Assembly (NCBI RefSeq): GCF_002289565.1
Contig: NZ_NTFY01000060.1
Span: 248,001 to 312,000 of the forward strand
Origin: Rhodopirellula sp. SM50
Lineage (GTDB): Bacteria; Planctomycetota; Planctomycetia; Pirellulales; Pirellulaceae
Reading direction: 5' to 3'
Length of the DNA stretch: 64,000 nt
The notes below the pieces were generated by a model, which searched no databases, was not told the origin of the DNA, and worked only from the letters and a program-made list of their open reading frames with translations. Made by a program: the position numbers and the translations under genes. Shown here one piece after another: positions 1 to 64,000 of the stretch (the stretch's first letter is position 1; every line of letters starts with the position of its first letter).

Positions 1-110
1 GCTTCCCAGGAATGTTCTGGAGAGATGTTGGGGGGTTCGAATCTTCGACAACACAACGAGCCGGGCTGAGGACCGAACTATCCGAGGTGCTGGCAGAGCA
101 GAAAGTGTAA
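1..110 (+). CDS. Possible 3' end of a gene cut by the window edge
   Basis: A stop-free frame runs in from the left edge (first full codon at base 3) and ends with a TAA at 108-110. It gives about 35 residues, starting FPGMFWRDVGGFES and ending ELSEVLAEQKV. The aromatic start and helical, charged end look like a protein C-terminus, but the stretch is too short to assign to a family. If real, the gene is on the plus strand, running toward the minus-strand SGNH gene. It could also be a chance open frame. Confidence 0.3.
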   Translation, partial: FPGMFWRDVGGFESSTTQRAGLRTELSEVLAEQKV

Positions 111-452
111 AAAAAGAGTGGCAGGAGAGAAAGGACCGGGAGTCGCGCCGGCTCGTCGATTCACCCTGCATTTCAGGTAAAATGCAGCTTCGCAAGACCG
201 ATGGGTGTGCGATTCATTCTAATTCGACTCCCGATTGCTCGGCAACAGTTGCAGAGCATCAAGAGTCACGAATCCGACGGTGTTTGAGTTGATCGATCCA
301 GAAGTGGAGGCCTCGCCTACGCGTCGGGTTTCCTTCGTTTCAGAACAGCCAGTTCTTTGGGCTACATCATAACGCTGCCGGCACCGTCCCATCCTCGTCC
401 CAGGCCATGCCGTTCCCTTTTTTCAGCCGATATGACTGCTTGGATCCACCTC
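111..452. other. Intergenic, no gene seen
   Basis: No frame with a credible start and coding-like composition. A short inverted repeat, TGCATTT around 166-172 and AAATGCA around 180-186, could form a small hairpin. No T-run follows, so it is not called a terminator. Confidence 0.4.
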
Positions 453-1178
453 CTACAAAGGCTGGTTCAATTCGTTAGCTTGGGAGCCAGCGACTTTCAA
501 AAAGGCAGTAAGCTCCGGAACTTCCGCTCTGAGTTCTGCGAGTATCAAATCCGTTATCGCCTCCGCCCCTTTTTGATTGAAGTGGGTGGTGTCGCCCTCT
601 TTGAAATTGTAGGTCATGCTCTGCTGGCGGCCGATCTTGTTGTGGTGCGCAATACTGGCTCTGTGCAGATCGATGAATGGCAGGTTCAATTCCCCCGCCA
701 CCGCTTCGGCGGCATTTGCGTAGTCAGTCAGCGTCCCCTGGTAGTTGTACTTTTCGTTTCTGATCAAGTTGGACACGATCTTCCCGTCAGCGCCGAAACT
801 GCGACGGGTGACCGAACTGACAATCACCGCTTTGCCTCCAGACTTCCTGATGCGCTGCACGTACGATCTCAGGTGATCGCTGTAGACAGTCGTGTCATAT
901 CGTTTCTGATCATTATGGCCGAACTGAATCAGAACGTAATCGGGTTTGAGCCTGACAAGCTCATCCAGCTTCTTTGACAGAGCTTGAAGCGTAGCCCCAT
1001 TCTTCGCGTAGTTGAGAATCTTTGCGCGACGATCAAACCGCTCCGCAAAGGCCGGCCCCCACCCGGATTGCACCGCGACGGTGGAATCTCCTATGAGGCC
1101 AACGACGACCGTTTCCTCCTGAGCCTGACAGACAGCCGAGCTCACTAGTAATAATGCGATTGCCAAGACGTTTTTCAT
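453..1178 (-). CDS. SGNH/GDSL hydrolase, rhamnogalacturonan acetylesterase-like
   Basis: Predicted secreted esterase that would remove acetyl groups from polysaccharides. The start at 1178 is chosen because it begins a clean signal peptide (MKNVLAIALLLVSSAVCQAQ); the longer frame upstream adds only arginine-rich junk. All SGNH blocks are visible: block I GLIGDST near residue 30, block II with NGA, block III GHND near residue 90, and the catalytic DTTHF (D-x-x-H) near residue 200. Length, about 241 aa, is normal for the family. It lies 193 bp downstream of the adjacent sulfatase on the same strand, which fits joint action on a sulfated, acetylated glycan. The exact substrate is inferred only. 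Confidence 0.88.
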   Translation of the reverse strand: MKNVLAIALLLVSSAVCQAQEETVVVGLIGDSTVAVQSGWGPAFAERFDRRAKILNYAKNGATLQALSKKLDELVRLKPDYVLIQFGHNDQKRYDTTVYSDHLRSYVQRIRKSGGKAVIVSSVTRRSFGADGKIVSNLIRNEKYNYQGTLTDYANAAEAVAGELNLPFIDLHRASIAHHNKIGRQQSMTYNFKEGDTTHFNQKGAEAITDLILAELRAEVPELTAFLKVAGSQANELNQPL

Positions 1179-1371
1179 ATCACTCTGATGTTGTTGCTCT
1201 GCGAATACACCACGGTGCTCTCGTCTTCCCCATGGGGGCACGCCAGCTGGATGTGGGTAGGGTTCTCATTCTGACTTCTTTCTCCGCCTCATTGTCGGAG
1301 ATGGCTTCGAACAAGGTGACGGCTCTTTTCGATTGGTTAGAGTTACGGGGACTCATGTCTATTATCTTCAA

Positions 1372-2853
1372 TCAATAATCCCCGCCCTTGTCGCTGGCGT
1401 CGACGGAGGCTTTCCACTGTTCCCAGGCGGCGACCATGGCTTTGAGTTTCGCGGATTGAGCCGCGGCGTGATTGTTCTTTTCCCCCGGGTCATCCTTCAG
1501 GTTGTATAGTTCCCAGTCGCGCGAATTGACCTTGGCACAGTAGGCTTTCCAATCGCCGTCGTGCCAGGCGGCCTGGCCACGGATGTGAAATCCGAGGGGA
1601 CGCGGACGTGTCTCCATGCCGCCCTCCAGCAAGGGGACCAGGCTGACGCCATCGAGCGGGCGGTCGTCGGGCATGTCGACGCCGACGATGTCGAGGATGG
1701 TAGGAAAGTAATCGACGGTGCAAGTGGCTACGTCGCTGCGGGTCCCGGGCTTGATCTTAGCCGGCCACTCGAACAGGCCGGGCACGCGCACGCCGCCCTC
1801 GTACAGGCTTCGCTTGCGCCCTTTGAAGCGTCCCTGGCGGCCGGGAGCCTTGTCGCTACCCTCGGGGCCGTTGTCCGAAGTGAACGCGACCAGCGTGTTG
1901 TCGGCGATGCCGTGCTCCCTGAGACGGGCGCGCAGCTTGCCGACGGCCCGGTCGAGCGCGGTGACACAGCCGTAGTAATTGAGGTGGTATCCGTCCAGCT
2001 TGCCGTCAGCGTCGGCATAGCTGTCGGTGTCTGCCTTGCTGGCGACGACGGGCAGGTGCGGGGCGTGGAACCAGACGACGGCAAGAAAGGGAGTTTCGCG
2101 ATGCGCGTCGATGAAGGCGAGCGCGCGGTCCATGATCAGGCCTGAGTCGTCGCCGAGCAAATCCTCGGACTCGGGATCGATGAAAGTCTCCTCCCCGGTC
2201 CAGTAGCGGGTGCCGTAGAACTCGCGGCCGGCGCCCTCGGCGATGGCGTGCCAGCCCTTGCCCGACGCTCCGCGGAAATCCCCTTTGCTGACGTTGTTCT
2301 TTTTCGTGCCCTTTGAACCCGCCGGCTGCCACATCGGATCGTAGGTGGGCGTCTTCGCTTCGGTCGCGAAGGTGGTGTCTACCGCGTGCTGCCAGGGCGG
2401 CGAGTAGTTGGACTTGTCCTTGCCGCCGCGATTGGAGTCTTTTCTCTCGCGCGTCAAGGTGCCCATGTGCCACTTGCCGAAATGGCCAGTCGCATAACCC
2501 TCCGCGGCGAGCGCCTCGTAGAGGGTGAACTCGCCTTCACGGAGGTGGCCATTGTTGGCGGTGTAGATACCGGTGCGGTCGTGATGCCGGCCGGTCACCA
2601 CCGACGCTCGGGTCGGCGAACACACCGGCGCCTGAGCGTAGAAGCGAGTTAAATTAAGGCCGTTGGCCGCCATTTCGTCCAGGTGCGGCGTGCGGATATT
2701 CTTCCCGCCGTTGAAGCCGACGTCACCCCAGCCGAGGTCGTCGCACATGATCAGGATCACGTTGGGCTTCTCCCCGGCTTTCGCACCGGCGGAAAACGGT
2801 GCAGCAACAATGGCTGTCAAGAAGAGCAAAGGAGTATAAGTGGCCAGCTTCAT
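1372..2853 (-). CDS. Arylsulfatase-type sulfatase, formylglycine-dependent
   Basis: Secreted type I sulfatase of the alkaline phosphatase superfamily, which hydrolyses sulfate esters. An N-terminal signal peptide of about 24 residues is followed by NVILIMCDDLGWGD, which carries the metal-binding DD pair. The maturation motif is CSPTR with the formylglycine cysteine at residue 78. Further family marks are the GKWHMG motif and SDNGPEG. At 493 aa the length is typical. Its start lies 3 nt after the TAA of a gene remnant at 2857, so it was probably the second gene of an operon whose first gene has decayed. Substrate is unknown; sulfatases of this type in planctomycetes usually act on algal polysaccharides. 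Confidence 0.93.
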   Translation of the reverse strand: MKLATYTPLLFLTAIVAAPFSAGAKAGEKPNVILIMCDDLGWGDVGFNGGKNIRTPHLDEMAANGLNLTRFYAQAPVCSPTRASVVTGRHHDRTGIYTANNGHLREGEFTLYEALAAEGYATGHFGKWHMGTLTRERKDSNRGGKDKSNYSPPWQHAVDTTFATEAKTPTYDPMWQPAGSKGTKKNNVSKGDFRGASGKGWHAIAEGAGREFYGTRYWTGEETFIDPESEDLLGDDSGLIMDRALAFIDAHRETPFLAVVWFHAPHLPVVASKADTDSYADADGKLDGYHLNYYGCVTALDRAVGKLRARLREHGIADNTLVAFTSDNGPEGSDKAPGRQGRFKGRKRSLYEGGVRVPGLFEWPAKIKPGTRSDVATCTVDYFPTILDIVGVDMPDDRPLDGVSLVPLLEGGMETRPRPLGFHIRGQAAWHDGDWKAYCAKVNSRDWELYNLKDDPGEKNNHAAAQSAKLKAMVAAWEQWKASVDASDKGGDY

Positions 2854-2856
2854 TGT

Positions 2857-3080
2857 TTATTTCTCCGGTCCAGAACCATTCGAGCCATCGACGCTGTGCT
2901 GGATGATACCGGCTTTGGGTCCGGCGATCACCTGGATGGCTACAGCGGAACCTTTGAACGTGATGTCAAAGCTGTCGCCCGGCTTCTGTCCGATCAACTG
3001 CGGCCGCTCGTTCCACCCCACTCGCACCTTTCCGCCTTCTGCTGCGGCATCGTAGTCGGTCTGAACTGCGAACCCGTTCA
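2857..3080 (-). pseudogene. 3' remnant of a gene, like the C-terminal region of an SGNH-type hydrolase
   Basis: Reading the minus strand gives about 70 codons of clearly protein-like sequence, from NLNGFAVQTDYDAAAEGGKV to VDGSNGSGPEK and TAA at 2859-2857. There is no start codon. Upstream, the frame runs straight into a palindromic repeat (3088-3171) and meets an in-frame TGA. The phrase AVAIQVIAGPKAGIIQHSVDG resembles the beta-sandwich tail of planctomycete secreted SGNH-type hydrolases; this is a recollection of family style, not a search result. The stop is 3 nt from the sulfatase start, a spacing typical of an operon. The simplest reading is a gene whose 5' part was lost at the repeat. 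Confidence 0.6.
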
Positions 3081-3087
3081 GGTTTGT

Positions 3088-3171
3088 GAAGAACCGGAGG
3101 GCTCGCGCCCTGCCGCTAAAACCTCAAGTGAAGAACCGGAGGGCTCGCGCCCTGCCGCTAGAACCTCAAGG
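3088..3171. repeat. Two tandem 42-bp copies of repeat family A
   Basis: Units start at 3088 and 3130. Each carries ACCGGAGGGCTCGCGCCCT, a short palindrome (AGGGC/GCCCT), followed by GCCGCTA and AACCTCAAG. The same core recurs near 11.0, 25.0, 32.4 and 35.7-36.1 kb. It is followed by CGCTTCACAGCG (3179-3190), the outer arm also seen at 10975-11102 and near 35.67 kb. Confidence 0.9.
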
Positions 3172-3232
3172 AAAAAACGCTTCACAGCGTTGCCGCGCAG
3201 GACGCTCTTCATCGTCTCTCTCAGGCTACGAT

Positions 3233-3490
3233 TTACTCGGCCACCCTCCACACCGCTTCTTCCGAAACAGAAAACGATCCCCTCGTCCTCTGGCCCAAAT
3301 GATCCACCAGCCGCTTGAACTCCGCAGCCTCTTCTGTACTCGGGGTTTCAGTCAGGAAGAGCGGCCACTTCGGCTGCCCCCAGAGCGTCTCTTCGTAGGT
3401 CTCACCTTCCCGTTCAACGAGTAGTAGCCCAGACGTGGTGTTGCCACCGACTTCTCCAAACAGAATGTCGATCCGCTTCTCGGCGCTCCC
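3233..3490 (-). pseudogene. 3' remnant of a second gene, family not recognised
   Basis: The minus strand is open for about 86 codons, from NGSAEKRIDILFGEVGG through LLLVEREGETYEETLWGQ to EEAVWRVAE and TAA at 3235-3233. Composition is that of a folded protein. No ATG, GTG or TTG precedes it in frame; upstream the frame enters a dispersed repeat (3491-3523, shared with the right end of the window) and meets TGA near 3545. I do not recognise the family. It lies between two family-A repeats and the plus-strand SGNH gene, so this 700-bp patch holds the tails of two different broken genes. Confidence 0.55.
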
Positions 3491-3523
3491 ATTTTCCTGC
3501 CCGCGATTTTTCTGCCATCTCCG
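3491..3523. repeat. Dispersed TTTTTCTGCC-type repeat, copy 1
   Basis: The stretch CCCGCGATTTTTCTGCCATC recurs with one base change at about 63939-63960, 60 kb away. Both copies are outside genes. On the minus strand both read WQKNRGQ in one frame, which explains why unrelated spurious frames share that string. Confidence 0.7.
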
Positions 3524-3708
3524 TCGTTCCCTGTGAGCCGACTGTCACGCGTTTAAGTCTCCGCATGTGGATCGAATCTCTCACCTCGGGGATCCCTGTA
3601 TACTAACGAAAGTCGACGGCCATTTTGTGGATCGATCGATTGGCAGCGAGGAGCGTGTCGACCGACTGGTGGGTCACCCTCGCAGCAGTGGACGGCATGG
3701 CGAGCGGA

Positions 3709-4647
3709 ATGAATATGAAAAAGCAGCGAGGCAAGATACGGCAGCTGATCCTGATCGCGACTGCATTGATCGTGATTCCCGGTTCATTGGGCTACATCGA
3801 GTTTTGTTTATCACGGCCGATCGGCGAAGGCCCGGCCGGACCCGCGGTCGATCGCACTCAGTTTGAAAAGGTGTGGACGGATCGTGCCGTTCGCGTGGTC
3901 GGGCTCGGAGACAGCATCACGGCGGGGCTGGGCGCGAAATCACCCAAGCACACGTTCTTCAATCGGTTGATTCAGAATCCATCGGATGAGTTTGATCCGA
4001 TGCGTGGCGTCTGCCTTTCATCCGTGTTGCCAAATCTTGTCGCTGAAAACTTCGCCATCTCCGGCTCGGAATCGAATGTCCATCTGGACGTGATTCGTGA
4101 GACGCTTCCGACTTACCCGGACGCCTATGGAATCATCCTGATGACTTCCGGTGGAAATGATTTGATTCACAGCTACGGCCGCAGCCCGCCTCGCGAGTGT
4201 GCGATGTACTCCGCGACGCTTGAGCAAGCGAAACCTTGGATCGACAATTTTCGGGATCGACTGGACACGATGCTTCGGGAGATTGCCGCAAAATTTCCAG
4301 CAGGTTGCGAAATCTACATCGGTGATATCTACGACCCGACCGACGGTGTCGGGGATGCACCAAGCATCTTCTTGCCGGATTGGCCCGACGGATTAGCGAT
4401 CCACGCCCGCTACAACCAAGTGATACGGAATGTTGCGTCCCGTTACGAATTCGTGCATGTCGTTCCTCTCTACGAAACGTTTCTTGGCCACGGATCGCAC
4501 TGCAGGCAGTTTTGGCGTTCAAGTTACGACAGCGACGACCCACACTATTGGTTCTTCACCAACATCGAAGACCCCAATGATCGCGGATACGATGCGATCC
4601 GAAGAGTGTTTCTCAACACCATCCTTGCCAAGACGACCCTCAAATAG
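3709..4647 (+). CDS. SGNH/GDSL hydrolase family protein with unusual block V
   Basis: Predicted membrane-anchored or secreted esterase of about 312 aa. The start at 3709 (or the second ATG at 3715) precedes KKQRGKIR and a hydrophobic segment LILIATALIVIPG, a signal peptide or anchor. SGNH block I is GLGDSIT, block II ISGS, block III SGGND. The usual final block D-x-x-H-P-N is changed: the matching place reads NIEDPNDRGYDAI, with Asn and Asp where the catalytic Asp and His normally stand. A DDPH a few residues earlier could replace it. It converges with the sulfatase at 4687-6660, leaving 39 bp between them. Either the dyad has shifted or activity is lost; substrate unknown. Confidence 0.75.
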   Translation: MNMKKQRGKIRQLILIATALIVIPGSLGYIEFCLSRPIGEGPAGPAVDRTQFEKVWTDRAVRVVGLGDSITAGLGAKSPKHTFFNRLIQNPSDEFDPMRGVCLSSVLPNLVAENFAISGSESNVHLDVIRETLPTYPDAYGIILMTSGGNDLIHSYGRSPPRECAMYSATLEQAKPWIDNFRDRLDTMLREIAAKFPAGCEIYIGDIYDPTDGVGDAPSIFLPDWPDGLAIHARYNQVIRNVASRYEFVHVVPLYETFLGHGSHCRQFWRSSYDSDDPHYWFFTNIEDPNDRGYDAIRRVFLNTILAKTTLK

Positions 4648-4686
4648 AAAAAAGGGGAAAGGGGTTTTTAATGGAACCCATCCCGG

Positions 4687-6660
4687 TCAGGTTCCGTTTG
4701 GGTATTTGAATGTGAGGTTTTCAATCGTGCCGGTGTAGTGGTTCGGGGCGGTGTAGGTCCCGACCGGTTGGGCCAGGTCCGCACCGATCTGAATGGAGTC
4801 GTCGGGTTCGTGCGGGAGAATGCCTGCTTCCGCCTTCCCAACGAGCTTGCCATTCACTTTCAGGAACATCTCCCCTTTGGGAGTCCAGTTCGCTTCGAAA
4901 TGGGTCGGACCAGCGATCGCGGCGGAGGAACGGACCACGGTGCGTTCTTCGCCGGCGCACGCGGCAAAGCACAGATGTCCCCGATCGAGGTAGATGCTGT
5001 AGCCGGATCGACTGTCGCCGTGAGCGAGGACCACGCCCGAGGGAGAACGGGAGTGTACGGTCCCCTTGATCTGAAGTGATCGGCCTCCCGCCACTTTCGG
5101 CGCACGAAACGCCGGCAGGTCGAGCCAAGACGTTCCATCCAACTGGAGCGAACCGGTGTCGCCTTTGACGCCATGGTTGACGAATCGAAGAAGTTGATTG
5201 CTGGCGAGGATTGCGATCGTGGGCACGGGTGCGGCGAGGGGAGCTTCGTCATCGAATGCAAAGCCGACGTCGTCGGCCCAGGCCGCGATCTGGCGGGCCA
5301 TCGCTGCGGCACGCTCCGGCTGCACAGAGAGAAGATTGGTCGTCTCGCCTTCATCCGCTTCGAGATCGAACAGTTGGGCTTCACTGCCATCGGGATTGAC
5401 CAGGAATTTCCAGCGACCGTCGCGGATCGCAAACGTTGGGCTCTGGTGCTCTGGCTTGCCGCCTTTGAGAATGGCGTGCGGATGGCCGTATTGCCAGAAC
5501 ACCGGTTTGCCGCGAGGAGCGGGATGGCCCAGAAGCACGTCGCCACGGTCGACACCGTCGAGGTGATTCTCGACCGGAACGCCGGCGAAGCGACAGATGG
5601 TTGGTGAAAGATCAATCGCGGCGACGACGCTGGTGGTGTCTTCGATGCCGGCCGGGATCGTTCCCGTCCAGCGAGCGATAAAGGGCATGCGGATACCGCC
5701 TTCGAACAGTGACCACTTCCGACCTCGAAACGGGCCAGTGAACCCCGCCGGAGGACCTGTCTTGTATTTGCGCGGCCAGTCGGTGGGGCCGTTGTCACTG
5801 GTGAACAGAATCAGCGTCTGGTTGCCGAGATTCAGTTCATCAATCGCGGCAACGACTCGTCCAATGTGTTCATCCATTGCTTCCAACACTGCGAAGAAAT
5901 CACGGACATAAGGATCATCGGAAACGGATTTGAACTTGTCGGCACTGCCGGGAAGCGGCACGTGCGCGTCGTGAACGTCGTTGGGGAACAGCCTGACGTA
6001 GAACGGGCCATCGCGGTGACGCCGGATGAAATCAATCGTGCGATCGGTCTGGATCTGCATCCTTTCCCAACGCTCACAGGGAATGATTTTTCCGCGACCC
6101 AGGGCATGCGCACGTTTGATGGCGTTTGGATTGTTTTCAATGATGCGGTCACCAAGGCCTTCGAATGAAACCAGGGACTCGTCGAATCCATACGTCTGAG
6201 GCAGAGGCGCGTCGTCGACGTCACGACCGCCGCCCATGTGCCATTTGCCGAAATGAGCGGTCGCGTAACCGGCGGCTTTCAGTTTCTTTGCGGTCGTCGG
6301 GGCGGACGGGTCCAGGTAATCAGCCATGCTGCGGTTCGCGTTTCCCGCCCGAGTGTTCAGGTACGAATGGATTTTCCAACGCCCCTGATACTGACCGGTG
6401 GTGAGCGCGACTCGCGAGGCGGAACAGATCGGCGAATTGACGTAAAAATGGGTCAACTTGATGCCATCGGCAGCAAGCTTGTCGATGTTCGGCGTCTTGA
6501 TGAGCGGATTACCAAAGCAGCTGGGATCGGCGAACCCCATGTCATCGATAAAGATGACAACGATGTTTGGTGTTTCGCTGCCGGAAGCTTCTGCAGCCGG
6601 CAACACGTGGCACGACGACATCGCGACAAACGCGAGAACGGCAAGAGTGTGTCGATTCAT
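4687..6660 (-). CDS. Sulfatase with C-terminal concanavalin-like domain and CSASR motif
   Basis: Secreted sulfatase of 657 aa, longer than its neighbours. Signal peptide ends near residue 25 (LPAAEA). The metal site IVVIFIDDMGFAD is at about 35-45. The maturation motif reads CSASR (Cys79): Ala replaces the common Pro, a variant that falls within the C-x-P/A-x-R pattern known for prokaryotic sulfatases. GKWHMGGG and TSDNGPTDW follow. From about residue 480 to the end there is a beta-rich module (LQLDGTSWLDLPAF ... GYSIYLDRGHLCFA ... YTGTIENLTF) of the LamG/concanavalin type, likely a glycan-binding or packing domain. On the same strand as the next sulfatase, about 100 bp downstream of it. Confidence 0.92.
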   Translation of the reverse strand: MNRHTLAVLAFVAMSSCHVLPAAEASGSETPNIVVIFIDDMGFADPSCFGNPLIKTPNIDKLAADGIKLTHFYVNSPICSASRVALTTGQYQGRWKIHSYLNTRAGNANRSMADYLDPSAPTTAKKLKAAGYATAHFGKWHMGGGRDVDDAPLPQTYGFDESLVSFEGLGDRIIENNPNAIKRAHALGRGKIIPCERWERMQIQTDRTIDFIRRHRDGPFYVRLFPNDVHDAHVPLPGSADKFKSVSDDPYVRDFFAVLEAMDEHIGRVVAAIDELNLGNQTLILFTSDNGPTDWPRKYKTGPPAGFTGPFRGRKWSLFEGGIRMPFIARWTGTIPAGIEDTTSVVAAIDLSPTICRFAGVPVENHLDGVDRGDVLLGHPAPRGKPVFWQYGHPHAILKGGKPEHQSPTFAIRDGRWKFLVNPDGSEAQLFDLEADEGETTNLLSVQPERAAAMARQIAAWADDVGFAFDDEAPLAAPVPTIAILASNQLLRFVNHGVKGDTGSLQLDGTSWLDLPAFRAPKVAGGRSLQIKGTVHSRSPSGVVLAHGDSRSGYSIYLDRGHLCFAACAGEERTVVRSSAAIAGPTHFEANWTPKGEMFLKVNGKLVGKAEAGILPHEPDDSIQIGADLAQPVGTYTAPNHYTGTIENLTFKYPNGT

Positions 6661-6758
6661 CGTGACAGGACTTTTATCTCTGTGACAGGGCTCGATTCGG
6701 CATCGATACGAGTGGGATCGGAGTACCGTTCCACTGCAACCGCAGCACGCTCGCCGGT

Positions 6759-8342
6759 CTAGCGGTTCGGTTTGGCGACGCGTGCACCCGGTGCGGGCTT
6801 CGACGTTGCGGTTTTCGGGTACGGCATCTTGGCGTCGACTTCGTCACGCCAGTCGTGCAGCATCTGCTTCAGTTTTTGAGCGATCATCGGCTGGGACTTC
6901 GCGAGGTCGTTCTGTTCAGCCATGTCATTTTCCAAGTCGAACAGTTGCACCGTTCCGTTTTCGTAGTACTCGAGCAATTTGAACCGCCCGGATCGAATCG
7001 CACCGCCGGGGCTTTGGAAGCCGTGATTGCTGTAGTGGGGGAAATGCCAATAGATGGGTCCTCGATCGTAGTCTTCTGCTTTCAAAGCGGGGACAAAACT
7101 TCGGCCGTCGACGTGCTGTTCCGGTAACGCGGGAAGATTCAGCATCTCGAGCAGTGTTGGATAGTAGTCTGTCCCAGTGACGACTGCGTTTGACGTGGAG
7201 TTTGGATGTGTCTTGCCTGGCCAGTGCACAATCAAAGGCACACGAATTCCACCTTCATAGTTCCAGCCTTTGGCCCCGCGAAGCGGCAGATTGGAGCTTG
7301 CGAAGCGGGAGTCGAGCGTCTGGCGAGGATGATCGATGCCGCGATACTGGTTCGACGCAGACATGCCTCCATTGTCGGACGTGAAAATGATGATCGTGTT
7401 GTCTTCGAGCCCCAACTCTTGGAGCGTCGCACGGATTCGACCGAGGCTTTCATCGGTAGCCTCAACCATCCCCGCAAACTCGACGTTGTCCTGCTTTTGC
7501 TTGACCCACCAAACTCGCTCTTTCCGGTGCAATTCAACGTTGTCGCGTTCTTCTAAGAATTTGAGTTTATCGGCCGAGATCGCAGGTCCGTCGGGATTGG
7601 GCTCCAGAATGTAATCCGGGCCTTCCTGTTCCGTCATCGACGCGAGTTTTTCTTCGTACTTCCGAACCAAATCCTTGCGGCCCTGGATCGGATCATGGAC
7701 GGAGAAATGCTCGAGGTGCACAAAGAACGGCCGGTCTTTGTTTCGTGAGATGAAATCGATGGCGGCCTCTGTCAGCTTGTCGGTGTAGTAATCGCCCTGT
7801 TTCGACGGCAAAGTCTTCTCGTACGTCGGTGAAAACGGATGGAAGTAGGATCTGACCCAACCCGTGATCGCTTCATCGAATCCGTAAGTCGTGGGATCTC
7901 TGTTCAGATGGGCCTTGCCGTAGTTCGCGGTGGCATAGCCGTGCTCGTGCAATGTCTCCGCCAATGTTTGCTCTTCATCAGGCAATGCGGTGATCTTTGC
8001 GCCATGATGTAACTTTTCATAGTCGCGTTCAGGACGCCCGCCCAGCCATTCGGTTAAATTCGTGCGTGCCGGATACTTCCCGGTCAGGATACTCGCGCGA
8101 CTCGGAGAGCAAACGTGGCATGTTGCGTAGGCATTCTCGAAAAGCATGCCTTCTTTCGCCAACTGATCAATCGCCGGAGTCTCATAGAACTGGCTGCCGT
8201 AGCAACCCACGTCCCGCCAGCCAAGATCGTCGACGAGAAAGAAGATCACATTGGGCTTTGCCTGCGCGTGCACGTCAGTGCAGAGCGTCAGTGACAGCAG
8301 GGCGCAAATCGCGAGCAACGCGGCGCTATTCCAGGTTCTCAT
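6759..8342 (-). CDS. Arylsulfatase-type sulfatase
   Basis: Secreted sulfatase of 527 aa. The signal peptide ends near VHAQA at residue 28. Metal-site segment is VIFFLVDDLGWRD. The formylglycine motif is CSPSR with Cys78. GKAHLN replaces the more usual GKWH, so the second conserved block differs from the other sulfatases here. TSDNGGMS marks the C-terminal metal site. The ATG overlaps the TGA of the ThuA gene upstream (ATGA, 8339-8342), implying translational coupling and a shared role. A C-terminal tail, KTATSKPAPGARVAKPNR, is basic and low in complexity. Substrate not predictable. Confidence 0.93.
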   Translation of the reverse strand: MRTWNSAALLAICALLSLTLCTDVHAQAKPNVIFFLVDDLGWRDVGCYGSQFYETPAIDQLAKEGMLFENAYATCHVCSPSRASILTGKYPARTNLTEWLGGRPERDYEKLHHGAKITALPDEEQTLAETLHEHGYATANYGKAHLNRDPTTYGFDEAITGWVRSYFHPFSPTYEKTLPSKQGDYYTDKLTEAAIDFISRNKDRPFFVHLEHFSVHDPIQGRKDLVRKYEEKLASMTEQEGPDYILEPNPDGPAISADKLKFLEERDNVELHRKERVWWVKQKQDNVEFAGMVEATDESLGRIRATLQELGLEDNTIIIFTSDNGGMSASNQYRGIDHPRQTLDSRFASSNLPLRGAKGWNYEGGIRVPLIVHWPGKTHPNSTSNAVVTGTDYYPTLLEMLNLPALPEQHVDGRSFVPALKAEDYDRGPIYWHFPHYSNHGFQSPGGAIRSGRFKLLEYYENGTVQLFDLENDMAEQNDLAKSQPMIAQKLKQMLHDWRDEVDAKMPYPKTATSKPAPGARVAKPNR

Positions 8343-9247
8343 CGCTTGTTTCTCTTGTCGTCAAGATTCTCTTTGATTCGCGAATCACTCACGACCGGCG
8401 AAGGGCACCCCTCCTTGGGAACTTCGACGTTCGCGGTCCAGAGAATTGCGTTCAGCACGACTTTGCGAAAGTTTTCATCCTGCCAGCTGACATGGTTGTG
8501 GGCTCCGGTGAAACCGAAACCGCGTCCGCCGGTGGGACGTTCGTAGGCCCACGCGACGACCTGCTTTTCTCCGGCCGCGACGGCTTTCCGAACGGCTGGA
8601 TTTCCACTCCGCGGGCCATCCGGACGGCGTAAGGTTTCCGGTGGGGGAAGGTCCGAAAGGATCGGCGTGACGCCCTGCATGTCTTTCACAAACCGCATGT
8701 GGTAGTACCACTCGTCATTGACGCGGAACGGCTCGACTCCGTTGGCAATTGGGTGATCCGGGAAATCCTTGAAGTTGGGTGTCCAATGAGGATTGACCGA
8801 CCAATCCAAATCGCAGAAACCACCCATCCATTCCAGAAACTTATCACCCGGCTTTCCTTTTTCCGCCTCCGTTGCCCAGTGGATCATCACGACGCCGGTG
8901 CCCGCCTTCATCAGCTTGTCAAACTCGTCCAGGTGCGGGTTCAGCACATGTCCTGTGTGTCCGGTGCAGAAAATCACGACAGTTGCCGCGTCATGCAAAA
9001 TAGAATCATCGTCGGGATATCCGGGGTGCGGTACCAGCACCGCTTCAACGTTCAGGCCGGACCGATTCAATGCTTCCGCCAAGATCATGTTTCCCGCACG
9101 ATGCTCGTGCGCCATCGGGCCATGACTGGGCTGGCCGGAAATAAAAACGATCTTCGCCCTCTCCTCGGCCACTGCAGCCTCAGTAAAAAACTCTGGGCCG
9201 ATGAACAACATGGCACAAACAAAGCTGAGGCAAACTTTAGTCTTCAT
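8339..9247 (-). CDS. ThuA-like domain protein, secreted
   Basis: A 302-aa protein with a class I glutamine amidotransferase-like fold of the ThuA family, a group tied to trehalose and other sugar use in bacteria and very abundant in planctomycetes. The start at 9247 opens a signal peptide (MKTKVCLSFVCAMLFIGPEF) ending near VAEERAK. Conserved parts are VFISGQPSHGPMAHEHRAG, VVIFCTGHTGHVLNPH, GTGVVMIHWATE and FGFTGAHNHVSWQDENFRK. It is the first gene of a pair with the sulfatase at 6759-8342, with a 4-nt overlap. The biochemical role of secreted ThuA proteins is not settled; context suggests carbohydrate breakdown. Confidence 0.88.
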   Translation of the reverse strand: MKTKVCLSFVCAMLFIGPEFFTEAAVAEERAKIVFISGQPSHGPMAHEHRAGNMILAEALNRSGLNVEAVLVPHPGYPDDDSILHDAATVVIFCTGHTGHVLNPHLDEFDKLMKAGTGVVMIHWATEAEKGKPGDKFLEWMGGFCDLDWSVNPHWTPNFKDFPDHPIANGVEPFRVNDEWYYHMRFVKDMQGVTPILSDLPPPETLRRPDGPRSGNPAVRKAVAAGEKQVVAWAYERPTGGRGFGFTGAHNHVSWQDENFRKVVLNAILWTANVEVPKEGCPSPVVSDSRIKENLDDKRNKR

Positions 9248-9418
9248 GGCGTGCTCCGTATCGACTGACAATTGATTCCAGTAGGCCCATCGGTTGTGCC
9301 AGTTCTTCGCTCGATTTTCGAACGTGTGGGCTGACGCGCAGTCTGAGCGACGTGTTCTTGCCCTGCGGAACACCCAGCTTGAGTATAGCTGAAGACGCAC
9401 CCGAGGCGTCACGTTGGA

Positions 9419-10921
9419 CTATTGTTTGGAGAGCCATCCACCGGGCTGCTCTGTTGCCGTCACCTGAGTATCGGCGTACCACGATCTGAGCTGTTTCAGC
9501 ATGCTCGCAACGCGGGCCGGATGCCGTTCCGCGATGCTGGTTGTCTCACCCGGATCCTCCGCCAGATTGTAGAGTTCCGTCCGGGCATTTTCGAACGTCC
9601 CGGGAGCGGCTTTGGGATGCAGCACCACCAGTTTCCATTCGTCCTGTCGGATCGCTTCGCTGCGTCCGCCTCCGTTTGACAGCGAAGCCCAGTACAGCGC
9701 ACGTTTCGGCAAGGACTTCCCGCGGAGCACGACATCACGGAAGCTGACTCCGTCGAGTTTCACCTCACATGTCACCTCCGCTAGGTCGAGCAGCGTCGGC
9801 ATGACATCGATACTGATCAACGGTTCGTTGGATTGTGTGCCAGCTTCGATTCTTCCCGGCCACCAGACGATCGCGGGAACTTTATGGCCGCCTTCATAGA
9901 TCGAGCCCTTTCGGCCGCGATAATCATCCGAATCGGGCCAATCAGCAGCCGGTCCGTTGTCTGAGAAAAACAGGACGAATGTGTTCCGGTCGATCCCAAG
10001 CTCAACCAGCGTCTTTCGTATCTGGCCGACACCTTCGTCCAGAGGCATCGTCATCCCTTTGAATTTGGCAATCCTTTCCTCGGCGGAGTGCTCCTGCCAT
10101 TTCCAGCGATCCCATTTTTCGACCGTTCGACGCACGGGATCGCCGGGAACCTGAACGGGATTGTGAATGGCTTCGTGGGCCACATAGAGGCAGAACGGCG
10201 CATCAGCCATTGCCTGTCGGCGGATGAAAGCGTCGGCATAGCGGTTCACCAGGTGAGTCGTGTAGCCGTCTTCACTGGTTTCCTGACGGCCATGCCACCA
10301 GTCATGCCGATAGTGGTCGCCGACATGGCTGACGAAGTCGATGTTGCCGCTGTGGTAGCCGATGAATTCATCGAAGCCATGATTCTGCGGATGATAGTCC
10401 TGAGAATTCTGCGGATACCCCTGGTGCCATTTCCCGACAATTCCCGTCGCATAACCGGCCTTCTTCAACACTTCAGCGAACGTCGTTTCTGACTTCTGCA
10501 GCCCTTTGCGATGTTCCGGATGGTCGGCGCGAGGATGAATGACGGCTTCGATGCCCGCTCGCTGCTGATAACGACCAGTTAACAATCCCGCGCGAGTGGG
10601 CGAGCAGACTGTTCCGGACGAATGAAAGTCCGTCAGACGCATACCTTCTTCCGCCAGTCTGTCGATTTCAGGCGTCCTGAAATACGGATTCCCAAAGCAA
10701 CTGACTCCCTCGTAGCCCATGTCATCCACCATGATGATCACGAAGTTTAGTGGTGTCGCTTCACCTGTGGTTGATGTGGAAGCTTCCGGAGAATTGATCG
10801 TCGGCTTTGAATTCGGCGAGACGCGCGTCGCCGAAACGTTGTCGTCAGCGTTCAACCCAACCAGCGGCCCAAGCAGCAGACCAGTAAGCAGGGCAAGCGT
10901 TCGTGTCATTCTGTTGTCCAT
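9419..10921 (-). CDS. Arylsulfatase-type sulfatase
   Basis: Secreted sulfatase of 500 aa. The start at 10921 (MDNRMTRTLALL; a second ATG lies at 10909) is preferred because the longer frame runs through a palindromic repeat. After the signal peptide a Ser/Thr/Pro-rich linker (about 28-55) precedes the core VIIMVDDMGYEG. The formylglycine motif is CSPTR with Cys106. GKWHQGYP and FFSDNGPAAD are the other conserved blocks. It lies upstream of the ThuA-sulfatase pair on the same strand with a 171-bp gap. A nested hairpin element sits at 10975-11102, in its leader or promoter region. Confidence 0.92.
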   Translation of the reverse strand: MDNRMTRTLALLTGLLLGPLVGLNADDNVSATRVSPNSKPTINSPEASTSTTGEATPLNFVIIMVDDMGYEGVSCFGNPYFRTPEIDRLAEEGMRLTDFHSSGTVCSPTRAGLLTGRYQQRAGIEAVIHPRADHPEHRKGLQKSETTFAEVLKKAGYATGIVGKWHQGYPQNSQDYHPQNHGFDEFIGYHSGNIDFVSHVGDHYRHDWWHGRQETSEDGYTTHLVNRYADAFIRRQAMADAPFCLYVAHEAIHNPVQVPGDPVRRTVEKWDRWKWQEHSAEERIAKFKGMTMPLDEGVGQIRKTLVELGIDRNTFVLFFSDNGPAADWPDSDDYRGRKGSIYEGGHKVPAIVWWPGRIEAGTQSNEPLISIDVMPTLLDLAEVTCEVKLDGVSFRDVVLRGKSLPKRALYWASLSNGGGRSEAIRQDEWKLVVLHPKAAPGTFENARTELYNLAEDPGETTSIAERHPARVASMLKQLRSWYADTQVTATEQPGGWLSKQ

Positions 10922-10974
10922 CTTTGAGCTTCTGTTCTTGGGCCTAGCGCTCCAACCACGATTAGCGCTGGGTA

Positions 10975-11102
10975 ACGCTGTGAAGCATTTTTCCCAGGTG
11001 TTTCTTGAGGTTTTAGCGGCAGGGCGCGAGCCCTCCGGTTCTTCATCTCTGCCAAAACACCGGAGGGCTCGCGCCCTACCGCTAAAATATGCTTCACAGC
11101 GT
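10975..11102. repeat. Nested inverted repeat of family A upstream of a sulfatase
   Basis: Outer arms of 14 bp (ACGCTGTGAAGCAT at 10975-10988; its complement at 11089-11102) enclose inner arms of 29 bp (11011-11039 and 11059-11087, one mismatch) that contain the family-A core AGGGCGCGAGCCCTCCGGT. The whole 128-bp block can fold into a long hairpin. It lies 54 bp upstream of the sulfatase start at 10921. The layout is that of two REP units in inverse orientation. Confidence 0.9.
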
Positions 11103-11270
11103 AGAGCGATGGGGTTACGTTTGTCGAGCGAAAAAGGGGGCAAGCGTCGTCAGGCGCGGGCCGAGTTCCATGTCGACGCCGTCACGTGTGGTCGCCCGGG
11201 CATCACCGGGCTTCAGGTCAATGGCGGGCCGCAGCCGACCGTGTCCGCGCGGCGGCGAGCGTTGCTGAGC

Positions 11271-12275
11271 CTAGCGAACAAGCACGAGGCGAAATCGTGG
11301 TGATCCCTCTCGGAGCTTGGTGAAGGCCTCGTTGATGTCGCTCATCGGAAACACCTCCGTCATGGGAGAAATCTTGTGCCGCGCGACGAAGTCGAGCATC
11401 ATTCGTGTCGTCGCGATGCTGCCGGTGGGGGAGGAAGAAAATGACTTTTGTCCCATGATCATCGGGAAAACCGTCGCCGTAATGGACGGGGCCGCACCGA
11501 CCGTGTGCAGTGCCCCACGCGGTGCGAGAGCCGCGATGTAGGTGTCCCACGGCAACTCGGCATCGGTGGTGTTGAGGATGAGGTCAAACTTCCCCGCGAC
11601 CTTTTCCAGCGATCCCTCTTCGTTGGTGGCAAGGAACTCGTGCGCGCCGAGCTGCCGTGCCTCCGACTCTTTCGAGCGGCTTCGCGAAATTGCGGTGACT
11701 TCGCAGCCCCAGGCGTTGCAAAACTGTATCGCCATGTGGCCCAGGCCCCCGATACCCACGATGCCGACGCGTGCCGTCGGCGACAATTCAAGCTGCACCA
11801 ACGGGTTGAATACCGTCAGCCCGCCGCACAGCAGGGGGCCCGCCGATGCAGCATCAACGCCGTCGGGAATCTTGGTCGCCCAGCCCCAATGGCAGCGAAC
11901 CTTGTCGGCAAAACCACCGTGCTGATGGGTAATGGTCCCCTGAGCCGACACGCACAAATTGTGGTCACCGGCGAGACAGCGATCGCAGTGCATGCAGCTT
12001 CGGCTTGTCCAACCCAGCCCGACCAAGTCGCCTTCGTTGAGACCAGGGACATGATCGCCCACGGCAGCGACGCGCCCGATGACTTCATGACCGCCGACGA
12101 AGGGATACTCGGTCATCTGCCACTCGTTGTCGACCATCGATAGATCGCTGTGACAGATCCCGCATGATTCGACTTTGATCTCGATGTCGTCAGGCCCCAA
12201 AGAGCCCGCATCGTACTCAAAGGGCTCAAAAGATCCGCCTGGCTTGTGAGCCGCATACGCTTCAATGGTAGACAT
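11271..12275 (-). CDS. Zinc-dependent alcohol dehydrogenase, CAD/YahK type
   Basis: A 334-aa medium-chain dehydrogenase that would reduce aldehydes or oxidise alcohols with a nicotinamide cofactor. The start at 12275 (MSTIEAYAAHKPGG) matches the family N-terminus. Catalytic-zinc residues are in CGICHSD and GGHEVIG; structural zinc in CMHCDRCLAGDHNLC; the cofactor-binding Rossmann motif is GIVGIGGLGHMA. Cinnamyl-alcohol-dehydrogenase-type members such as YahK usually prefer NADPH and broad aldehydes. The gene stands alone between the sulfatase block and the plus-strand lipoprotein. A detoxification or sugar-aldehyde role is inferred only from the family. Confidence 0.93.
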   Translation of the reverse strand: MSTIEAYAAHKPGGSFEPFEYDAGSLGPDDIEIKVESCGICHSDLSMVDNEWQMTEYPFVGGHEVIGRVAAVGDHVPGLNEGDLVGLGWTSRSCMHCDRCLAGDHNLCVSAQGTITHQHGGFADKVRCHWGWATKIPDGVDAASAGPLLCGGLTVFNPLVQLELSPTARVGIVGIGGLGHMAIQFCNAWGCEVTAISRSRSKESEARQLGAHEFLATNEEGSLEKVAGKFDLILNTTDAELPWDTYIAALAPRGALHTVGAAPSITATVFPMIMGQKSFSSSPTGSIATTRMMLDFVARHKISPMTEVFPMSDINEAFTKLREGSPRFRLVLVR

Positions 12276-12579
12276 GCATCTCTCGTGGTCGAAGGGCTGG
12301 TGGAATGCTTGGTTGCGATCGTCGACTCGAACCGAAGACTGTAGGCGCGAGCCAAGGTGATCGCGAACCGCGAGATTCCCAGCGGCGTAGTGCTCCAAGT
12401 GGCGCGTCGCACTGGTAGACTTAGAGTGCCGCGGAAAAGGACCCCTTTTCCGCTCCATCAAAACGAAGCGAGACCCCGTTTGAGGGGCAAATTGACGCCA
12501 GGCTACTTGCGGCACCGGCCAATTCGGGGAAAAATAAACCCCTTCATCAGGTTTGCCCCCCCTCTTTCACGCATGAGCC

Positions 12580-12774
12580 ATGGTAATGTCACGCTTGATT
12601 CACTCCGTCATGTTCGCGTTCAGTCTTTTTCTCCTTTCGATCTCGGCTGTTGGCTGCGGTAGTCCAGAGAACACCGTCATCGAAGACACTCGGTCACAAG
12701 CTGAAATTGAGCAAGAAGAAGCTGATTACGAAAAGCAAATGGAAGAAGCCGAAGAGTCGGACGTCTCGGAGTAG
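12580..12774 (+). CDS. Small lipoprotein
   Basis: A 64-aa protein with a lipoprotein signal peptide: hydrophobic segment FAFSLFLLSISAVG followed by the lipobox cysteine at residue 26, then GSPEN. The mature part is very acidic (QAEIEQEEADYEKQMEEAEE) and probably helical. Planctomycetes carry many such tiny acidic lipoproteins of unknown function. It lies 37 bp before the glycosyltransferase gene on the same strand and may be co-transcribed with it. No function is assigned. Confidence 0.7.
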   Translation: MVMSRLIHSVMFAFSLFLLSISAVGCGSPENTVIEDTRSQAEIEQEEADYEKQMEEAEESDVSE

Positions 12775-12811
12775 TCGGCTATTGATTTCGTGAATTTCAC
12801 GGCGTTTTTTG

Positions 12812-14578
12812 ATGGCTCGACGCGGAAACCAATCGCACCAGTCTCGTCAAGCGCCGACGACTCCGCAGGGCGCTGCCCCTGCGGACACGGCGGTGGCCCA
12901 TCGCCCTTCTTTTGCGATCCTCCTAGCGAGCACTTGTGGGCTCGCTTTTTTTCTGCGCTTGCTGCACGTCTTGCAGACGTTTGAAGTCCCGACGCTGATT
13001 CAATTGCTGGGAGATGCCAAGGGGTACGTTGATTGGGCGGTCAGAATCAGCGACGGCGATTGGTACGGCAGCGAGACCTTTTACCAGGCGCCCCTGTACC
13101 CCTATTTCTTGGCGGTGCTGATTTCGATCTTCGGCCCCAGTATCACTCTGATCCGAATGGTTCAGATGACGCTCGGTGTTGCCGGGGTGGCCTTGATCGG
13201 TCTGGCGGGTCGCAAGCTGTTTTCAGAGCGAGTCGGACTGGTTTCCGCGCTGATGCTGGCCGCCTACCCGCCTGCCATTTATTACGACGGCATCATTCAA
13301 AAAGCCGCGCTGGCGACGTTCCTGCTGTGCGCCGTGATCGCAGCCTGCGTTTATCTGCAAACCGAGCGCCGTTGGTGGCACGCGGTTCTGGTCGGCGTGT
13401 CACTCGGCCTGTTGGTGCTGGCGCGAGAGAACGCGCTGCTATGGACGCCGTTGATTCCAGTTTGGATCTTGCTGGGGCTACGTGAAACGAATCGGCACCG
13501 ATGGAAACTGGTCGGCTGTTACGCCGGCGGGATCGCCTTGATTTTGCTACCTGTCGCGGCGCGCAATGCTTCACTTGGAGGCGAGTGGTCGCCGACGACG
13601 TTTCAAGCAGGACCCAACTTCTACATCGGCAACAACATCGAAGCCAGCGGAATCTACGTGCCCCTGGTCCCCGGCCGGGCAACGCCAATGTATGAGCGTG
13701 CCGATGCGGAACGTTTGGCCGAACAAGCCGTCGGCCATGAACTGTCCGCCCGCGAAGTCTCTCAGTTCTGGATGGCGCGGTCCTGGGAAGACATTCGGCA
13801 GGCACCCGGTCGCTGGCTGCAGCTGATGGTCGCGAAAACGTTCATGGTGTTCAATCGCTACGAAGTCCCCGACGTCGAAAGCATGTACATCTTTCGCGAG
13901 TACTCCGTCCCGTTGCAGCTGAGCCGAATCTGGCACTTCGGCACGCTGTGCCCGCTGGGGATCTGGGGACTGATCGCGACATGGCGAGACTGGCGAAAGC
14001 TGTGGCTGTATCACCTGCTCTTGCTGACGATGATCGCAGCCGTTGTGGGGTTCTTTATCCTGGGGCGATATCGCAACCCGGTCGCGATCCTATTGATTCC
14101 CTTTGCAGCTGCCGGCGTGGTCGACCTGTTCACGCGGACCTGGCAAGAAAAACGTCGATCGATCGGCGTTGTCGCGGTCCTATTGGTCTCTGGTATTCTC
14201 TGCAACATCCGCGTTCACGAAGAGCGCTCCCTGCTGGCAAGCTGTTACATGAACATGGGGATTGCAGCCTGTAAGGCGGGCAATCTGCCGTCCGGGATCC
14301 AGTTGCTGCAGGATGCTATTGCCGAGTTTCCCGAAATGGCCGAGGGGTACGTCAATCTTGGCCGGGCGTACATGCTCAATCAGCAGCCCGATCGTGCGGC
14401 TCAATGTTTTCAGACCGCCCTCGCCCTTGATCCACGGCTTCTGGGCGTCCGTTACCAGCTCGGCGAGGCACTCGAGTACTCCGGTGCGCAACAGCAAGCG
14501 ATCGAGCAATATCGACGTGCCCTGGCAGAAACACCACCCGATGCACGAGCCGCGGAAGCGCTGAGCCGAATTCAATAG
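12812..14578 (+). CDS. PMT/ArnT-type membrane glycosyltransferase with C-terminal TPR repeats
   Basis: A 588-aa multi-pass membrane protein. The start is the ATG at 12812; a TTG one codon upstream is less likely. After a polar N-terminus (about 30 residues) a transmembrane segment leads into the first outer loop with GDAKGYVDW, whose acidic residue fits the catalytic place of polyprenyl-phosphate-sugar transferases, and FYQAPLYPYFLA, a phrase typical of this superfamily. About ten hydrophobic segments follow to residue 460. Residues 470-585 form about three TPRs (GYVNLGRAYMLNQQPDRAAQ). A likely role is transfer of a lipid-linked sugar to protein or lipid. TPR fusions suggest a protein acceptor or partner, which is inference. 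Confidence 0.82.
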   Translation: MARRGNQSHQSRQAPTTPQGAAPADTAVAHRPSFAILLASTCGLAFFLRLLHVLQTFEVPTLIQLLGDAKGYVDWAVRISDGDWYGSETFYQAPLYPYFLAVLISIFGPSITLIRMVQMTLGVAGVALIGLAGRKLFSERVGLVSALMLAAYPPAIYYDGIIQKAALATFLLCAVIAACVYLQTERRWWHAVLVGVSLGLLVLARENALLWTPLIPVWILLGLRETNRHRWKLVGCYAGGIALILLPVAARNASLGGEWSPTTFQAGPNFYIGNNIEASGIYVPLVPGRATPMYERADAERLAEQAVGHELSAREVSQFWMARSWEDIRQAPGRWLQLMVAKTFMVFNRYEVPDVESMYIFREYSVPLQLSRIWHFGTLCPLGIWGLIATWRDWRKLWLYHLLLLTMIAAVVGFFILGRYRNPVAILLIPFAAAGVVDLFTRTWQEKRRSIGVVAVLLVSGILCNIRVHEERSLLASCYMNMGIAACKAGNLPSGIQLLQDAIAEFPEMAEGYVNLGRAYMLNQQPDRAAQCFQTALALDPRLLGVRYQLGEALEYSGAQQQAIEQYRRALAETPPDARAAEALSRIQ

Positions 14579-14819
14579 CGGCAGCCACAAGGGGGCGCTC
14601 ACCCGCACTAGGGAAAGGCAAAAGGGGGGGTAGCAAACAGGCCTGCTAGAGAATGCTCCGCTCTCCGCCGAATCAGCAAAAAAACCCCAGCACCCCCTCC
14701 CCAGGGCCGGCGACTGACAGCCCGGACCAAAACAACGACCTGGTCGAAATTGGAAAATCCTTCTGGTTAGTCCCCCACAATGATGGGATTTAAGGTTATC
14801 TTGAGCTCCCATAAAGGGG

Positions 14820-14834
14820 AGTACCTCCCCGAAT
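14820..14834. promoter_or_regulatory. Small perfect hairpin in the leader of the DUF1559 gene
   Basis: GGGGAG-TAC-CTCCCC, six-bp arms and a three-base loop, ends about 38 bp before the ATG at 14872. It may be an mRNA leader hairpin; no further evidence supports a specific regulator. Confidence 0.35.
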
Positions 14835-14871
14835 CTCTATTCGATGTCTTTTTCTTTTTTTGGAGTTTCTG

Positions 14872-16140
14872 ATGCGAAGACCTCATTCTCCGCGACAGGG
14901 TTTCACGTTGGTGGAATTGCTTGTCGTCATCGCCATTATCGGCATTTTGGTTGGCCTGTTGTTGCCGGCGGTTCAGGCAGCCCGCGAAGCTGCACGACGA
15001 ATGTCGTGTAGCAACAATTTCAAGCAGATCGGGCTTGCGATTCACAACTACCACAGTGCGTTCAAACAAATTCCGACCAACGGAACGGGTACCTCGCGTA
15101 CCCCGGGCGCGGGCAATCAATCCAACAACTCGAACCGACTGTTTCTGAGTTGGCTGGTTCCGGCCCTTCCCTTCATCGAGCAACAAGGGTTGTGGGATCA
15201 GATCTCGAATCCTAACCGGTCAGCGACGCCCGGTCAGACCGTGGCAGCGACCGGCGGCGTTTGGCCCCCGATGGGACCGTGCCCCTGGCAAACCCGGTAC
15301 ATCCCCTGGGTGACGCAAGTGCCGGCATTCCGTTGCCCGAGTGACCCCGGACAAGCTCAGGCTCCCGGTCAACTGGCGCGTACGAACTACGCTGCCAATC
15401 TTGGCGATGCCGTTGACCGCTCCAACAACGGTGGCGTCAACGATTATGGTTTTTTTGGTAACCGAAACGACCGGGACGAAAACTGGGCCGTTCAACGTGC
15501 CCGTGCTGCGCAACGTGGATTCTTCTGGAATCGTAATGAGATGAAGTTCCGGGACGTTCTGGACGGACTCTCCAACACCATTGCTGCTGGTGAAGTGGTC
15601 ACGTCGGGCGGCAAACGTGAGGTCAAGGCGGATTTCGTCCGACGAATTCAGATGCGGGCTCCTAGTTCCAACAACAACACCATCTTGACTCCGGCTCGCT
15701 GTAAAGCGGGTGCTCACATTGATCCGGATCGTCCGCAGTTTTACGATGAAACGGCAACGGTGAGCGGATCGTTGTCTCAGTCGAAGCACGCTCGCTGGGC
15801 GGATTCACGGGCCTATTACTCCGCGTTCCACACCATCTTGCCGCCGAACAATGCCAATTGCGTCGACGCCAACAACGACGGAAATCATTCCGGTGTGATC
15901 TCAACCGCGGGAAGTCGCCACTCAGGTGGCGCTCACGTGCTGATGGGTGACGGTGCCGTGATCTTCATGACTGACAGTGTCGACGGCGGTGATCCCGAGC
16001 TTCCGACGGTCTGTGTGCAGCGTGGCGACAATTCGTTCCCGATCTCATCGATCCCCGGATCTGCGAGTAACTACGGGTTGTGGGGTGCTTTGGGCACACG
16101 TGACTCGGGTGAAACCATCGAGGAACAGCTGAACCAGTAG
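14872..16140 (+). CDS. DUF1559 protein with prepilin-type N-terminus
   Basis: A 422-aa exported pilin-like protein. The ATG at 14872 is preceded by TGGAGTTT, a fair ribosome site. The N-terminus carries a type IV prepilin leader: [19 protein letters not shown], with cleavage expected between Gly and Phe. The DUF1559 body includes [16 protein letters not shown] (about 45-60). The H-X9-DG motif is [14 protein letters not shown] near residue 345. This family is greatly expanded in planctomycetes and is thought to form pseudopilin-like surface or secretion structures; its function is undemonstrated. The gene is monocistronic, closed by a strong terminator at 16169. Confidence 0.92.
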
Positions 16141-16168
16141 GGCAATCACAACCTACCGACAATCGCAA

Positions 16169-16202
16169 CCTCGCCCGCGCTCAGCGGGCGAGGTTTTTTT
16201 TT
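16169..16202 (+). terminator. Rho-independent terminator of the DUF1559 gene
   Basis: A perfect 10-bp stem, CCTCGCCCGC at 16169-16178 and GCGGGCGAGG at 16184-16193, with loop GCTCA, is followed by nine T residues. It starts 28 bp after the stop codon. Confidence 0.93.
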
Positions 16203-16300
16203 GCGACGGTGTCCTTAACAATGGTGCCGTCTTGGTTTGTGAAAGGGGAAGTCATTCAGGCGACAAACGATGCTTCTGAATCTTGATCGCTGTGAATTCA

Positions 16301-17698
16301 TCACTCTTCGATTTCAACGCCGCTGATGAACCGCCTGGTCGCCAATTCATCGACGCGAATGTAATGATCGCGAAGTGGTGGAAAGACGTCGCCCTCGATG
16401 CTCTTGAGACGCAGCTTTTCAGTGGGCCGCTGTGGCATGTGGCAGTCGATGCAGTTCTCGGCAAAGTCGACACCAGGTTGAGGAAACAAGCCGCAATCAC
16501 TTTCGCTTTCGTGACAGTTCATGCAGCGACCCGAAAACAGTTTTCGATTCCCACGCTCGTTGTGATGTGGGTCATGGCAATCGATACAGGTCATCTGCGA
16601 CTGCTGAAAGCAGGCACTTTGTGACAATCGATTCAATTGATTGCTGGTGTGAACGCTGTTTTTTGCATCGAGTTCATCGTCCGGTGGATGGTAGTGGTCT
16701 TCCAGGCGATCGCCGGGCCGAAAACTCAATGCATCGCCTTTCAGTTCCCTCGATCCTCCGTGACACTGAGCGCAGATCTCCATTTGGACCTGCCGTTGCA
16801 GGTTTGCCGGGTTGGTGATTCCGACGGCGTCTTGCGCGTTTTCGTGTTCCCGGTGAAAATCCACGTGCTCCTTTGCCGGACCGTGACAACGTTCGCAGGT
16901 CACGCCCAGTATCAAGGAACCCGGGGTGTAGCGATTTCTGTTGCCGCGGTAGTCAAAGTATGTCAGGTGGCATTCCAGGCAACGCTGCGGAATCGGGCGG
17001 GCGTACGCAGCGTCGCCGTCGATGTATCCGGGGCTGTTGATCCATTGGTCGCCGTCGGTGATGTGCGTGACGTTGTGCTGATAGAGGCCGTCTTTGTGCC
17101 AATACAAATACGTCTGAGCCATTTTGGACGATCCCATGATGATTTCCATCGGGACCTCAAAGCTCCAGTCAAAGAAATGGACGCGCTGCAAAAACTCATC
17201 GCCTTTGCGAATCATTTCAAAGGACATGTTGGGGTCGGAAGTCTGGAACCGGTTGGAACCGGGTTCAAAGCTTCCGTCGATGGTCGTTTCGTTCACCGGT
17301 CGGCTGGTCTTGTAGTGCGCCGTCGCGAGAAACGACTGGTACTTCTCTCGGTGGCATTCCTGGCACTGTTCCGGGCCGACATACCCCGGATTGTCATGCA
17401 GCGGAGAAAGGTCATCGCTTTTCTCCGGAGACTCGCCGGGCCGAAACGGGATTTCGATACCGCCGCCGTCCTCGTATTTCCCGACGAACCAAATGTTGCC
17501 CGGAATCTGGCTGACCACCATGTTGCTGGGCGGTTTAGCGAGGGCCGACGCCTCCGGTTCATCATCCGTCCGCTGTTGCCGCGCATCCATCAGATCACGA
17601 ACCAGGGCATCATCGCGTTTCCTTTTCATCGCGTCGTAGCCGAGCCAGGCGACGACCGTGACGATCGCAATCACTGCGAACCAGCGTTTCAAATTCAA
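16301..17698 (-). CDS. Seven-heme c-type cytochrome, membrane anchored
   Basis: A 465-aa electron-transfer protein. An N-terminal hydrophobic segment (RWFAVIAIVTVVAWLGY) anchors or exports it. Seven CxxCH heme sites start at about residues 112, 240, 268, 309, 371, 392 and 416 (CQECH, CLECH, CERCH, CAQCH, CIDCH, CMNCH, CIDCH). The spacing, with a long gap between hemes one and two filled by FEMIRKGDEFLQRVHFFDW, resembles planctomycete multiheme proteins related to the cytochrome c-554 / doubled-CxxCH group. Extra His residues (DPHHN) can serve as distal ligands. No quinol-oxidase or reductase partner is adjacent. Periplasmic electron transfer is likely; the substrate is unknown. Confidence 0.88.
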   Translation of the reverse strand: MNLKRWFAVIAIVTVVAWLGYDAMKRKRDDALVRDLMDARQQRTDDEPEASALAKPPSNMVVSQIPGNIWFVGKYEDGGGIEIPFRPGESPEKSDDLSPLHDNPGYVGPEQCQECHREKYQSFLATAHYKTSRPVNETTIDGSFEPGSNRFQTSDPNMSFEMIRKGDEFLQRVHFFDWSFEVPMEIIMGSSKMAQTYLYWHKDGLYQHNVTHITDGDQWINSPGYIDGDAAYARPIPQRCLECHLTYFDYRGNRNRYTPGSLILGVTCERCHGPAKEHVDFHREHENAQDAVGITNPANLQRQVQMEICAQCHGGSRELKGDALSFRPGDRLEDHYHPPDDELDAKNSVHTSNQLNRLSQSACFQQSQMTCIDCHDPHHNERGNRKLFSGRCMNCHESESDCGLFPQPGVDFAENCIDCHMPQRPTEKLRLKSIEGDVFPPLRDHYIRVDELATRRFISGVEIEE

Positions 17699-18035
17699 GG
17701 TTTCCTCTCCTGCGGCGAAGGTCTGTCAGAAAAGTCGATTGGACCAAACGAACCAGTGCCTTGTCTGAATCAGGAATCAGACGTCTGGCCGAAGCGCTGA
17801 AAAAGCACCGAAATACGACGAGCCTCGGATCCGCATCGGTTTGCCAACAGTTTACCTTAGCAACGATCGGAAAATGAGTGGGATTGGATTCCAGCCTGTC
17901 GACGCTGGAACGACAGAAGTAACATGTGGGGGGCCGAGGGATAGTGCGGGCCGGATAGGCAACGAAATAACCGCCTTCTGTACGATCACCGCCGTCAATC
18001 GTGCATCCGAAAACGAAACCATTCAGTTCGAATAG
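17699..18035. other. Divergent intergenic region
   Basis: It separates the minus-strand cytochrome from the plus-strand sialidase-like gene, so it should hold promoters for both. A 64-codon open frame at 17841-18035 has no coding character. A GC-rich stretch, CCAGCCTGTCGACGCTGG at 17892-17909, forms an imperfect palindrome. Confidence 0.5.
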
Positions 18036-19445
18036 ATGATAGACATGCACCAACAGAATCAGCTTCTTCGCCATGCCGCCGCAGTCGCGCTGGCATCGAG
18101 TTTCCTGGTCAGCCTGCTGCCGGGCTTCACCTCGGAACTGCACGCCCAAACGGTGGATCCCAAATCCGTGTTGGGTGACGTCACGCTGCCGCCGCCCGAG
18201 GACGTGTCGCAGAATTTCCCTTACGGCATCACGGGCAAGACGCCTCCGTCGCTGACCAAAATCAATTTCAAAGGACAAAAGCCCTACCACAAGCACCGCA
18301 TCAACCTGAGAGTGTTCCAGGGATGCCCTCAAGTCGAAATCTCTGAGGGCGGCAGACTTTGGGCAACCTGGTTCGGCTCCAATGTTCAAGCCGAACGCGC
18401 GCCGTACCACCAAGACCAATTCTCCGTCATCTCAACCTCCGGAGACGGCGGTAAGACTTGGAAAGAAGTCTTTGTCTTCGACCCCAGTGAGCTCCTGGGC
18501 GGGGGAGCGTCGGACCCGATGCTCTGGAAAGACCCTGAGGGCAACATCCGCTTTATCGGCCTGAGGAACATCGACTTCAAGGGCAACGACGAATTCGCCA
18601 CCTCGGCGTGGGAATTCACGATGCTGGACGCTGAAAACGAACACACCGCTTGGTCCGCGCCGCGGCTACTTGGAAATAAAAACATCTCCGTGATGAAGCC
18701 GCTGCTGTTTCCTGACGGCACGATCATGCGGTCGATGGACGACTTCAAATTGGTCGGCAAACGTGACAAAGTGCGGATTCGCTTTCTGAAAGAAGACGTC
18801 GATGGCACGCCGATCTTCGTGTCCGAATTCCCCGTCGATAACGATGCGGTCTTTGCCGAGCAAATGCCCATCATTCGAAAAGACGGCAGCCTGTTTACGT
18901 TCTACCGTGCGAAGAATGGACAGAAGTTTGCCGAATCGTTCGACGGCGGCAAAACCTGGAAACTGGGCGGTTACTACCCGATGCAGTTCTCGATCAATAC
19001 CAAATGTATCCTGAAAACACTCCCGTCGGGGCGAGTCTTGTTGGTCGCCAACGATGTTCAAATGAAACAGGAAAACGGTCGTAAACGATACGTCTATACC
19101 GACAAACATGGAACGGAGCGAGACCTGGAAACACACAAGACCGCCCGCACACGGATGACGGCGTACTTGAGTGACGACGATGGCGAAACCTTTACGCATC
19201 GACTGCTTTTGTGCGACGATGGTCAAATCAGCTATCCATCGGCGACACTCGGCAAAGAGAACGCCATCTACATCGTCTACGACCAAGGGCGGGGCGTGAT
19301 CGGCCAACACACGATCTTTTTGTCAAAGATCACAGAGGAAGACATCCTGGCCGGCGAGCTGGTCAATGAACAGAGTTTCTTGAACAACATCGTCAGCCGC
19401 CCCAGCGACCAAGGTGGCGGCCGCCGCGAGGGTGACCGTCTGTAA
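18036..19445 (+). CDS. Secreted sialidase-like (BNR/Asp-box) protein
   Basis: A 469-aa exported beta-propeller protein. The signal peptide ends near residue 38 (ELHAQ); ATG codons at 18036 and 18045 are both possible starts. Asp-box repeats are visible as STSGDGGKTW, SFDGGKTW and SDDDGETF, the hallmark of sialidase-fold propellers. Planctomycete members of this exo-alpha-sialidase-like family mostly lack proof of sialidase activity and may act on other sugars or be non-catalytic. The C-terminal tail (DQGGGRREGDRL) is disordered. The gene converges on the SDR gene with only 4 bp between stop codons. Confidence 0.85.
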   Translation: MIDMHQQNQLLRHAAAVALASSFLVSLLPGFTSELHAQTVDPKSVLGDVTLPPPEDVSQNFPYGITGKTPPSLTKINFKGQKPYHKHRINLRVFQGCPQVEISEGGRLWATWFGSNVQAERAPYHQDQFSVISTSGDGGKTWKEVFVFDPSELLGGGASDPMLWKDPEGNIRFIGLRNIDFKGNDEFATSAWEFTMLDAENEHTAWSAPRLLGNKNISVMKPLLFPDGTIMRSMDDFKLVGKRDKVRIRFLKEDVDGTPIFVSEFPVDNDAVFAEQMPIIRKDGSLFTFYRAKNGQKFAESFDGGKTWKLGGYYPMQFSINTKCILKTLPSGRVLLVANDVQMKQENGRKRYVYTDKHGTERDLETHKTARTRMTAYLSDDDGETFTHRLLLCDDGQISYPSATLGKENAIYIVYDQGRGVIGQHTIFLSKITEEDILAGELVNEQSFLNNIVSRPSDQGGGRREGDRL

Positions 19446-19449
19446 GGTC

Positions 19450-20220
19450 TCACGCGCCCTGCAACCGGGCAACCAGTTTTCGAGTCGCGAAGCGCGGCAG
19501 AAAACTCGTCGACGTCACCATCAGACGGTTCTTCCAGCCCGGGATGACAATGTCCGCGTTGTTGACATAGCCCTCGTAGCCAGCCTTGGCGACGGTTTTC
19601 GCCGGCATCGTCGCCGAAGAGAACATGTCCAACTTGCCCATACCGGAGTCTTCGCCGAATCCGGTCTCGGTCGCACCGGGTTCTAAACAGGTGATGTGAA
19701 GTCCCGAACCGGCGACCTCCTCCCGCAACCCCTCGGTGAACGACAGGACATAAGCCTTTGATGCGTAGTAGACGGACATGTTCGGCCCAGCTTGATAGGC
19801 GGCGATCGATCCGACATTCAAGACGCCGCCGCGACCATTTTTCAGCATCGCGGGAAGCAACATCCGGGTCAGGCGGGTAAGCGCGACGACATTCACCATC
19901 AGCATGTCGGTTTGCCGATCCACAGGAATCTCTGCGAATTTGCCGAGCGCCCCAAACCCTGCGTTGTTGACCAGGGTGTCGATCTCGATGGAACGCTCAC
20001 TTAGCTGTCGGCACAGATCATCGACCGCGCCAGGCTTGGCGAGATCCGCCGGAAGAACGGTCGCGGTGACCCCATTCTCGTTGCGCACCTGATTGGCCAG
20101 CTCGTTCAATTTATCTTCACTGCGCGCGACAAGCACGACGTCGTCACCGCCCCCGGCGAATTGCTTGGTCAGTTCCCATCCGATCCCGGATGAGGCTCCT
20201 GTGATGAGCGTGGTAGGCAT
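19450..20220 (-). CDS. Short-chain dehydrogenase/reductase (SDR)
   Basis: A 256-aa classical SDR, cytoplasmic. The cofactor motif TGASSGIG is at residues 7-14, NNAG near 90, catalytic Ser in NVGSIAAY, and YYASK supplies the Tyr and Lys. Arg33 (ARSEDK) after the second beta strand suggests NADPH. The sequence style matches the DltE/YdfG-like oxidoreductases. Genes nearby give no pathway. It could reduce a keto sugar or an acyl or aldehyde substrate; not decidable from sequence. Confidence 0.9.
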   Translation of the reverse strand: MPTTLITGASSGIGWELTKQFAGGGDDVVLVARSEDKLNELANQVRNENGVTATVLPADLAKPGAVDDLCRQLSERSIEIDTLVNNAGFGALGKFAEIPVDRQTDMLMVNVVALTRLTRMLLPAMLKNGRGGVLNVGSIAAYQAGPNMSVYYASKAYVLSFTEGLREEVAGSGLHITCLEPGATETGFGEDSGMGKLDMFSSATMPAKTVAKAGYEGYVNNADIVIPGWKNRLMVTSTSFLPRFATRKLVARLQGA

Positions 20221-20449
20221 GTTTGGTTCTGGTTGAAGATTGCGTCCGATGTTTCGATTCTCGCCGATCCGAGTGCGATTACTGTGCCAAAGTCGGAATC
20301 GGTGGGCAGGTTCGCGATGCCAGGGAAAAAGCGGTCGGTCACCCTCCAGGCCGAGAGATCATCGACCGGATAACGAAAACACGATCACCCCCCCATCGTC
20401 TTGCCCCCATCGGTGCAGTGGGATCTACACAAGTCGTCCGAGTTGAAAT

Positions 20450-20472
20450 CACCCTCCCTGCCAGGGAGGGTG
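20450..20472. repeat. Palindrome of family G
   Basis: CACCCTCCCTG and its complement CAGGGAGGGTG meet around a single base. The arm ACCCTCCCTGG recurs at 47921-48003, where the partner arm lies about 70 bp away. It abuts the left end of the 321-bp element. Confidence 0.7.
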
Positions 20473-20478
20473 ACTTAG

Positions 20479-20799
20479 GATTTGCTGACTCTAACGTTTT
20501 CTATGTACCGAAATTTGCCGGATAGGCGAAGTCCTTCAGGCCCGGAGGGCCGGCAGAGTGGATGCCGGTGGCGTGAGCCACCGGAGATGATTTCAAGGAG
20601 TCTCTGAGGCCCAACGGGTCGACACAATTCCCTAGCTTTTGGCAATACCCGCGGTTCATGAGACCGATTGTGCCGGCCTTTCAGGCCTCCGTGATCGAGG
20701 TCTTTCCATTCCCGGTGGCTGACGCCACCGGCAAGCATTATGCCAGCCTCTCCGGGCTTCATCGCGAACAAACATAGAAAACGTTAGAGTCAGCAAATC
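20479..20799. mobile_element. 321-bp element with perfect 28-bp terminal inverted repeats, MITE-like
   Basis: The left end (20479-20506) begins GATTTGCTGACTCTAACG and the right end (20772-20799) is its exact complement over 28 bp. Inside are GC-rich palindromic pieces, including GGCCCGGAGGGCCGGCA, GCCGGTGGCGTGAGCCACCGG-type segments near both ends, and CCGGTGGCTGACGCCACCGG. There is no reading frame of note. Size, perfect termini and lack of coding capacity fit a non-autonomous transposable element or a large structured repeat. No clear target duplication is visible. Confidence 0.75.
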
Positions 20800-20834
20800 T
20801 CAAACTGGAAACTTGAAACCTCAAACCTGAAACC

Positions 20835-20874
20835 AAAAAAAACGGGACAGATTCTCACGTGGAGAACCTGTCCC
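20835..20874 (-). terminator. Rho-independent terminator of the Gly-rich LTxxQ protein gene
   Basis: On the minus strand GGGACAGGTTCTC pairs with GAGAATCTGTCCC (13 bp, one G-T wobble, five-base loop) and is followed by C and eight T residues. It lies about 80 bp after the stop codon at 20954. Confidence 0.88.
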
Positions 20875-20953
20875 TGGTCGGTGCAGCGGAGCGCTTCGCT
20901 GCAGTCGACGTTTCAATTCGAGCAGCGAACTCGTCTAGCTTAGGTCACTCAAA

Positions 20954-21826
20954 TCACTCAGCCGCCGGGCGTCCGCCTGGGCGTCCACCTCGATCACCGC
21001 CGCGGTCACCACCTCGACCACCGCGTCCGCCACCGGGGCCGCCACCGGCTCCGCCGCGGCCGCCGAATCCGCCACGACCTTGGGGTGCCGGCATTTCAAA
21101 GGGTTTGCCTTTCATTTCTTCAAACTCTTTTTTCTGCTCACTGGTCAGCACACTGACCAGCTTGGTTTCCATGTCCTTTTGAGCTTCCTCCATCTTTTCC
21201 CGCATGTTTTCACGGTCACCGCCTTGGAACAACTCGCGCATCTTGGACATCATTTCTTCGCGAGCTTCTTCGGCCATCTTTGCCAGTTCTTCTTTTTGGC
21301 TGGCAGTCAGCTTCAGTTCGGTTGCGACGCGCTCATTCATCAGCGCCCCGGTCCGCATCTGCTGGACTTCGATTTGTTCCAGCCGTTCCATTTGCTCTGG
21401 CAACAACACCTCTTCGAGTTGCTCGCGGATCTTCTTTTCACCTTCAGCAACTTTCTTCATGTACGCCTGCATTTTGGCGACATTTTCTTCGCTGTCACGA
21501 TTCTCACGATCAAAGTCGCGTGGGAATTCGACGCGTTCGCGGCTCTCGGCAACCTTCTTGACTGCCTCTTCCTGGTCGGGCATCAACTCGATTTCTTCTT
21601 GGACTTCTTTGACTTGCAACAGTCCCAGGATGGAGCCACCGCCTCGTCCGCCGAAACCGCCGGGTCCTCCAGGACCGCCAGGACCGCCACGAAATCCGCC
21701 GCCGCCCGGTCGGCCGCCCCCACCCCCCGGTCGGCCCCCGCCACCGCGTTGAGCCATAACATCAGTGGCGACCATCGCCAAGATTGCCGCGAACAACAGG
21801 GCCATTGGGCCGCTTGTGATCTTCAT
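20954..21826 (-). CDS. Exported Gly/Arg-rich protein with LTxxQ motifs, Spy/CpxP-like core
   Basis: About 290 aa. The start at 21826 opens a signal peptide (MKITSGPMALLFAAILAM...VMAQ). Then comes a Gly-rich segment with RPGGGG repeats (residues 27-60), a long charged helical core (about 70-240), and a second Gly/Arg-rich tail (RGGFGGRGG, RGGDRGGDRGG). The core has LTASQKEEL and LTSEQKKEF, matching the LTxxQ pattern of Spy/CpxP periplasmic proteins, here spaced by helices rich in Glu and Lys. Function in planctomycetes is unknown; a periplasmic chaperone or polymer-binding role is plausible. Low-complexity ends suggest a flexible or self-associating protein. Confidence 0.8.
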   Translation of the reverse strand: MKITSGPMALLFAAILAMVATDVMAQRGGGGRPGGGGGRPGGGGFRGGPGGPGGPGGFGGRGGGSILGLLQVKEVQEEIELMPDQEEAVKKVAESRERVEFPRDFDRENRDSEENVAKMQAYMKKVAEGEKKIREQLEEVLLPEQMERLEQIEVQQMRTGALMNERVATELKLTASQKEELAKMAEEAREEMMSKMRELFQGGDRENMREKMEEAQKDMETKLVSVLTSEQKKEFEEMKGKPFEMPAPQGRGGFGGRGGAGGGPGGGRGGRGGDRGGDRGGRPGGRPAAE

Positions 21827-22076
21827 TGATTTCGATTCCCAGAGATTACAGAAAGAGAAGTTGGCTGCGGAGAAGTTCCGCCGTGCGTTGAAGCCGTACA
21901 TCGCCCCACGACATTGGCCCAGACACTGCGATCGCAATGAATGGAATTCGTCGAGAGTTACCCTGTTCAAACCACGCCGACGCGGCAGGGTTTCACGAAA
22001 GATCGAGTTTTTTGCCAAAAAAGAAAGGCAAAAACCGATGCGTCCAGAAACGCGGCGGCCGATTCGGGCCCGGCCG
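21827..22076. other. Gap between mutS and the Gly-rich protein gene
   Basis: Both flanking genes are on the minus strand. At 22013-22035 TTTTTGCC and GGCAAAAA pair on the minus strand around a T-rich loop, and GCGGCCG/CGGCCGC pair at about 22055-22077. These may help terminate mutS transcripts. No gene seen. Confidence 0.4.
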
Positions 22077-24716
22077 CTACGACTTCACCACCGGATTGCT
22101 CCGCAATTCACGCTGGGCCCGCTGCAAAAACTGCATCGCGTCGATCGGGGTCATCGAATTCAGGTCCAAGCTTTGTACTTGGCTGAGCACCGGATGGTCA
22201 GAGAATCCGAACAGGGTCAGCTGGTAGGAGCCACTGCCGCGGTCACTGTGGCCCTGGGGTGGAGCGATCGAGGGTCGGTCCAGAGCGTCTCGGTGGTCGA
22301 TTTCCAATTGCGCCAGCACGTCTTTGGCACGCTCGTTGACTTCGCGGGGCACGCCGGCCAGTCGGGCGACGTGGATGCCGTAACTCTTGTCCGCGCCGCC
22401 CGGAATGATCCGGTGTAAAAAGACGACTTCGTCATTCCACTCTTTGACGGCCACGTTCAAATTCGACACCCGCGGCAGCGACTCTTCCAGCTGAGTCAGC
22501 TCGTGGTAGTGCGTCGCAAACAGGGTCCGGCAACCGATCTGCTCGTGCAAATGCTCCGTGATCGCCCAGGCCAACGACAGCCCGTCATAGGTGCTCGTGC
22601 CGCGGCCGATTTCGTCCAGGATCACCAGGGACCGCGACGTGGCGGTATTGAGAATCCGCGCCGTTTCGACCATCTCGACCATGAACGTACTCTGCCCGCG
22701 GCTGAGTTCATCGCTGGCTCCCACGCGGGCAAAGATCCGATCGGCGATCCCGATCAACGCGGATTCGGCGGGGACAAACGACCCGGCTTGGGCCAACAAG
22801 GTGATCAACGCGACTTGGCGGATGTAAGTGCTTTTGCCCGACATGTTGGGGCCGGTGATCAGCAGAATCATCCCGGTCTCGGGGGCGTGAACACAGTCAT
22901 TGGGGACAAATTCTCCCTGCGGCAACGTCACGTCCAACACCGGGTGCCGGCCCGCTTCGATTCGTAACACCGAATCGTCGGTCATCTCCGGTCGCACCCA
23001 ACTTCGCTGTGCGGCCAGCTCGGCCAGGGCCGCAAGCACATCCAGTTCCGCCATCGCAACGGCAACTTCCTGCAACGTCGCCAGATGATGGTGGGTACGC
23101 GTCCGCAAGTTATGAAAGATCAACTGTTCCCGCGCGGCGGCTTTTTCATCCGCGGCCAGGACTTTCTCTTCGTACTCTTTCAACTCCGGCGTGATGTAAC
23201 GTTCGCAGTTCTTCAGCGTTTGTTTGCGAATGAAATCCTCGGGCACCTTGTCCTTGTGGGCGTTGGTGACTTCCAAGTAGTAACCGAAGACCTTGTTGTA
23301 GCCGACTTTCAAATTGGGAATTCCGGTCACGTCCATCTGACGCTGTTGGTATTCCAGAATCCATTGTTTTCCGCCGGCGGCCAACTCACGCAGCGAATCG
23401 AGTTCGGGGTCGAATCCCTTGCGGACGAAGTTTCCGTCGGCAGCATTGAGCGGACACTCATCGGCCAATGCCGCTTCCAGTTCACCGCGCAACTCGGGGC
23501 ACAAATGCAAATGCGATTCCAGGTGCACGATCCGCTTGGGAGTCCGTCCGGCCAACTTGGCCTTCAGCGTCGGCAGCCCGGCCAGCGTTTGCGACACTTG
23601 CTGCAGATCCCGCGGTCCCGTCCGACCGGTGGCGATTCGCGCCAACAGTCGGGTGATGTCATAGGTCTGTTTCAGGATCGAGCGCACTTCGGTGCGGAGG
23701 GACGCCTGGGAAAAGAACTCTTCGACTGCATCGTGCCGCTGGCAAATCGCATCGAGTTCGACCAACGGCGCGGCGATCCAATCGGCCAGCATCCGCGACC
23801 CGGCCGACGTGCACGTCAAGTCGATCGCATCGACCAACGACCCGGCCCGCGACGAGGTTCGTAGCGTTCGCGTGATCTCCAGACTTCGCCGCGTCGACGC
23901 ATCGATTTCCAGCACGCCGCTGCGGTGATGCGCCGAAATCGATCGAAAATGATCCAGCCCACCGGGTTGTGTTTCTTGCAGATAGGTCAGTGCCGCGCCG
24001 GCGGCCCGAATCGCCGCGGTGTCATCGTCGCGAAAGCCGAACCCTTCGAGCGACCCGACCGAGAACTGCTTGCACAGTAACTCGACCGAGGCGTCTTCGG
24101 CGAAGCTCCAGGCCGGCCGCGCCGTCCAGGACCACGGGGCGGTGGAATCCGGCGAAAACTTGGCGTCGTCTTCACGGTAAATCACTTCCGCCGGACCGAT
24201 CCGCGCCAATTCGTCTTCGACCCGCGAAACGGGAAACACCCCGGCGCAGAACCGTCCGCTGGAAAGTTCCGCCCAAGCGATTCCCGCGACCGGTTCATCG
24301 GTTTGCTTCTTGCCTTTTCGTGGCGTGTGCAACACCACGGCGGCCAAATAATTCGCTTCCCGCGGATCGAGCAGGTCGTCGTCGGTCAGGGTCCCCGCGC
24401 TGACCAGACGGGTGATTTCTCGTTTGACCAGCCCCTTGGCCTGTTTGGGGTCTTCGACCTGTTCACAGACCGCGGCCCGGAACCCCGCTTGGATCAATTT
24501 GCAGAGGTAGGAATCGAGTTGGTGATGGGGGAACCCCGCCATCGCCGTCGGATTCGCACTGTCTTTGTCGCGGCTGGTCAGCGTTAGCCCGAGGACACGA
24601 GCGGCCGTCTTGGCATCCTCCAAAAACAGTTCATAGAAATCGCCCATGCGAAAAAGCAGCAATGCGTCGCCGCAAGCCGCCTTCGCCTCGTGGTACTGTT
24701 TCATCATCGGAGTCAT
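22077..24716 (-). CDS. mutS: DNA mismatch repair protein MutS
   Basis: A complete 879-aa MutS, cytoplasmic, which recognises mismatches and small loops and recruits MutL. The mismatch-contact motif GDFYELF gives Phe27 and Glu29. The connector, core and clamp regions follow with normal spacing. The ATPase has Walker A GPNMSGKST (near 625), Walker B LVILDEIGRGTST, and ATHYHEL. The C-terminal part has the helix-rich end with KDVLAQLE. Length is in the usual 850-880 range. No mutL lies nearby. The start MTPMMKQYHEAK matches family N-termini. Confidence 0.97.
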   Translation of the reverse strand: MTPMMKQYHEAKAACGDALLLFRMGDFYELFLEDAKTAARVLGLTLTSRDKDSANPTAMAGFPHHQLDSYLCKLIQAGFRAAVCEQVEDPKQAKGLVKREITRLVSAGTLTDDDLLDPREANYLAAVVLHTPRKGKKQTDEPVAGIAWAELSSGRFCAGVFPVSRVEDELARIGPAEVIYREDDAKFSPDSTAPWSWTARPAWSFAEDASVELLCKQFSVGSLEGFGFRDDDTAAIRAAGAALTYLQETQPGGLDHFRSISAHHRSGVLEIDASTRRSLEITRTLRTSSRAGSLVDAIDLTCTSAGSRMLADWIAAPLVELDAICQRHDAVEEFFSQASLRTEVRSILKQTYDITRLLARIATGRTGPRDLQQVSQTLAGLPTLKAKLAGRTPKRIVHLESHLHLCPELRGELEAALADECPLNAADGNFVRKGFDPELDSLRELAAGGKQWILEYQQRQMDVTGIPNLKVGYNKVFGYYLEVTNAHKDKVPEDFIRKQTLKNCERYITPELKEYEEKVLAADEKAAAREQLIFHNLRTRTHHHLATLQEVAVAMAELDVLAALAELAAQRSWVRPEMTDDSVLRIEAGRHPVLDVTLPQGEFVPNDCVHAPETGMILLITGPNMSGKSTYIRQVALITLLAQAGSFVPAESALIGIADRIFARVGASDELSRGQSTFMVEMVETARILNTATSRSLVILDEIGRGTSTYDGLSLAWAITEHLHEQIGCRTLFATHYHELTQLEESLPRVSNLNVAVKEWNDEVVFLHRIIPGGADKSYGIHVARLAGVPREVNERAKDVLAQLEIDHRDALDRPSIAPPQGHSDRGSGSYQLTLFGFSDHPVLSQVQSLDLNSMTPIDAMQFLQRAQRELRSNPVVKS

Positions 24717-24913
24717 GGCGGAAATCGTACCCGTCGAGGGCGCCGATTAACAGCCTGCCAGCGGCAAAGTTCGCGACGTTTCCGCCGTATCACGCCACCC
24801 GGATTCCGGTCAGCGAAACCCTGCGGGGCAGATCCGTCTGACGGCCGGCAGAGCCTGGGAGCGAGTTCTTGTCGCCTTGTTCCCTGGCTCTGCCCTACGC
24901 CGTGAACGACTTT

Positions 24914-25082
24914 TTAGCGGTAGGGCGCGAGCCCTCCGGTGTGTTGGTAATTGTTAGCGGTAGGGCGCGAGCCCTCCGGTGTGTTGGCAATTGTTAGCGG
25001 TAGGGCGCGAGCCCTCCGGTGTGTTGGCAAAGAAGCGCAAGCCGGAGGGCTTGCGCCCCGCCGCTAAAACCTCGTCAAACAC
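24914..25082. repeat. Family A repeats, three direct 40-bp copies plus one inverted copy
   Basis: TTAGCGGTAGGGCGCGAGCC starts at 24914, 24954 and 24994, each continuing to CCTCCGGTGTGTTGG. An inverted copy (GCCGGAGGGCTTGCGCCCCG) is at about 25041-25060, followed by CTAAAACCTCGTC. This fills most of the gap between mutS and the ferritin-like gene. Confidence 0.9.
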
Positions 25083-25145
25083 AGGAAATAAATCGTTCAC
25101 GGCGTAGGGCGGAGCCTGGCAACGAGTTGCAGAAAAGGATTCAGC

Positions 25146-25232
25146 AATCGTTGGTGTTTAGCCTTGAGGCGATTCCTGGTCGCTGCGACGCAGCGACCGT
25201 GGGCGGTTAAAGCCTGCACACCAACACGGATG
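25146..25232. repeat. Family D palindromic repeat, copy 1
   Basis: It begins CGTTGGTGTTTAGCCTTGAGG, has a central GTCGCTGCGACGCAGCGAC palindrome, and ends TAAAGCCTGCACACCAAC. A second copy about 85% alike lies at 55094-55180. The ends are inverted relative to each other (GTTGGTGT / ACACCAAC). It lies 34 bp downstream of the ferritin-like gene's stop codon. Confidence 0.85.
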
Positions 25233-25265
25233 CCCTGCCATCGGTGGGTGTGCTCCGATGTGATG

Positions 25266-25718
25266 CTAGGCCGTCTTGCTGTCGACGCTGGCGGCCACAC
25301 TGGTCTCGCTGTTGCGCAACAGCTTGGTGAACTCGTCGACGCCTTCTTGTTCCTCTTCCAAGATGTTTTCCAGGAAGATCACCAACGGGCGATTGCCTTC
25401 GGCCAACTCCAGTGCTTTGGTGTACATCTCCACCGCCTTGGACTCGAATTCGAGGCTGTTCTGCAAGATCTCTTGCAAGTCGCGGGTCTGCTTGATCTCG
25501 TTCCGCGTTGCCGCGGGAACACCACCGAGTGCGACGATCTTGTCGCCGACCAGCTTCGCGTGGCCGAATGATTCTTCGGCGTTTTCCAGAAAGGTTTTGG
25601 CGTACACTTCACGCCACACGCCTTCGACGATAAAGCTCGCTTGGGAGTACTGTGCGACACCCGTCCATTCGTGTTTCAGGCATTCATTCAATTGCGCGAT
25701 GACGGCTTCGTGACTCAT
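25266..25718 (-). CDS. Bacterioferritin-like di-iron protein
   Basis: A 150-aa four-helix-bundle protein of the ferritin-like superfamily, closest in style to bacterioferritin: KHEWTGVAQY in helix A gives a Glu ligand, EESFGHAK in helix B gives Glu and His, VGDKIVALGGVP matches the bacterioferritin loop, and EFESKAVEMY and ENILEEEQEGVDEF supply helix C and D ligands. Expected role is iron storage or oxidation, or protection against peroxide. The Met that binds heme in bacterioferritin is not evident, so heme binding is uncertain. It is monocistronic between repeat-rich gaps. Confidence 0.88.
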   Translation of the reverse strand: MSHEAVIAQLNECLKHEWTGVAQYSQASFIVEGVWREVYAKTFLENAEESFGHAKLVGDKIVALGGVPAATRNEIKQTRDLQEILQNSLEFESKAVEMYTKALELAEGNRPLVIFLENILEEEQEGVDEFTKLLRNSETSVAASVDSKTA

Positions 25719-25920
25719 TTGTATTTCTCCAGTTGGGGATTGATATCCGTTGAATCATTCACCATAGCGCTGCAAGGTGGTTTCCGGCAACTGAGATTTG
25801 AAGCAACCGGTCGCAATTTTTTTAAAACAGGTGGCCAGCGGTCGCCTTGTTGAGAATCGTTCGAGATAACTTGCCAAGCCGGGAGCGTTTTGTTGAAATT
25901 GCGTCTCAAGTAAGGACGCC

Positions 25921-26160
25921 ATTCCAGCGGGACGCGTCAGCGAGCGGCGTGTGGTGACGTCATCGCCGCACGTGCCACTGGCTGACGCCACGTGCTGTGA
26001 TGTGGTATTCCAGCGGGATGCGTCAGCGAGCGGCGTGTGGTGAGGTCATCGCCGCATGTGCCACTGGCTGACGGGCTGTCGATTTAGTGAGCCGCGATGC
26101 GTAAGCGGCCGGGCATCCATGCGTTGCATTACGGCCGGCGGCTCACCATTGCCTCGACAA
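25921..26160. repeat. Family F: two 86-bp direct copies, with a related palindromic stretch
   Basis: ATTCCAGCGGGACGCGTCAG starts at 25921 and again, with one change, at 26007. Each copy runs through AGCGAGCGGCGTGTGGTGA and CACTGGCTGACG. The sequence then continues with GTGAGCCGCGATGCG and CGGCGGCTCACC, inverted to each other (about 26087-26147). Related CCAGCGGGACGCGCGAGCGA occurs at 32332, just after the rtcB stop. This fills most of the 520-bp gap before cutA. Confidence 0.85.
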
Positions 26161-26237
26161 ATTCCATTCAATCGACGGCCCGCCGATGCCACGTGCCGGG
26201 ATGTGGGGTTTGATTCAAAAATCCGTCTAGGTTTTTC

Positions 26238-26579
26238 ATGAGCGACGAAACGATGACCGACGCACCTACCGTTCTGGTCTGCTGGACCACCGTTTCCCAA
26301 CAGGAGCAAGCGCGGACGATTGCCCAGGCCTTGCTGGAGCGGCGCGTGGCGGCTTGCGTCCAGATCGATGGTCCGATCGAGAGTCACTATTGCTGGGACG
26401 GACGCGTGTGCTGCGAAACGGAGTATCGCTTGGTGATCAAGACGTCAGTCGGGCAGGCGGTTCGACTGAAAGAGACGCTGCGCGCGTTGCATCCGTACGA
26501 GGTTCCGCAAATCGTGATGCTGCGGAGTGTGGACGTGGATCGGGACTACGCGCGGTGGGTGGACGAGCAGACGGGGTGA
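26238..26579 (+). CDS. cutA: CutA1 family protein
   Basis: A 113-aa cytoplasmic trimer-forming protein of the CutA family, linked with divalent-metal tolerance in E. coli although its molecular role is unclear. Family features are VLVCWTTVSQQEQARTIA, LLERRVAACVQI, the WDGRVCCETEYRLVIKT strand-turn-strand, and HPYEVPQIVML, close to the family HPYEVPE motif. Length is normal. An alternative start lies at MTDAP, five codons in. It converges on the OstA-like gene with repeat family B filling the 82-bp gap. Confidence 0.93.
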   Translation: MSDETMTDAPTVLVCWTTVSQQEQARTIAQALLERRVAACVQIDGPIESHYCWDGRVCCETEYRLVIKTSVGQAVRLKETLRALHPYEVPQIVMLRSVDVDRDYARWVDEQTG

Positions 26580-26589
26580 GGGAAGGGGC

Positions 26590-26661
26590 GCGCAAGCTAA
26601 AGCTTGCGGGGTCGCAAGCTGGAAGCTTACGCCACTTGGCAAGCTGGAAGCTTACGCCACT
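26590..26661. repeat. Family B repeats between convergent cutA and the OstA-like gene
   Basis: Two direct copies of GCAAGCTGGAAGCTTACGCC (about 26613 and 26639), plus a degenerate GCAAGCTAAAGCTTGC palindrome at 26592-26607. Read on the minus strand, GTGGCGTAAGCTTCCAGC begins one base after the TAA of the OstA-like gene. Confidence 0.9.
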
Positions 26662-29600
26662 TTATTCTAGGCCTTCGATGCCTGGCGGTGGGATCAGGCC
26701 GCCGCCGATGTTGCCCAGGTTGCGGGCGAAGAATCGCGGCTCGATCAGGAATCCGACTCCGACGTTGTCCCGCCCGGTGTCGACGTTCAGGTTGACCCGC
26801 AACAACAAGGACTCACCGATGCGTGTCAAGCCATAGGACTGTCCGACCGACCCGGTGTTGCCAAAGTCATAGGTCATCCCGCCGGAGAAGATCCATTTTT
26901 CGTTCATGCGGTAGTCGTACGTCGTGCGAAGCACGGTGCTGCTGATCGGGCCTTCGAGTGAAAGCAGGCCGATGTACGTGTCGCTGACACCGGGCCGACT
27001 GGTCCGCAACCCCGCGCTGATCGAACGCAAGCCGCCGTCGAAGAAGTCGATGTAGCCGTCGCTTAAGATCGAATAGCGGTCGCCGAGGTGATAGCGGAAA
27101 TCGTAGGTCGTCGGGCCGACCGTTTCGCCAAAATTATCGCGATCGGATTTCGGGAACAGGATGGTGTCGAAGTCCAATTGGATGATATCGACGATCCGTT
27201 CGCGGCCCGGCAGGCCTCGCTTGGTTTGGAATCGCTGATGCAGCCCCAGTCGCAATTGCTGCAGATCATCGGCGATCACGTCACTGGGGCTACTCACGCC
27301 GCGCTGGATCCCCTGACGCAGCGCATACGTTCTCGGGTCGAACTCGCTGGGCAGTGTGCCGCCGAAGGTGGTGCCGATGAACCGTCTGCGAAATTGTTCT
27401 TGGGCGTTGTCGTCGAGTCGATCGTAGAGCGGCAATTCGTCTAAGTCTGCGTCGCTGTCGGCGTACCAGTATTCCGCCGTCCAGTCTAACTTGTGGGCCA
27501 GCCCGCGCATGTTCAGCAAACTGCTTTGGATCGTCGGGTCGATGCGGACCATGGGCAGGTTGAACTGCAGCCCGGCTTGACCGAGCAGTCGCGTCAGCGA
27601 TTGGCCGTCGGCGGCCTCGCCGTAATGGGCGGCTTCCACCGACGCGACGGGGCGGAAATTGAAGGGGCCTACCGGCAATCCGATCGAAAGCTCCTGACGT
27701 GTCGATGCGATCACGCCGCCGCTGGCAACCTCGCCCGGCAACGGGAAATGGTTCGCCGCCTGGACGGGATCTTCCGGGGCATCGGCGACATTCAGTTTGG
27801 AGTACGACGCATGGTTGTGCATCTGCCATGTCAATCGTTCTTGCAAAAACGTGCCGCCGAACAGGTAATGGTTCAGCGCCGGCAACCGCTCCGTTTCCTG
27901 AAAGAAATCATTGACTTGAGCGTTCGCCGCCAGATCGAAGAGCTGGTTGTGGTGGTACTTGCGAAGCCGTAGCCCCGTGACGTGGTCGGGGTCGTTGTCC
28001 CATTCGTTTTCCAGATACTGTTCCAGAAAATTGCGATCGCTCAGCCAGCCGGTTTGGGCGATGAACTCGTAATCGTTGGCCAGTTGTTGTCGGTGACGCA
28101 GCAACGCCCGACCGCGGTTTTTGGTTTCGGGTTCCAAGGAAAGTCGATCCAGTCCCAGTCGATCGCGCCCGCTGTCACGGATGCCCCACACGTCCAGCAC
28201 GCCGCGCGTGCGGCCTGGAATGCTGAACAGTCCCGGCAGGTTGTATTCCAAGTGCGTGCCAAACGCCGGCCCGCGATCGCTCAAGTAGTCGGTGGAGATT
28301 TCCCAGTCGACGCCCTTGGGCACGTTGTCGATGCCGAACAATTGAAAAACGTCCCAGTCGAGCATCACCTGGGTGCCGAAGTTGCTGTCGTTGTTGATCT
28401 TGATGTCCGTCACATAAAAGACGGGGCGTTCTAAACTGGTCGAAAACTGCGGCCAGTAAAAGATCGGGATCCCGCCCAAGAACACAAAGCTGTTGTTGCT
28501 GCGAACAAACGGATCTTTGTCGGCGACCAGCAATCCGGTGCGGGGATCGATCAACGTCCGCGTCCGTTCAAAGAATTCCAGTTGTTCGCTCTGCAGCCAG
28601 TACCGTGGCACACCCATTCGGCTGCTGGTCACGGCGGCATCGAACGCGCGATAGTTGCCCCGCGCGACTTGTTGCAGCACTTCGGCTTTTAAACGCACCA
28701 CGCCCTGGTATTCCGGAACCGTGGTGATCGCTTCGGCGTCCAGCACCATCCCGGTTTCGCGGGTGACGTTGTAAAACATCGAATCGGCGTAGATCACATT
28801 GTCGCCTTGGCGGAAAACAATGTCGCCTTCGAGATAAAGTTCGCCTTCGGCGGCCGACAGGTCCGTCGAGCCGTCGAACACGTTTGACAAGTTCGGCAGC
28901 CAGCCGACGACGCGGTCGGCGGAGATCGTGACGGTGCCAAAATTCATGAAACGGCCGTCGTCGAACTGGGCCGAGACGTCGCGGACACGGATCGTTACGC
29001 CGCCGCGCGCGAGAATGATTTGTTCGTTCGTTTCCGGACGCAGGACGCTATCGATGATCGGTGGGTGTGAGGCGCCGCGGGCATCGATCTCGACGCTCTT
29101 GCTGCCACCACCGAAAAAGAACTGCGTCCCGCCGGTGGTCGCGCCGTCTTCAAACACGATCGGCGGCGGCGAGTCGGTCACCAGCGGAAGTCCGCCCGAC
29201 GGCGGCAGCGGTTGCAAGGGCGCAAGCGTGTTCGTGGGCGGAGCCAGGGTGGGGGCCAGCGACGGAGACGGGATCGTCGAGCTTCCATCGGTGACGTTGG
29301 GGTCTGGGACCGGTTGGGTGAATTGGACCTGGCCGACCGGTGACTCAGCGCGCTGCGGCGTGGCTCCCACCGCTTCGATGGAATCAAGCGGCAGGAATTC
29401 CAGCAGGAACGGACGCTGCGCCGGCTTGCCGCGATAATTGGGGGCCTGGACCGAAGGGTCGCGGGGCGTGGTCCAAGTCGCCGTTCGCGGCGTCGGATCG
29501 ACGCTCCCGTCGGGACGCACGCGGCCTTCGATTACCAGCCGATTGCGAACGCGTCCGCGTGGGCCATCGGTGACGATCAAGATGCGATCGGCGTGGATCT

Positions 29601-29883
29601 CTTGTTCGTTGTGGCGCAAAACGCAGTCGCCTTCCAAGAGCGATGCTTCGGCACCATCGATCTGCCAGCGGTAAATCGTGTGGCCGCTGGCGCGGATCGA
29701 TTCAGACTCAGGGGGCGCTGCGACCGAGTCGATCGCGGCCCAACATGCCCAAAGCAGCGTGATCGCGGAGAAAAACAAACCGATCTGACGGTGCTGTCGG
29801 TGCGCAAACCAAGGGCCGTGCCGCTCGGTGGATTTCCGGGCGGTCGGTCGGTGCGAATCGGCAGTGGCTTCCGTGCCGGCCAA
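26662..29883 (-). CDS. OstA/LptD-like outer-membrane assembly protein
   Basis: A very large protein (about 1,073 aa from the TTG at 29883; the frame stays open to 30084 but its first part is translated repeat family B). A hydrophobic signal or anchor, FFSAITLLWACWAAIDSVAA, is followed by an OstA-type segment (SLLEGDCVLRHNEQEIHADRI), a Pro-rich linker, and a second OstA-type segment (GELYLEGDIVFRQGDNVIYA). The rest is beta-strand-rich as in LptD barrels (YFDFFD-like, YDYRMNEKWIFSGG). LptD inserts lipopolysaccharide into the outer membrane. In planctomycetes this suggests an LPS-like export system. The start codon is uncertain: no ATG exists between the repeat and the signal peptide. Confidence 0.82.
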   Translation of the reverse strand: MAGTEATADSHRPTARKSTERHGPWFAHRQHRQIGLFFSAITLLWACWAAIDSVAAPPESESIRASGHTIYRWQIDGAEASLLEGDCVLRHNEQEIHADRILIVTDGPRGRVRNRLVIEGRVRPDGSVDPTPRTATWTTPRDPSVQAPNYRGKPAQRPFLLEFLPLDSIEAVGATPQRAESPVGQVQFTQPVPDPNVTDGSSTIPSPSLAPTLAPPTNTLAPLQPLPPSGGLPLVTDSPPPIVFEDGATTGGTQFFFGGGSKSVEIDARGASHPPIIDSVLRPETNEQIILARGGVTIRVRDVSAQFDDGRFMNFGTVTISADRVVGWLPNLSNVFDGSTDLSAAEGELYLEGDIVFRQGDNVIYADSMFYNVTRETGMVLDAEAITTVPEYQGVVRLKAEVLQQVARGNYRAFDAAVTSSRMGVPRYWLQSEQLEFFERTRTLIDPRTGLLVADKDPFVRSNNSFVFLGGIPIFYWPQFSTSLERPVFYVTDIKINNDSNFGTQVMLDWDVFQLFGIDNVPKGVDWEISTDYLSDRGPAFGTHLEYNLPGLFSIPGRTRGVLDVWGIRDSGRDRLGLDRLSLEPETKNRGRALLRHRQQLANDYEFIAQTGWLSDRNFLEQYLENEWDNDPDHVTGLRLRKYHHNQLFDLAANAQVNDFFQETERLPALNHYLFGGTFLQERLTWQMHNHASYSKLNVADAPEDPVQAANHFPLPGEVASGGVIASTRQELSIGLPVGPFNFRPVASVEAAHYGEAADGQSLTRLLGQAGLQFNLPMVRIDPTIQSSLLNMRGLAHKLDWTAEYWYADSDADLDELPLYDRLDDNAQEQFRRRFIGTTFGGTLPSEFDPRTYALRQGIQRGVSSPSDVIADDLQQLRLGLHQRFQTKRGLPGRERIVDIIQLDFDTILFPKSDRDNFGETVGPTTYDFRYHLGDRYSILSDGYIDFFDGGLRSISAGLRTSRPGVSDTYIGLLSLEGPISSTVLRTTYDYRMNEKWIFSGGMTYDFGNTGSVGQSYGLTRIGESLLLRVNLNVDTGRDNVGVGFLIEPRFFARNLGNIGGGLIPPPGIEGLE

Positions 29884-30001
29884 ATTGCGTGTCGGGATCG
29901 AGTGCAACGAAGGGTTTTGCCACCGGCGCGTACGTTCACCGGTGGTTGATGCCGCGATCCTACGAAGTCCCAGCGATTCGTCACAAGCACAACCTGCAAA
30001 T

Positions 30002-30182
30002 GGCGTAAGCTTCCAGCTTGAATAACGTGGCCCATGCTTCCAGCTTGCAAAACGTGGCGTAAGCTTCCAGCTTGCGATCCCCACCAGCGACCAGCTGGCG
30101 TCCAGCTAGGCTTCCGGTTGACGACCCACGTTGACGCTCGCGAAGATCGCGAGCAACGGCAAGCTGGAAGCTTACCCCACTG
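30002..30182. repeat. Family B repeats upstream of the OstA-like gene
   Basis: At least four copies or half-copies of TAAGCTTCCAGCTTG in one orientation (from 30006) and one in the opposite orientation (GGCAAGCTGGAAGCTTACCC at 30159-30178). Between them CGCTCGCGAAGATCGCGAGC forms another palindrome. Repeats spill into the open frame ahead of the OstA-like protein. The opposite-orientation copy begins a few bases after the rtcR stop codon. Confidence 0.88.
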
Positions 30183-30186
30183 GTTG

Positions 30187-31122
30187 CTAGCAATTGGTTT
30201 GGAGGTGTTCCCAGCGGAGGCCGAATTTTTTCAGGTACTTGCGGAGTCGATCGGCGTCGTTGGGGCGTTGCTTGGCGAGCCTGGAAGCTTGAAACAGCTC
30301 TCGACCGGCGGCCGAAAGCGATTTGGATCGTCGGCACACCCGAATCACTTCGGCCAGTTGGACGCGGTCGAAGTGGTCGATGTCATCGATTTGCTCGGGC
30401 CGCAACAGGCTCGCCAGCACGGTTTGGTGATCGCTGTCGCCGGGCTCGGTACGGCCGGCACCCCAGTTGTCGCGCAGCCGAGCGATTTCTTCATCGACCT
30501 GTTCGATGCCGATGCGCCCGCCGGTTGCCAGGGTCGCCATTCGCGTGACGGCGGCATTCAAATCGCGGAAATTGCCTCGCCACGTTGTCGTCGGATCGGC
30601 GGCGAAGGCGAGGAACCGCGTTCGCGACTCCTTGTTCATCGAAACCTTGCGGCCGGCCGACTCCGCGAACCGCGCCAGTTCAAAATCCAGGTTAGGGTCG
30701 ATGTCGTCGCGGCGCTCTGCAAGTCCCGGCAGATGGAACGTCCAGAGATTGATTCGTGCTAGCAAGTCCTCCCGGAACCTGCCGGCGGCGACATCGGTCG
30801 TGAGGTCGCGATTGGTGCCGGCGATCAGTTGAAAGTCGCTGGACGTCGAGTCATCTGATCCGACGGGCATGAACTGCTTTTCTTCGATCGCCCGTAGCAA
30901 CATCGCCTGCTCGTCCAGGCCGAGTTCGCCGATTTCGTCCAGGAACAAGACGCCGCCGTCGGCAGCTTTCAGTAGGCCCGGGCGATCGGTCGCGGCGCCG
31001 GTGAAGGCACCTTTTTTGTGGCCGAACAGCGTCGACATGGCCTGGTCGCCACGGATCGTTGCACCATTGACCTCGACCAATTGGCCCGCCACCAGATCGC
31101 GATTTCGTTTCAGTTGAAAGAT
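30187..31122 (-). pseudogene. rtcR: rtcR remnant: sigma-54 activator lacking its CARF domain and Walker A
   Basis: RtcR is the sigma-54-dependent activator of rtcBA; its N-terminal CARF domain controls an AAA+ domain. Only the later part remains. The true sequence begins IFQLKRNRDLVAGQLVEVNG, which in E. coli RtcR lies just after the Walker A motif. GHKKGAFTGA (GAFTGA loop), VLFLDEIGEL (Walker B), FREDLLARINLWTFHLPGL, WRGNFRDLNAAVTRMATLA and the final SKSLSAAGRELF ... NDADRLRKYLKKFGL region are intact. The CARF domain and Walker A are missing. Upstream of 31122 the frame continues only as antisense of rtcB. Without Walker A it should not hydrolyse ATP. It is head to head with truncated rtcB. 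Confidence 0.88.
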
Positions 31123-32329
31123 GAGTTTGCTGCAACTGGATGTTCCGGCCGAGGCAATCGAAGAGCGAACGATCCGTCGAGCGCTGATCGCGGCGATCTG
31201 CAAGCGAACGCCGACCGGTGCCGGAAAGGGGCAACGCAGTGTTTCGAATGGACGACGCGTGAATCGATCGCTGGGCATGAAGGCGGTGATCGAAGGCGCC
31301 AGCGAAGCCGTCTGTGAGCAATTGGGAATCCCGAGCCGATGGGCCGACCGCTGTGAAGATTCGTTTCACGTCGGTCACGATGACACGCAAGAGGCGTTGG
31401 CGTCGCGATTGGATTGGCTGCTGACCCAGCGCCACATGACGAACTTTGCCGAAAAGATGACTCAGCTCGGTTCTTATGGTGGCGGAAACCATTTCGGGGA
31501 ATGCGAAGTGGTTGAAGTCGGTGCCGATGATCGGTCCAAGCAGGTTGCCGAAACCTTCGGGCTGCGGGACCGAAAGGTTGCTTTCCTGTCGCATTGCGGG
31601 TCTCGGGGATTCGGCCATAACCTGGCTTCGGGTCAGTTCAAGACGTTGCAAGAGAAGTTCAGCCGCTGGAGCATTCCGTTGCCGGCCGATGACCGACAGT
31701 TGGTTTACGCGCCGCTGGGAAGCGACGAAGCCGACGGCTACTTGGACGACATGGCACTCGGAGCGAACTTCGCCACCGTGAACCATTTGTTGATCAATGC
31801 CCTCGTACTGGAAGCGTTCCAGGAAGTGATTCCCGGAACAACCGGTGACCTGGTGTACTTCATCAGTCACAACATCGCGCGAAAGGAGATCATCAACAAC
31901 GTTCCTTCGTGGGTTCACCGCAAGGGTGCCACACGGGCGTTTCCCGGTGGGCATCATGCGCTGGCCGGAACTCCGTTTGCCGATTCGGGACATCCGATCT
32001 TGCTGCCGGGAAATCCGCGCGACGGATCGGTGGTGATGGTGGCTGACGAGGGAGCCGAGAAGTCGTGTTACAGCGTCAACCACGGAGCCGGACGGATCTT
32101 GGGACGTAAGCAAGCCAAGCGAACGCTGGATCAATCGACGATCGATTCGGAGCTGGAGGATCACGATATCCTGAGCAACTGCCGCTTCTATCCCAAGGAC
32201 GAAGCGCCGGCGGCGTACAAGGATTTCAACGAAGTGCTCGCCAGCGTCAAGCAGGCGGGCTTGGCCAGCGAGGTCGCGCGCCTGAAGGCTCGCTTTGTGA
32301 TCAAGGACGCCAGCAAAGCGGATGACTGA
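31121..32329 (+). pseudogene. rtcB: rtcB remnant: RNA ligase lacking its N-terminal metal-binding region
   Basis: RtcB joins 2',3'-cyclic-phosphate or 3'-phosphate RNA ends to 5'-OH ends using GTP and Mn2+. The open frame (402 aa from ATG 31121) starts at QLDVPAEAIEERTIRRALIA, which follows the N-terminal GVDIGCGM block in normal RtcB; that block, with an essential Asp and Cys, is absent. Later motifs are kept: GGGNHFGE, SHCGSRGFGH, SHNIARKE, RKGATRAFPGG, and SVNHGAGR with the His that is guanylylated. Loss of the first metal ligands predicts an inactive ligase, though the frame is clean. The rtcA gene lies 149 bp downstream. Confidence 0.88.
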
Positions 32330-32331
32330 GG

Positions 32332-32450
32332 CCAGCGGGACGCGCGAGCGAGCGGCGCGTGGCGAAGCGGTTAGCGGAACGGCGCGAGCCGTCCGGTTGC
32401 GGTTCAAAAACACGTTGAAAGACCGGAGGGCGCGCGCCTCACCGCTAACA
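32332..32450. repeat. Family F fragment and family A inverted pair between rtcB and rtcA
   Basis: CCAGCGGGACGCGCGAGCGA follows the rtcB stop within 3 bp. Then TTAGCGGAACGGCGCGAGCC (32369) and the inverted ACCGGAGGGCGCGCGCCTCA with CCGCTAAC (to 32447) form a hairpin. An RNA hairpin between rtcB and rtcA would result if they are co-transcribed. Confidence 0.85.
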
Positions 32451-32478
32451 ATTAAGGCCACGTGCCAGGAAAGAAAAC

Positions 32479-33552
32479 ATGACTCCATCCCCCACCCAAT
32501 CTCGCATCACCATCGACGGCGCCCAAGGCGAGGGCGGCGGCCAGATCATTCGTTCGTCGCTGGCGCTATCGGCTGTCACCGGGACGCCGATTCGTCTGGA
32601 AAACATCCGCGCCGGCCGCAAGAAACCAGGGCTGCTGCGCCAACACCTGACCGCGGTCCGTGCCGCGGCCGAAGTCAGCGGCGCATCAGTCAGCGGCGCA
32701 TCAGTCAGCGGCGACCAACTCCGGTCATCGGTCTTGGAGTTCACTCCCGGTACCCTGCAAGGCGGTGACTTTCGTTTCGCCGTCGGTACGGCCGGAAGCA
32801 CGTCGTTGGTCGCGCAAACCCTCTTGCCGGCGCTCGCCTCCGCCGGCGAGTCGTCCACGGTGACGCTGACCGGCGGAACCCACAATCCGTGGGCTCCGCC
32901 GACCGATTTTTTGCAACGTTGTTACCTGCCACAGTTGGCCAAAGCGGGGCCACGTGTCGACGTCTCGCTCACTCGGCATGGCTTTTACCCGGCCGGCGGC
33001 GGCGAGATTCGACTCCAGGTCCAACCGCAGACGTCCTGGTCCGGTTTCGAATTGCTCGATTGCGAACCCACCTTTACGCCGAAGGTGACTGCGATTGTCA
33101 GCAAGTTGCCGCGGGGCATCGCCGAGCGTCAGTGTGACACGATCCGTCGCAAGTCGAATTGGGAAAACGCCCGCTACGAAATGATCGAAGTCGACGAGCC
33201 GACCGGACCGGGCAATGTCGTGATGATCGAAATCGAGAGAGCCTCCGTGACGGAATTGTTCATCGCGCACGGCAAGGTCGGCGTCAAAGCGGAGCGGGTC
33301 GCCCGCTCGTTGCTCAAGCAGGTTCGCGCACATCTCGGCAGACGTGTTCCGGTCGGCGAATACCTGGCCGATCAATTGATGATGCCGATGGGGCTGGCCG
33401 CGGCGCAAGGTCATACCAGTGCTTTCCGCAGCGGACCGCTTTCGATGCACAGCCAAACGCACCTCGCCGTCCTGAAGGTCTTCCTGCCGATCGAGATCGA
33501 TGTGCAGGAAGACGATGACGTGATCGTCCGGTTCCGGCCCCAGGTGGCGTAA
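32479..33552 (+). CDS. rtcA: RNA 3'-terminal phosphate cyclase RtcA
   Basis: A complete 357-aa RtcA, which converts RNA 3'-phosphate to 2',3'-cyclic phosphate using ATP. N-terminal GAQGEGGGQIIRSSLALS, the family signature RHGFYPAGGGEI (near 165-176) and the C-terminal SMHSQTHLAVLKVFLP region with the His that becomes adenylylated are all present. At residues 65-78 a 15-bp unit is tandemly repeated (GASVSGASVSG; bases 32674-32703), a small in-frame expansion. The last codons, Val-Ala-stop, are part of repeat family B (GTGGCGTAAGCTTCC from 33544). It is probably cut off from its regulator because rtcR is broken. Confidence 0.95.
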   Translation: MTPSPTQSRITIDGAQGEGGGQIIRSSLALSAVTGTPIRLENIRAGRKKPGLLRQHLTAVRAAAEVSGASVSGASVSGDQLRSSVLEFTPGTLQGGDFRFAVGTAGSTSLVAQTLLPALASAGESSTVTLTGGTHNPWAPPTDFLQRCYLPQLAKAGPRVDVSLTRHGFYPAGGGEIRLQVQPQTSWSGFELLDCEPTFTPKVTAIVSKLPRGIAERQCDTIRRKSNWENARYEMIEVDEPTGPGNVVMIEIERASVTELFIAHGKVGVKAERVARSLLKQVRAHLGRRVPVGEYLADQLMMPMGLAAAQGHTSAFRSGPLSMHSQTHLAVLKVFLPIEIDVQEDDDVIVRFRPQVA

Positions 33553-33888
33553 GCTTCCAGCTTGCGATCGGTGGCAGCTCGCAAGAGTGGCGTACGCTTC
33601 CAGCTTGCGATCCGCGGCAGCTCGCAAGAGTGGCGTACGCTTCTAGCTTGCGATCCGCGGCAGCTCACAAGAGTGGCGTACGCTTCTAGCTTGCGATTGA
33701 TGAGTGGGGGGCTCGCGAGGATCGCGAGCAGAGGCAAGCTGGAAGCTTACCCCACTTCGAGGCAAGCTGGAAGCTTACCCCACTTCGAGGCAAGCTGGAA
33801 GCTTGCCCCACTTCGAGGCAAGCTGGAAGCTTGCCCCACTTCGAGGCAAGCTGGAAGCTTGCCCCACTTCGAGGCAAGCTGGAAGCCG
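33544..33888. repeat. Family B double tandem array between rtcA and a sulfatase
   Basis: Part one: four 43-bp units from 33544, 33587, 33630 and 33673, each GTGGCGTACGCTTCCAGCTT plus CGATCCGCGGCAGCTCGCAAGA. Part two, in inverse orientation: 28-bp units from 33731, 33759, 33787, 33815, 33843 and a partial one at 33871, each GAGGCAAGCTGGAAGCTTRC plus CCCACTTC. The core GCAAGCT-GGA-AGCTTGC is a hairpin with 7-bp arms. Each half faces the 3' end of its neighbouring gene. Confidence 0.95.
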
Positions 33889-33894
33889 ATTGCG

Positions 33895-35517
33895 CTATCG
33901 CTTCGACTTGGGTAGCGGTTTGACCATCACGATCTCGGTGTCGTTGGACAGCTTGGGGCCGGGGGTGGTGCGGCCGTCGTCGATCGCCTTGCGCAACATC
34001 GCCTTCATCGATTTCACTCGATCGGGATGTTCGGCGATCAGGTTGTTTGCTTCGCCCGGGTCACTGGCCAGGTCGTAGAGTTGCATCGGCGGCATGTCGG
34101 ACATGTCGTGGCGGCCCGGTCGCGGGCTGCTCCAGCCGCCCGAGCCGGGGCACAGGCAAAGTTTCCAGTTGCCGTCGCGGATGGCGAATTGGCCGCCGAT
34201 CGATTGTGAGATGATCGATTGTCGCGGCGGTTGCTGGGCCTGGCCGAGCAAGGTGGGCAGGAACGACACGCTGTCTTCGGCGCCGTCGGAGGGATTCGTC
34301 GCGCCGGTGATGTCCGCCGCGGTGGCCAGGAAATCGATCTGCCCGATCAGGTGTTCGGTCCGCGACCCCGGTTCGACTTTGCCGGGCCAGCGGACGACGA
34401 ACGGGACCCGATGGCCGCCTTCATAGATGTCGGCTTTGTGGCCGCGATAGATATAATTTTGGTCGTGTCCGGCCGCTTCGAGCTCGTTGATTTTTGCCGC
34501 CGGCGAACACCCGTTGTCGGTCGTGAAGACGATCAGTGTTTCGTCGGCGATGTTGTTCTTGTCGAGTGCCTCGAGGACTTGTCCGACCGTGGCATCGACT
34601 TGCATCGTGAAGTCGCCATAGACGTTGATGCCGCTCTTGCCGCGCCACTGGTCGGTCGGCACGATCGGCGTGTGTGGTGCATTGAGCGGAAAGTAGATGA
34701 AGAAGGGTTGGTCCGACGTCGCGTTCTCGTCGATAAAGCGAACCGTTTCGTCGGTGATCGTCGGCAGCACGTCGACGGCTTCGAAGTTCGCACCGGCGGG
34801 GCCTTTGCGGTTGAACGCTTTTTCGACGGTCGCCTTTTCGGTCGGGACTCGATTGCGGACATAGACGTACGGGGGCATGTCGAGCGAGGCGCTGATGCCG
34901 AAGAAATAATCAAAGCCGAGGTCGTTGGGGCCGTTTTGGATTTCGCCTTCGTAGTCGACGTCCCAGCCCTTGGCGTAGGGCTTGCCAAAGTCGCCGCCGT
35001 CGTTTGCGGTGCCGCCACCCTTGAGTGGCCAGTCCCAGCCGAGGTGCCATTTCCCGATGCCGGCTGTCTTGTAGCCTTGGCTTTTCAGCATCGACGCGAT
35101 CGTTAATCGGCCCGGCGAAATCAGCGGCTTGGAAAAACCGCCCAGGACGCCTTTTTGCAAATGGGTTCGCCAGTGATACCGCCCCGTCAGGACGCTGTAT
35201 CGCGTCGGCGTGCAGACCGACGACGAGGTGTGGGCGTCACCAAAGATCATGCCTTCGGCGGCAATCCGATCGATGTTCGGCGTCGGGATCTTGGACTCCG
35301 GATTGAGTGCCCCGACATCACCGAAACCCTGGTCATCGGCGAGGATGAAGATGATGTTGGGACGGTCGCTCGAGGCGGCTTTCAGCGGCGACGCGTCAAG
35401 GGTCAACACACCGAGTGTCGCGACCGCTGTCAGTGCCAGTGCCGCGATCCTGGGTCGCCAATGAATCGTCAAGGAGTGGCGGCGGCTGACATGGGTTGAG
35501 ACAAGGGGCTGAGGCAT
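33895..35517 (-). CDS. Arylsulfatase-type sulfatase
   Basis: Secreted sulfatase of about 540 aa. The start at 35517 is preferred (ATG 35556 is the alternative); it opens a long export signal with RRHSLTIHWRPRIAALALTAV, arginine-rich and possibly Tat-like. The metal site is IIFILADDQGFGD, and the formylglycine motif is CTPTR with Cys102. GKWHLGWDW, FTTDNGCSP and NWKLCLCPGSGGW follow. The Gln in DDQG is common in arylsulfatase A-like members. It stands apart from the other four sulfatases, between tandem-repeat arrays on both sides. Substrate unknown. Confidence 0.92.
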   Translation of the reverse strand: MPQPLVSTHVSRRHSLTIHWRPRIAALALTAVATLGVLTLDASPLKAASSDRPNIIFILADDQGFGDVGALNPESKIPTPNIDRIAAEGMIFGDAHTSSSVCTPTRYSVLTGRYHWRTHLQKGVLGGFSKPLISPGRLTIASMLKSQGYKTAGIGKWHLGWDWPLKGGGTANDGGDFGKPYAKGWDVDYEGEIQNGPNDLGFDYFFGISASLDMPPYVYVRNRVPTEKATVEKAFNRKGPAGANFEAVDVLPTITDETVRFIDENATSDQPFFIYFPLNAPHTPIVPTDQWRGKSGINVYGDFTMQVDATVGQVLEALDKNNIADETLIVFTTDNGCSPAAKINELEAAGHDQNYIYRGHKADIYEGGHRVPFVVRWPGKVEPGSRTEHLIGQIDFLATAADITGATNPSDGAEDSVSFLPTLLGQAQQPPRQSIISQSIGGQFAIRDGNWKLCLCPGSGGWSSPRPGRHDMSDMPPMQLYDLASDPGEANNLIAEHPDRVKSMKAMLRKAIDDGRTTPGPKLSNDTEIVMVKPLPKSKR

Positions 35518-35662
35518 GTTGAATTCGTGTGGGTTGATGTGGTTGACAGACGCCATCCGGATCCCCGGTCGGTGAAGAGTCGCATGTGTTTCAGGCGGTA
35601 GTTTCTTTGGTCCAGACGGCAAAGTCAAATCCGGGCCCGCACCATTTGATGCAAGCCCGCAT

Positions 35663-36121
35663 GGGCAACGCTGTGAAGCATTTATTCCCAGCGTTTGACG
35701 AGGTTTTAGCGGCAGGGCGCAAGCCCTCCGGTCCTACACGCCGCCTGTCGGCGTTACCGGACGGCTCGCGCCGTACCGCTACCTCGGCTCTTGATTGGGG
35801 TTTTAGCGGCAGGGCGCAAGCCCTCCGGTCCTACACGCCGCCTGTCGGCGTTACCGGACGGCTCGCGCCGTTCCGCTACCTCGGCTCTTGGTTGAGGTAT
35901 TAGCGGCAGGGCGCAAGCCCTCCGGTCCTACACGCCGCCTGTCGGCGTCACCGGACGGCTCGCGCCGTTCCGCTACCTCGGCTCTTGATTGAGGTTTTAG
36001 AGGCAGGGCGCAAGCCCTCCGGTCTTTTGCGCCGCCTGTCGGCGTTACCGGACGGCTCGCGCCGTTCCGCTACCTCGGCTCTTGGTTGAGGTTTTAGCGG
36101 CAGGGCGCAAGCCCTCCGGTC
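35663..36121. repeat. Tandem array of a 97-bp unit carrying family A palindromes
   Basis: Exact period of 97 bp: units begin TTTTAGCGGCAGGGCGCAAG at 35704, 35801, 35898, 35995 and 36092 (last one partial). Each holds two inverted palindromes, AGGGCGCAAGCCCT and ACGGCTCGCGCCGT, joined by CGCCGCCTGTCGGCG, itself palindromic. It is preceded at 35667-35690 by GCAACGCTGTGAAGCATTTA, the outer arm seen at 10975. Unit-to-unit differences are few, so amplification is recent or homogenised. Confidence 0.95.
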
Positions 36122-36135
36122 TTTCGCGTCGCCGG

Positions 36136-37134
36136 TCAGAGGATCACGTCCTCGACACCCCGCCTCGGTGTCGGTTTGACTTCGCGACCGTGGCCCAGCC
36201 GTAGCAAGATTTGAGGGTAGGCCATGGTGCCGATCAACTTGGACAGCTTGGCGCGCAATCTGGGAATCTCGATCGGTTGGTTCAGGTACGACGCGTCGAC
36301 CGACCAGGCCGCACCCCGCAGCAAGATCTTGGCAAGTGCCTGGCCACACGCGACCCAATCCGCCGGCGTGTCTCCGTTGGTCCCGATGACGGCCAACAGC
36401 GGTGATCCTTCGGCGAGTTGTCGATCTTTGGCTGCTTGGCCGTCGCCCCAGTCGAAGGTGCGGACCGCCAGCCAACCGAAGTGCGACGCAAAATCGCCGA
36501 CGCCTTGTGAATAGCCCGGGATGCCGTCGCGTCGCGAGCTGGTGTTGGAATGAATCCATTTGGCAAGCTCGTGTCGAAACCGCTTGTCGCTGGCCTGCTC
36601 GCGATCACCCTCGCTGATCAAATCGGCAAGTGCGTGTTTCTCCCGATCGGAGTGGATCAAGTGAATCCATGCACCTTCGCTCTTCGCGTCATTGATCCAT
36701 TCGGTCTGCAATTGTGGATCGACGTCTTGCTTGCTAAAGGGGAACCGGTTGGTGCGTCGTTGGGGGATCGCTTCGAAGAGTTGCTGTTCGTCATCACTTG
36801 GCGCATAGGGTCCGGCGACCATCACCCGAGCGATAACGTTCTCCTCACGGCCGGGCGGAAGGATTCGTACCATGGTGGCGAGGGAATCGCAGTGGATCGC
36901 GAGCTTCAAGTGGAACAACGCCGCCCCGCAACTGATCGTCAGTTCGCGATTGCACGGATCGACCACGGGACACGCCCGGCTTAGGTCAGCCAGCAACTCC
37001 ACTTGGCCCGGCTTCAAACGGAACAGCCATGGCTGGGTGTTGTGGCCCGAGGGAGCCATGACCGCATGACCGACCATCTTGAGCAGGCGGTCGGAAAGCG
37101 TCAGAGAGGGTTTGGGTGGCGCAATCGTTGTCAT
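36136..37134 (-). CDS. Acg-type nitroreductase family protein
   Basis: A 332-aa flavin-type protein of the Acg subgroup of nitroreductases. MAPSGHNTQPWLFRL is the N-terminal flavin/substrate segment, and IPQRRTNRFPF is the family RRTNR motif. The region GVGDFASHFGWLAVRTFDW and the C-terminal GRGVEDVIL-like end are also typical. Acg of Mycobacterium is dormancy-regulated and may sequester FMN instead of reducing substrates. Nearby genes for DUF4112 and PA2169-type proteins suggest a stress-related neighbourhood. It ends 15 bp from the 97-bp tandem array. Confidence 0.87.
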   Translation of the reverse strand: MTTIAPPKPSLTLSDRLLKMVGHAVMAPSGHNTQPWLFRLKPGQVELLADLSRACPVVDPCNRELTISCGAALFHLKLAIHCDSLATMVRILPPGREENVIARVMVAGPYAPSDDEQQLFEAIPQRRTNRFPFSKQDVDPQLQTEWINDAKSEGAWIHLIHSDREKHALADLISEGDREQASDKRFRHELAKWIHSNTSSRRDGIPGYSQGVGDFASHFGWLAVRTFDWGDGQAAKDRQLAEGSPLLAVIGTNGDTPADWVACGQALAKILLRGAAWSVDASYLNQPIEIPRLRAKLSKLIGTMAYPQILLRLGHGREVKPTPRRGVEDVIL

Positions 37135-37496
37135 CGGGTCGTTGCCTGAATGAGAAGAATGAAATCGCCGAACAGACGATCGCCGAACAGACGTCGGCGC
37201 AGACTTTCCTACTTCATGGCGAAAGAACCGATCCTCACATGTTGCGCGTCATCGAGTGTTTGATCGATCACCGCCACTGGTTCTGTGATCGAATCACTTC
37301 CAACCACTTCAGTGTAGCGTCCACGGGCCGAGCAGGGAAAACTTTTCAGGGCGTCGTGAACCGATTCACAGGTTTGCAGCCGACGCCATGTGTCGCTTTG
37401 GCACATCAAGTGCGGTGGACGTTTCAGCAGCACTCGCATCGTTCACGCGGGGCGCACTCAAACCTTGACGGATGATCGTCCTTTCCCGTTGCCTCA
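37135..37496. other. Divergent intergenic region
   Basis: Between the minus-strand nitroreductase and the plus-strand DUF4112 gene; promoters for both are expected here. A short direct repeat, GATCGCCGAACAGACG-like, occurs at about 37163-37193. No gene seen. Confidence 0.5.
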
Positions 37497-37961
37497 ATGA
37501 GATTTGCAATGTCTGCCCAGGACTTGTCTGGCCTTCGACCGCTCGACGCAGAGGATCTGCAGCCCTCGAAGAACAAACCACAGGCCCAGAACGCTTCGGC
37601 GAATGACTCGGTCACACTTCGACGTGTGCAGCGGATCGCAAAACTGATGGACTCCTCGATGTCGATTCCAGGCACATCGATCCGATTCGGCCTGGACAGT
37701 GCGCTGGGATTGATCCCCGGTGTCGGAGACATCGGCACCGCAGCGGTAAGCAGTTGGATCCTCCTGCAAGCACGTCGGTCTGGCATGCCCAAACGTCGGC
37801 TTGCAAGGATGGCGGCGAATATCGTCATCGACCTGGCCGTCGGCGCCGTCCCGATCGCCGGTGACCTCTTCGACGTCTATTGGAAGTCCAATTTGCGGAA
37901 CGCCCGTCTGCTCGAAGACCACCTGTTGAAGAAGGTTGGCTCGACGGGCGTTGAGCGATAA
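37497..37961 (+). CDS. DUF4112 membrane protein
   Basis: A 154-aa protein. The first 35 residues are polar and disordered (alternative ATG at 37509). The DUF4112 core follows: RVQRIAKLMDSSMSIPGTSIRFGLDSALGLIPGVGDIG, then AAVSSWILLQARRSGMP and VIDLAVGAVPIAGDLFDVYWKSNLRNARLLEDHL. The two Gly/Pro-rich hydrophobic stretches (GLIPGVGD and GAVPIAGD) are family hallmarks and likely dip into or span the membrane. Function is unknown in all bacteria. Confidence 0.88.
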   Translation: MRFAMSAQDLSGLRPLDAEDLQPSKNKPQAQNASANDSVTLRRVQRIAKLMDSSMSIPGTSIRFGLDSALGLIPGVGDIGTAAVSSWILLQARRSGMPKRRLARMAANIVIDLAVGAVPIAGDLFDVYWKSNLRNARLLEDHLLKKVGSTGVER

Positions 37962-38100
37962 GCGGTCATCTTGCGGTGTTAGCGATCGAACTGGGGCGAT
38001 CGACTTCGGTAACCTTGCACCTTTCATCAAGGCGGGGGAGGGCAAACTTCCAGCCTACGAGCCGCCGATCACCGCAAGCTGGAAGTATTCGCCCTTGCTA

Positions 38101-38571
38101 TTACTTGTTCTTGTACGCATCTCGAAGGTCGCGGACTCGATCATGACCCGCCTTCACCTTTTCGTATTGTGCGGTGAGGACATCATTCATCGCGCTTCCA
38201 GCGGTTTCCTTCAGCACATCCTCGTAGGCTTCTTTGATGTGGTCTTCGCCACGTTCCGCTTCGATCAAAATCACGTGGGCGTCGCCACCGTTGAGCTTGC
38301 CGCGGATGTTGATCCAGATGCGATGGGTTTTTGCAGCGACGCTTCCATCGTCTTCCGCTTCTTCGCCGTTGAACTCAACGAGTCGTTGCAGTTCGCTGGC
38401 CATCGCCGAACGCTCATCGCCCAGTTCCTTGAACAACGTCTTCAGTTTTGGGTCGTTCAGCTCCTCGGCCGATTCGTGAAAGCCGTTGTAGGAGTCGATG
38501 TTGGCTCGGATCAGTTTCTGGAGCTTATTGATCGTCGATTGGTTCAAATCGTTCTTGGTTTCAAGTGCCAT
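38101..38571 (-). CDS. PA2169 family four-helix-bundle protein (DUF2383)
   Basis: A 156-aa helical protein. The start at 38571 (MALETKNDLNQSTINKLQ) is preferred to the longer frame. Four helices are evident: TINKLQKLIRANIDSYNGFHES, LKTLFKELGDERSAMASELQRL, HRIWINIRGKLNGGDAHVILIEAERGEDHIKEAYEDVL, and MNDVLTAQYEKVKAGHDRVRDL. Glu, His and Asp residues at repeated places (ERGEDH, GHDRVRD) would allow a ferritin-like metal site. The family is often found with stress genes. It lies close to the DUF4112 and nitroreductase genes. A repeat-B-like GCAAGCTGGAAG stretch at 38075-38086 precedes the stop side. Confidence 0.85.
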   Translation of the reverse strand: MALETKNDLNQSTINKLQKLIRANIDSYNGFHESAEELNDPKLKTLFKELGDERSAMASELQRLVEFNGEEAEDDGSVAAKTHRIWINIRGKLNGGDAHVILIEAERGEDHIKEAYEDVLKETAGSAMNDVLTAQYEKVKAGHDRVRDLRDAYKNK

Positions 38572-38781
38572 CGTTTGTGTTCCCGAAAGAAAATGGTTTG
38601 TTAAATGGGGGCACGGCGTTGCCGTGCGTTTCAATGAAACCTTGACGCAAAGACCGTGCCGTAGCAGTGGCCACGTCCATAAACGTCCCGTCGGAGCACC
38701 TTTCGGGTCTGTGCTCCGCGCGAAGATCGACCGGTCTGATGCCGAAGCGATCAGTGCTGGGATGTATCGGCCGCGCGTCGC

Positions 38782-39666
38782 CTACTTGTTTTGAACGAGC
38801 TTGGTTTCGGGATGGCTGTAGAGCCGGATCCAGTCGACGTGCATTCTGGCCGGTAAAGTCGCCGTGATTTTGTCCGGCGTGTCGAGTCCCGTGTAGGAGT
38901 GAGTCCAACTGCCGACGGCGACGTTCAAGATCGGATAGAACGGCTGGTGGTACTCTTTCATCTCTGGCGCCGTGATGTCCCAGGACCCAAACTCTTTCCC
39001 GTCCAAGAAGAACTTCATGTGCGTCGGTGTCCATGAGATCTTGTAGAGGTGATAATCCAGGTGCAGATCCACCGGTGCGTCGTACCATTCGACCAGACTC
39101 GTTTTTTGCTCGCCGACGCCGGCGAAGTGCAACGCGCAGTTGATTTGTCGGTGTTGCAGTCCTTTTGCGATGGCGTCTTTGCCGCCGATTTCCAGGATGT
39201 CGGCTTCACCGCACTTGGGCCAAACCGTTCCAGGGAAGCTGTTGCCGAGCATCCAGAATGCGGGCCAGATTCCGTCGGCCGTGTCGGGCACCTTGATCCG
39301 AGCCTCCAGGTCTCCGTACTGAAATGCGAATCGGCCGCGGGTGTGAATCCGTGCCGAGGTAAACGCATTGCCTCCGTAAGCTTCCCGTCGGGCTTCGATC
39401 ACCAGGTTGCCGTCGCGGAGGTAAGCGTTCTCAGGCCGATCGGTGTTGAACTCGAGTTGTCCGTTGCCGAACCCGTGCCCACCGACGTCGTAGCTCCAGA
39501 CGTTCCGGTCAAGCGATTCCCCGTCGAACTCTTGCGACCAGACGACCTTGTTTGCTGTCGACTCCTGGCACGACGCGGACGCCAGGAAGAAAGCGGATGA
39601 GGCAACGAACACGCCAATGCCTACGCAGAAACGAAATTCAGCCGGTCGCCGGTGACGAGAATTCAT
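38782..39666 (-). CDS. Glycoside hydrolase family 16 beta-glucanase-like enzyme
   Basis: A 294-aa secreted endo-hydrolase. The start at 39666 opens a signal peptide through ASSAFFLASASCQ. The GH16 jelly roll starts VVWSQEFDGESLDRNVW; the catalytic motif is GEADILEIGG (E-x-D-x-x-E), giving nucleophile and acid/base Glu. WPAFWMLG, DYHLYKISWTPTHMKFFLDG and MHVDWIRLY are further conserved strands. Laminarinases and related beta-1,3-glucanases share this form of the motif, as do some agarases and carrageenases, so the substrate is open. It fits the polysaccharide-breakdown theme. Its start lies 35 bp from a REP array. Confidence 0.93.
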   Translation of the reverse strand: MNSRHRRPAEFRFCVGIGVFVASSAFFLASASCQESTANKVVWSQEFDGESLDRNVWSYDVGGHGFGNGQLEFNTDRPENAYLRDGNLVIEARREAYGGNAFTSARIHTRGRFAFQYGDLEARIKVPDTADGIWPAFWMLGNSFPGTVWPKCGEADILEIGGKDAIAKGLQHRQINCALHFAGVGEQKTSLVEWYDAPVDLHLDYHLYKISWTPTHMKFFLDGKEFGSWDITAPEMKEYHQPFYPILNVAVGSWTHSYTGLDTPDKITATLPARMHVDWIRLYSHPETKLVQNK

Positions 39667-39724
39667 CGGGGAGTCTCTAGAGAAAAGAACGGTTGATAAG
39701 TAGGTCATGCTGTGCATGACAGAC

Positions 39725-39851
39725 GGCACGCACAGCGTGCCCTACGAATTGGCACGCACAGCGTGCCCTACGGATTGGCACGCACAGCGTGCCCTACGGA
39801 TTGGCACGCACAGCGTGCCCTACGGATTGGCACGCACAGCGTGCCCTACGG
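39725..39851. repeat. Left REP array, family C, five 26-bp units
   Basis: Units begin GGCACGCACAGCGTGCCCTA at 39725, 39751, 39777, 39803 and 39829, joined by CGGATT or CGAATT. All five have the ACA loop. The last unit runs into the 3' end of the transposase gene and supplies its TAG stop codon (39848-39846). Confidence 0.96.
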
Positions 39852-40421
39852 CTCTCCGGCTTCCTTGACGGCTTTGATATGCAACGGTGGTCGGTTGATT
39901 CCTTCGGTGTAGCAGCCCCAATGTTCCGGGTAGACTCCTTCGGTGACCCAGCGATGGAAGCTGGAGTGTGGCCAGTCCCTTGGGCACCGTACATACCCAT
40001 GCTTGACCGGATTCCAATGAATATAGTCGAAATGGTTCTGGAAATCATCTTCATCTTCGACGAGGTGCTCCCAATAGCGCGGTTGCCAAACCCCGTGCCT
40101 CCGCTGGCGTTGTTTGCTCTCTGTGACCGCGTGTTCTTCACCACCGATGGAAAGCCAGTGCTTCGTGAACTCCTTTTTGATCCAGCCGAGGCGTTTGGGG
40201 TACTCGCTGTCGCCACGCGGCAACGTCCAGAGCGTGTGCCAATGATCTGGTAACAAAACGATCGCATTGACCGTCATTGGCCACCGCATCATGCACCTGC
40301 GAAGCATGCTTCCGATCAACGCGATCGCTGTCTGTCGTCGAAACGTTGGCTGTCGCTCATAGGTCACGACGGTAAAGAAATACGTTCCGCCCGGCATAAA
40401 AAAGCGACGGTAATCCGGCAT
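39846..40421 (-). CDS. REP-associated tyrosine transposase (RAYT, Y1_Tnp/IS200-like)
   Basis: A 191-aa single-strand DNA nuclease of the IS200/IS605 TnpA superfamily, RAYT branch, which cuts REP hairpins in E. coli. The N-terminus YRRFFMPGGTYFFTVVTYER is typical. The HUH-type metal motif is LLPDHWHTLW (His-Trp-His). The helix with the catalytic Tyr reads FDYIHWNPVKHGYV, close to the RAYT YIHNNPVK motif. The gene appears complete and in frame. Its stop codon comes from the adjacent REP unit. Unlike insertion sequences, RAYTs are usually single-copy and vertically kept; flanking REP arrays are diagnostic. Confidence 0.95.
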   Translation of the reverse strand: MPDYRRFFMPGGTYFFTVVTYERQPTFRRQTAIALIGSMLRRCMMRWPMTVNAIVLLPDHWHTLWTLPRGDSEYPKRLGWIKKEFTKHWLSIGGEEHAVTESKQRQRRHGVWQPRYWEHLVEDEDDFQNHFDYIHWNPVKHGYVRCPRDWPHSSFHRWVTEGVYPEHWGCYTEGINRPPLHIKAVKEAGEP

Positions 40422-40498
40422 GATTCAACCTCCGTCGACCATGCGATCATGGTGAGTAGTGAGTAGTGAGTGAGTAGGTCATGCTGTGCATGACAGAC

Positions 40499-40728
40499 GG
40501 CACGCCCAGCGTGCCCTACGGCTTGGCACGCCCAGCGTGCCCTACGGCTTGGCACGCCCAGCGTGCCCTACGGCTTGGCACGCCCAGCGTGCCCTACGGC
40601 TTGGCACGCCCAGCGTGCCCTACGGCTTGGCACGCCCAGCGTGCCCTACGGCTTGGCACGCCCAGCGTGCCCTACGGCTTGGCACGCCCAGCGTGCCCTA
40701 CGGGTTGGCACGCACAGCGTGCCCTACT
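40499..40728. repeat. Right REP array, family C, nine 26-bp units
   Basis: Units start every 26 bp from 40499 to 40707. The first eight have the CCA loop (GGCACGCCCAGCGTGCC); the ninth, next to pgi, has ACA as in the left array. The ninth unit's CTA (40724-40726) is the TAG stop of pgi on the minus strand. Confidence 0.96.
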
Positions 40729-42358
40729 TGAGTGATCGGTAACGCTGGATCAGGGTGTTGGTGGAACTGTCGTGGTCGAGCGGTGCGTCGGCGGACTCGA
40801 GTTCGGGGACGATCTTCTTGGCCAGGACTTTGCCCAGCTCGACGCCCCACTGGTCGAACGGGTTGACTTGCCAGATCACCCCTTGGGTGAACACGCTGTG
40901 TTCATACAACGCGACCAGTTTGCCGAGCACCGCCGGCGTCAGCGTTTCGATCAGCAGCGTGTTGGAGGGGCGGTTGCCTTCGAAGACGCGGTGCGGTGCG
41001 AGCTCTTCCGACGTGCCTTCGGCCAGCACTTCCTCGCGCGTCTTGCCCATCGCCAACGCTTCGCCTTGGGCGAAGACGTTCGCACTCAATTTGTCGTGAT
41101 GATCGCCGATCGGATTGAGTGACTTGGCGAACGCGATGAAGTCGCAGGGAATCAAGTGCGTCCCTTGATGGATCAACTGATAGAACGAATGCTGGCCGTT
41201 GGTCCCCGGTTCGCCCCAGTAGATCGGACTGGTGTCGTAATCGACTCGGTCGCCGGCCAGCGTGACCGACTTGCCGTTGCTTTCCATCGTCAGTTGTTGC
41301 AGGTAGGCGGGGAAGCGATTGAGGTATTGATCGTAGGGCAGCACGGCGGTGGTTTGGGCGCCGAAGAAGTCGGTGTACCAGACGGTCAGCAGGCCCAGGA
41401 TCGCCGGCAGGTTCTCTTCCAGCGGTGCGGTCCGGTAGTGTTGGTCCATCTCATGGAACCCGGCAAGCATTTCGCGGAAGTGATCCGGGCCGACTGCCAG
41501 CATGGTGGACAGTCCGATCGCGGAGTCCATCGAGTAGCGTCCGCCGACCCAATCCCAAAACCCGAACATGTTGTCGGTGTCGATGCCAAACTCGGCGACT
41601 TGCTCGGCGTTGGTGGACAGGGCGACGAAATGTTTGGCGACGGCCGAATGATCCGCGCTGAGTTTTTCCAGCAGCCAGGTCCGCGCGGTGTGCGCGTTGG
41701 TCATCGTTTCTTGTGTGGTGAAGGTCTTCGACGCGATGATGAACAGGGTCTCGGCCGGGTTCAGATCGCGTGTCGCTTCGGCAAAATCGGTCCCGTCGAC
41801 GTTGGACACAAACCGCAACGTTAGATCACGATTGCTGTAATGTCGCAGCGCTTCGTAGGCCATCACCGGCCCGAGATCCGAGCCGCCGATGCCGACGTTG
41901 ACGATGTTGCGAATCCGCGCACCGGTGTGTCCGATCCATTGACCGCTGGTGACCGCATCGCAAAACGCGGACATCTTGTCCAGCACCGCGTGAACCTCGG
42001 GAACGACGTTTTTCCCTTCGAACTCGATCGTCGCATCGCGCGGCGCCCGCAGCGCCGTGTGTAACACCGCCCGGTCTTCGGTCGTGTTGATCTTTTCTCC
42101 CGTCATCATCGCCTCGATCCGCTCCTTCAACCCCGCCGCTTCGGCCAGCTTGATCAACAACGAAACGGTTTCGGCGTCGATGCGGTTCTTGGAATAATCC
42201 AAATACAGCCCGACCGCTTCGAGCGAGAGGGTTTGGCCACGTTGCGGATCGGCGGCAAACAGCTCTCGCAGATGCTTTGACTTGATTTGCTCGTAGTGGG
42301 CGTTCAAGTTTTTCCAAGCGTCCTGTGCGGTCAGACTTTGCGGCATGGTGGTGGTCAT
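40724..42358 (-). CDS. pgi: Glucose-6-phosphate isomerase
   Basis: A complete 544-aa Pgi, cytoplasmic, which interconverts glucose 6-phosphate and fructose 6-phosphate in glycolysis and gluconeogenesis. Signature one is [15 protein letters not shown]; signature two is [13 protein letters not shown], just after the catalytic-Glu segment [21 protein letters not shown] and SKTFTTQET are the phosphate-binding loops. Length matches the long bacterial form. The final residues (QRYRSLK) run straight into the REP array, whose TAG ends the protein. It is monocistronic. Confidence 0.97.
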
Positions 42359-42466
42359 CGGATCGAGGGGTTGGGGGTGGAGACGTCAGCAGGGCAGTTT
42401 AGCGATTCACGGGCATTTTTCGACCACGGACTCCAACGGGAATCCGCGACGGCTTCGCCAATCCAG

Positions 42467-42490
42467 ATTTGAGATTTGAGATTTGAGATT
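42467..42490. repeat. Short GAGATTT tandem repeat
   Basis: Three-plus copies of the heptamer GAGATTT lie in the gap between pgi and the PSD1 gene. CCAGATTTGAGATTT also occurs near 63866 beside another heptamer array. Confidence 0.8.
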
Positions 42491-42572
42491 TCCCGGGAAT
42501 TTGTAATGTTGGATGCATTGCGAGTAGACTGTCGTTGTTCCCGCCGGTCCTCTTTGCCCCGCAGATTCGCTT

Positions 42573-44996
42573 TTGATTTCAACGCCTTTTCCCTTTCGGA
42601 TCCTCCCGGTGGCCATGCTGGTTGCGTGGATGCCGCTGGGCGGGATTGCGGCGGCCGAGCGGCCGTTGTCCTTTAATCGCGACGTGCGGCCGATCTTGTC
42701 GGACAAGTGCTTCTTTTGTCACGGCCCGGAGGACAAACATCGTGCGGCCGATTTGCGGCTCGACCGGTCCGAGGCGGCTTACGGGGTGGCGATCGAACCC
42801 GGCAGTGCCGACGAGAGTGAATTGATCGCGCGGATCTTGGATCCCGATCCCGAGGTTCAGATGCCGCCGCCGGAGACCGGCAAACGCGTGACCGAAGCGG
42901 AATTGGACATCTTGCGGCGTTGGATCGACCAAGGCGCCCCGTACGAAGCCTATTGGGCCTATGTCAAACCCAGGCCCGTAGCCGTACCACAGCGTGCGGG
43001 TCCGGATCCCGGCGCGCGGGCGGAAGGCGTCGAGCCGGATGCCGGCATCATCGATCGGCTGGTACGGGCAGAGTTGTCGCGTGGTCCGCTGCAGCCCGCA
43101 CCGCGCGCGACGCATCGCGATCAGCTTCGTCGGCTCTACCTGGACCTGACCGGGCTTCCGCCGAGCTACGATCAGATCGCGGCCTTCGCCGCCGATGGTC
43201 GTCCCGACGCGTATGAACGCCGCGTCGACGCGTTGCTTGCCTCGCCCGCGTTCGGAGAACGCTTTGCCGAGTACTGGTTGGATCTGGTCCGCTTTGCCGA
43301 CACGGTCGGCTACCACGGCGATCAAGTCCACAACATCGCGCCGTACCGTGACTACGTGATCGATTCGATCAACGACAACCTATCGCTGGATCGTTTCAGC
43401 CGTGAACAACTGGCCGGCGACTTGTTGGAAAATCCGACGATCGAGCAGCAGATCGCCAGTGGATACAACCGCTTGCTGCAAACGACACACGAGGGTGGCC
43501 TGCAACCGAAAGAGTACTTGGCGATTTATGCCGCCGATCGCGTGCGCAATGTTTCTGCCGTTTGGATGGCCGCGACGATGGGCTGCGCACAGTGTCATGA
43601 TCACAAGTACGACCCGTACACGGCCAAGGACTTTTACTCGCTGGCCGCTTTCTTTGCCGATGTCGATGAAGAGAAACACTTTAAAAATGGTACCAACGCG
43701 CTGCCGACCCGCAGGGAACCGGAGATCGATGTGTTGGGGCGTACCGATCGGCTACGTCTGGCGGAATTAGACGCCGCGATCGAATCGGCTGAAGCGGAGG
43801 GGGATTCCGAGCTACTGCAGACGTTGCAAAAGGAACGTGCTGCGATCATCGCTCGCAAGCAGCGGACGATGGTCACCAAGTCGATTGAGCCGCGGACGGT
43901 TCGTTTCCTGCCGCGGGGGAACTGGTTGGACGAAAGCGGCGACGTGATGCAGCCCGCGGTCCCGGAATTTCTGGGGGACATCGGCGAGTTTGCCGGTTTG
44001 CCCGACGGGGCTCGGGCGACGCGTCTGGACTTGGCAAATTGGTTGTTTGACGTCGAACGGGGCATCGGCGGATTGACCGCACGCGTGTTTGCGAATCGGT
44101 TGTGGTACCTGTACAGCGGACGCGGCATCAGTCCGACGCTCGGCGATTTTGGCGGTCAGGGCAGGCCACCGACGAATCCAGAGCTATTGGATCATCTGGC
44201 CGGCGTCTTGATGGAATCCGGCTGGGACCTCAAGGCCACGGTTCGTCAAATCGTCACCAGCGAAACGTATCGCCAGGCGGTCGTGATGCAGGAAACACGT
44301 CGCACGCTGGATCCGTACAACGATCTGGCCGCGTCACAATCGGGACATCGCTTACCCGCCGAAACCGTACGCGATGCGGTGTTGGAAATGGCCGGGTTGC
44401 TGGATCATCAGGTCGGCGGACGGAGCGTGCGGCCGTATCAACCCAGTGGCTACTATCGGCATTTGAACTTTCCCGGGCGAATCTACACGCCTGACCAGGG
44501 ACGGATGCTGTGGCGGCGTGGCGTCTACACCCATTGGCAGCGTCAGTTCTTGCATCCGACGCTCAAAGCACTCGATGCACCGAGCCGCGAGGAATGCATG
44601 GCCGAGCGGCCGCGCAGCAACACACCGCTGGAAGCGTTGGCGTTATTGAACGACCCGACTTTCGTCATCGCTGCAAAAGCCTTTGCCGCCAGGGTGCTGC
44701 GGGAGAGCGACACGGCGACGTCGCCAACGTCCGCCATCGAGACAAGACTCAACACGGCGCTGCGGATCGCGATCGGCCGCGACGCCAATCAAACCGAACG
44801 TGTTGCGCTGACGCGATTGCTGGAGAGCGAAATCCAACGCTTTGAAAATGACCCGATTGCCTGCGACGCGTTTTTGGAAACACCCCGCGACGTCACGATT
44901 GCGTGGCCGGCCGAGACGCCCGATCCCGACCGCGCGGCCTGGTCCAGCGTCGCGCGGGCCGTCCTGAACTTGCACGAAACCCTGTACCGTCCCTGA
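42573..44996 (+). CDS. PSD1/PSCyt1 family protein (DUF1549-DUF1553)
   Basis: An 807-aa exported planctomycete protein. The frame begins with TTG at 42573; GTG 42609 and ATG 42615 are alternative starts, and TTG gives the best signal peptide (ending GGIAAA). The cytochrome-like PSCyt1 segment reads NRDVRPILSDKCFFCHGPED (CxxCH), followed by MPPPETGKRVTEAEL. DUF1549 follows (LRRLYLDLTGLPPS, FAEYWLDLVRFADT, and CAQCHDHKYDP, another CxxCH). DUF1553 is at about 470-790 (GGLTARVFANRLWYLYSGRG, RSNTPLEALALLNDP). These proteins are nearly always paired with DUF1501 proteins, as here with a TGATG overlap. Function is unproven; redox-linked polysaccharide use is often proposed. Confidence 0.92.
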   Translation: MISTPFPFRILPVAMLVAWMPLGGIAAAERPLSFNRDVRPILSDKCFFCHGPEDKHRAADLRLDRSEAAYGVAIEPGSADESELIARILDPDPEVQMPPPETGKRVTEAELDILRRWIDQGAPYEAYWAYVKPRPVAVPQRAGPDPGARAEGVEPDAGIIDRLVRAELSRGPLQPAPRATHRDQLRRLYLDLTGLPPSYDQIAAFAADGRPDAYERRVDALLASPAFGERFAEYWLDLVRFADTVGYHGDQVHNIAPYRDYVIDSINDNLSLDRFSREQLAGDLLENPTIEQQIASGYNRLLQTTHEGGLQPKEYLAIYAADRVRNVSAVWMAATMGCAQCHDHKYDPYTAKDFYSLAAFFADVDEEKHFKNGTNALPTRREPEIDVLGRTDRLRLAELDAAIESAEAEGDSELLQTLQKERAAIIARKQRTMVTKSIEPRTVRFLPRGNWLDESGDVMQPAVPEFLGDIGEFAGLPDGARATRLDLANWLFDVERGIGGLTARVFANRLWYLYSGRGISPTLGDFGGQGRPPTNPELLDHLAGVLMESGWDLKATVRQIVTSETYRQAVVMQETRRTLDPYNDLAASQSGHRLPAETVRDAVLEMAGLLDHQVGGRSVRPYQPSGYYRHLNFPGRIYTPDQGRMLWRRGVYTHWQRQFLHPTLKALDAPSREECMAERPRSNTPLEALALLNDPTFVIAAKAFAARVLRESDTATSPTSAIETRLNTALRIAIGRDANQTERVALTRLLESEIQRFENDPIACDAFLETPRDVTIAWPAETPDPDRAAWSSVARAVLNLHETLYRP

Positions 44997-46423
44997 TGAA
45001 CGAACTCCAGCGAAGAACGTTTCTCGCCAACAGCGGCCTGTCTCTCGGTGCGGCGTCGTTTGCGAACCTTTTGGCTCGCGATGGGGCGGCAGAGCTTGCG
45101 CCGGGCTTACCGCAGGGCTTACCACCGGGCGTCGACGGATTGCCGCACTTTCCGCCGCGAATCAAACGCGTGATCTTTCTCTGCATGGCCGGCGGTCCGT
45201 CGCACTTGGAGACCTTTGACAAGAAACCGGAATTGGCGCGGCTGCACGACCAGCCGATGCCCGCTTCGTTCACCGACGGTCAACCCATCGCTCAACTCGC
45301 CGGAAAGCCGTTGAAAGTCCAAGGCCCGCTGACCACGTTTCGCCGCTGCGGCCAGAGCGGTCAAACGATCAGCGACTTCTTGCCCTACCATCAAAAGATG
45401 GCGGACGACTTGTGCATCCTTAAGTCGATGGTCACCGAGCAGATCAACCATGACCCCGCGCACACCTTCATGAACACGGGCACCGCGATCAGTGGGCGTC
45501 CGTCGATGGGATCTTGGGTCACCTACGGGCTGGGCAGCGAGTGCGATGACTTGCCGGGGTTCGTCGTCATGACCAGCGTCGGCGGCCGCAATCCGCAACC
45601 GATCGCTTCGCGTCAGTGGTCGTCCGGGTTTCTGCCCAGCCGCTACCAGGGCGTCGAATTCAACAGCACCGGCGTCCCCGTTCACTACGTCCAACCGCCT
45701 GCGGGGGTCGGCAAGGTCGGCCAGCGGGCGGTCGTCGACGCCATCGCCGCGATCAACCAACATCGGTTTGCCCGCCACGGGGACCCGGAGATTCAGACGC
45801 GTCTTTCGACCTACGAGATCGCATTTCAAATGCAAACCTCGGTGCCGGATCTGGTCGACATGTCCGACGAGCCGCAGCGGATATTGGACATGTACGGCGC
45901 GACACCGGGCGACGGATCGTTCGCCAGCAATTGTCTGCTGGCGCGGCGGTTGGCCGAGCGCGGCGTGCGTTTCATTCAGCTTTACCACCGGGGCTGGGAC
46001 CACCACGGCGATCTGGAGCGGTACATGAACGTGTGCTGCAAGTTGACCGACCAGCCGACGTGGGCGTTGATTCAGGATTTGAAGCAACGGGGAATGCTGG
46101 ATGAGACGCTGGTGATTTGGGGCGGCGAGTTCGGTCGCACGCCGATGTACCAGGGCAAGGGAGGTCCCGGGCGGGATCACCACATCAAGGGGTTTTCGAT
46201 GTGGATGGCCGGCGGGGGCGTCAAGCCCGGCCTCAGTTACGGGGCAACCGATGAACTGGGCTACAACGCGACCGAAAATGTCGTCCACGTGCGAGATTTA
46301 CACGCCACGATGCTGCATCTGCTGGGAATTCGCCACCAGCGTTTCAGTTATCCGTTTCAGGGGTTGGACATGAAACTGACGGGGGTGGAGAAGGCCCGCG
46401 TTTTGGAGGGGGTTCTGGCATGA
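44996..46423 (+). CDS. DUF1501 protein, Tat-exported, sulfatase-like fold
   Basis: A 475-aa protein whose ATG overlaps the TGA of the PSD1 gene by one base. The N-terminus RRTFLANSGLSLGAASFANLLA is a twin-arginine signal. DUF1501 belongs to the alkaline phosphatase/sulfatase superfamily; visible features are VIFLCMAGGPSHLETFD, INHDPAHTFMNTG, GWDHHGD, and WGGEFGRTPM with GGPGRDHH. No formylglycine motif is present, so maturation differs from the sulfatases. The pairing with PSD1 is a planctomycete hallmark, and export by Tat implies folding or metal loading in the cytoplasm. Confidence 0.93.
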   Translation: MNELQRRTFLANSGLSLGAASFANLLARDGAAELAPGLPQGLPPGVDGLPHFPPRIKRVIFLCMAGGPSHLETFDKKPELARLHDQPMPASFTDGQPIAQLAGKPLKVQGPLTTFRRCGQSGQTISDFLPYHQKMADDLCILKSMVTEQINHDPAHTFMNTGTAISGRPSMGSWVTYGLGSECDDLPGFVVMTSVGGRNPQPIASRQWSSGFLPSRYQGVEFNSTGVPVHYVQPPAGVGKVGQRAVVDAIAAINQHRFARHGDPEIQTRLSTYEIAFQMQTSVPDLVDMSDEPQRILDMYGATPGDGSFASNCLLARRLAERGVRFIQLYHRGWDHHGDLERYMNVCCKLTDQPTWALIQDLKQRGMLDETLVIWGGEFGRTPMYQGKGGPGRDHHIKGFSMWMAGGGVKPGLSYGATDELGYNATENVVHVRDLHATMLHLLGIRHQRFSYPFQGLDMKLTGVEKARVLEGVLA

Positions 46424-46562
46424 TCGGAACGACCCGACGGGGCCGAGCGAACAGACTGGTGGGGCTAGCGTTTTTAGCCCTATACGCTGCCGATGCCGGT
46501 CGATACACTCTGGGGCCCGAATTCGCATAACCCATTGAATTTTGACGAAGTTAGACCAAGAA

Positions 46563-46877
46563 ATGTACGCCATTATTGTTGACGGTGGACGTCAGTACCG
46601 TGTTGAGCCCGGAATGGAAGTCGATCTGGACTACCGTGAAACGCCGGCTGGTGAAAGTTTGACCTTTGAAAAAGTGCTCGCGGTCCAAGGTGAATCGGGT
46701 TTGAAGCTCGGATCTCCGACCGTCGACGGCGCCACCGTGACCGCCTCGGTGATGGGGCCCAAACAGGGCAAGAAGATCTACGTGCAGAAGTTCCGACGGC
46801 GAAAGCACAGCAAGAGCCGCATCGGCCACCGTCAGCTGTTCACGCGAGTCAAGATCACGGACATCGCGGGCGTCTGA
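46563..46877 (+). CDS. rplU: 50S ribosomal protein L21
   Basis: A 104-aa L21. The ATG at 46563 gives the canonical N-terminus MYAIIVDGGRQYRV; the longer frame upstream is not used. KIYVQKFRRRKHSKSRIGHRQ is the 23S rRNA-binding signature region, and FTRVKITDI ends the protein. No Shine-Dalgarno is evident. Most bacteria have rpmA (L27) next; here the following gene is a protein kinase that overlaps the stop by one base (TGATG), so rpmA must be elsewhere or was displaced. Confidence 0.96.
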   Translation: MYAIIVDGGRQYRVEPGMEVDLDYRETPAGESLTFEKVLAVQGESGLKLGSPTVDGATVTASVMGPKQGKKIYVQKFRRRKHSKSRIGHRQLFTRVKITDIAGV

Positions 46878-47890
46878 TGCCTTCCAGCCGGCTCTCCGAT
46901 TACGAGCTGGGGGATATCTTGGGTGTTGGAACCGTCGGCACGATCTACCGTGCGACGGAAAAGGAGACCGGGCGCAGTGTGGCGCTCAAGATACTCCATC
47001 CCAAAGTCAGCCAAAACACTCTGATTCGCGCTCGCTTCAAACGCGAGATGGTGATTTTGGAGAAGCTGCGGCATCCCAGTATTGTCCAGTACTTCGGCGG
47101 AGGCCGTGTCGACGATGACCAGGGGCTGTTTTATGCCATGGAAGTGGTCTCGGGCGGGACGGTTTCGGACCTGCTCACCTTTGGCGGGCCGCTTCCCTGG
47201 ACAGTGGTCGTCGAGATCACCCGTCAAGTCTGCAGTGCGCTGCAGTGTGCCCACAACATCGGCATCGTCCATCGCGACTTGAAGCCGAGCAATCTGTTCC
47301 TGACCCCCGAAGGCGGCGTCAAGCTGGGGGATTTTGGGATCGCACGAGATCTGACCGCCGGCGATTTGACGTCGGCCGGTATCACGGTCGGGACGCATGC
47401 CTACATGGCACCGGAACAAATCAGGGGCGAGCAATCGGTTTCGGGAAAGGCCGATCTGTATGCGCTCGGCTGCTGCATGTTCGAGATGCTGACCGGCCGG
47501 AAAGTCTTTCTCAGCGACGACTACGCCAAACTGTTTGACCAGCATCTCAAAAGCAAACCGCCCTCGGTGCGTGACTTTGTCGATTGCCCCGAAGCGATCG
47601 ACAAGGTGATCGGGCGGCTGCTGGCCAAGTCGCCCGACGACCGCCCGTTCAACGCCCGTCAGGTCCAGGCGATGATGATGGAAGCGGCGCGCAATTTTAA
47701 TTCGGGCGAGAAGGCCGGTGATCCGGACAACCCCGTTTTCGAGGCCGGGCACAACGAGCTGGTGCGACGGATTCGAGCGCGGCTGGATCCGATGTCCAAC
47801 ACCGTCAGTGGGCCGCGGCTGGCACTCGCGATCGCAGTGATCGCAGCGATCATCATCGGTCTGGTCGTGGTTTCGCAGTCCGGTTCGTAG
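46877..47890 (+). CDS. Membrane-anchored Ser/Thr protein kinase, Hanks type
   Basis: A 337-aa PknB-like kinase. The Gly-rich loop is GVGTVGTIY, the ATP-binding Lys is in VALKIL, the catalytic loop is HRDLKPSN, the Mg-binding motif is DFG (GDFGIARDL), and APEQI is the APE motif. A single transmembrane segment (LALAIAVIAAIIIGLVVV) sits at the very C-terminus with almost nothing beyond it, so there is no extracellular sensor domain. It overlaps rplU by one base, so its level probably follows ribosomal-protein output. Targets are unknown. Confidence 0.94.
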   Translation: MPSSRLSDYELGDILGVGTVGTIYRATEKETGRSVALKILHPKVSQNTLIRARFKREMVILEKLRHPSIVQYFGGGRVDDDQGLFYAMEVVSGGTVSDLLTFGGPLPWTVVVEITRQVCSALQCAHNIGIVHRDLKPSNLFLTPEGGVKLGDFGIARDLTAGDLTSAGITVGTHAYMAPEQIRGEQSVSGKADLYALGCCMFEMLTGRKVFLSDDYAKLFDQHLKSKPPSVRDFVDCPEAIDKVIGRLLAKSPDDRPFNARQVQAMMMEAARNFNSGEKAGDPDNPVFEAGHNELVRRIRARLDPMSNTVSGPRLALAIAVIAAIIIGLVVVSQSGS

Positions 47891-47920
47891 AGTGCGGGAG
47901 TCGCGGAATGCGTCATGGTT

Positions 47921-48005
47921 CACCCTCCCTGGCAGCATCGGTGTCGACACAACCAAAGAAACCCTCTCCTCGCGACGCTCGACTCTTCCAGGGGGAGAGT
48001 GACTA
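47921..48005. repeat. Family G inverted repeat after the kinase gene
   Basis: TTCACCCTCCCTGGCAG at its left end and CCAGGGGGAGAGTGACT at its right end form imperfect inverted arms about 50 bp apart; the left arm matches the palindrome at 20450. It may act as a terminator-like structure, but there is no T run. Confidence 0.55.
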
Positions 48006-48063
48006 AACCCGTTTCTTTTCAACGCCTTGTGAGTTCCCAACCCGCACCCCCGTTTCACCGCTC

Positions 48064-49110
48064 ATGAATCCGACCCACGGCCTTCCCGAAGTCATCGAAG
48101 ACGAATCCCAACTCGAGGAACTGTTGATCACGCCGTCGGCGGAATTGATCGAATGGGCCGCAACGCTTTCGGGAAGCCTGGTGATCTTGGGAGCCGGTGG
48201 CAAGATGGGGCCGACCCTGGCCGCACGCGCCCAGCGCGCGATCGATCAAGCCGGGGCCGCTGCCCAGGTCGTTGCGGTCAGTCGATTCTCCGATCCGGTT
48301 GCCCGCGACTGGCTCGACCGATGGGGAGTCAAGACCGTGGCTGCGGACCTGCTTTCGCAAGACGCGTTGGACGAATTGCCCGACACCAACACGGTCATCT
48401 ATCTGGTCGGCTCGAAATTTGGGACCCGGCAAAACCCGTCGCACACCTGGGCCGTCAATACGATCGCACCGGCCTGTGCGATGCGGCGATATCCCCAGTC
48501 CGCCTTTGTCGCGCTCTCGACCGGAAACGTCTATCCGTTCACGCGCACCGATCAGGGCGGATCGCGTGAAACCGATGCTTTGGAGCCGGTCGGCGAGTAT
48601 GCGTATGCGGCGGTCGGACGCGAACGCATCTTCGATCATTTCTCGCGCGTCCATGGCACGCCGGTCGCCATGATCCGATTGAACTATGCGACCGATCTGC
48701 GCTACGGCGTGCTGACCGATTTGGCGCTGAAGGTTTTCCGAGGAGAGGCGATCGACCTAACGCAAGGCTACTTCAATTGCATCTGGCAAGGCGACGCGAA
48801 TGACTTGATCCTGCGCGCCGTCCCGCTGGCTCAGTCGCCGCCGCGACCGATCAACTTGACCAGCCTGGAAACCTTCTCTGTCCGCGAAGTTGCCCAGACG
48901 TTTGGTCAATTGATGAACCGTGACGTCCGGTTCAGCGGTCAGGAATCCGAGACCGCGCTGCTGAGCAATGCCTCCCAGTGCGCCGAGCTGCTGGGCGCGC
49001 CGGCCACTCCGATGGATCGGGTGATTCAATGGACCGCTCACTGGGTTCGCCAAGACGCTCCGTTGTTGGGCAAGCCGACGCATTTTGAGGTTCGCGATGG
49101 CGCCTTCTGA
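48064..49110 (+). CDS. NAD-dependent epimerase/dehydratase family protein with altered active site
   Basis: A 348-aa extended SDR. The Rossmann motif LVILGAGGKMG lies at about 45-55. The mid-sequence STGNVYPF corresponds to the Ser/Thr of the catalytic triad. At the Tyr-x3-Lys site the sequence reads EYAYAAVGRER: Tyr is present but Gly and Arg stand where Lys is expected. IRLNYATDLRYGVLTDLA and YFNCIWQGDAND follow as in sugar epimerases. It overlaps the DapA-family gene that follows, so the two likely act on one small-molecule pathway, perhaps breakdown of a sugar acid. Activity with the changed triad is uncertain. Confidence 0.84.
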   Translation: MNPTHGLPEVIEDESQLEELLITPSAELIEWAATLSGSLVILGAGGKMGPTLAARAQRAIDQAGAAAQVVAVSRFSDPVARDWLDRWGVKTVAADLLSQDALDELPDTNTVIYLVGSKFGTRQNPSHTWAVNTIAPACAMRRYPQSAFVALSTGNVYPFTRTDQGGSRETDALEPVGEYAYAAVGRERIFDHFSRVHGTPVAMIRLNYATDLRYGVLTDLALKVFRGEAIDLTQGYFNCIWQGDANDLILRAVPLAQSPPRPINLTSLETFSVREVAQTFGQLMNRDVRFSGQESETALLSNASQCAELLGAPATPMDRVIQWTAHWVRQDAPLLGKPTHFEVRDGAF

Positions 49111-50191
49111 GGGGATGCAACAAAACGCTCCGATGCCGCCTACATGGGTGATGCAATCGATTCGCAGCGGCATCGTGATCCCGGCGCATCCCCTGGCGCT
49201 CGATGCCGAGGGTCATTTTGACCGTCGCAGCCAACTCGCACTGACTCGCTACTATCACGCGGCCGGTGCCGGAGGTCTGGCGGTCGGCGTTCACACCACC
49301 CAATTCCAAATTCGCGAGCCCCAACACAATCTGCTTCGACCGGTGCTTGAGCTTGCCGCAGAGACGGCTCGCGATCTGGATGCCGCCGCCGGCCGACAGA
49401 CCGTCTTGATCGCCGGGATCTGCGGCCAGACGGACCAGGCGATCGGTGAAGCCCGGCTGGCTCGAGATCTCGGCTATCACGTCGGGTTGTTGTCGCTAGC
49501 CGCCTTGCCGGATGCCAGCGACGATCAGTTGATCGGGCATTGCCGGGCGGTCGCCGAGCGGATTCCGATCTTTGGGTTTTACCTGCAACCCGCGGTCGGC
49601 GGGCGGGTGCTGTCGGTCGATTTTTGGAGGCGTTTGGCGGGCATCCGCAACTTGGTCGGGATCAAGATTTCGCCCTTCGATCGATACAAGACGCTGGATG
49701 TGGTTCGCGCGGTTGTCGAGTCCGGGCGTGGAAACGACGTGACGTTGTACACCGGCAATGACGACGCGATCGTCCTGGATCTACTGACCGACTATGAAGT
49801 CCGGGTCAACGACTCTGTGAAACGAATTCAGATCGTCGGCGGCCTGCTCGGGCACTGGGCGTGTTGGACCCAAAAAGCAGTCGAATTGCTGCAGACGTGT
49901 AAGAGCGCCCGGGGGGCCGATCAGATGCAGCGCGGGTTGTTGACATTGGCGACGCAGGTCACCGACTGCAACGCCGCACTGTTCGACGCCGCCAACGGAT
50001 TCGCAGGCTGTATCGCCGGCATCCAGGAGGTGCTGTATCGCCAGGGGCTGTTGTCCAGCCCTCGGTGCTTGGACCCCAAGGAACGTCTCTCGCCGGGGCA
50101 ACGCGACGAAATCGATCGTGTGTGCGACGCCTATCCGCATCTGGTCGACGACGAATTCGTTTCGCGAAACCTCAAGGCCTGGCGGCGCTGA
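49097..50191 (+). CDS. Dihydrodipicolinate synthase (DapA)/N-acetylneuraminate lyase family aldolase
   Basis: About 364 aa from the ATG at 49097, which overlaps the epimerase gene by 14 bp (49115 is another ATG, just after GAGGGG). The (beta/alpha)8 family marks are VIPAHPLALDAEGHFD at the N-terminus, GVHTTQFQ, IFGFYLQPAVGG with the conserved Tyr, and NLVGIKISPFDRYKT with the Schiff-base Lys. The GxxTTGE loop of true DapA is replaced, and the protein is longer than DapA (about 290 aa) with a C-terminal extension. A lysine-pathway role is therefore unlikely; a sugar-acid aldolase or dehydratase partnered with the epimerase is the better guess. Confidence 0.85.
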   Translation: MAPSEGMQQNAPMPPTWVMQSIRSGIVIPAHPLALDAEGHFDRRSQLALTRYYHAAGAGGLAVGVHTTQFQIREPQHNLLRPVLELAAETARDLDAAAGRQTVLIAGICGQTDQAIGEARLARDLGYHVGLLSLAALPDASDDQLIGHCRAVAERIPIFGFYLQPAVGGRVLSVDFWRRLAGIRNLVGIKISPFDRYKTLDVVRAVVESGRGNDVTLYTGNDDAIVLDLLTDYEVRVNDSVKRIQIVGGLLGHWACWTQKAVELLQTCKSARGADQMQRGLLTLATQVTDCNAALFDAANGFAGCIAGIQEVLYRQGLLSSPRCLDPKERLSPGQRDEIDRVCDAYPHLVDDEFVSRNLKAWRR

Positions 50192-50219
50192 CCTGCCGCC
50201 CGCGTGGGAGAGGCAGTCG

Positions 50220-50239
50220 TAGGGCATGCTGTGCATGCC
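50220..50239. repeat. Solo REP-C head variant
   Basis: TAGGGCATGCTGTGCATGCC, a palindrome with the TGT loop, 29 bp after the DapA-family stop codon. It matches the heads of the RAYT arrays except for one symmetric arm change (TCATGC to GCATGC) on both sides, so pairing is kept. Confidence 0.8.
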
Positions 50240-50260
50240 AGCGGTCTGACGTTATCACCG

Positions 50261-51235
50261 TCACCAAACGGCGACGACTTTCGCCGATTCTCCGATCGCC
50301 GTTTGAATCCAGTCCAGGAAGCGATCAAAGGGCTGGCCGATGCCTTCGCGGAACTCCGTCACTTTGCCGCCGACCTGCATGCACGCCGCCTGACCGCCGA
50401 ACCGCCAGGCGGATCCCGACGTGCCTTGTCGGAACGTGTCTTCGGCAGAGCGTCCGACACGAATGCAATCATCCAGAATTCGCGATCCCAGTCGAAAGCC
50501 GTCCGGAAAAACTTCTTCACCGGTAAACGCTTGCTCGTCGCCCGGTGGGAACGTGCGGCCGCGACGATGCCGCATCGCCGCGCGGTGAACTTGGCGAACA
50601 CTCATCAGATCGATCGGCGGCGGGTCGTTGTTCTTGATCAGCTCGCAACGTTTCAGTTTCGCTTCGACCTCAGCTAGCTTGCCCACAATCATCATCACGG
50701 CCACGTCGAGGTGTTCGCCTCTGGCGGCTGCTTTGAAGCGTCGGCATTGAAACGTGGTCGTCGCATTGACGCGGACCGAGCAGGTTCGCAAGGAGGTGTC
50801 GTCATACAAATGGCCGACCGTGGCGAATCCCCATTTGATTTCGCCGTCGATCCCCTTCCAGCGCAGTAAGAATCCGCTGGCTGCGTCGCGTGTCCCGAGT
50901 TTGGTGCTCGCCGCGGTGGGAACGTAATCGCCGAGCGACTCGACATCCGATCGAATCAGCAACAAGTTGAACTTGCCGTCGCTGCGTTTGAGTCTGATTT
51001 GAAAGTGCGGCGGAACCCGTTTGGCATGGGCCACACGTTCCCGTTTGCGGGGCAGATAGACTCGCAGGGCGAGCTGCCATCCGAAGGGTTTGCCGCCGCT
51101 GACCTTTCGTCCGATTCCGATTTCGCTGGATTGGCCCGTGATCGCTTTGACGTGGCGCTTTGCGGTCGCGACCACTCGCCGCCACTGATCCGGTGTGAGT
51201 TCGTCGTATCGCTTGATCGTTACCGCTGGCATCAT
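50261..51235 (-). CDS. Uncharacterised protein with a possible trypsin-like catalytic triad
   Basis: About 324 aa, no signal peptide. The frame is open much further upstream, but that part is antisense to the lipoprotein gene, so the ATG pair at 51235/51232 (MMPAVTIKRYDEL) is taken as start. The first 70 residues are basic. From about residue 75 a beta-rich domain appears: IDGEIKWGFATVGHLYDD (His), GEHLDVAVMMIV (Asp), and FRQGTSGSAWRFGG (Ser). His, Asp and GxSGS occur in the order and rough spacing of chymotrypsin-fold peptidases (normally TAAH, D, GDSGG). This is pattern reading only; it may be a diverged or inactive protease-like domain. Confidence 0.6.
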   Translation of the reverse strand: MMPAVTIKRYDELTPDQWRRVVATAKRHVKAITGQSSEIGIGRKVSGGKPFGWQLALRVYLPRKRERVAHAKRVPPHFQIRLKRSDGKFNLLLIRSDVESLGDYVPTAASTKLGTRDAASGFLLRWKGIDGEIKWGFATVGHLYDDTSLRTCSVRVNATTTFQCRRFKAAARGEHLDVAVMMIVGKLAEVEAKLKRCELIKNNDPPPIDLMSVRQVHRAAMRHRRGRTFPPGDEQAFTGEEVFPDGFRLGSRILDDCIRVGRSAEDTFRQGTSGSAWRFGGQAACMQVGGKVTEFREGIGQPFDRFLDWIQTAIGESAKVVAVW

Positions 51236-51358
51236 TCGTTCAATCCCATCAACCGTTCTGACAGGGTGGCCACGGGCTGCGGGTGAACCGCGGGACCCCC
51301 AGTCCCGATACACCCCCCGTGGGAACTTACTTTGTCGTACCAAGGATGGGAGACAGAA

Positions 51359-52399
51359 ATGCGTCACAAATCTATGCCCGCCGTGCTGTTGGCGGTCGGC
51401 CTGCTGGCGATGGTTGGAAGTCTGGGTTGCACACCGCGTGTCCGGATCCGTGCGGCGCCCGGCCCTGATGACACCGGCATTCGGTACTACCGCCCAAAGC
51501 CGTATCTGCGGATTGAACCGGGCGGAAGCGTGGTGACCGAGGGCAAGGTTTCGACGACACGGCCGAGCGATGAGTTCGTCGCCATCTCGCTGGAATACCT
51601 GCCCGACTTCTCCGAAGAGTATTCGATCGACGTGCGGCCCGGACTGGGATCGGCCCACGTCTCGGTCGGCTTGACCGATGGCTGGAATCTGACATCGCTG
51701 AACCAAAAGCTTGATTCGCAATTTGACGAAAACGTCAAAGCGATCGCCGACTTGGCCAAGGCGGGAACCGGTTTTCTTCCCACGGCCAAGGATTCCGGCG
51801 GCGGCATCCCGGGAGGTTCGCAGAAGTTTGTCGTCGCGGCGACCAACGTCCCGATCGGTTACTACGAATCGGTGATCAGCAAAGACGCGTGCGGCAAGAA
51901 ACGTCTGTACGGTTGGCGATACGTCGGTTTCCTGCCGTTTAGTCCTTGTCCGACCGAGATGTGCGGCGGCCAGCAATTGGTCTGTGGCTCAGTCCCCTCG
52001 GAGCTGTTCGGCATCGTGTTTGAAAACGGCGTGATGACCTTCAAACGTCTCGATGCGATCCCGGAGGTTCCCGACACGACGCGACAATCGGTCAGCACGG
52101 GGCAGTTCGTCGTCAGTGCTTCCCGGCAAGAGAGGCTGGACGCCTTGGCCACCGCGATTCGGAAAGCGATTCTGCAGAACGAAGGTATGGAATCCAAGGT
52201 GAGCGTGACTCAGGCCGACGATTGGATGACCGTCCAGTGGGACATCGAATTATTGGGCACGATGACCAAGACGACGACCCGCGAACGGTTTATCAAGTCG
52301 CTCGTCCAACACGAAGCGGTCGAGCAGACGTTGCACGATCTGGGCGATCCGATTCCGACTGTTCTTCCGATCGCGGGGCTGATGGGGGAAGAGCGGTAG
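51359..52399 (+). CDS. Lipoprotein of unknown function
   Basis: A 346-aa exported lipoprotein. The ATG at 51359 is preceded by GGGAG eight bases upstream, a good ribosome site. The signal ends in LLAMVGSLGC, the lipobox, with Cys about residue 24. The mature part starts TPRVRIRAAPGPDD, has a beta-rich domain (EYSIDVRPGLGSAHVSVGL), several Cys (KDACGKKRLYGW, PCPTEMCGG) that could form disulfides, and a helical C-terminus. No family is recognised. It stands between the possible protease-like gene (divergent) and cydAB, and is followed 12 bp later by a REP pair. Confidence 0.75.
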   Translation: MRHKSMPAVLLAVGLLAMVGSLGCTPRVRIRAAPGPDDTGIRYYRPKPYLRIEPGGSVVTEGKVSTTRPSDEFVAISLEYLPDFSEEYSIDVRPGLGSAHVSVGLTDGWNLTSLNQKLDSQFDENVKAIADLAKAGTGFLPTAKDSGGGIPGGSQKFVVAATNVPIGYYESVISKDACGKKRLYGWRYVGFLPFSPCPTEMCGGQQLVCGSVPSELFGIVFENGVMTFKRLDAIPEVPDTTRQSVSTGQFVVSASRQERLDALATAIRKAILQNEGMESKVSVTQADDWMTVQWDIELLGTMTKTTTRERFIKSLVQHEAVEQTLHDLGDPIPTVLPIAGLMGEER

Positions 52400-52411
52400 G
52401 CGGGTAGCGGG

Positions 52412-52456
52412 TAGGTCATGCTGTGCATGACGCACGTCACGCACAGCGTGACCTAC
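52412..52456. repeat. REP pair of family C (REPIN-like) after the lipoprotein gene
   Basis: TAGGTCATGCTGTGCATGAC is followed by GCACG and then TCACGCACAGCGTGACCTAC. Two small hairpins (TCATGC-tgt-GCATGA and TCACGC-aca-GCGTGA) are framed by inverted TAGGTCA/TGACCTA, so the 45 bp can fold into one long structure. The first half is identical to the heads of the RAYT arrays at 39701 and 40475. Confidence 0.9.
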
Positions 52457-52548
52457 TCGCTGAGCGTGATGACACGGCGGCGTGCGACAATTGACCGGCT
52501 GCACGTGGTGGGTGCCCAGGCCTAGAATTCAACGTCGCAATCCTTCTC

Positions 52549-54039
52549 ATGTTTGAGAAAACCATCATGATGGACGTCGAACTTCTTAGTCGACTGCAGT
52601 TTGCCGGAACGATCATGTTCCACTACTTGTTCCCGCCGCTATCGATCGGTCTGGGGCTGCAGTTGTTCTTGTGCGAGTTGGCGTATGTCCGCACGGGGCA
52701 TCCGGCGTGGGAAGCTGCGGCTCGATTTTGGACGCGCGTCTTTGCGGTCAATTTCGCGATGGGTGTGGCGACCGGGATCGTGATGGAGTTCGAATTCGGA
52801 ACCAACTGGGCGGCGTACTCGCGATTCGTCGGCGACGTGTTCGGGTCTGCGCTTGCCGCCGAAGGCATTTTTGCGTTCTTCTTGGAGAGCGGATTTCTGG
52901 CGATCCTGGTGTTCGGCTGGGACCGCGTCGGTCCGAAGATGCATCTTTTCAGCACCTTGATGGTGTTTCTCGGATCGGTCTTTAGCGCCGTCTGGATCGT
53001 GATCGCCAACAGCTGGCAACAGACTCCGGCGGGGTATCACATCGTTTGGCAGGAGATCCAGGGCCAAAGCGTTCCCCGCGCCGAAGTGACGGATTTTTGG
53101 GCGATGGTGTTTAACCCATCGTCGGTGGATCGATTGACGCACACCCTGATCGGGGCGTTGGTGCTGGGCGCCTTCTTCGTCGCGTCGGTGTGCACGTTTT
53201 ATTTGCTCAAGCAGCGACATGACGACGTCGCGCGGCGTTGTCTTTCGATCGCCCTGCCGAGTGCGTTGGCGTTCACACTGCTTGCCGCACTCACCGGTCA
53301 CGACTCGGCACAGAAACTGGTCGAAACCCAACCGGCCAAGCTGGCTGCGATGGAGGCGCATTTTAAAACGACCGATCAGCCCACCGGGCTGTATTTATTC
53401 GGCTGGCCGGATGCCGAAGACGAAACGGTTCACTTCGGTGTTCGCGTGCCTTGGTTGCTCAGCTTGATGGTCTACAACGATCCCGGCAAACCGGTTCCGG
53501 GCATGGATCAGATTCCCGAATCCGATCGACCGCCGGTGTGGCTGCCGTTTCAAATGTTCCACCTGATGGTCGGCTTGGGCACGATGATGATCGTGCTGGC
53601 GGCGCTGGCGTGTTGGTTTTGGTTCAAAGAAACATATCAAAACCATCGCTGGTTGATGTGGTCGATCGTGTTGATGCCGCTGGCGGCGATGACGGCCAAC
53701 CAGGCCGGGTGGATCACCGCCGAGGTCGGACGGCAACCCTGGATCGTGCACCCATCGGTTCAAAACGGTGTGGAGATGATGGGATTGAGAACCAAAGACG
53801 GGCTGAGTGAATCGGTGACGGCCGAGCAGGTACTCAGTTCGATCGTCTTGTTCGCCGTCATCTATTCGCTGTTGTTCGCGGTTTGGATCTTTGTCCTCAA
53901 CCACAAGATCCAACATGGTCCCGAAAGCATCGAGGAACTTGAATCGCATAAACGGACTCGCAGCGCATCGAAACTGTCGGATCAGATCCGTCACGGTGGC
54001 ACAGGTCGTGGCGGCGGACTAATGGACGAGGAGTTGTGA
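52549..54039 (+). CDS. cydA: Cytochrome bd-type ubiquinol oxidase subunit I
   Basis: A 496-aa inner-membrane subunit that oxidises quinol and reduces oxygen to water. Nine or so transmembrane segments are seen. Heme ligands are the His in [11 protein letters not shown], the His in RLTHTLIGA, and the Met in [41 protein letters not shown] carries the conserved acidic residues. [15 protein letters not shown] is the conserved motif after the Q-loop. The region between helices 6 and 7 is short, so this is the short-Q-loop (CIO-like) type. Starts at 52549 ([19 protein letters not shown]) or the internal ATGs at 52567/52570. Overlaps cydB by one base. Confidence 0.95.
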
Positions 54040-55067
54040 TGAGCTACGACACGATCACGTTGGTCTGGTTTTTCCTGCTCGGTGTTTTACTGACCGGGTA
54101 CGCGATCCTGGACGGATTCGATCTGGGGGTCGGGATCCTGCATCCATTCATCGCCAAAGATGATCGTGAGCGGCGGTTGGTGATGAACTCCATCGGACCG
54201 CTATGGGATGGCAATGAAGTCTGGTTGGTGACCTTCGGCGGGGCGTTGTTCGCTGCGTTCCCCAACGCCTACGCCACGGTGTTCAGCAGTTTTTACGCCG
54301 CGTTCCATTTGCTGTTGACGTGTCTGATCGGCCGCGCGGTCAGTTTGGAATTCCGTTCCAAGGTGCATTCGACCACTTGGCGACGATTTTGGGACACGGT
54401 TTTTTTTCTCTCGTCGATCACCGCGGCGGCACTGCTCGGAATCGCCGGCGGTAACGTGATGGCCGGTATGCAAGTCGGCCCGATGTTCCGATACGAGGGC
54501 GGGTTGCTGGACCAGTTGTACTGGTATCCGTTGCTGGTAGGGACGCTCACCGTGTCCTTGTTCGCGCTGCACGGGTCGATTTATCTCTTTCTCAAGACAG
54601 AAGGCGAGCTGCAGCAGCGGGTGCGGAACCGGATTCTTCGACTGTTTTATTGTTTTGCGGGATTGTACGCGGTGGTCACCATCGCCACCTGGTTGCACGT
54701 CCCGCACGCGACCGAAACGCTGACCCGGCATCCATGGCTGTGGATCGTTCCGGTGCTCAACGCGTTGGCGGTGTTGAACATTCCACGGGCGATGCATTTG
54801 GGCAAACCCGGCTACGCGTTTTTTACTTCGTCGATGGTCATTGCCGCGTTGGCGTCACTGTTCAGCGTCGCGATCTTTCCCAATTTCGTGCTTTCGACGA
54901 TCGATCCGGCGTACAGTGTGACGCTGGAAAACGCCCGCAGCAGTCACCAGACGCTGATCACCATGCTGTGGATCGCGTTGATCGGCATGCCCTGCGTGGC
55001 CAGTTACACGATCACGATCTACTGGATCTTTCGCGGCAAGGTGCAACTGGATTCGAACAGCTATTGA
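54039..55067 (+). CDS. cydB: Cytochrome bd-type ubiquinol oxidase subunit II
   Basis: A 342-aa inner-membrane partner of CydA. The ATG at 54039 overlaps the cydA stop (TGATG) and has GAGGAG just upstream. The start [34 protein letters not shown] is the CydB signature, followed by IGPLWDGNEVWLV, a motif near the heme site. Eight transmembrane segments are visible. No cydX-like small subunit and no cydDC exporter follow. A low-oxygen or stress respiratory role is expected. Repeat family D begins 27 bp after the stop. Confidence 0.95.
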   Translation: MSYDTITLVWFFLLGVLLTGYAILDGFDLGVGILHPFIAKDDRERRLVMNSIGPLWDGNEVWLVTFGGALFAAFPNAYATVFSSFYAAFHLLLTCLIGRAVSLEFRSKVHSTTWRRFWDTVFFLSSITAAALLGIAGGNVMAGMQVGPMFRYEGGLLDQLYWYPLLVGTLTVSLFALHGSIYLFLKTEGELQQRVRNRILRLFYCFAGLYAVVTIATWLHVPHATETLTRHPWLWIVPVLNALAVLNIPRAMHLGKPGYAFFTSSMVIAALASLFSVAIFPNFVLSTIDPAYSVTLENARSSHQTLITMLWIALIGMPCVASYTITIYWIFRGKVQLDSNSY

Positions 55068-55093
55068 GGGGGCCGCGGAAAAGGGATGCAGTA

Positions 55094-55180
55094 ACCGTTG
55101 GTGTTTAGCCTTTAGGCGATTCCCGTTCGCTGCTACGCAGCGACAGGGGGCGGCTAAAGCCTGCACACCAACACGTATGC
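55094..55180. repeat. Family D palindromic repeat, copy 2
   Basis: Starts AACCGTTGGTGTTTAGCC, with the central CGCTGCTACGCAGCG palindrome, and ends GGCTAAAGCCTGCACACCAA. It is the second copy of the element at 25146, in the same orientation, and lies between convergent cydB and the DUF1559 lipoprotein gene. Confidence 0.87.
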
Positions 55181-55223
55181 CCGTGCCATTTGTACCTGCC
55201 CCCTTTTTAAAGCTGACAGAGCG

Positions 55224-57374
55224 TTAGTCGTCGTCGTTTCGGCGTGCTGCGCGTCCACCTTTGGCGGCGATCGAGGTGAGGCTTTTGGTGAGATCGACGC
55301 CGATTTCATCAGCCAGTTGAATGCACAACGCGATGGGGCTGCGGGCATCCGATTCGTCAGCTTCTTTCAAACGGTTTTCGACGTGAATTCGATCGAGCGA
55401 CTCGGGCAGTCGCACGATTGCTTGGGAGTACCACATCACGGCGCGATCTTCGGCGCCCTGGCGGTAGGCGCCGGATCCGCGTCGGCTGAGTTCCCACCAG
55501 GCGTCGCCGAGTGCGACTTGATCGATCGCACGCGACGCCCCGCGGAGGTCCATCTTGACGACTTCGACCAGATCGCCGCCGGTGCCATCGGCAACCAGGG
55601 GCAGCCCGGTTTGCCAATCCCCTTTGATGAAGCACAGGAAGCTACCGAAGGCGGCCCCTGCGGCGACGTCATCGGGGTTGCTGCGAAACCGCACCAGATC
55701 GTCGACGGATTGGTCGTACTCACGTTTGGCCGTTCCGAGCTGTGTTCTCAAACGCGTCAACAAACGCGAAACCTTGTCTTCACGATTGCTTGAGGTGAAT
55801 CGGTTTGCGATGCGTGCGACGGAGCTGGCCAGCATGTATTCGTTTTCGCGAATGCCTGTATAGATCACGGGAATCGCCCGTTTGAGAATGCCGTCGCCCT
55901 TGACGATGCTCGCGTCGCGGCTGGCGGTTTCTTCACCGAAGGCTTGGATCCATTTCAAATTCTCGCGAAACGAGTCGACTTCGAATCGGGCCACGCGTTG
56001 GTCGATGGCTTTGATCAACAGGGTTCCGTCATTGGATTCGATGGCCAGTCGGAGCGCGGCCTGTTGCAGCGCAAACGCGCCGGACGGATCGGCTTCCATG
56101 TCATCGGCAAGGGTGACAAATTCAGAAGCCAGCTTTCTTTTTTCGTCGGTGCTCTTGGCGTGTTGGATCTTGTCGCGGAAAATGTCTCGCAGTTTGTTTT
56201 GGGCAGCGGTGAGTTCGATCGCCGAGGGAACGGGTTCTCGCGTCATCGCCGGATCGTCGACCATCAGCGGCAAATCGATCCCCATGTCGACTTGTGGTCT
56301 GATGATGTCGTCGGCCATTTCGGCGACTTGATCGGGTGCCAGGGACGCTTCGGGTTCGGGGTCGTCTTCGGCTTGTTCGACCGTGATCGCACGATGGATG
56401 TCACCGGCGCGGAGCGCGTCACTTTTTTCGTAGGTCATCGCCTGAAAGAGCTGCGCGTCGCTGAGTCCCTGCTCAAGTAGCACGGGGAAGCCGTTGGCCC
56501 AGAGGGCGAACGTGCCATCGATGCGCAGTTTCCCGAGGTAAGGGCTCATCTTCATCGGCGATTTCGGATCGAAGTCCTTCGGTTCGGTCCAGTGGACGGC
56601 GTGCGCGTCGTTGACCTCCACCAACATGATGGTGTTTTCGGGACCGTCGTCGATCATGGCCGGCGTGAGTGCCCTGTTTTCACCGAAGATAAAGGCGGAA
56701 TCGACCGGCAGCTGATAGTTCGTCTTGACGTCAAAACGCTCGGGTGAGACGAAGGCATCGGGGATGTACTGCAGCAGGTCTTTGTTGGGTGGCATGTTCC
56801 AAGCGCGACTGAAGTCAAACTGCTTGTACAATTCCTCGTGACCCAGGTAGGGCAACAATTCGACTCGCCACGAAAGCGTCGGGACCCCACCCGAATTGGT
56901 CGTGTAAGACTTGGGGTAGTGCCCTTTTTCATCCAGGTAAAGGGCCAGCGCTTCGTTGATCCGTTGCAGGTTCTCAAACGCTCTTCGTCGGCGGCCGTCA
57001 GCGGTCAACTCGGTTTCGGGTTGGCGTTGCGAGATCGGTCGGATGCCGATCGTTTCTGCCAAACTGGTTCCGTTATCGTCCTTGCCGGATTCGCTTTCGG
57101 CAATTTCTTGAGTCGGCGTGTCTTTGGGCAGCGCAGACGCAACACTGGTCTTTACAATTTGCGGGCGCGGCTTGGCAACCACCGGATCGGCGGCGGGTTC
57201 GGCGGCCGTCGCCGGCTTCTCGGCGGCGTTTTGACTGGCAACCTCCTGGTTGGCGGTTCCGCCACCGCGATCGCGTTGTGCATGTTTGAGGAACAGGTCT
57301 TGCTGACTTTCGCCGCATCCCTGAATCAGGCCTAACAGACAAATGAGGGCTGTATAGCGGAACGATTTCGACAT
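55224..57374 (-). CDS. DUF1559-domain lipoprotein
   Basis: A 716-aa exported lipoprotein. The start at 57374 (MSKSFRYTALICLLGLIQGC) places the lipobox Cys at residue 20. A low-complexity Ala/Glu/Pro-rich linker (to about 115) precedes a DUF1559-like domain: ENLQRINEALALYLDEKGHYPKSY, LSWRVELLPYLGHEELYKQFD, DDGPENTIMLVEV and IDGTFALWANG. The rest is long alpha-helical repeats. DUF1559 proteins normally bear a prepilin leader; here the domain is on a lipid anchor. It is the last gene of the pilin-DUF1573-PilM-like operon (53 bp after it), so it may be an assembly or docking factor. Function unproven. Confidence 0.8.
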   Translation of the reverse strand: MSKSFRYTALICLLGLIQGCGESQQDLFLKHAQRDRGGGTANQEVASQNAAEKPATAAEPAADPVVAKPRPQIVKTSVASALPKDTPTQEIAESESGKDDNGTSLAETIGIRPISQRQPETELTADGRRRRAFENLQRINEALALYLDEKGHYPKSYTTNSGGVPTLSWRVELLPYLGHEELYKQFDFSRAWNMPPNKDLLQYIPDAFVSPERFDVKTNYQLPVDSAFIFGENRALTPAMIDDGPENTIMLVEVNDAHAVHWTEPKDFDPKSPMKMSPYLGKLRIDGTFALWANGFPVLLEQGLSDAQLFQAMTYEKSDALRAGDIHRAITVEQAEDDPEPEASLAPDQVAEMADDIIRPQVDMGIDLPLMVDDPAMTREPVPSAIELTAAQNKLRDIFRDKIQHAKSTDEKRKLASEFVTLADDMEADPSGAFALQQAALRLAIESNDGTLLIKAIDQRVARFEVDSFRENLKWIQAFGEETASRDASIVKGDGILKRAIPVIYTGIRENEYMLASSVARIANRFTSSNREDKVSRLLTRLRTQLGTAKREYDQSVDDLVRFRSNPDDVAAGAAFGSFLCFIKGDWQTGLPLVADGTGGDLVEVVKMDLRGASRAIDQVALGDAWWELSRRGSGAYRQGAEDRAVMWYSQAIVRLPESLDRIHVENRLKEADESDARSPIALCIQLADEIGVDLTKSLTSIAAKGGRAARRNDDD

Positions 57375-57427
57375 GTTGTCAGTGCTGCGTTGCGTTGAAC
57401 CAGACACGTTACTCTCTCTTTGAACGT

Positions 57428-59599
57428 TTAGATGTCGCATAGAATTCGCTTGACCCAGCCGTGTGTCAGGGCTCCACCACCACAGCACCATGTTTGCTGA
57501 ATGTCGAATTCGTCGTGTTGTTGGCATTGGTCATTGACCAGTTTGGACAGTCTTCCGCGCATCTCATCGATACGATGTTCGACGCCTTCGAATTGAGTTT
57601 CCGGATGCTCCAAAGACGCGGGGTTGCGTTTCAGTGTTTCTGCCTCGGAGTGTGTCGTTTTTGTGGTTCGGCTGATCAAGCGAGTGAATTCGTTACCGCC
57701 CGATTCAAAGGCCCAGAACCAGCATGACACGCTGCTGACGATGATCGCGATGGTCATTTCCGCGCCACAGTCAAACAGAGCCACGGTCGGCAACTTCGCG
57801 TCGGCGCGGTCCTCGGTTTGATTCAGTTCCAACTGATCGGCGAACTCAAATGCGGCAAAATTCATCAGGGCGATTGGTGTCGCTTGCAAGCCACTGACGG
57901 GCAAACCGGCCAAGCTGAGATTTTCGAGATAGCGATCAACGAATTGCTTCTTTGCGGCCGACACAAACGCCGGGCGTCCGATCGCGGTCAATTCGTCTTC
58001 GGGAAGGGGGGCAATCCATCGCACGCAAGCCACTTCGTCCAGCGGCAGCGGAATCCGAGACTCCACCTCTTTTTCGAACATTCCTTTCACTTGCTTGTCA
58101 GCGATCGGAGGCAATTTGACGAAGCGTGAAACCAGCTCGCGGGCAGGGAAACTGACCCAGACGGGCGTCGATTCGACATCGTGCTGGTCCATGAACGTTG
58201 CGATCGCCGTCCGGATCGACTCGTCCAATGTGGATTCGGCAGTGCTTCGCGTCAGCGGGGCGTCGAAGGAGAATTTGTGACATTCCGCCAAACGTGGCCG
58301 TTGATCGCTGGCCAGTTCCAAGCAAACCGCTTTGATACCTGACGCGCCGATATCGAGCCCCCAGCATCGTTCTGCTTTCTTGCGGCCGAGTCGTTTCAAC
58401 AAGCCTTTCTTGGGAGAGAAATCGTCTTGGAAACGCCCCAGCCCGAGCCCCTGCAGTGCCAGGCCGATGGCGGCGTTGAATTGACCGGGTGAGGCGCGGA
58501 GTGCGGCGTTGTCCTCCAGATCGATGCTCGTCGGAAATGCCAGGATTCCCAGTGAACCGCCGACCCAGCTGCGCGGTTTGACCTCCAATGGTGCGAACAG
58601 GTCGCGAGGCGTCGACCGGGCCGCTTTGACCTGTTGGCTGAGCCGTTGGAGCATCTTGACCGCTCGGGGGTCACCGCCAGATTGCTCGCTCCAGAGTTTT
58701 GAAATCCGCCCCAGGGTCGGGGTCGCAAAGGGTTCACCGCTGAATTGGTTGGCCAGCCATCCGATTCGTTCGACCGTCTGATGCAGGTCGAGATAGGCTT
58801 GGTTGCGTGCGATCGCGGGGACGCATTGCAGGATCTCCGCGGCCGCGGTGGACTTGTGATTTTGGTGCAGCGTGGTCGCTTTGGTGACCAGCTTTTTGCC
58901 CACCTTGCGGGCCAGGTTGGCGACCGTCTCGTCATCCGGTTTGAGTTCCAACAAGCGGTCCAGAATGGCTCCTGATGTGGCCCAGTCCCGTTTCTGAAAC
59001 GCCTCCTGCAGTGATTGCTCGGCATCGTTGAGCTGTTGGAGCAACAGCCTGGATTGCTGCAGTTGACGTTCCGCCTCGGGCGTCATCAATTTCGGCGACA
59101 ATGCAGAGAGCAATTCGACGACGCGTGCCGAGTCTCCCGATTCGTAGGCCTGTTGTGCCGCTGCGATCCGCTCCGACGCCGAGCCACATTCTTGCTCAGC
59201 GATCCGGTCAATTTTTTGTTGTGCCGTTGTCGCTTGGGTGATCACGTCTTTGAATCGGTAATCCTTTTCACGCGTGACGACGGCCAACAGCCCTTTCGAT
59301 CTTTCAAAATCGCGTTCTTTCGCGGCATCGATCGCATCGGCGATCTTGGCTTCCAGATCTCGTTTGCGTTTGGATAGCGAGCCGATTAGATCTGATCCGC
59401 AATTGCCGCAAAACGACTGCGTCAACAACACGGGCTTGCTGCATTGGGCGCAGGGTTCGAGGAGTGCATGCCCGCAACCGGCGCAGAATTGACCGCCCGA
59501 TGGATTGGTCGCGTCGCACGCACCGCAAGTCATCTTGCCGGACGGCTGTGTCGGGCTTGTCGACGGGGTGATCTGATCAACAGGTGAAGAACTAGACAT
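57428..59599 (-). CDS. Zinc-ribbon protein with PilM-like actin-fold domain
   Basis: A 723-aa protein. Two zinc ribbons come first: Cys25/28 with Cys39/42, and Cys50/53 with Cys64/67. A helical region follows to about 340. Residues 410-723 are an actin-like ATPase resembling PilM of type IV pili: CWGLDIGASGIKAVCLE (phosphate-1 loop), VSFPARELVSRFVKLPPIAD, FEKEVESRIPLPLDEV, VALFDCGAEMTIAIIV and CCGGGALTHGW, then an abrupt end. The segment FNAAIGLALQGLGLGRFQDD, which in PilM comes at the C-terminal end, lies before the actin-like part (374-393). It may act in assembling the pilin-like protein encoded in the same operon. Confidence 0.83.
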   Translation of the reverse strand: MSSSSPVDQITPSTSPTQPSGKMTCGACDATNPSGGQFCAGCGHALLEPCAQCSKPVLLTQSFCGNCGSDLIGSLSKRKRDLEAKIADAIDAAKERDFERSKGLLAVVTREKDYRFKDVITQATTAQQKIDRIAEQECGSASERIAAAQQAYESGDSARVVELLSALSPKLMTPEAERQLQQSRLLLQQLNDAEQSLQEAFQKRDWATSGAILDRLLELKPDDETVANLARKVGKKLVTKATTLHQNHKSTAAAEILQCVPAIARNQAYLDLHQTVERIGWLANQFSGEPFATPTLGRISKLWSEQSGGDPRAVKMLQRLSQQVKAARSTPRDLFAPLEVKPRSWVGGSLGILAFPTSIDLEDNAALRASPGQFNAAIGLALQGLGLGRFQDDFSPKKGLLKRLGRKKAERCWGLDIGASGIKAVCLELASDQRPRLAECHKFSFDAPLTRSTAESTLDESIRTAIATFMDQHDVESTPVWVSFPARELVSRFVKLPPIADKQVKGMFEKEVESRIPLPLDEVACVRWIAPLPEDELTAIGRPAFVSAAKKQFVDRYLENLSLAGLPVSGLQATPIALMNFAAFEFADQLELNQTEDRADAKLPTVALFDCGAEMTIAIIVSSVSCWFWAFESGGNEFTRLISRTTKTTHSEAETLKRNPASLEHPETQFEGVEHRIDEMRGRLSKLVNDQCQQHDEFDIQQTWCCGGGALTHGWVKRILCDI

Positions 59600-59643
59600 C
59601 TCGAATTTCGTGACGAAGAACTAAAGCGGGTGAAGCATCCTGG

Positions 59644-60846
59644 TCAATCGGCATCAAAATCACCGACAACGCCGTACACGGGCAGCCAGTTGGAATACGA
59701 CTTCATCTCGGGATCACCGATTTGAATGTAACCATGCTGCTCGGCGAGATTGAAGCGCCGATACGGGCAGCCTTTGGGAATCGAAATCCGCAGCCGATAA
59801 CTGCCTTCGGTCTCGAGTGGCTGGAGTTCGGCTTGCAGTTCTTTCGGCTCGACGTCCAGCACCGCGATGTTTCGGGAGCGATCGGCACGTGAGCGGACGA
59901 CGACAAACAGATCGTGTTGCTCGTTGTTCTCCACGGTGCCGAAATCGACTCCGGTGCGACGATCGACGTTGGGCCCGTAAAAGCCGATCGGTGGACGAAC
60001 TCGACCTCCAAAGTCCAGCTTGCATTGCTGTTGCTGGCCGTCGACCTCGACCGTCAATTCGAGTTGGTCGCTGTAGTGGCCGTAGTCCTTGGCTTCCATT
60101 TCAACGGTGATGCGACTGGCCACCGTTGCCGACCGGTCGCCGAGAGTCTGGTCACCGCGCGTCTGCTGGTCGATCGGTTCGGGAACAGCGACCCACTGAA
60201 GATCAAATGCCGGATTGGAAACATCGACGACGTTCAAACGCTGCGCCAGCTGGCTGTAGATCACAAAGTCGACCGTCGATGCCTGTCCCATGTCATGGCT
60301 GCCGAAGTCGATCGCTCCGGGAAGGACCAGCTCTTTTCGTTGTCGACTTGAAACCGACAAGACGAGCGTCTTGTTCAGCGGATCGTTGGTCGCAATTGTC
60401 ACCCTGCCTTGGAAAGGCTCGGTCGACGGTTGACTGCTGGTAACCCATTGGATCGTGCATCGAGTGGATTCACCCGCTGAGAGTCGCTGTTCTTCCAATT
60501 GGGCCGTTAAACGATCCGAACTGGTCTCGCGGATTCGAAGATTCAACTCGGCATCGCCGACGTTTTCGATCTCGACGGTGTGCCGCAAGGTTTCCTCCGG
60601 ACGGACCCAGCCGAAGTCGTGCACCGCGGGCCACGCACGTGCCGATGGGCGGGGCTTGTTTTGATACGTTTCTCGCAGAATGGCTTGCCTGTCCAATTCC
60701 GCGACACGCTGATCGTAGTCATCGCGTCGGCTGTCGGGGACGCCCCACGGCTTGTAGCTGACGACCTGGGTGAGGGCCAGTGCGAAGGAGGCAAACCCGA
60801 AGACCAGGCCGCCGAAGACGAGCAGTCGTTTTGTAAATTGATTCAT
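59644..60846 (-). CDS. DUF1573 protein
   Basis: A 400-aa exported protein with an N-terminal hydrophobic anchor (LLVFGGLVFGFASFALALTQVV). At about 75-180 lies a DUF1573 module, HDFGWVRPEETLRHTVEIENVGDAELNLR, an immunoglobulin-like beta-sandwich, with a second, weaker module later (IDFGSHDMGQASTVDFVIYSQ) and a third (GVDFGTVENNEQHDLFVVV). Such repeats occur in extracytoplasmic proteins of planctomycetes and Bacteroidetes with unknown roles. It is the second gene of the pilin-like operon, after a 117-bp gap with a strong hairpin, and precedes the PilM-like gene by 44 bp. Confidence 0.85.
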   Translation of the reverse strand: MNQFTKRLLVFGGLVFGFASFALALTQVVSYKPWGVPDSRRDDYDQRVAELDRQAILRETYQNKPRPSARAWPAVHDFGWVRPEETLRHTVEIENVGDAELNLRIRETSSDRLTAQLEEQRLSAGESTRCTIQWVTSSQPSTEPFQGRVTIATNDPLNKTLVLSVSSRQRKELVLPGAIDFGSHDMGQASTVDFVIYSQLAQRLNVVDVSNPAFDLQWVAVPEPIDQQTRGDQTLGDRSATVASRITVEMEAKDYGHYSDQLELTVEVDGQQQQCKLDFGGRVRPPIGFYGPNVDRRTGVDFGTVENNEQHDLFVVVRSRADRSRNIAVLDVEPKELQAELQPLETEGSYRLRISIPKGCPYRRFNLAEQHGYIQIGDPEMKSYSNWLPVYGVVGDFDAD

Positions 60847-60881
60847 TCCAGTCTTTCACATTGCTGCGTCGATTCAACACG

Positions 60882-60918
60882 AGAGACCCCCATGGCATGG
60901 TGTGCCATGGAGGTCCCC
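60882..60918. promoter_or_regulatory. Strong hairpin between the pilin-like gene and the DUF1573 gene
   Basis: On the minus strand GACCTCCATGGCA (60915-60903) pairs with TGCCATGGGGGTC (60897-60885): 13 bp with one wobble and a five-base loop, extendable by further pairs at the base. There is no T run. The position, between an abundant-type pilin gene and downstream assembly genes, fits a partial terminator or an mRNA-stabilising processing hairpin that sets different expression levels. Confidence 0.7.
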
Positions 60919-60963
60919 AAAAGTGACAGTTCTGCGCTCTCGTTTGACAGAAAGCGTTCGCGA

Positions 60964-62223
60964 TCAGTTCTCTTCGAACTGGCCCTTGAAGGAGCTTTCG
61001 TCCAGGAACATGCCGCTGAACATTTCAGCCGGCTGCAGTTCGACCGTGCTGCCGGCGTATCCGACACCCGAGTAATCGGTCAAGTTGTCGGGGACGGGGA
61101 AACCGGGGTTCAGGTAACCGTCGCCGTTGGCGTCTTGGAACAGTTGGACCGAACCGTCACCCATCAAGATGTTCGCTCCGCCGCTGTGGATGGCGAACCA
61201 GTCACGCGTGTCTTGCAGGTAGAAACCCGAGGGGCTCGTGTCGTCAGATCCCAAGGGGGCTTGGCAATTGACGGTCGATGGGGCGCCGCGTTCGCAGTTG
61301 ATTTGCTCGACCATCGAAACTCCGGCGTTGAGCAAGATCAAACGATTGTTGGTCGTCGCCAAGTAAGCGGGGCCGTCGTTGAAGGCTTCTGCGAGCAGCA
61401 TCCCGCGGGGCAGTTCTTCTTTGGTGTTCGGAACGTCGGTGCCGAGAATCGCTTCGTCGACGTCACCGGGGCCGGCGTCGCCGAGCAACGGAATGTTGCT
61501 CGTCGCGATGCGGCTGCGATCCAAGACCGAAGCCATCAGCGGTCCGCTGGTGTCTTGACGCTCTTTGAATTTTCCACCGGTGGACGAAACGATCTCGCCC
61601 GCCGTGCTGTCGTATTCCATGATCGGAGCGACGCGAACGAGGAAGTAGCCTGCCGCGTAGTTGGTCATGTAACCCTGGTCCACGTACAGCCCACCGACAT
61701 ACTCGGCGGCACTGTTGTATTGGGTCGCACCGACGGTCACGGGGTTGGCCGCAAAGTCGACCGCTGCGTTGGACGAATCGAACATGCGATCGGCCGCTCC
61801 GGCACGCATGCGAGTCCAGCTGTTACCGGCCGACGGGCCAACCGTCACTCCGTTGCCCGACGTCGAGATGCCGATCAGGTCATTCAACTTTTCAAGTGCC
61901 TTGGCGGGGTTGCTGGGGCACAACATGTCACCGGGGATGGCCGATCCGCTGTTGACCAGGTCGGCGACCCAGCCGTAGGTGTCCATGTCACCGTCACGCT
62001 CGAAGTCGGAGGCACCGGTGCTCAAGCGGCCCAGCGGGTCGCGGTCGGAGAACGTGTACATTCCGATTCCGAACTGACGCAGGTTGCTCGAGCACTGGGT
62101 GCGGCGAGCGGCTTCACGAGCCTTGGTCAGGGCCGGCAACGCCAACGCGGCCAGCAGGGAGATGATGGCGATCACCACCAACAGTTCGATCAGGGTGAAA
62201 CCTGATTTTCGCATACGCGACAT
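60964..62223 (-). CDS. Prepilin-type protein with H-X9-DG motif
   Basis: A 419-aa exported pilin-like protein. The ATG at 62223 follows AAGGAATT, a fair ribosome site. The leader [32 protein letters not shown] has the prepilin cleavage site between Gly and Phe. [17 protein letters not shown] follows the helix. The H-X9-DG motif is [15 protein letters not shown], near the C-terminus. It is the first gene of a four-gene minus-strand operon that includes a PilM-like ATPase; this gives a pilin-like substrate and an assembly factor together, unlike the lone DUF1559 gene at 14872. Confidence 0.92.
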
Positions 62224-63006
62224 TTCGAATTCCTTGTTTGGATTTCTGTGGACGGGGAAACAGTCCTCGCCCAAAATGGGGAACGATTTCGAGCAGTCGG
62301 CTGGCGGTCGAACCGGGTGGTGACGCGGGATCGTTGACAGTGATCGCGTCGCACCCTGACCTGCCGGCCGGCTTCTCTTTACTTTTAAAACTCCAGTGCA
62401 TCGGCGTGGACGTCACGCCGATGACAGGCGTATTCAAGCGGGAGCTGGATCTGCTGCAATCTCAAACCGATTGAATTGCGTCAGACTTCATCGTTCCTTC
62501 GCATTGCGTCCGCAACTCCTTCACATCGCTCGGCGCAGTCGTCATACGAGGCGAAATTCGAGGTGCAACCCAAACACTGGCTTCATGAAGCCTTCACAAT
62601 TGGTGAAGGTGGTGGCGTGCGAGATGGCTGCTCGAGGGAGAGGGCGGCGGCGTAGGGGCGGCGGCCTGCCCGATTGATTCGGGACAGGTGGTTGACGTCA
62701 TCCGATCACACGTGAGATCAGCCGATTCGCGCGAGCGTTCGGGCCTGCCGCACGAAGAAAACGCAGCGGGGCCCGTAGGCTGGCGCCAAACGGCTGATCC
62801 CGAGAAGCCGCCAAGGGAATGGAAGCCGCCAAAATTCTGCGAATGAATGCACGTTTCAGCGGAATGATGTTGAGCAGCCCAGGCGGGGCCTGGTGGAGGT
62901 CGCTGCACTTGCTGGGGACGCAAGCTGGAAGCTTACGCCACTTGCCGGGGACGCAAGCTGGAAGCTTACGCCACTTGCCGGGGACGCAAGCTGGAAGCTT
63001 ACGCCA
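62224..63006. other. Long intergenic region, no convincing gene
   Basis: 783 bp upstream of the pilin-like gene, likely holding its promoter and leader. GCGGCGGCGTAGGGGCGGCGG at 62645-62665 is GC-rich low complexity. Open frames here (for example 62594-62923 minus) are rich in Pro, Ser and His and look non-coding. The end holds three family-B repeats (62923-63008). Confidence 0.5.
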
Positions 63007-63008
63007 CT
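62923..63008. repeat. Three family B repeats next to the DUF1080 stop codon
   Basis: Three direct copies of GCAAGCTGGAAGCTTACGCC with GGGGAC between them (about 62929, 62958 and 62987), period 29 bp. On the minus strand the first copy begins GTGGCGTAAGC, its first G being the last base of the DUF1080 TAG stop codon. Confidence 0.95.
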
Positions 63009-63744
63009 AGAGGTTTTGCAGGCGGACGTTTTTGAATTCGGCCCACATCGGTGCTCCGGCGTGCAGCTGCAGTCCGATGAAGCCTTTGGAAAACGACTTT
63101 TCCGGATGGTTGTCGGTGAAGTCCAGGATCAACCGGCCGTTGAGAAAGTGTTGCAGATGATTACCCTTGGCGATGATCACCACGTCGTTCCACTGGTCGA
63201 CTTTCATCAACTCTTTGAACTCGCCTTTGCTGATCAGCGGTTCGCCGATGACCTTCTTGCCGTCTTTGTTCCAGACCGCTTTTTCACCGACCAGACAGAT
63301 GCGTCCGCGCGAGCCTTTTTCGTCGTAGATGAAACCAGGCACGCTCGGCAGGTCTTCTTCGTTGCGGATCTCATGCTGGTAGCCACGCAGCACCCATTGG
63401 TTGACCGCTTGCTCATCCGTCTTGACGCGTTGCGATCGATATTGAATGCCCGAGTTATTTGACGCGGTGCAGCGGAACGACAATCGCAGCTCAAAATCAG
63501 CGACTTCGTCTTTCCAAATCAGAAACGTATTTCCCTTGGTCGAAACCTCCTTCGTCGTCTCGCCATGAATCACGCCGTCGCGAACACTCCACAGCCGCGA
63601 GTCGCCGTCCCAACCGGTCAGGTCTTCGCCGTTGAACAGCTGGGTCATGCCGTCCGGCTCAGGGGGCGCCGTGACCGCGGGCGACTCGGCGAGACAGGCG
63701 GAAACGAACAGACAAAGGGTGCCGAACAGGACGGGGCGAAGCAT
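63007..63744 (-). CDS. DUF1080 protein (3-keto-disaccharide hydrolase domain)
   Basis: A 245-aa exported protein; the signal peptide ends near LAESPA. The DUF1080 jelly-roll domain starts MTQLFNGEDLTGWDGD, followed by WSVRDGVIHGET, DFELRLSFRC and NSGIQYRSQR, and QHFLNGRLILDFTDNHPEKSFSKGFIGLQLHAG near the end; each matches conserved parts of this family. Members are numerous in planctomycetes and some cleave 3-keto-sugar disaccharides; others probably only bind sugars. Length is normal for a single-domain member. Neighbouring genes give no clear pathway. Stop codon abuts repeat family B. Confidence 0.93.
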   Translation of the reverse strand: MLRPVLFGTLCLFVSACLAESPAVTAPPEPDGMTQLFNGEDLTGWDGDSRLWSVRDGVIHGETTKEVSTKGNTFLIWKDEVADFELRLSFRCTASNNSGIQYRSQRVKTDEQAVNQWVLRGYQHEIRNEEDLPSVPGFIYDEKGSRGRICLVGEKAVWNKDGKKVIGEPLISKGEFKELMKVDQWNDVVIIAKGNHLQHFLNGRLILDFTDNHPEKSFSKGFIGLQLHAGAPMWAEFKNVRLQNL

Positions 63745-63834
63745 GGGAGTTCTCTTGAGAGGGGAGTGTTTGACAGGGAGGGTGATTCGAGCTCAGTATT
63801 ATGACCGGAGACGGTTGGGGGTGCCAGGGTTTGA

Positions 63835-63885
63835 GGTTCCAGGTTCCAGGTTCCAGGTTCCAGGTTCCAGATTTGAGATTTTTCT
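63835..63885. repeat. GGTTCCA heptamer tandem repeat
   Basis: Five copies of GGTTCCA from 63835 to 63869, followed by GATTTGAGATTT as near 42.47 kb. The flanking 63745-64000 holds no gene; a second copy of the TTTTTCTGCC-type repeat lies at about 63921-63971. Confidence 0.85.
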
Positions 63886-64000
63886 CGGGCGTGTGTTTTG
63901 ATTTTCTCGTCACCGCTGTTCCTGTCCCGATCTTTCTGCCCACGATTTTTCTGCCATCTCTCCACCCCCGCACCTGCTCCCCCTCTCACTCTCGAGCCGG

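Follow-up and report, generated by a model that had tools for sequence, protein, structure and literature searches.

The window, a 64,000-nucleotide stretch of a Rhodopirellula sp. SM50 contig, holds an intact gene for a REP-associated tyrosine transposase (RAYT, or TnpAREP) between two arrays of short hairpins. Each hairpin, or REP unit, consists of a GTAG tetranucleotide, a 7-bp stem and a 3-nt loop, and the stems fall into types that differ at two base pairs, both members of a pair changing together: x (GTCACGC), y (GGCATGC), w (GTCAGGC), x′ (GTCATGC) and y′ (GGCACGC). The head of each array is therefore itself a REP, the inverted partner of that array, and no separate sequence. The features are listed here.

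38782–39666, minus strand: gene presumed to encode a GH16-like glycosidase, left flank of the REPtron
39700–39720, plus strand: left head REP, type x′ (GTAG-GTCATGC-TGT-GCATGAC)
39725–39849, minus strand: left array of five type y′ REPs (GTAG-GGCACGC-TGT-GCGTGCC) with a 26-bp period and a 4-nt AGAC junction to the head
39846–40421, minus strand: RAYT (TnpAREP) gene, intact ORF of 191 aa, its TAG stop inside a REP GTAG (NF047646; 4er8; HUH residues H60 and H62; Y133)
40474–40494, plus strand: right head REP, type x′, identical to the left head
40499–40727, minus strand: right array of nine type y′ REPs, eight with loop TGG and the pgi-side one with TGT
40724–42358, minus strand: presumed pgi, its TAG stop within the outermost REP of the right array
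50219–50239, plus strand: single REP, type y (GTAG-GGCATGC-TGT-GCATGCC)
52411–52456: inverted REP pair, x′ and x, with a 4-nt junction

The name pgi for the ORF at 40724–42358 agrees with an earlier note on this DNA and, like the GH16-like assignment, is presumptive; the ATG start of the GH16-like gene at 39666 was picked by eye, the listed ORF extending to 39729. That note had described five-unit and nine-unit arrays of 26-bp hairpins with identical heads, an ACA loop in the left units, mostly CCA in the right ones with ACA in the pgi-side end unit, and related single or paired copies at 50220 and 52412, and all of this holds, the arrays having a period of 26 bp. The two heads share the sequence GTAGGTCATGCTGTGCATGAC on the plus strand, the left array consists of five copies of GTAGGGCACGCTGTGCGTGCC on the minus strand, and the loops of the right array read CCA (eight units) and ACA (pgi-side unit) on the plus strand. 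The end units of the arrays overlap coding DNA: the TAG stops of RAYT (39846–39848) and pgi (40724–40726) each lie within the GTAG of the adjacent REP. Elsewhere in the window, 11 nt separate the pair at 52411–52456 from the GTAG stop of the ORF at 51332–52399. Sixteen exact GTAG hairpins surround RAYT and the whole window has 19 exact matches to the REP pattern; with up to three mismatches there are 49 matches, some hairpins being counted on both strands, against 6.04 expected, and none of 100 shuffles scored as high. Chance origin of these REPs is excluded.

The encoded protein matches the NCBIfam model NF047646 (REP_Tyr_transpos, REP-associated tyrosine transposase) with 184 bits against a cut-off of 80, and a PDB search at E ≤ 0.001 returned a single match, E. 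coli TnpAREP (4er8, E 1.8e-34); together with the arrays on both sides, these matches bear out the earlier identification of a complete RAYT. The score with the Pfam profile Y1_Tnp, 21.1, falls just below the cut-off of 23; according to PMC6006769, most class 2 proteins align with this profile only in part. The HUH motif is H60-W-H62, and across 11 aligned sequences H62 and Y133 do not vary and H60 hardly does; Y133, which aligns with the DYI motif of 4er8, is the candidate catalytic tyrosine. Five residues of E. coli TnpAREP are reported to contact GTAG (W94, Q95, E100, H101 and R104; PMC6006769), and in the alignment with 4er8 four of them are kept here, R104 being replaced by E122. Only one match above 60% identity is present in the window's genome (G000), so the gene is single-copy. 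RAYT and its GTAG REP arrays thus form a genuine REPtron, in which binding and cutting of single-stranded REP DNA are predicted.

Comparison with known systems places this locus as a further planctomycete example of a known bacterial pairing, that of a tamed transposase gene with the small hairpin repeats that it would spread; what sets it apart is the frequency with which the REPs sampled in this genome lie exactly on stop codons. As in the E. coli REPtron, an HUH-Tyr protein with a matching W-Q...E-H motif is encoded by a single gene flanked by GTAG REPs (PMC6006769). Unlike the E. coli system, however, the REPs here are perfect 7-bp stems with a 3-nt loop and no bulge, the units of each array follow one another in the same orientation behind a single inverted head, where E. 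coli has inverted pairs, and the residue corresponding to R104 has changed. The fold and single-strand chemistry of IS200/IS605 elements such as IS608 would be expected by homology (PMC8266576). An IS200/IS605 insertion sequence was considered and rejected: instead of several near-identical copies of gene plus ends, G000 has one such gene, and nothing at the locus points to a mobile element that takes the gene along with it.

The earlier note had set this compact planctomycete example against REPtrons described mostly from gamma-proteobacteria. Rhodopirellula baltica is likewise a planctomycete. The novelty for the group was overstated, as PMC3733652 reports GTAG REPs in Planctomycetes and, in R. 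baltica, tyrosine transposase genes in abundance, flanked by repeats. In their described features, the families of R. baltica and other bacteria treated there resemble the present one: they carry a GTAG tag on short stems, form inverted dimers, in many cases preferably of unlike partners, have transposase genes next to them, and lend the TAG of GTAG to flanking ORFs as a stop. To that account we add a frame control on the stops, a check against relatives and the probable loss of RAYT in a sister species.

Pairing and probable local growth of REPs

The general REP pattern occurs at 263 exact places in G000 (119 + 144) and at none in the reversed control; allowing one mismatch gives 313 places, against 10 in the control. 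We sampled 59 clusters, 23 of them single REPs, which among the matches listed cover contigs C1–C65, the REPtron (C104) and an outside y′ place (C131), with two listed matches on C67 left out. The sampled units comprise 58 y, 56 x, 16 y′, 7 x′ and 4 w, with x and y dominating away from the REPtron. The exact y′ form is found at 16 places in G000, 14 in the REPtron and two outside; because y′ is nearly absent elsewhere, most x and y REPs do not come directly from the REPtron arrays.

Pairing within the sampled clusters follows a rule. The 32 inverted pairs with outward GTAG all join unlike partners (24 x–y, 4 x′–y′, 2 w–y, 1 x′–x and 1 x′–y); no homotypic pair occurs, against an expectation of about 34% from the unit frequencies. 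Such pairs make up a repeating unit of the REPIN or BIME kind. Exactly 4 nt separate the partners in 20 of the 24 x–y pairs, and 31 of the 36 multi-unit clusters have a single switch in orientation. A preference for heterodimers has already been published, without explanation, in PMC3733652. In Pseudomonas fluorescens, two inverted REPs form the likely mobile unit, the REPIN, with a RAYT acting in trans, and REPINs and their excision are treated in PMC3116915; the pairs here are alike in this, but their junction is mostly 4 nt and their partners are unlike in 32 of 32 sampled pairs.

Within any one array the spacers hardly vary, but they change from array to array (5,5,5,5; 12,12,12,12; 10,10,10; 7,7,7). 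Our reading of the clusters is that a REPIN landed and that one of its arms then grew locally in tandem, which would make the arrays of the REPtron two such events. The proposal that the arrays were homogenised separately is supported, and this homogenisation looks like local amplification: loop and spacer are near-constant in each array and different between arrays, and the REPtron subtype y′ is almost absent elsewhere.

RAYT and REPs among related genomes

Some match to the RAYT protein is present in 26 of 40 genomes, G000 included, and orthologues of at least 65% identity occur in G000, G001 (91%), G003 (92%), G007 (70%) and G024 (65%). Besides the REPs of G000, copies of the pattern number 209 in G001, 310 in G003, 51 in G007 and 7 in G024. 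Three genomes without an orthologue also carry them: G012 (155), G004 (116) and G008 (28, in a genome 85% complete). Each remaining genome has 0 to 4 copies, and the reversed control gives 0 or 1 per genome. At least five REP copies are thus present in 5/5 genomes with an orthologue versus 3/35 without (Fisher p 9e-5, the species not being independent). The earlier note had proposed to test whether REP counts follow the presence of this RAYT and named equal abundance in close relatives that lack it as evidence to the contrary. On these species-level genomes the association is positive, with G012, G004 and G008 as exceptions, and the contrary pattern exists in part, in the nearest relative by pgi, G012, and in G004.

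Several observations bear on G012, whose pgi is the most similar to that of the window (99%, among 14 genomes searched). RAYT keeps a stable position, adjoining pgi in G000, G001 and G003, and lies away from it in G007; in G012 the gap between pgi and the GH16 gene has no RAYT and holds a 222-aa ORF on the opposite strand, between slightly changed REPs (L116:3133-4006). Its C-terminus makes this ORF PEP-CTERM-like. Because G000, G001 and G003 all have RAYT at this place, loss of RAYT is the simplest account, and recent loss in G012 is a likely reading; REP stems in G012, judged by eye on the rows listed from the pattern search, look intact, which together with the other gene between REPs at this locus fits such a loss. 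The REP-bounded segment seems to have been exchanged in G012, with the PEP-CTERM-like ORF where the three other genomes have RAYT, and the start of the GH16 gene differs there too.

The best explanation for the observed anatomy, copy numbers, association with this RAYT type, unlike pair partners, local spacers and position on stop codons is, we think with considerable confidence, a REPtron made of a single-copy HUH-Tyr transposase and the GTAG-tagged hairpins that it would recognise. The RAYT would bind the single-stranded REP hairpin via its GTAG foot, and would cut and rejoin one DNA strand. Such cutting and rejoining may spread short REPINs through the genome, each made of two unlike REPs with GTAG outward and usually a 4-nt junction, and arrays may then grow in place by tandem addition of one arm; because growth would happen on the spot, each array would have its own spacer. 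Against this explanation stand the REPs of G012, G004 and G008 without an orthologue, the near absence of y′ elsewhere, the Y1_Tnp score below its cut-off and the replacement of R104 by E122.

The REP family might instead be moved by another enzyme, or only by recombination, with RAYT found among REPs because RAYT loci attract them. The abundance of REPs in G012 and G004 fits this idea, and G004 has 25 RAYT-like matches of other subclasses; two of these genes have a one-sided x′ REP, which lies 114 nt upstream of one and 197 nt upstream of the other. However, x′ REPs adjoin all five orthologue loci (on both sides in G003, G007 and G024 as in the window, and on one side in G001), whereas no x, y, w, x′ or y′ REP was found in the flanks of about 1.5 kb at any of 15 other RAYT-like loci scanned, which are part of many lower-scoring matches; and the other gene at this locus and the intact-looking stems of G012 fit recent loss of RAYT. 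We therefore regard movement by another enzyme or by recombination as unlikely, and keep the RAYT as the predicted agent. In G001, y and y′ make up the remaining REPs beside the orthologue, and the REPtrons of G003 and G001 differ in unit number and type. In G004, the REPs listed are nearly all x′, and several form inverted pairs whose members are separated by about 95 nt.

REPs on stop codons

In the sampled sites of G000, the in-frame stop of a long ORF lies within the REP GTAG at 25 of 78 outward REP ends, compared with one in each of the other frames; ORFs of at least 120 codons were used, some running off the fetched stretch, and the two prompting cases, RAYT and pgi, are among the 25. 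The distance to the nearest such stop is 0 at these 25 ends, 1–7 nt at none, 8–16 nt at 10 and 17–300 nt at 35, and 8 ends have no such stop. Another count with different limits placed 26 of 75 REP ends on stops. Overlap of this kind has been reported, flanking ORFs using the TAG of GTAG as stop (PMC3733652), as have REPs very near or directly after some rayt stops (PMC2817692). The coincidence is strong in G000 and weak elsewhere: 1/36 in G007, 4/36 in G004 (other frames 3 and 1), 1/9 in G008, 0/15 in Methylovulum and 1/13 in Methylomonas.

To compare landing places, 22 stop-overlapping ends were set against the orthologous gene ends of five relatives, giving 109 rows. Rows were dropped if a REP-like 17-mer followed the stop or if the stop was more than 12 nt away, which left 20 usable sites in G013 and 19 in G002, genomes with 4 and 2 copies of the REP pattern. 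The stop is at the same position as in G000 at 16/20 and 14/19 of these sites, respectively. The last residue of pgi is unchanged in G013, G002, G009 and G010 (AAG-TAA) and in G006 (AAA-TAG), whereas the gene ends one codon later in G005, G007 and G011. Since the stop mostly keeps its place in G013 and G002, relatives nearly free of REPs, most REPs landed on stops that were already there and few cut genes short.

It follows that truncation, in which a REP inserts into the final codons and brings a new stop in its GTAG, is rejected for most sites and is highly improbable as a general account. It would suit the L046 site, where the stop of G001 and G012 is 3 nt upstream and GTAG apparently arrived with the hairpin, and some sites at which the relative's stop is 3 to 12 nt away.

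Landing on native stops could reflect the enzyme itself, which would then favour particular sites: roughly one in three of the sampled REP ends is exactly on a native stop. It could also reflect selection, if insertion is indiscriminate and the REPs on stops persist because they serve, for example, as terminators or mRNA 3′ ends. In E. coli, translation is affected by REPs that lie no more than 15 nt from a stop (PMC12306157), and the weakness of the coincidence in the other genomes also counts for selection. However, a functional window would tolerate distances of 1–7 nt as readily as 0, and G000 has no end at all in that interval. Selection is thus a possibility to be taken seriously, albeit one that we consider less than probable, and site-preferring landing by the RAYT remains part of the explanation that we favour.

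GTAG as a possible landing target

If landing is site-preferring, the GTAG may be at least partly a target, and not just a carried tag or guide: the RAYT would insert a hairpin directly 3′ of a pre-existing GTAG (or GTAA). This idea, which we hold as tentative and rather doubtful, is modelled on IS608, which uses its target tetranucleotide. At stops no more than 12 nt away, the relative's stop reads GTAG at 9/20 sites in G013 and 9/19 in G002, versus 12/85 other stops (p 0.004 and 0.003), G013 and G002 being near relatives whose tests are not independent. Restricting the count to stops of exactly the same position gives 7/16 (p 0.011, G013) and 5/14 (p 0.06, G002), and once sites resembling decayed REPs, picked out by eye, are removed, the figures are 5/12 (p 0.03) and 3/11 (p 0.23).

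The filter for sites without a REP covered the 17 nt after the stop, and in the close clade four rows, L048 (G001), L308 (G003 and G012) and L310 (G003), were left out for a REP or remnant just beyond these; the truly empty sites of this clade have GTAG in 2/7 cases (G012), 2/5 (G001) and 1/1 (G003), and GTAA in 1, 3 and 0. At L290, G001, G003 and G012 all have GTAG where G000 has a REP. The presence of GTAG before a REP landed, as such alignments might suggest, is weakly supported. The L046 site runs contrary to the target idea. Among 24 unselected REP sites, 23 were aligned, one being dropped as a dispersed repeat, and few true empty sites resulted; a search for clean insertions with both flanks conserved gave no base-exact pair of before and after states with GTAG retained, most intergenic stretches having turned over. 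The target hypothesis is thus weakened by the modest strength of these figures, by L046, by the absence of a base-exact pair and by the weak coincidence outside G000.

GTAG is described as a guide in the choice of CT or CA cut sites, and the spread of REPs as poorly understood (PMC8266576). A statement that GTAG is an insertion target was not found in the portions of the literature searched. If the target idea were true, genes ending in G-TAG would be safe landing sites, because their stop survives, and this would help to explain why REPs are extragenic and at the 3′ ends of genes; one fact would then link the REP tag, the overlap with stop codons and the extragenic location. If GTAG or GTAA stops are not the target, the locus is still a well-described planctomycete REPtron. 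The genus offers a compact test: one clade has REPs by the hundred, its nearest sister seemingly lost the RAYT but retained its REPs, and REPs are all but missing from close relatives, so that the state of a landing site before insertion can be set against the state after it.

The alignments also revealed repeated tags and further repeats. At L307, L281, L283 and L303, one genome has GTAG-N4/5-GTAG-hairpin versus GTAG-hairpin in a relative, and in the window, at 52396–52414, GTAG occurs three times before the hairpin; such repeats would fit loss of a hairpin that left its GTAG behind. The flank of L296 (query 2098–2192) contains a segment of about 80–95 bp that recurs dozens of times, both dispersed and in tandem, in G001, G003 and G012; it is another repeat family beside a REP. 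REP clusters at L037, L049, L053, L285, L288, L304 and L308 abut shared sequence like TGGACCGTCTAGCGGTAAACGTCAT or TGCAGCGTCTATCGGTAGATGTCATGC, perhaps a further REP-associated family. At L032:1478-1613, a REP cluster lies within a longer inverted repeat (GGTATTCCGTGTCA ... TGACACGGAATACT), and the matching place in G001 is without that repeat.
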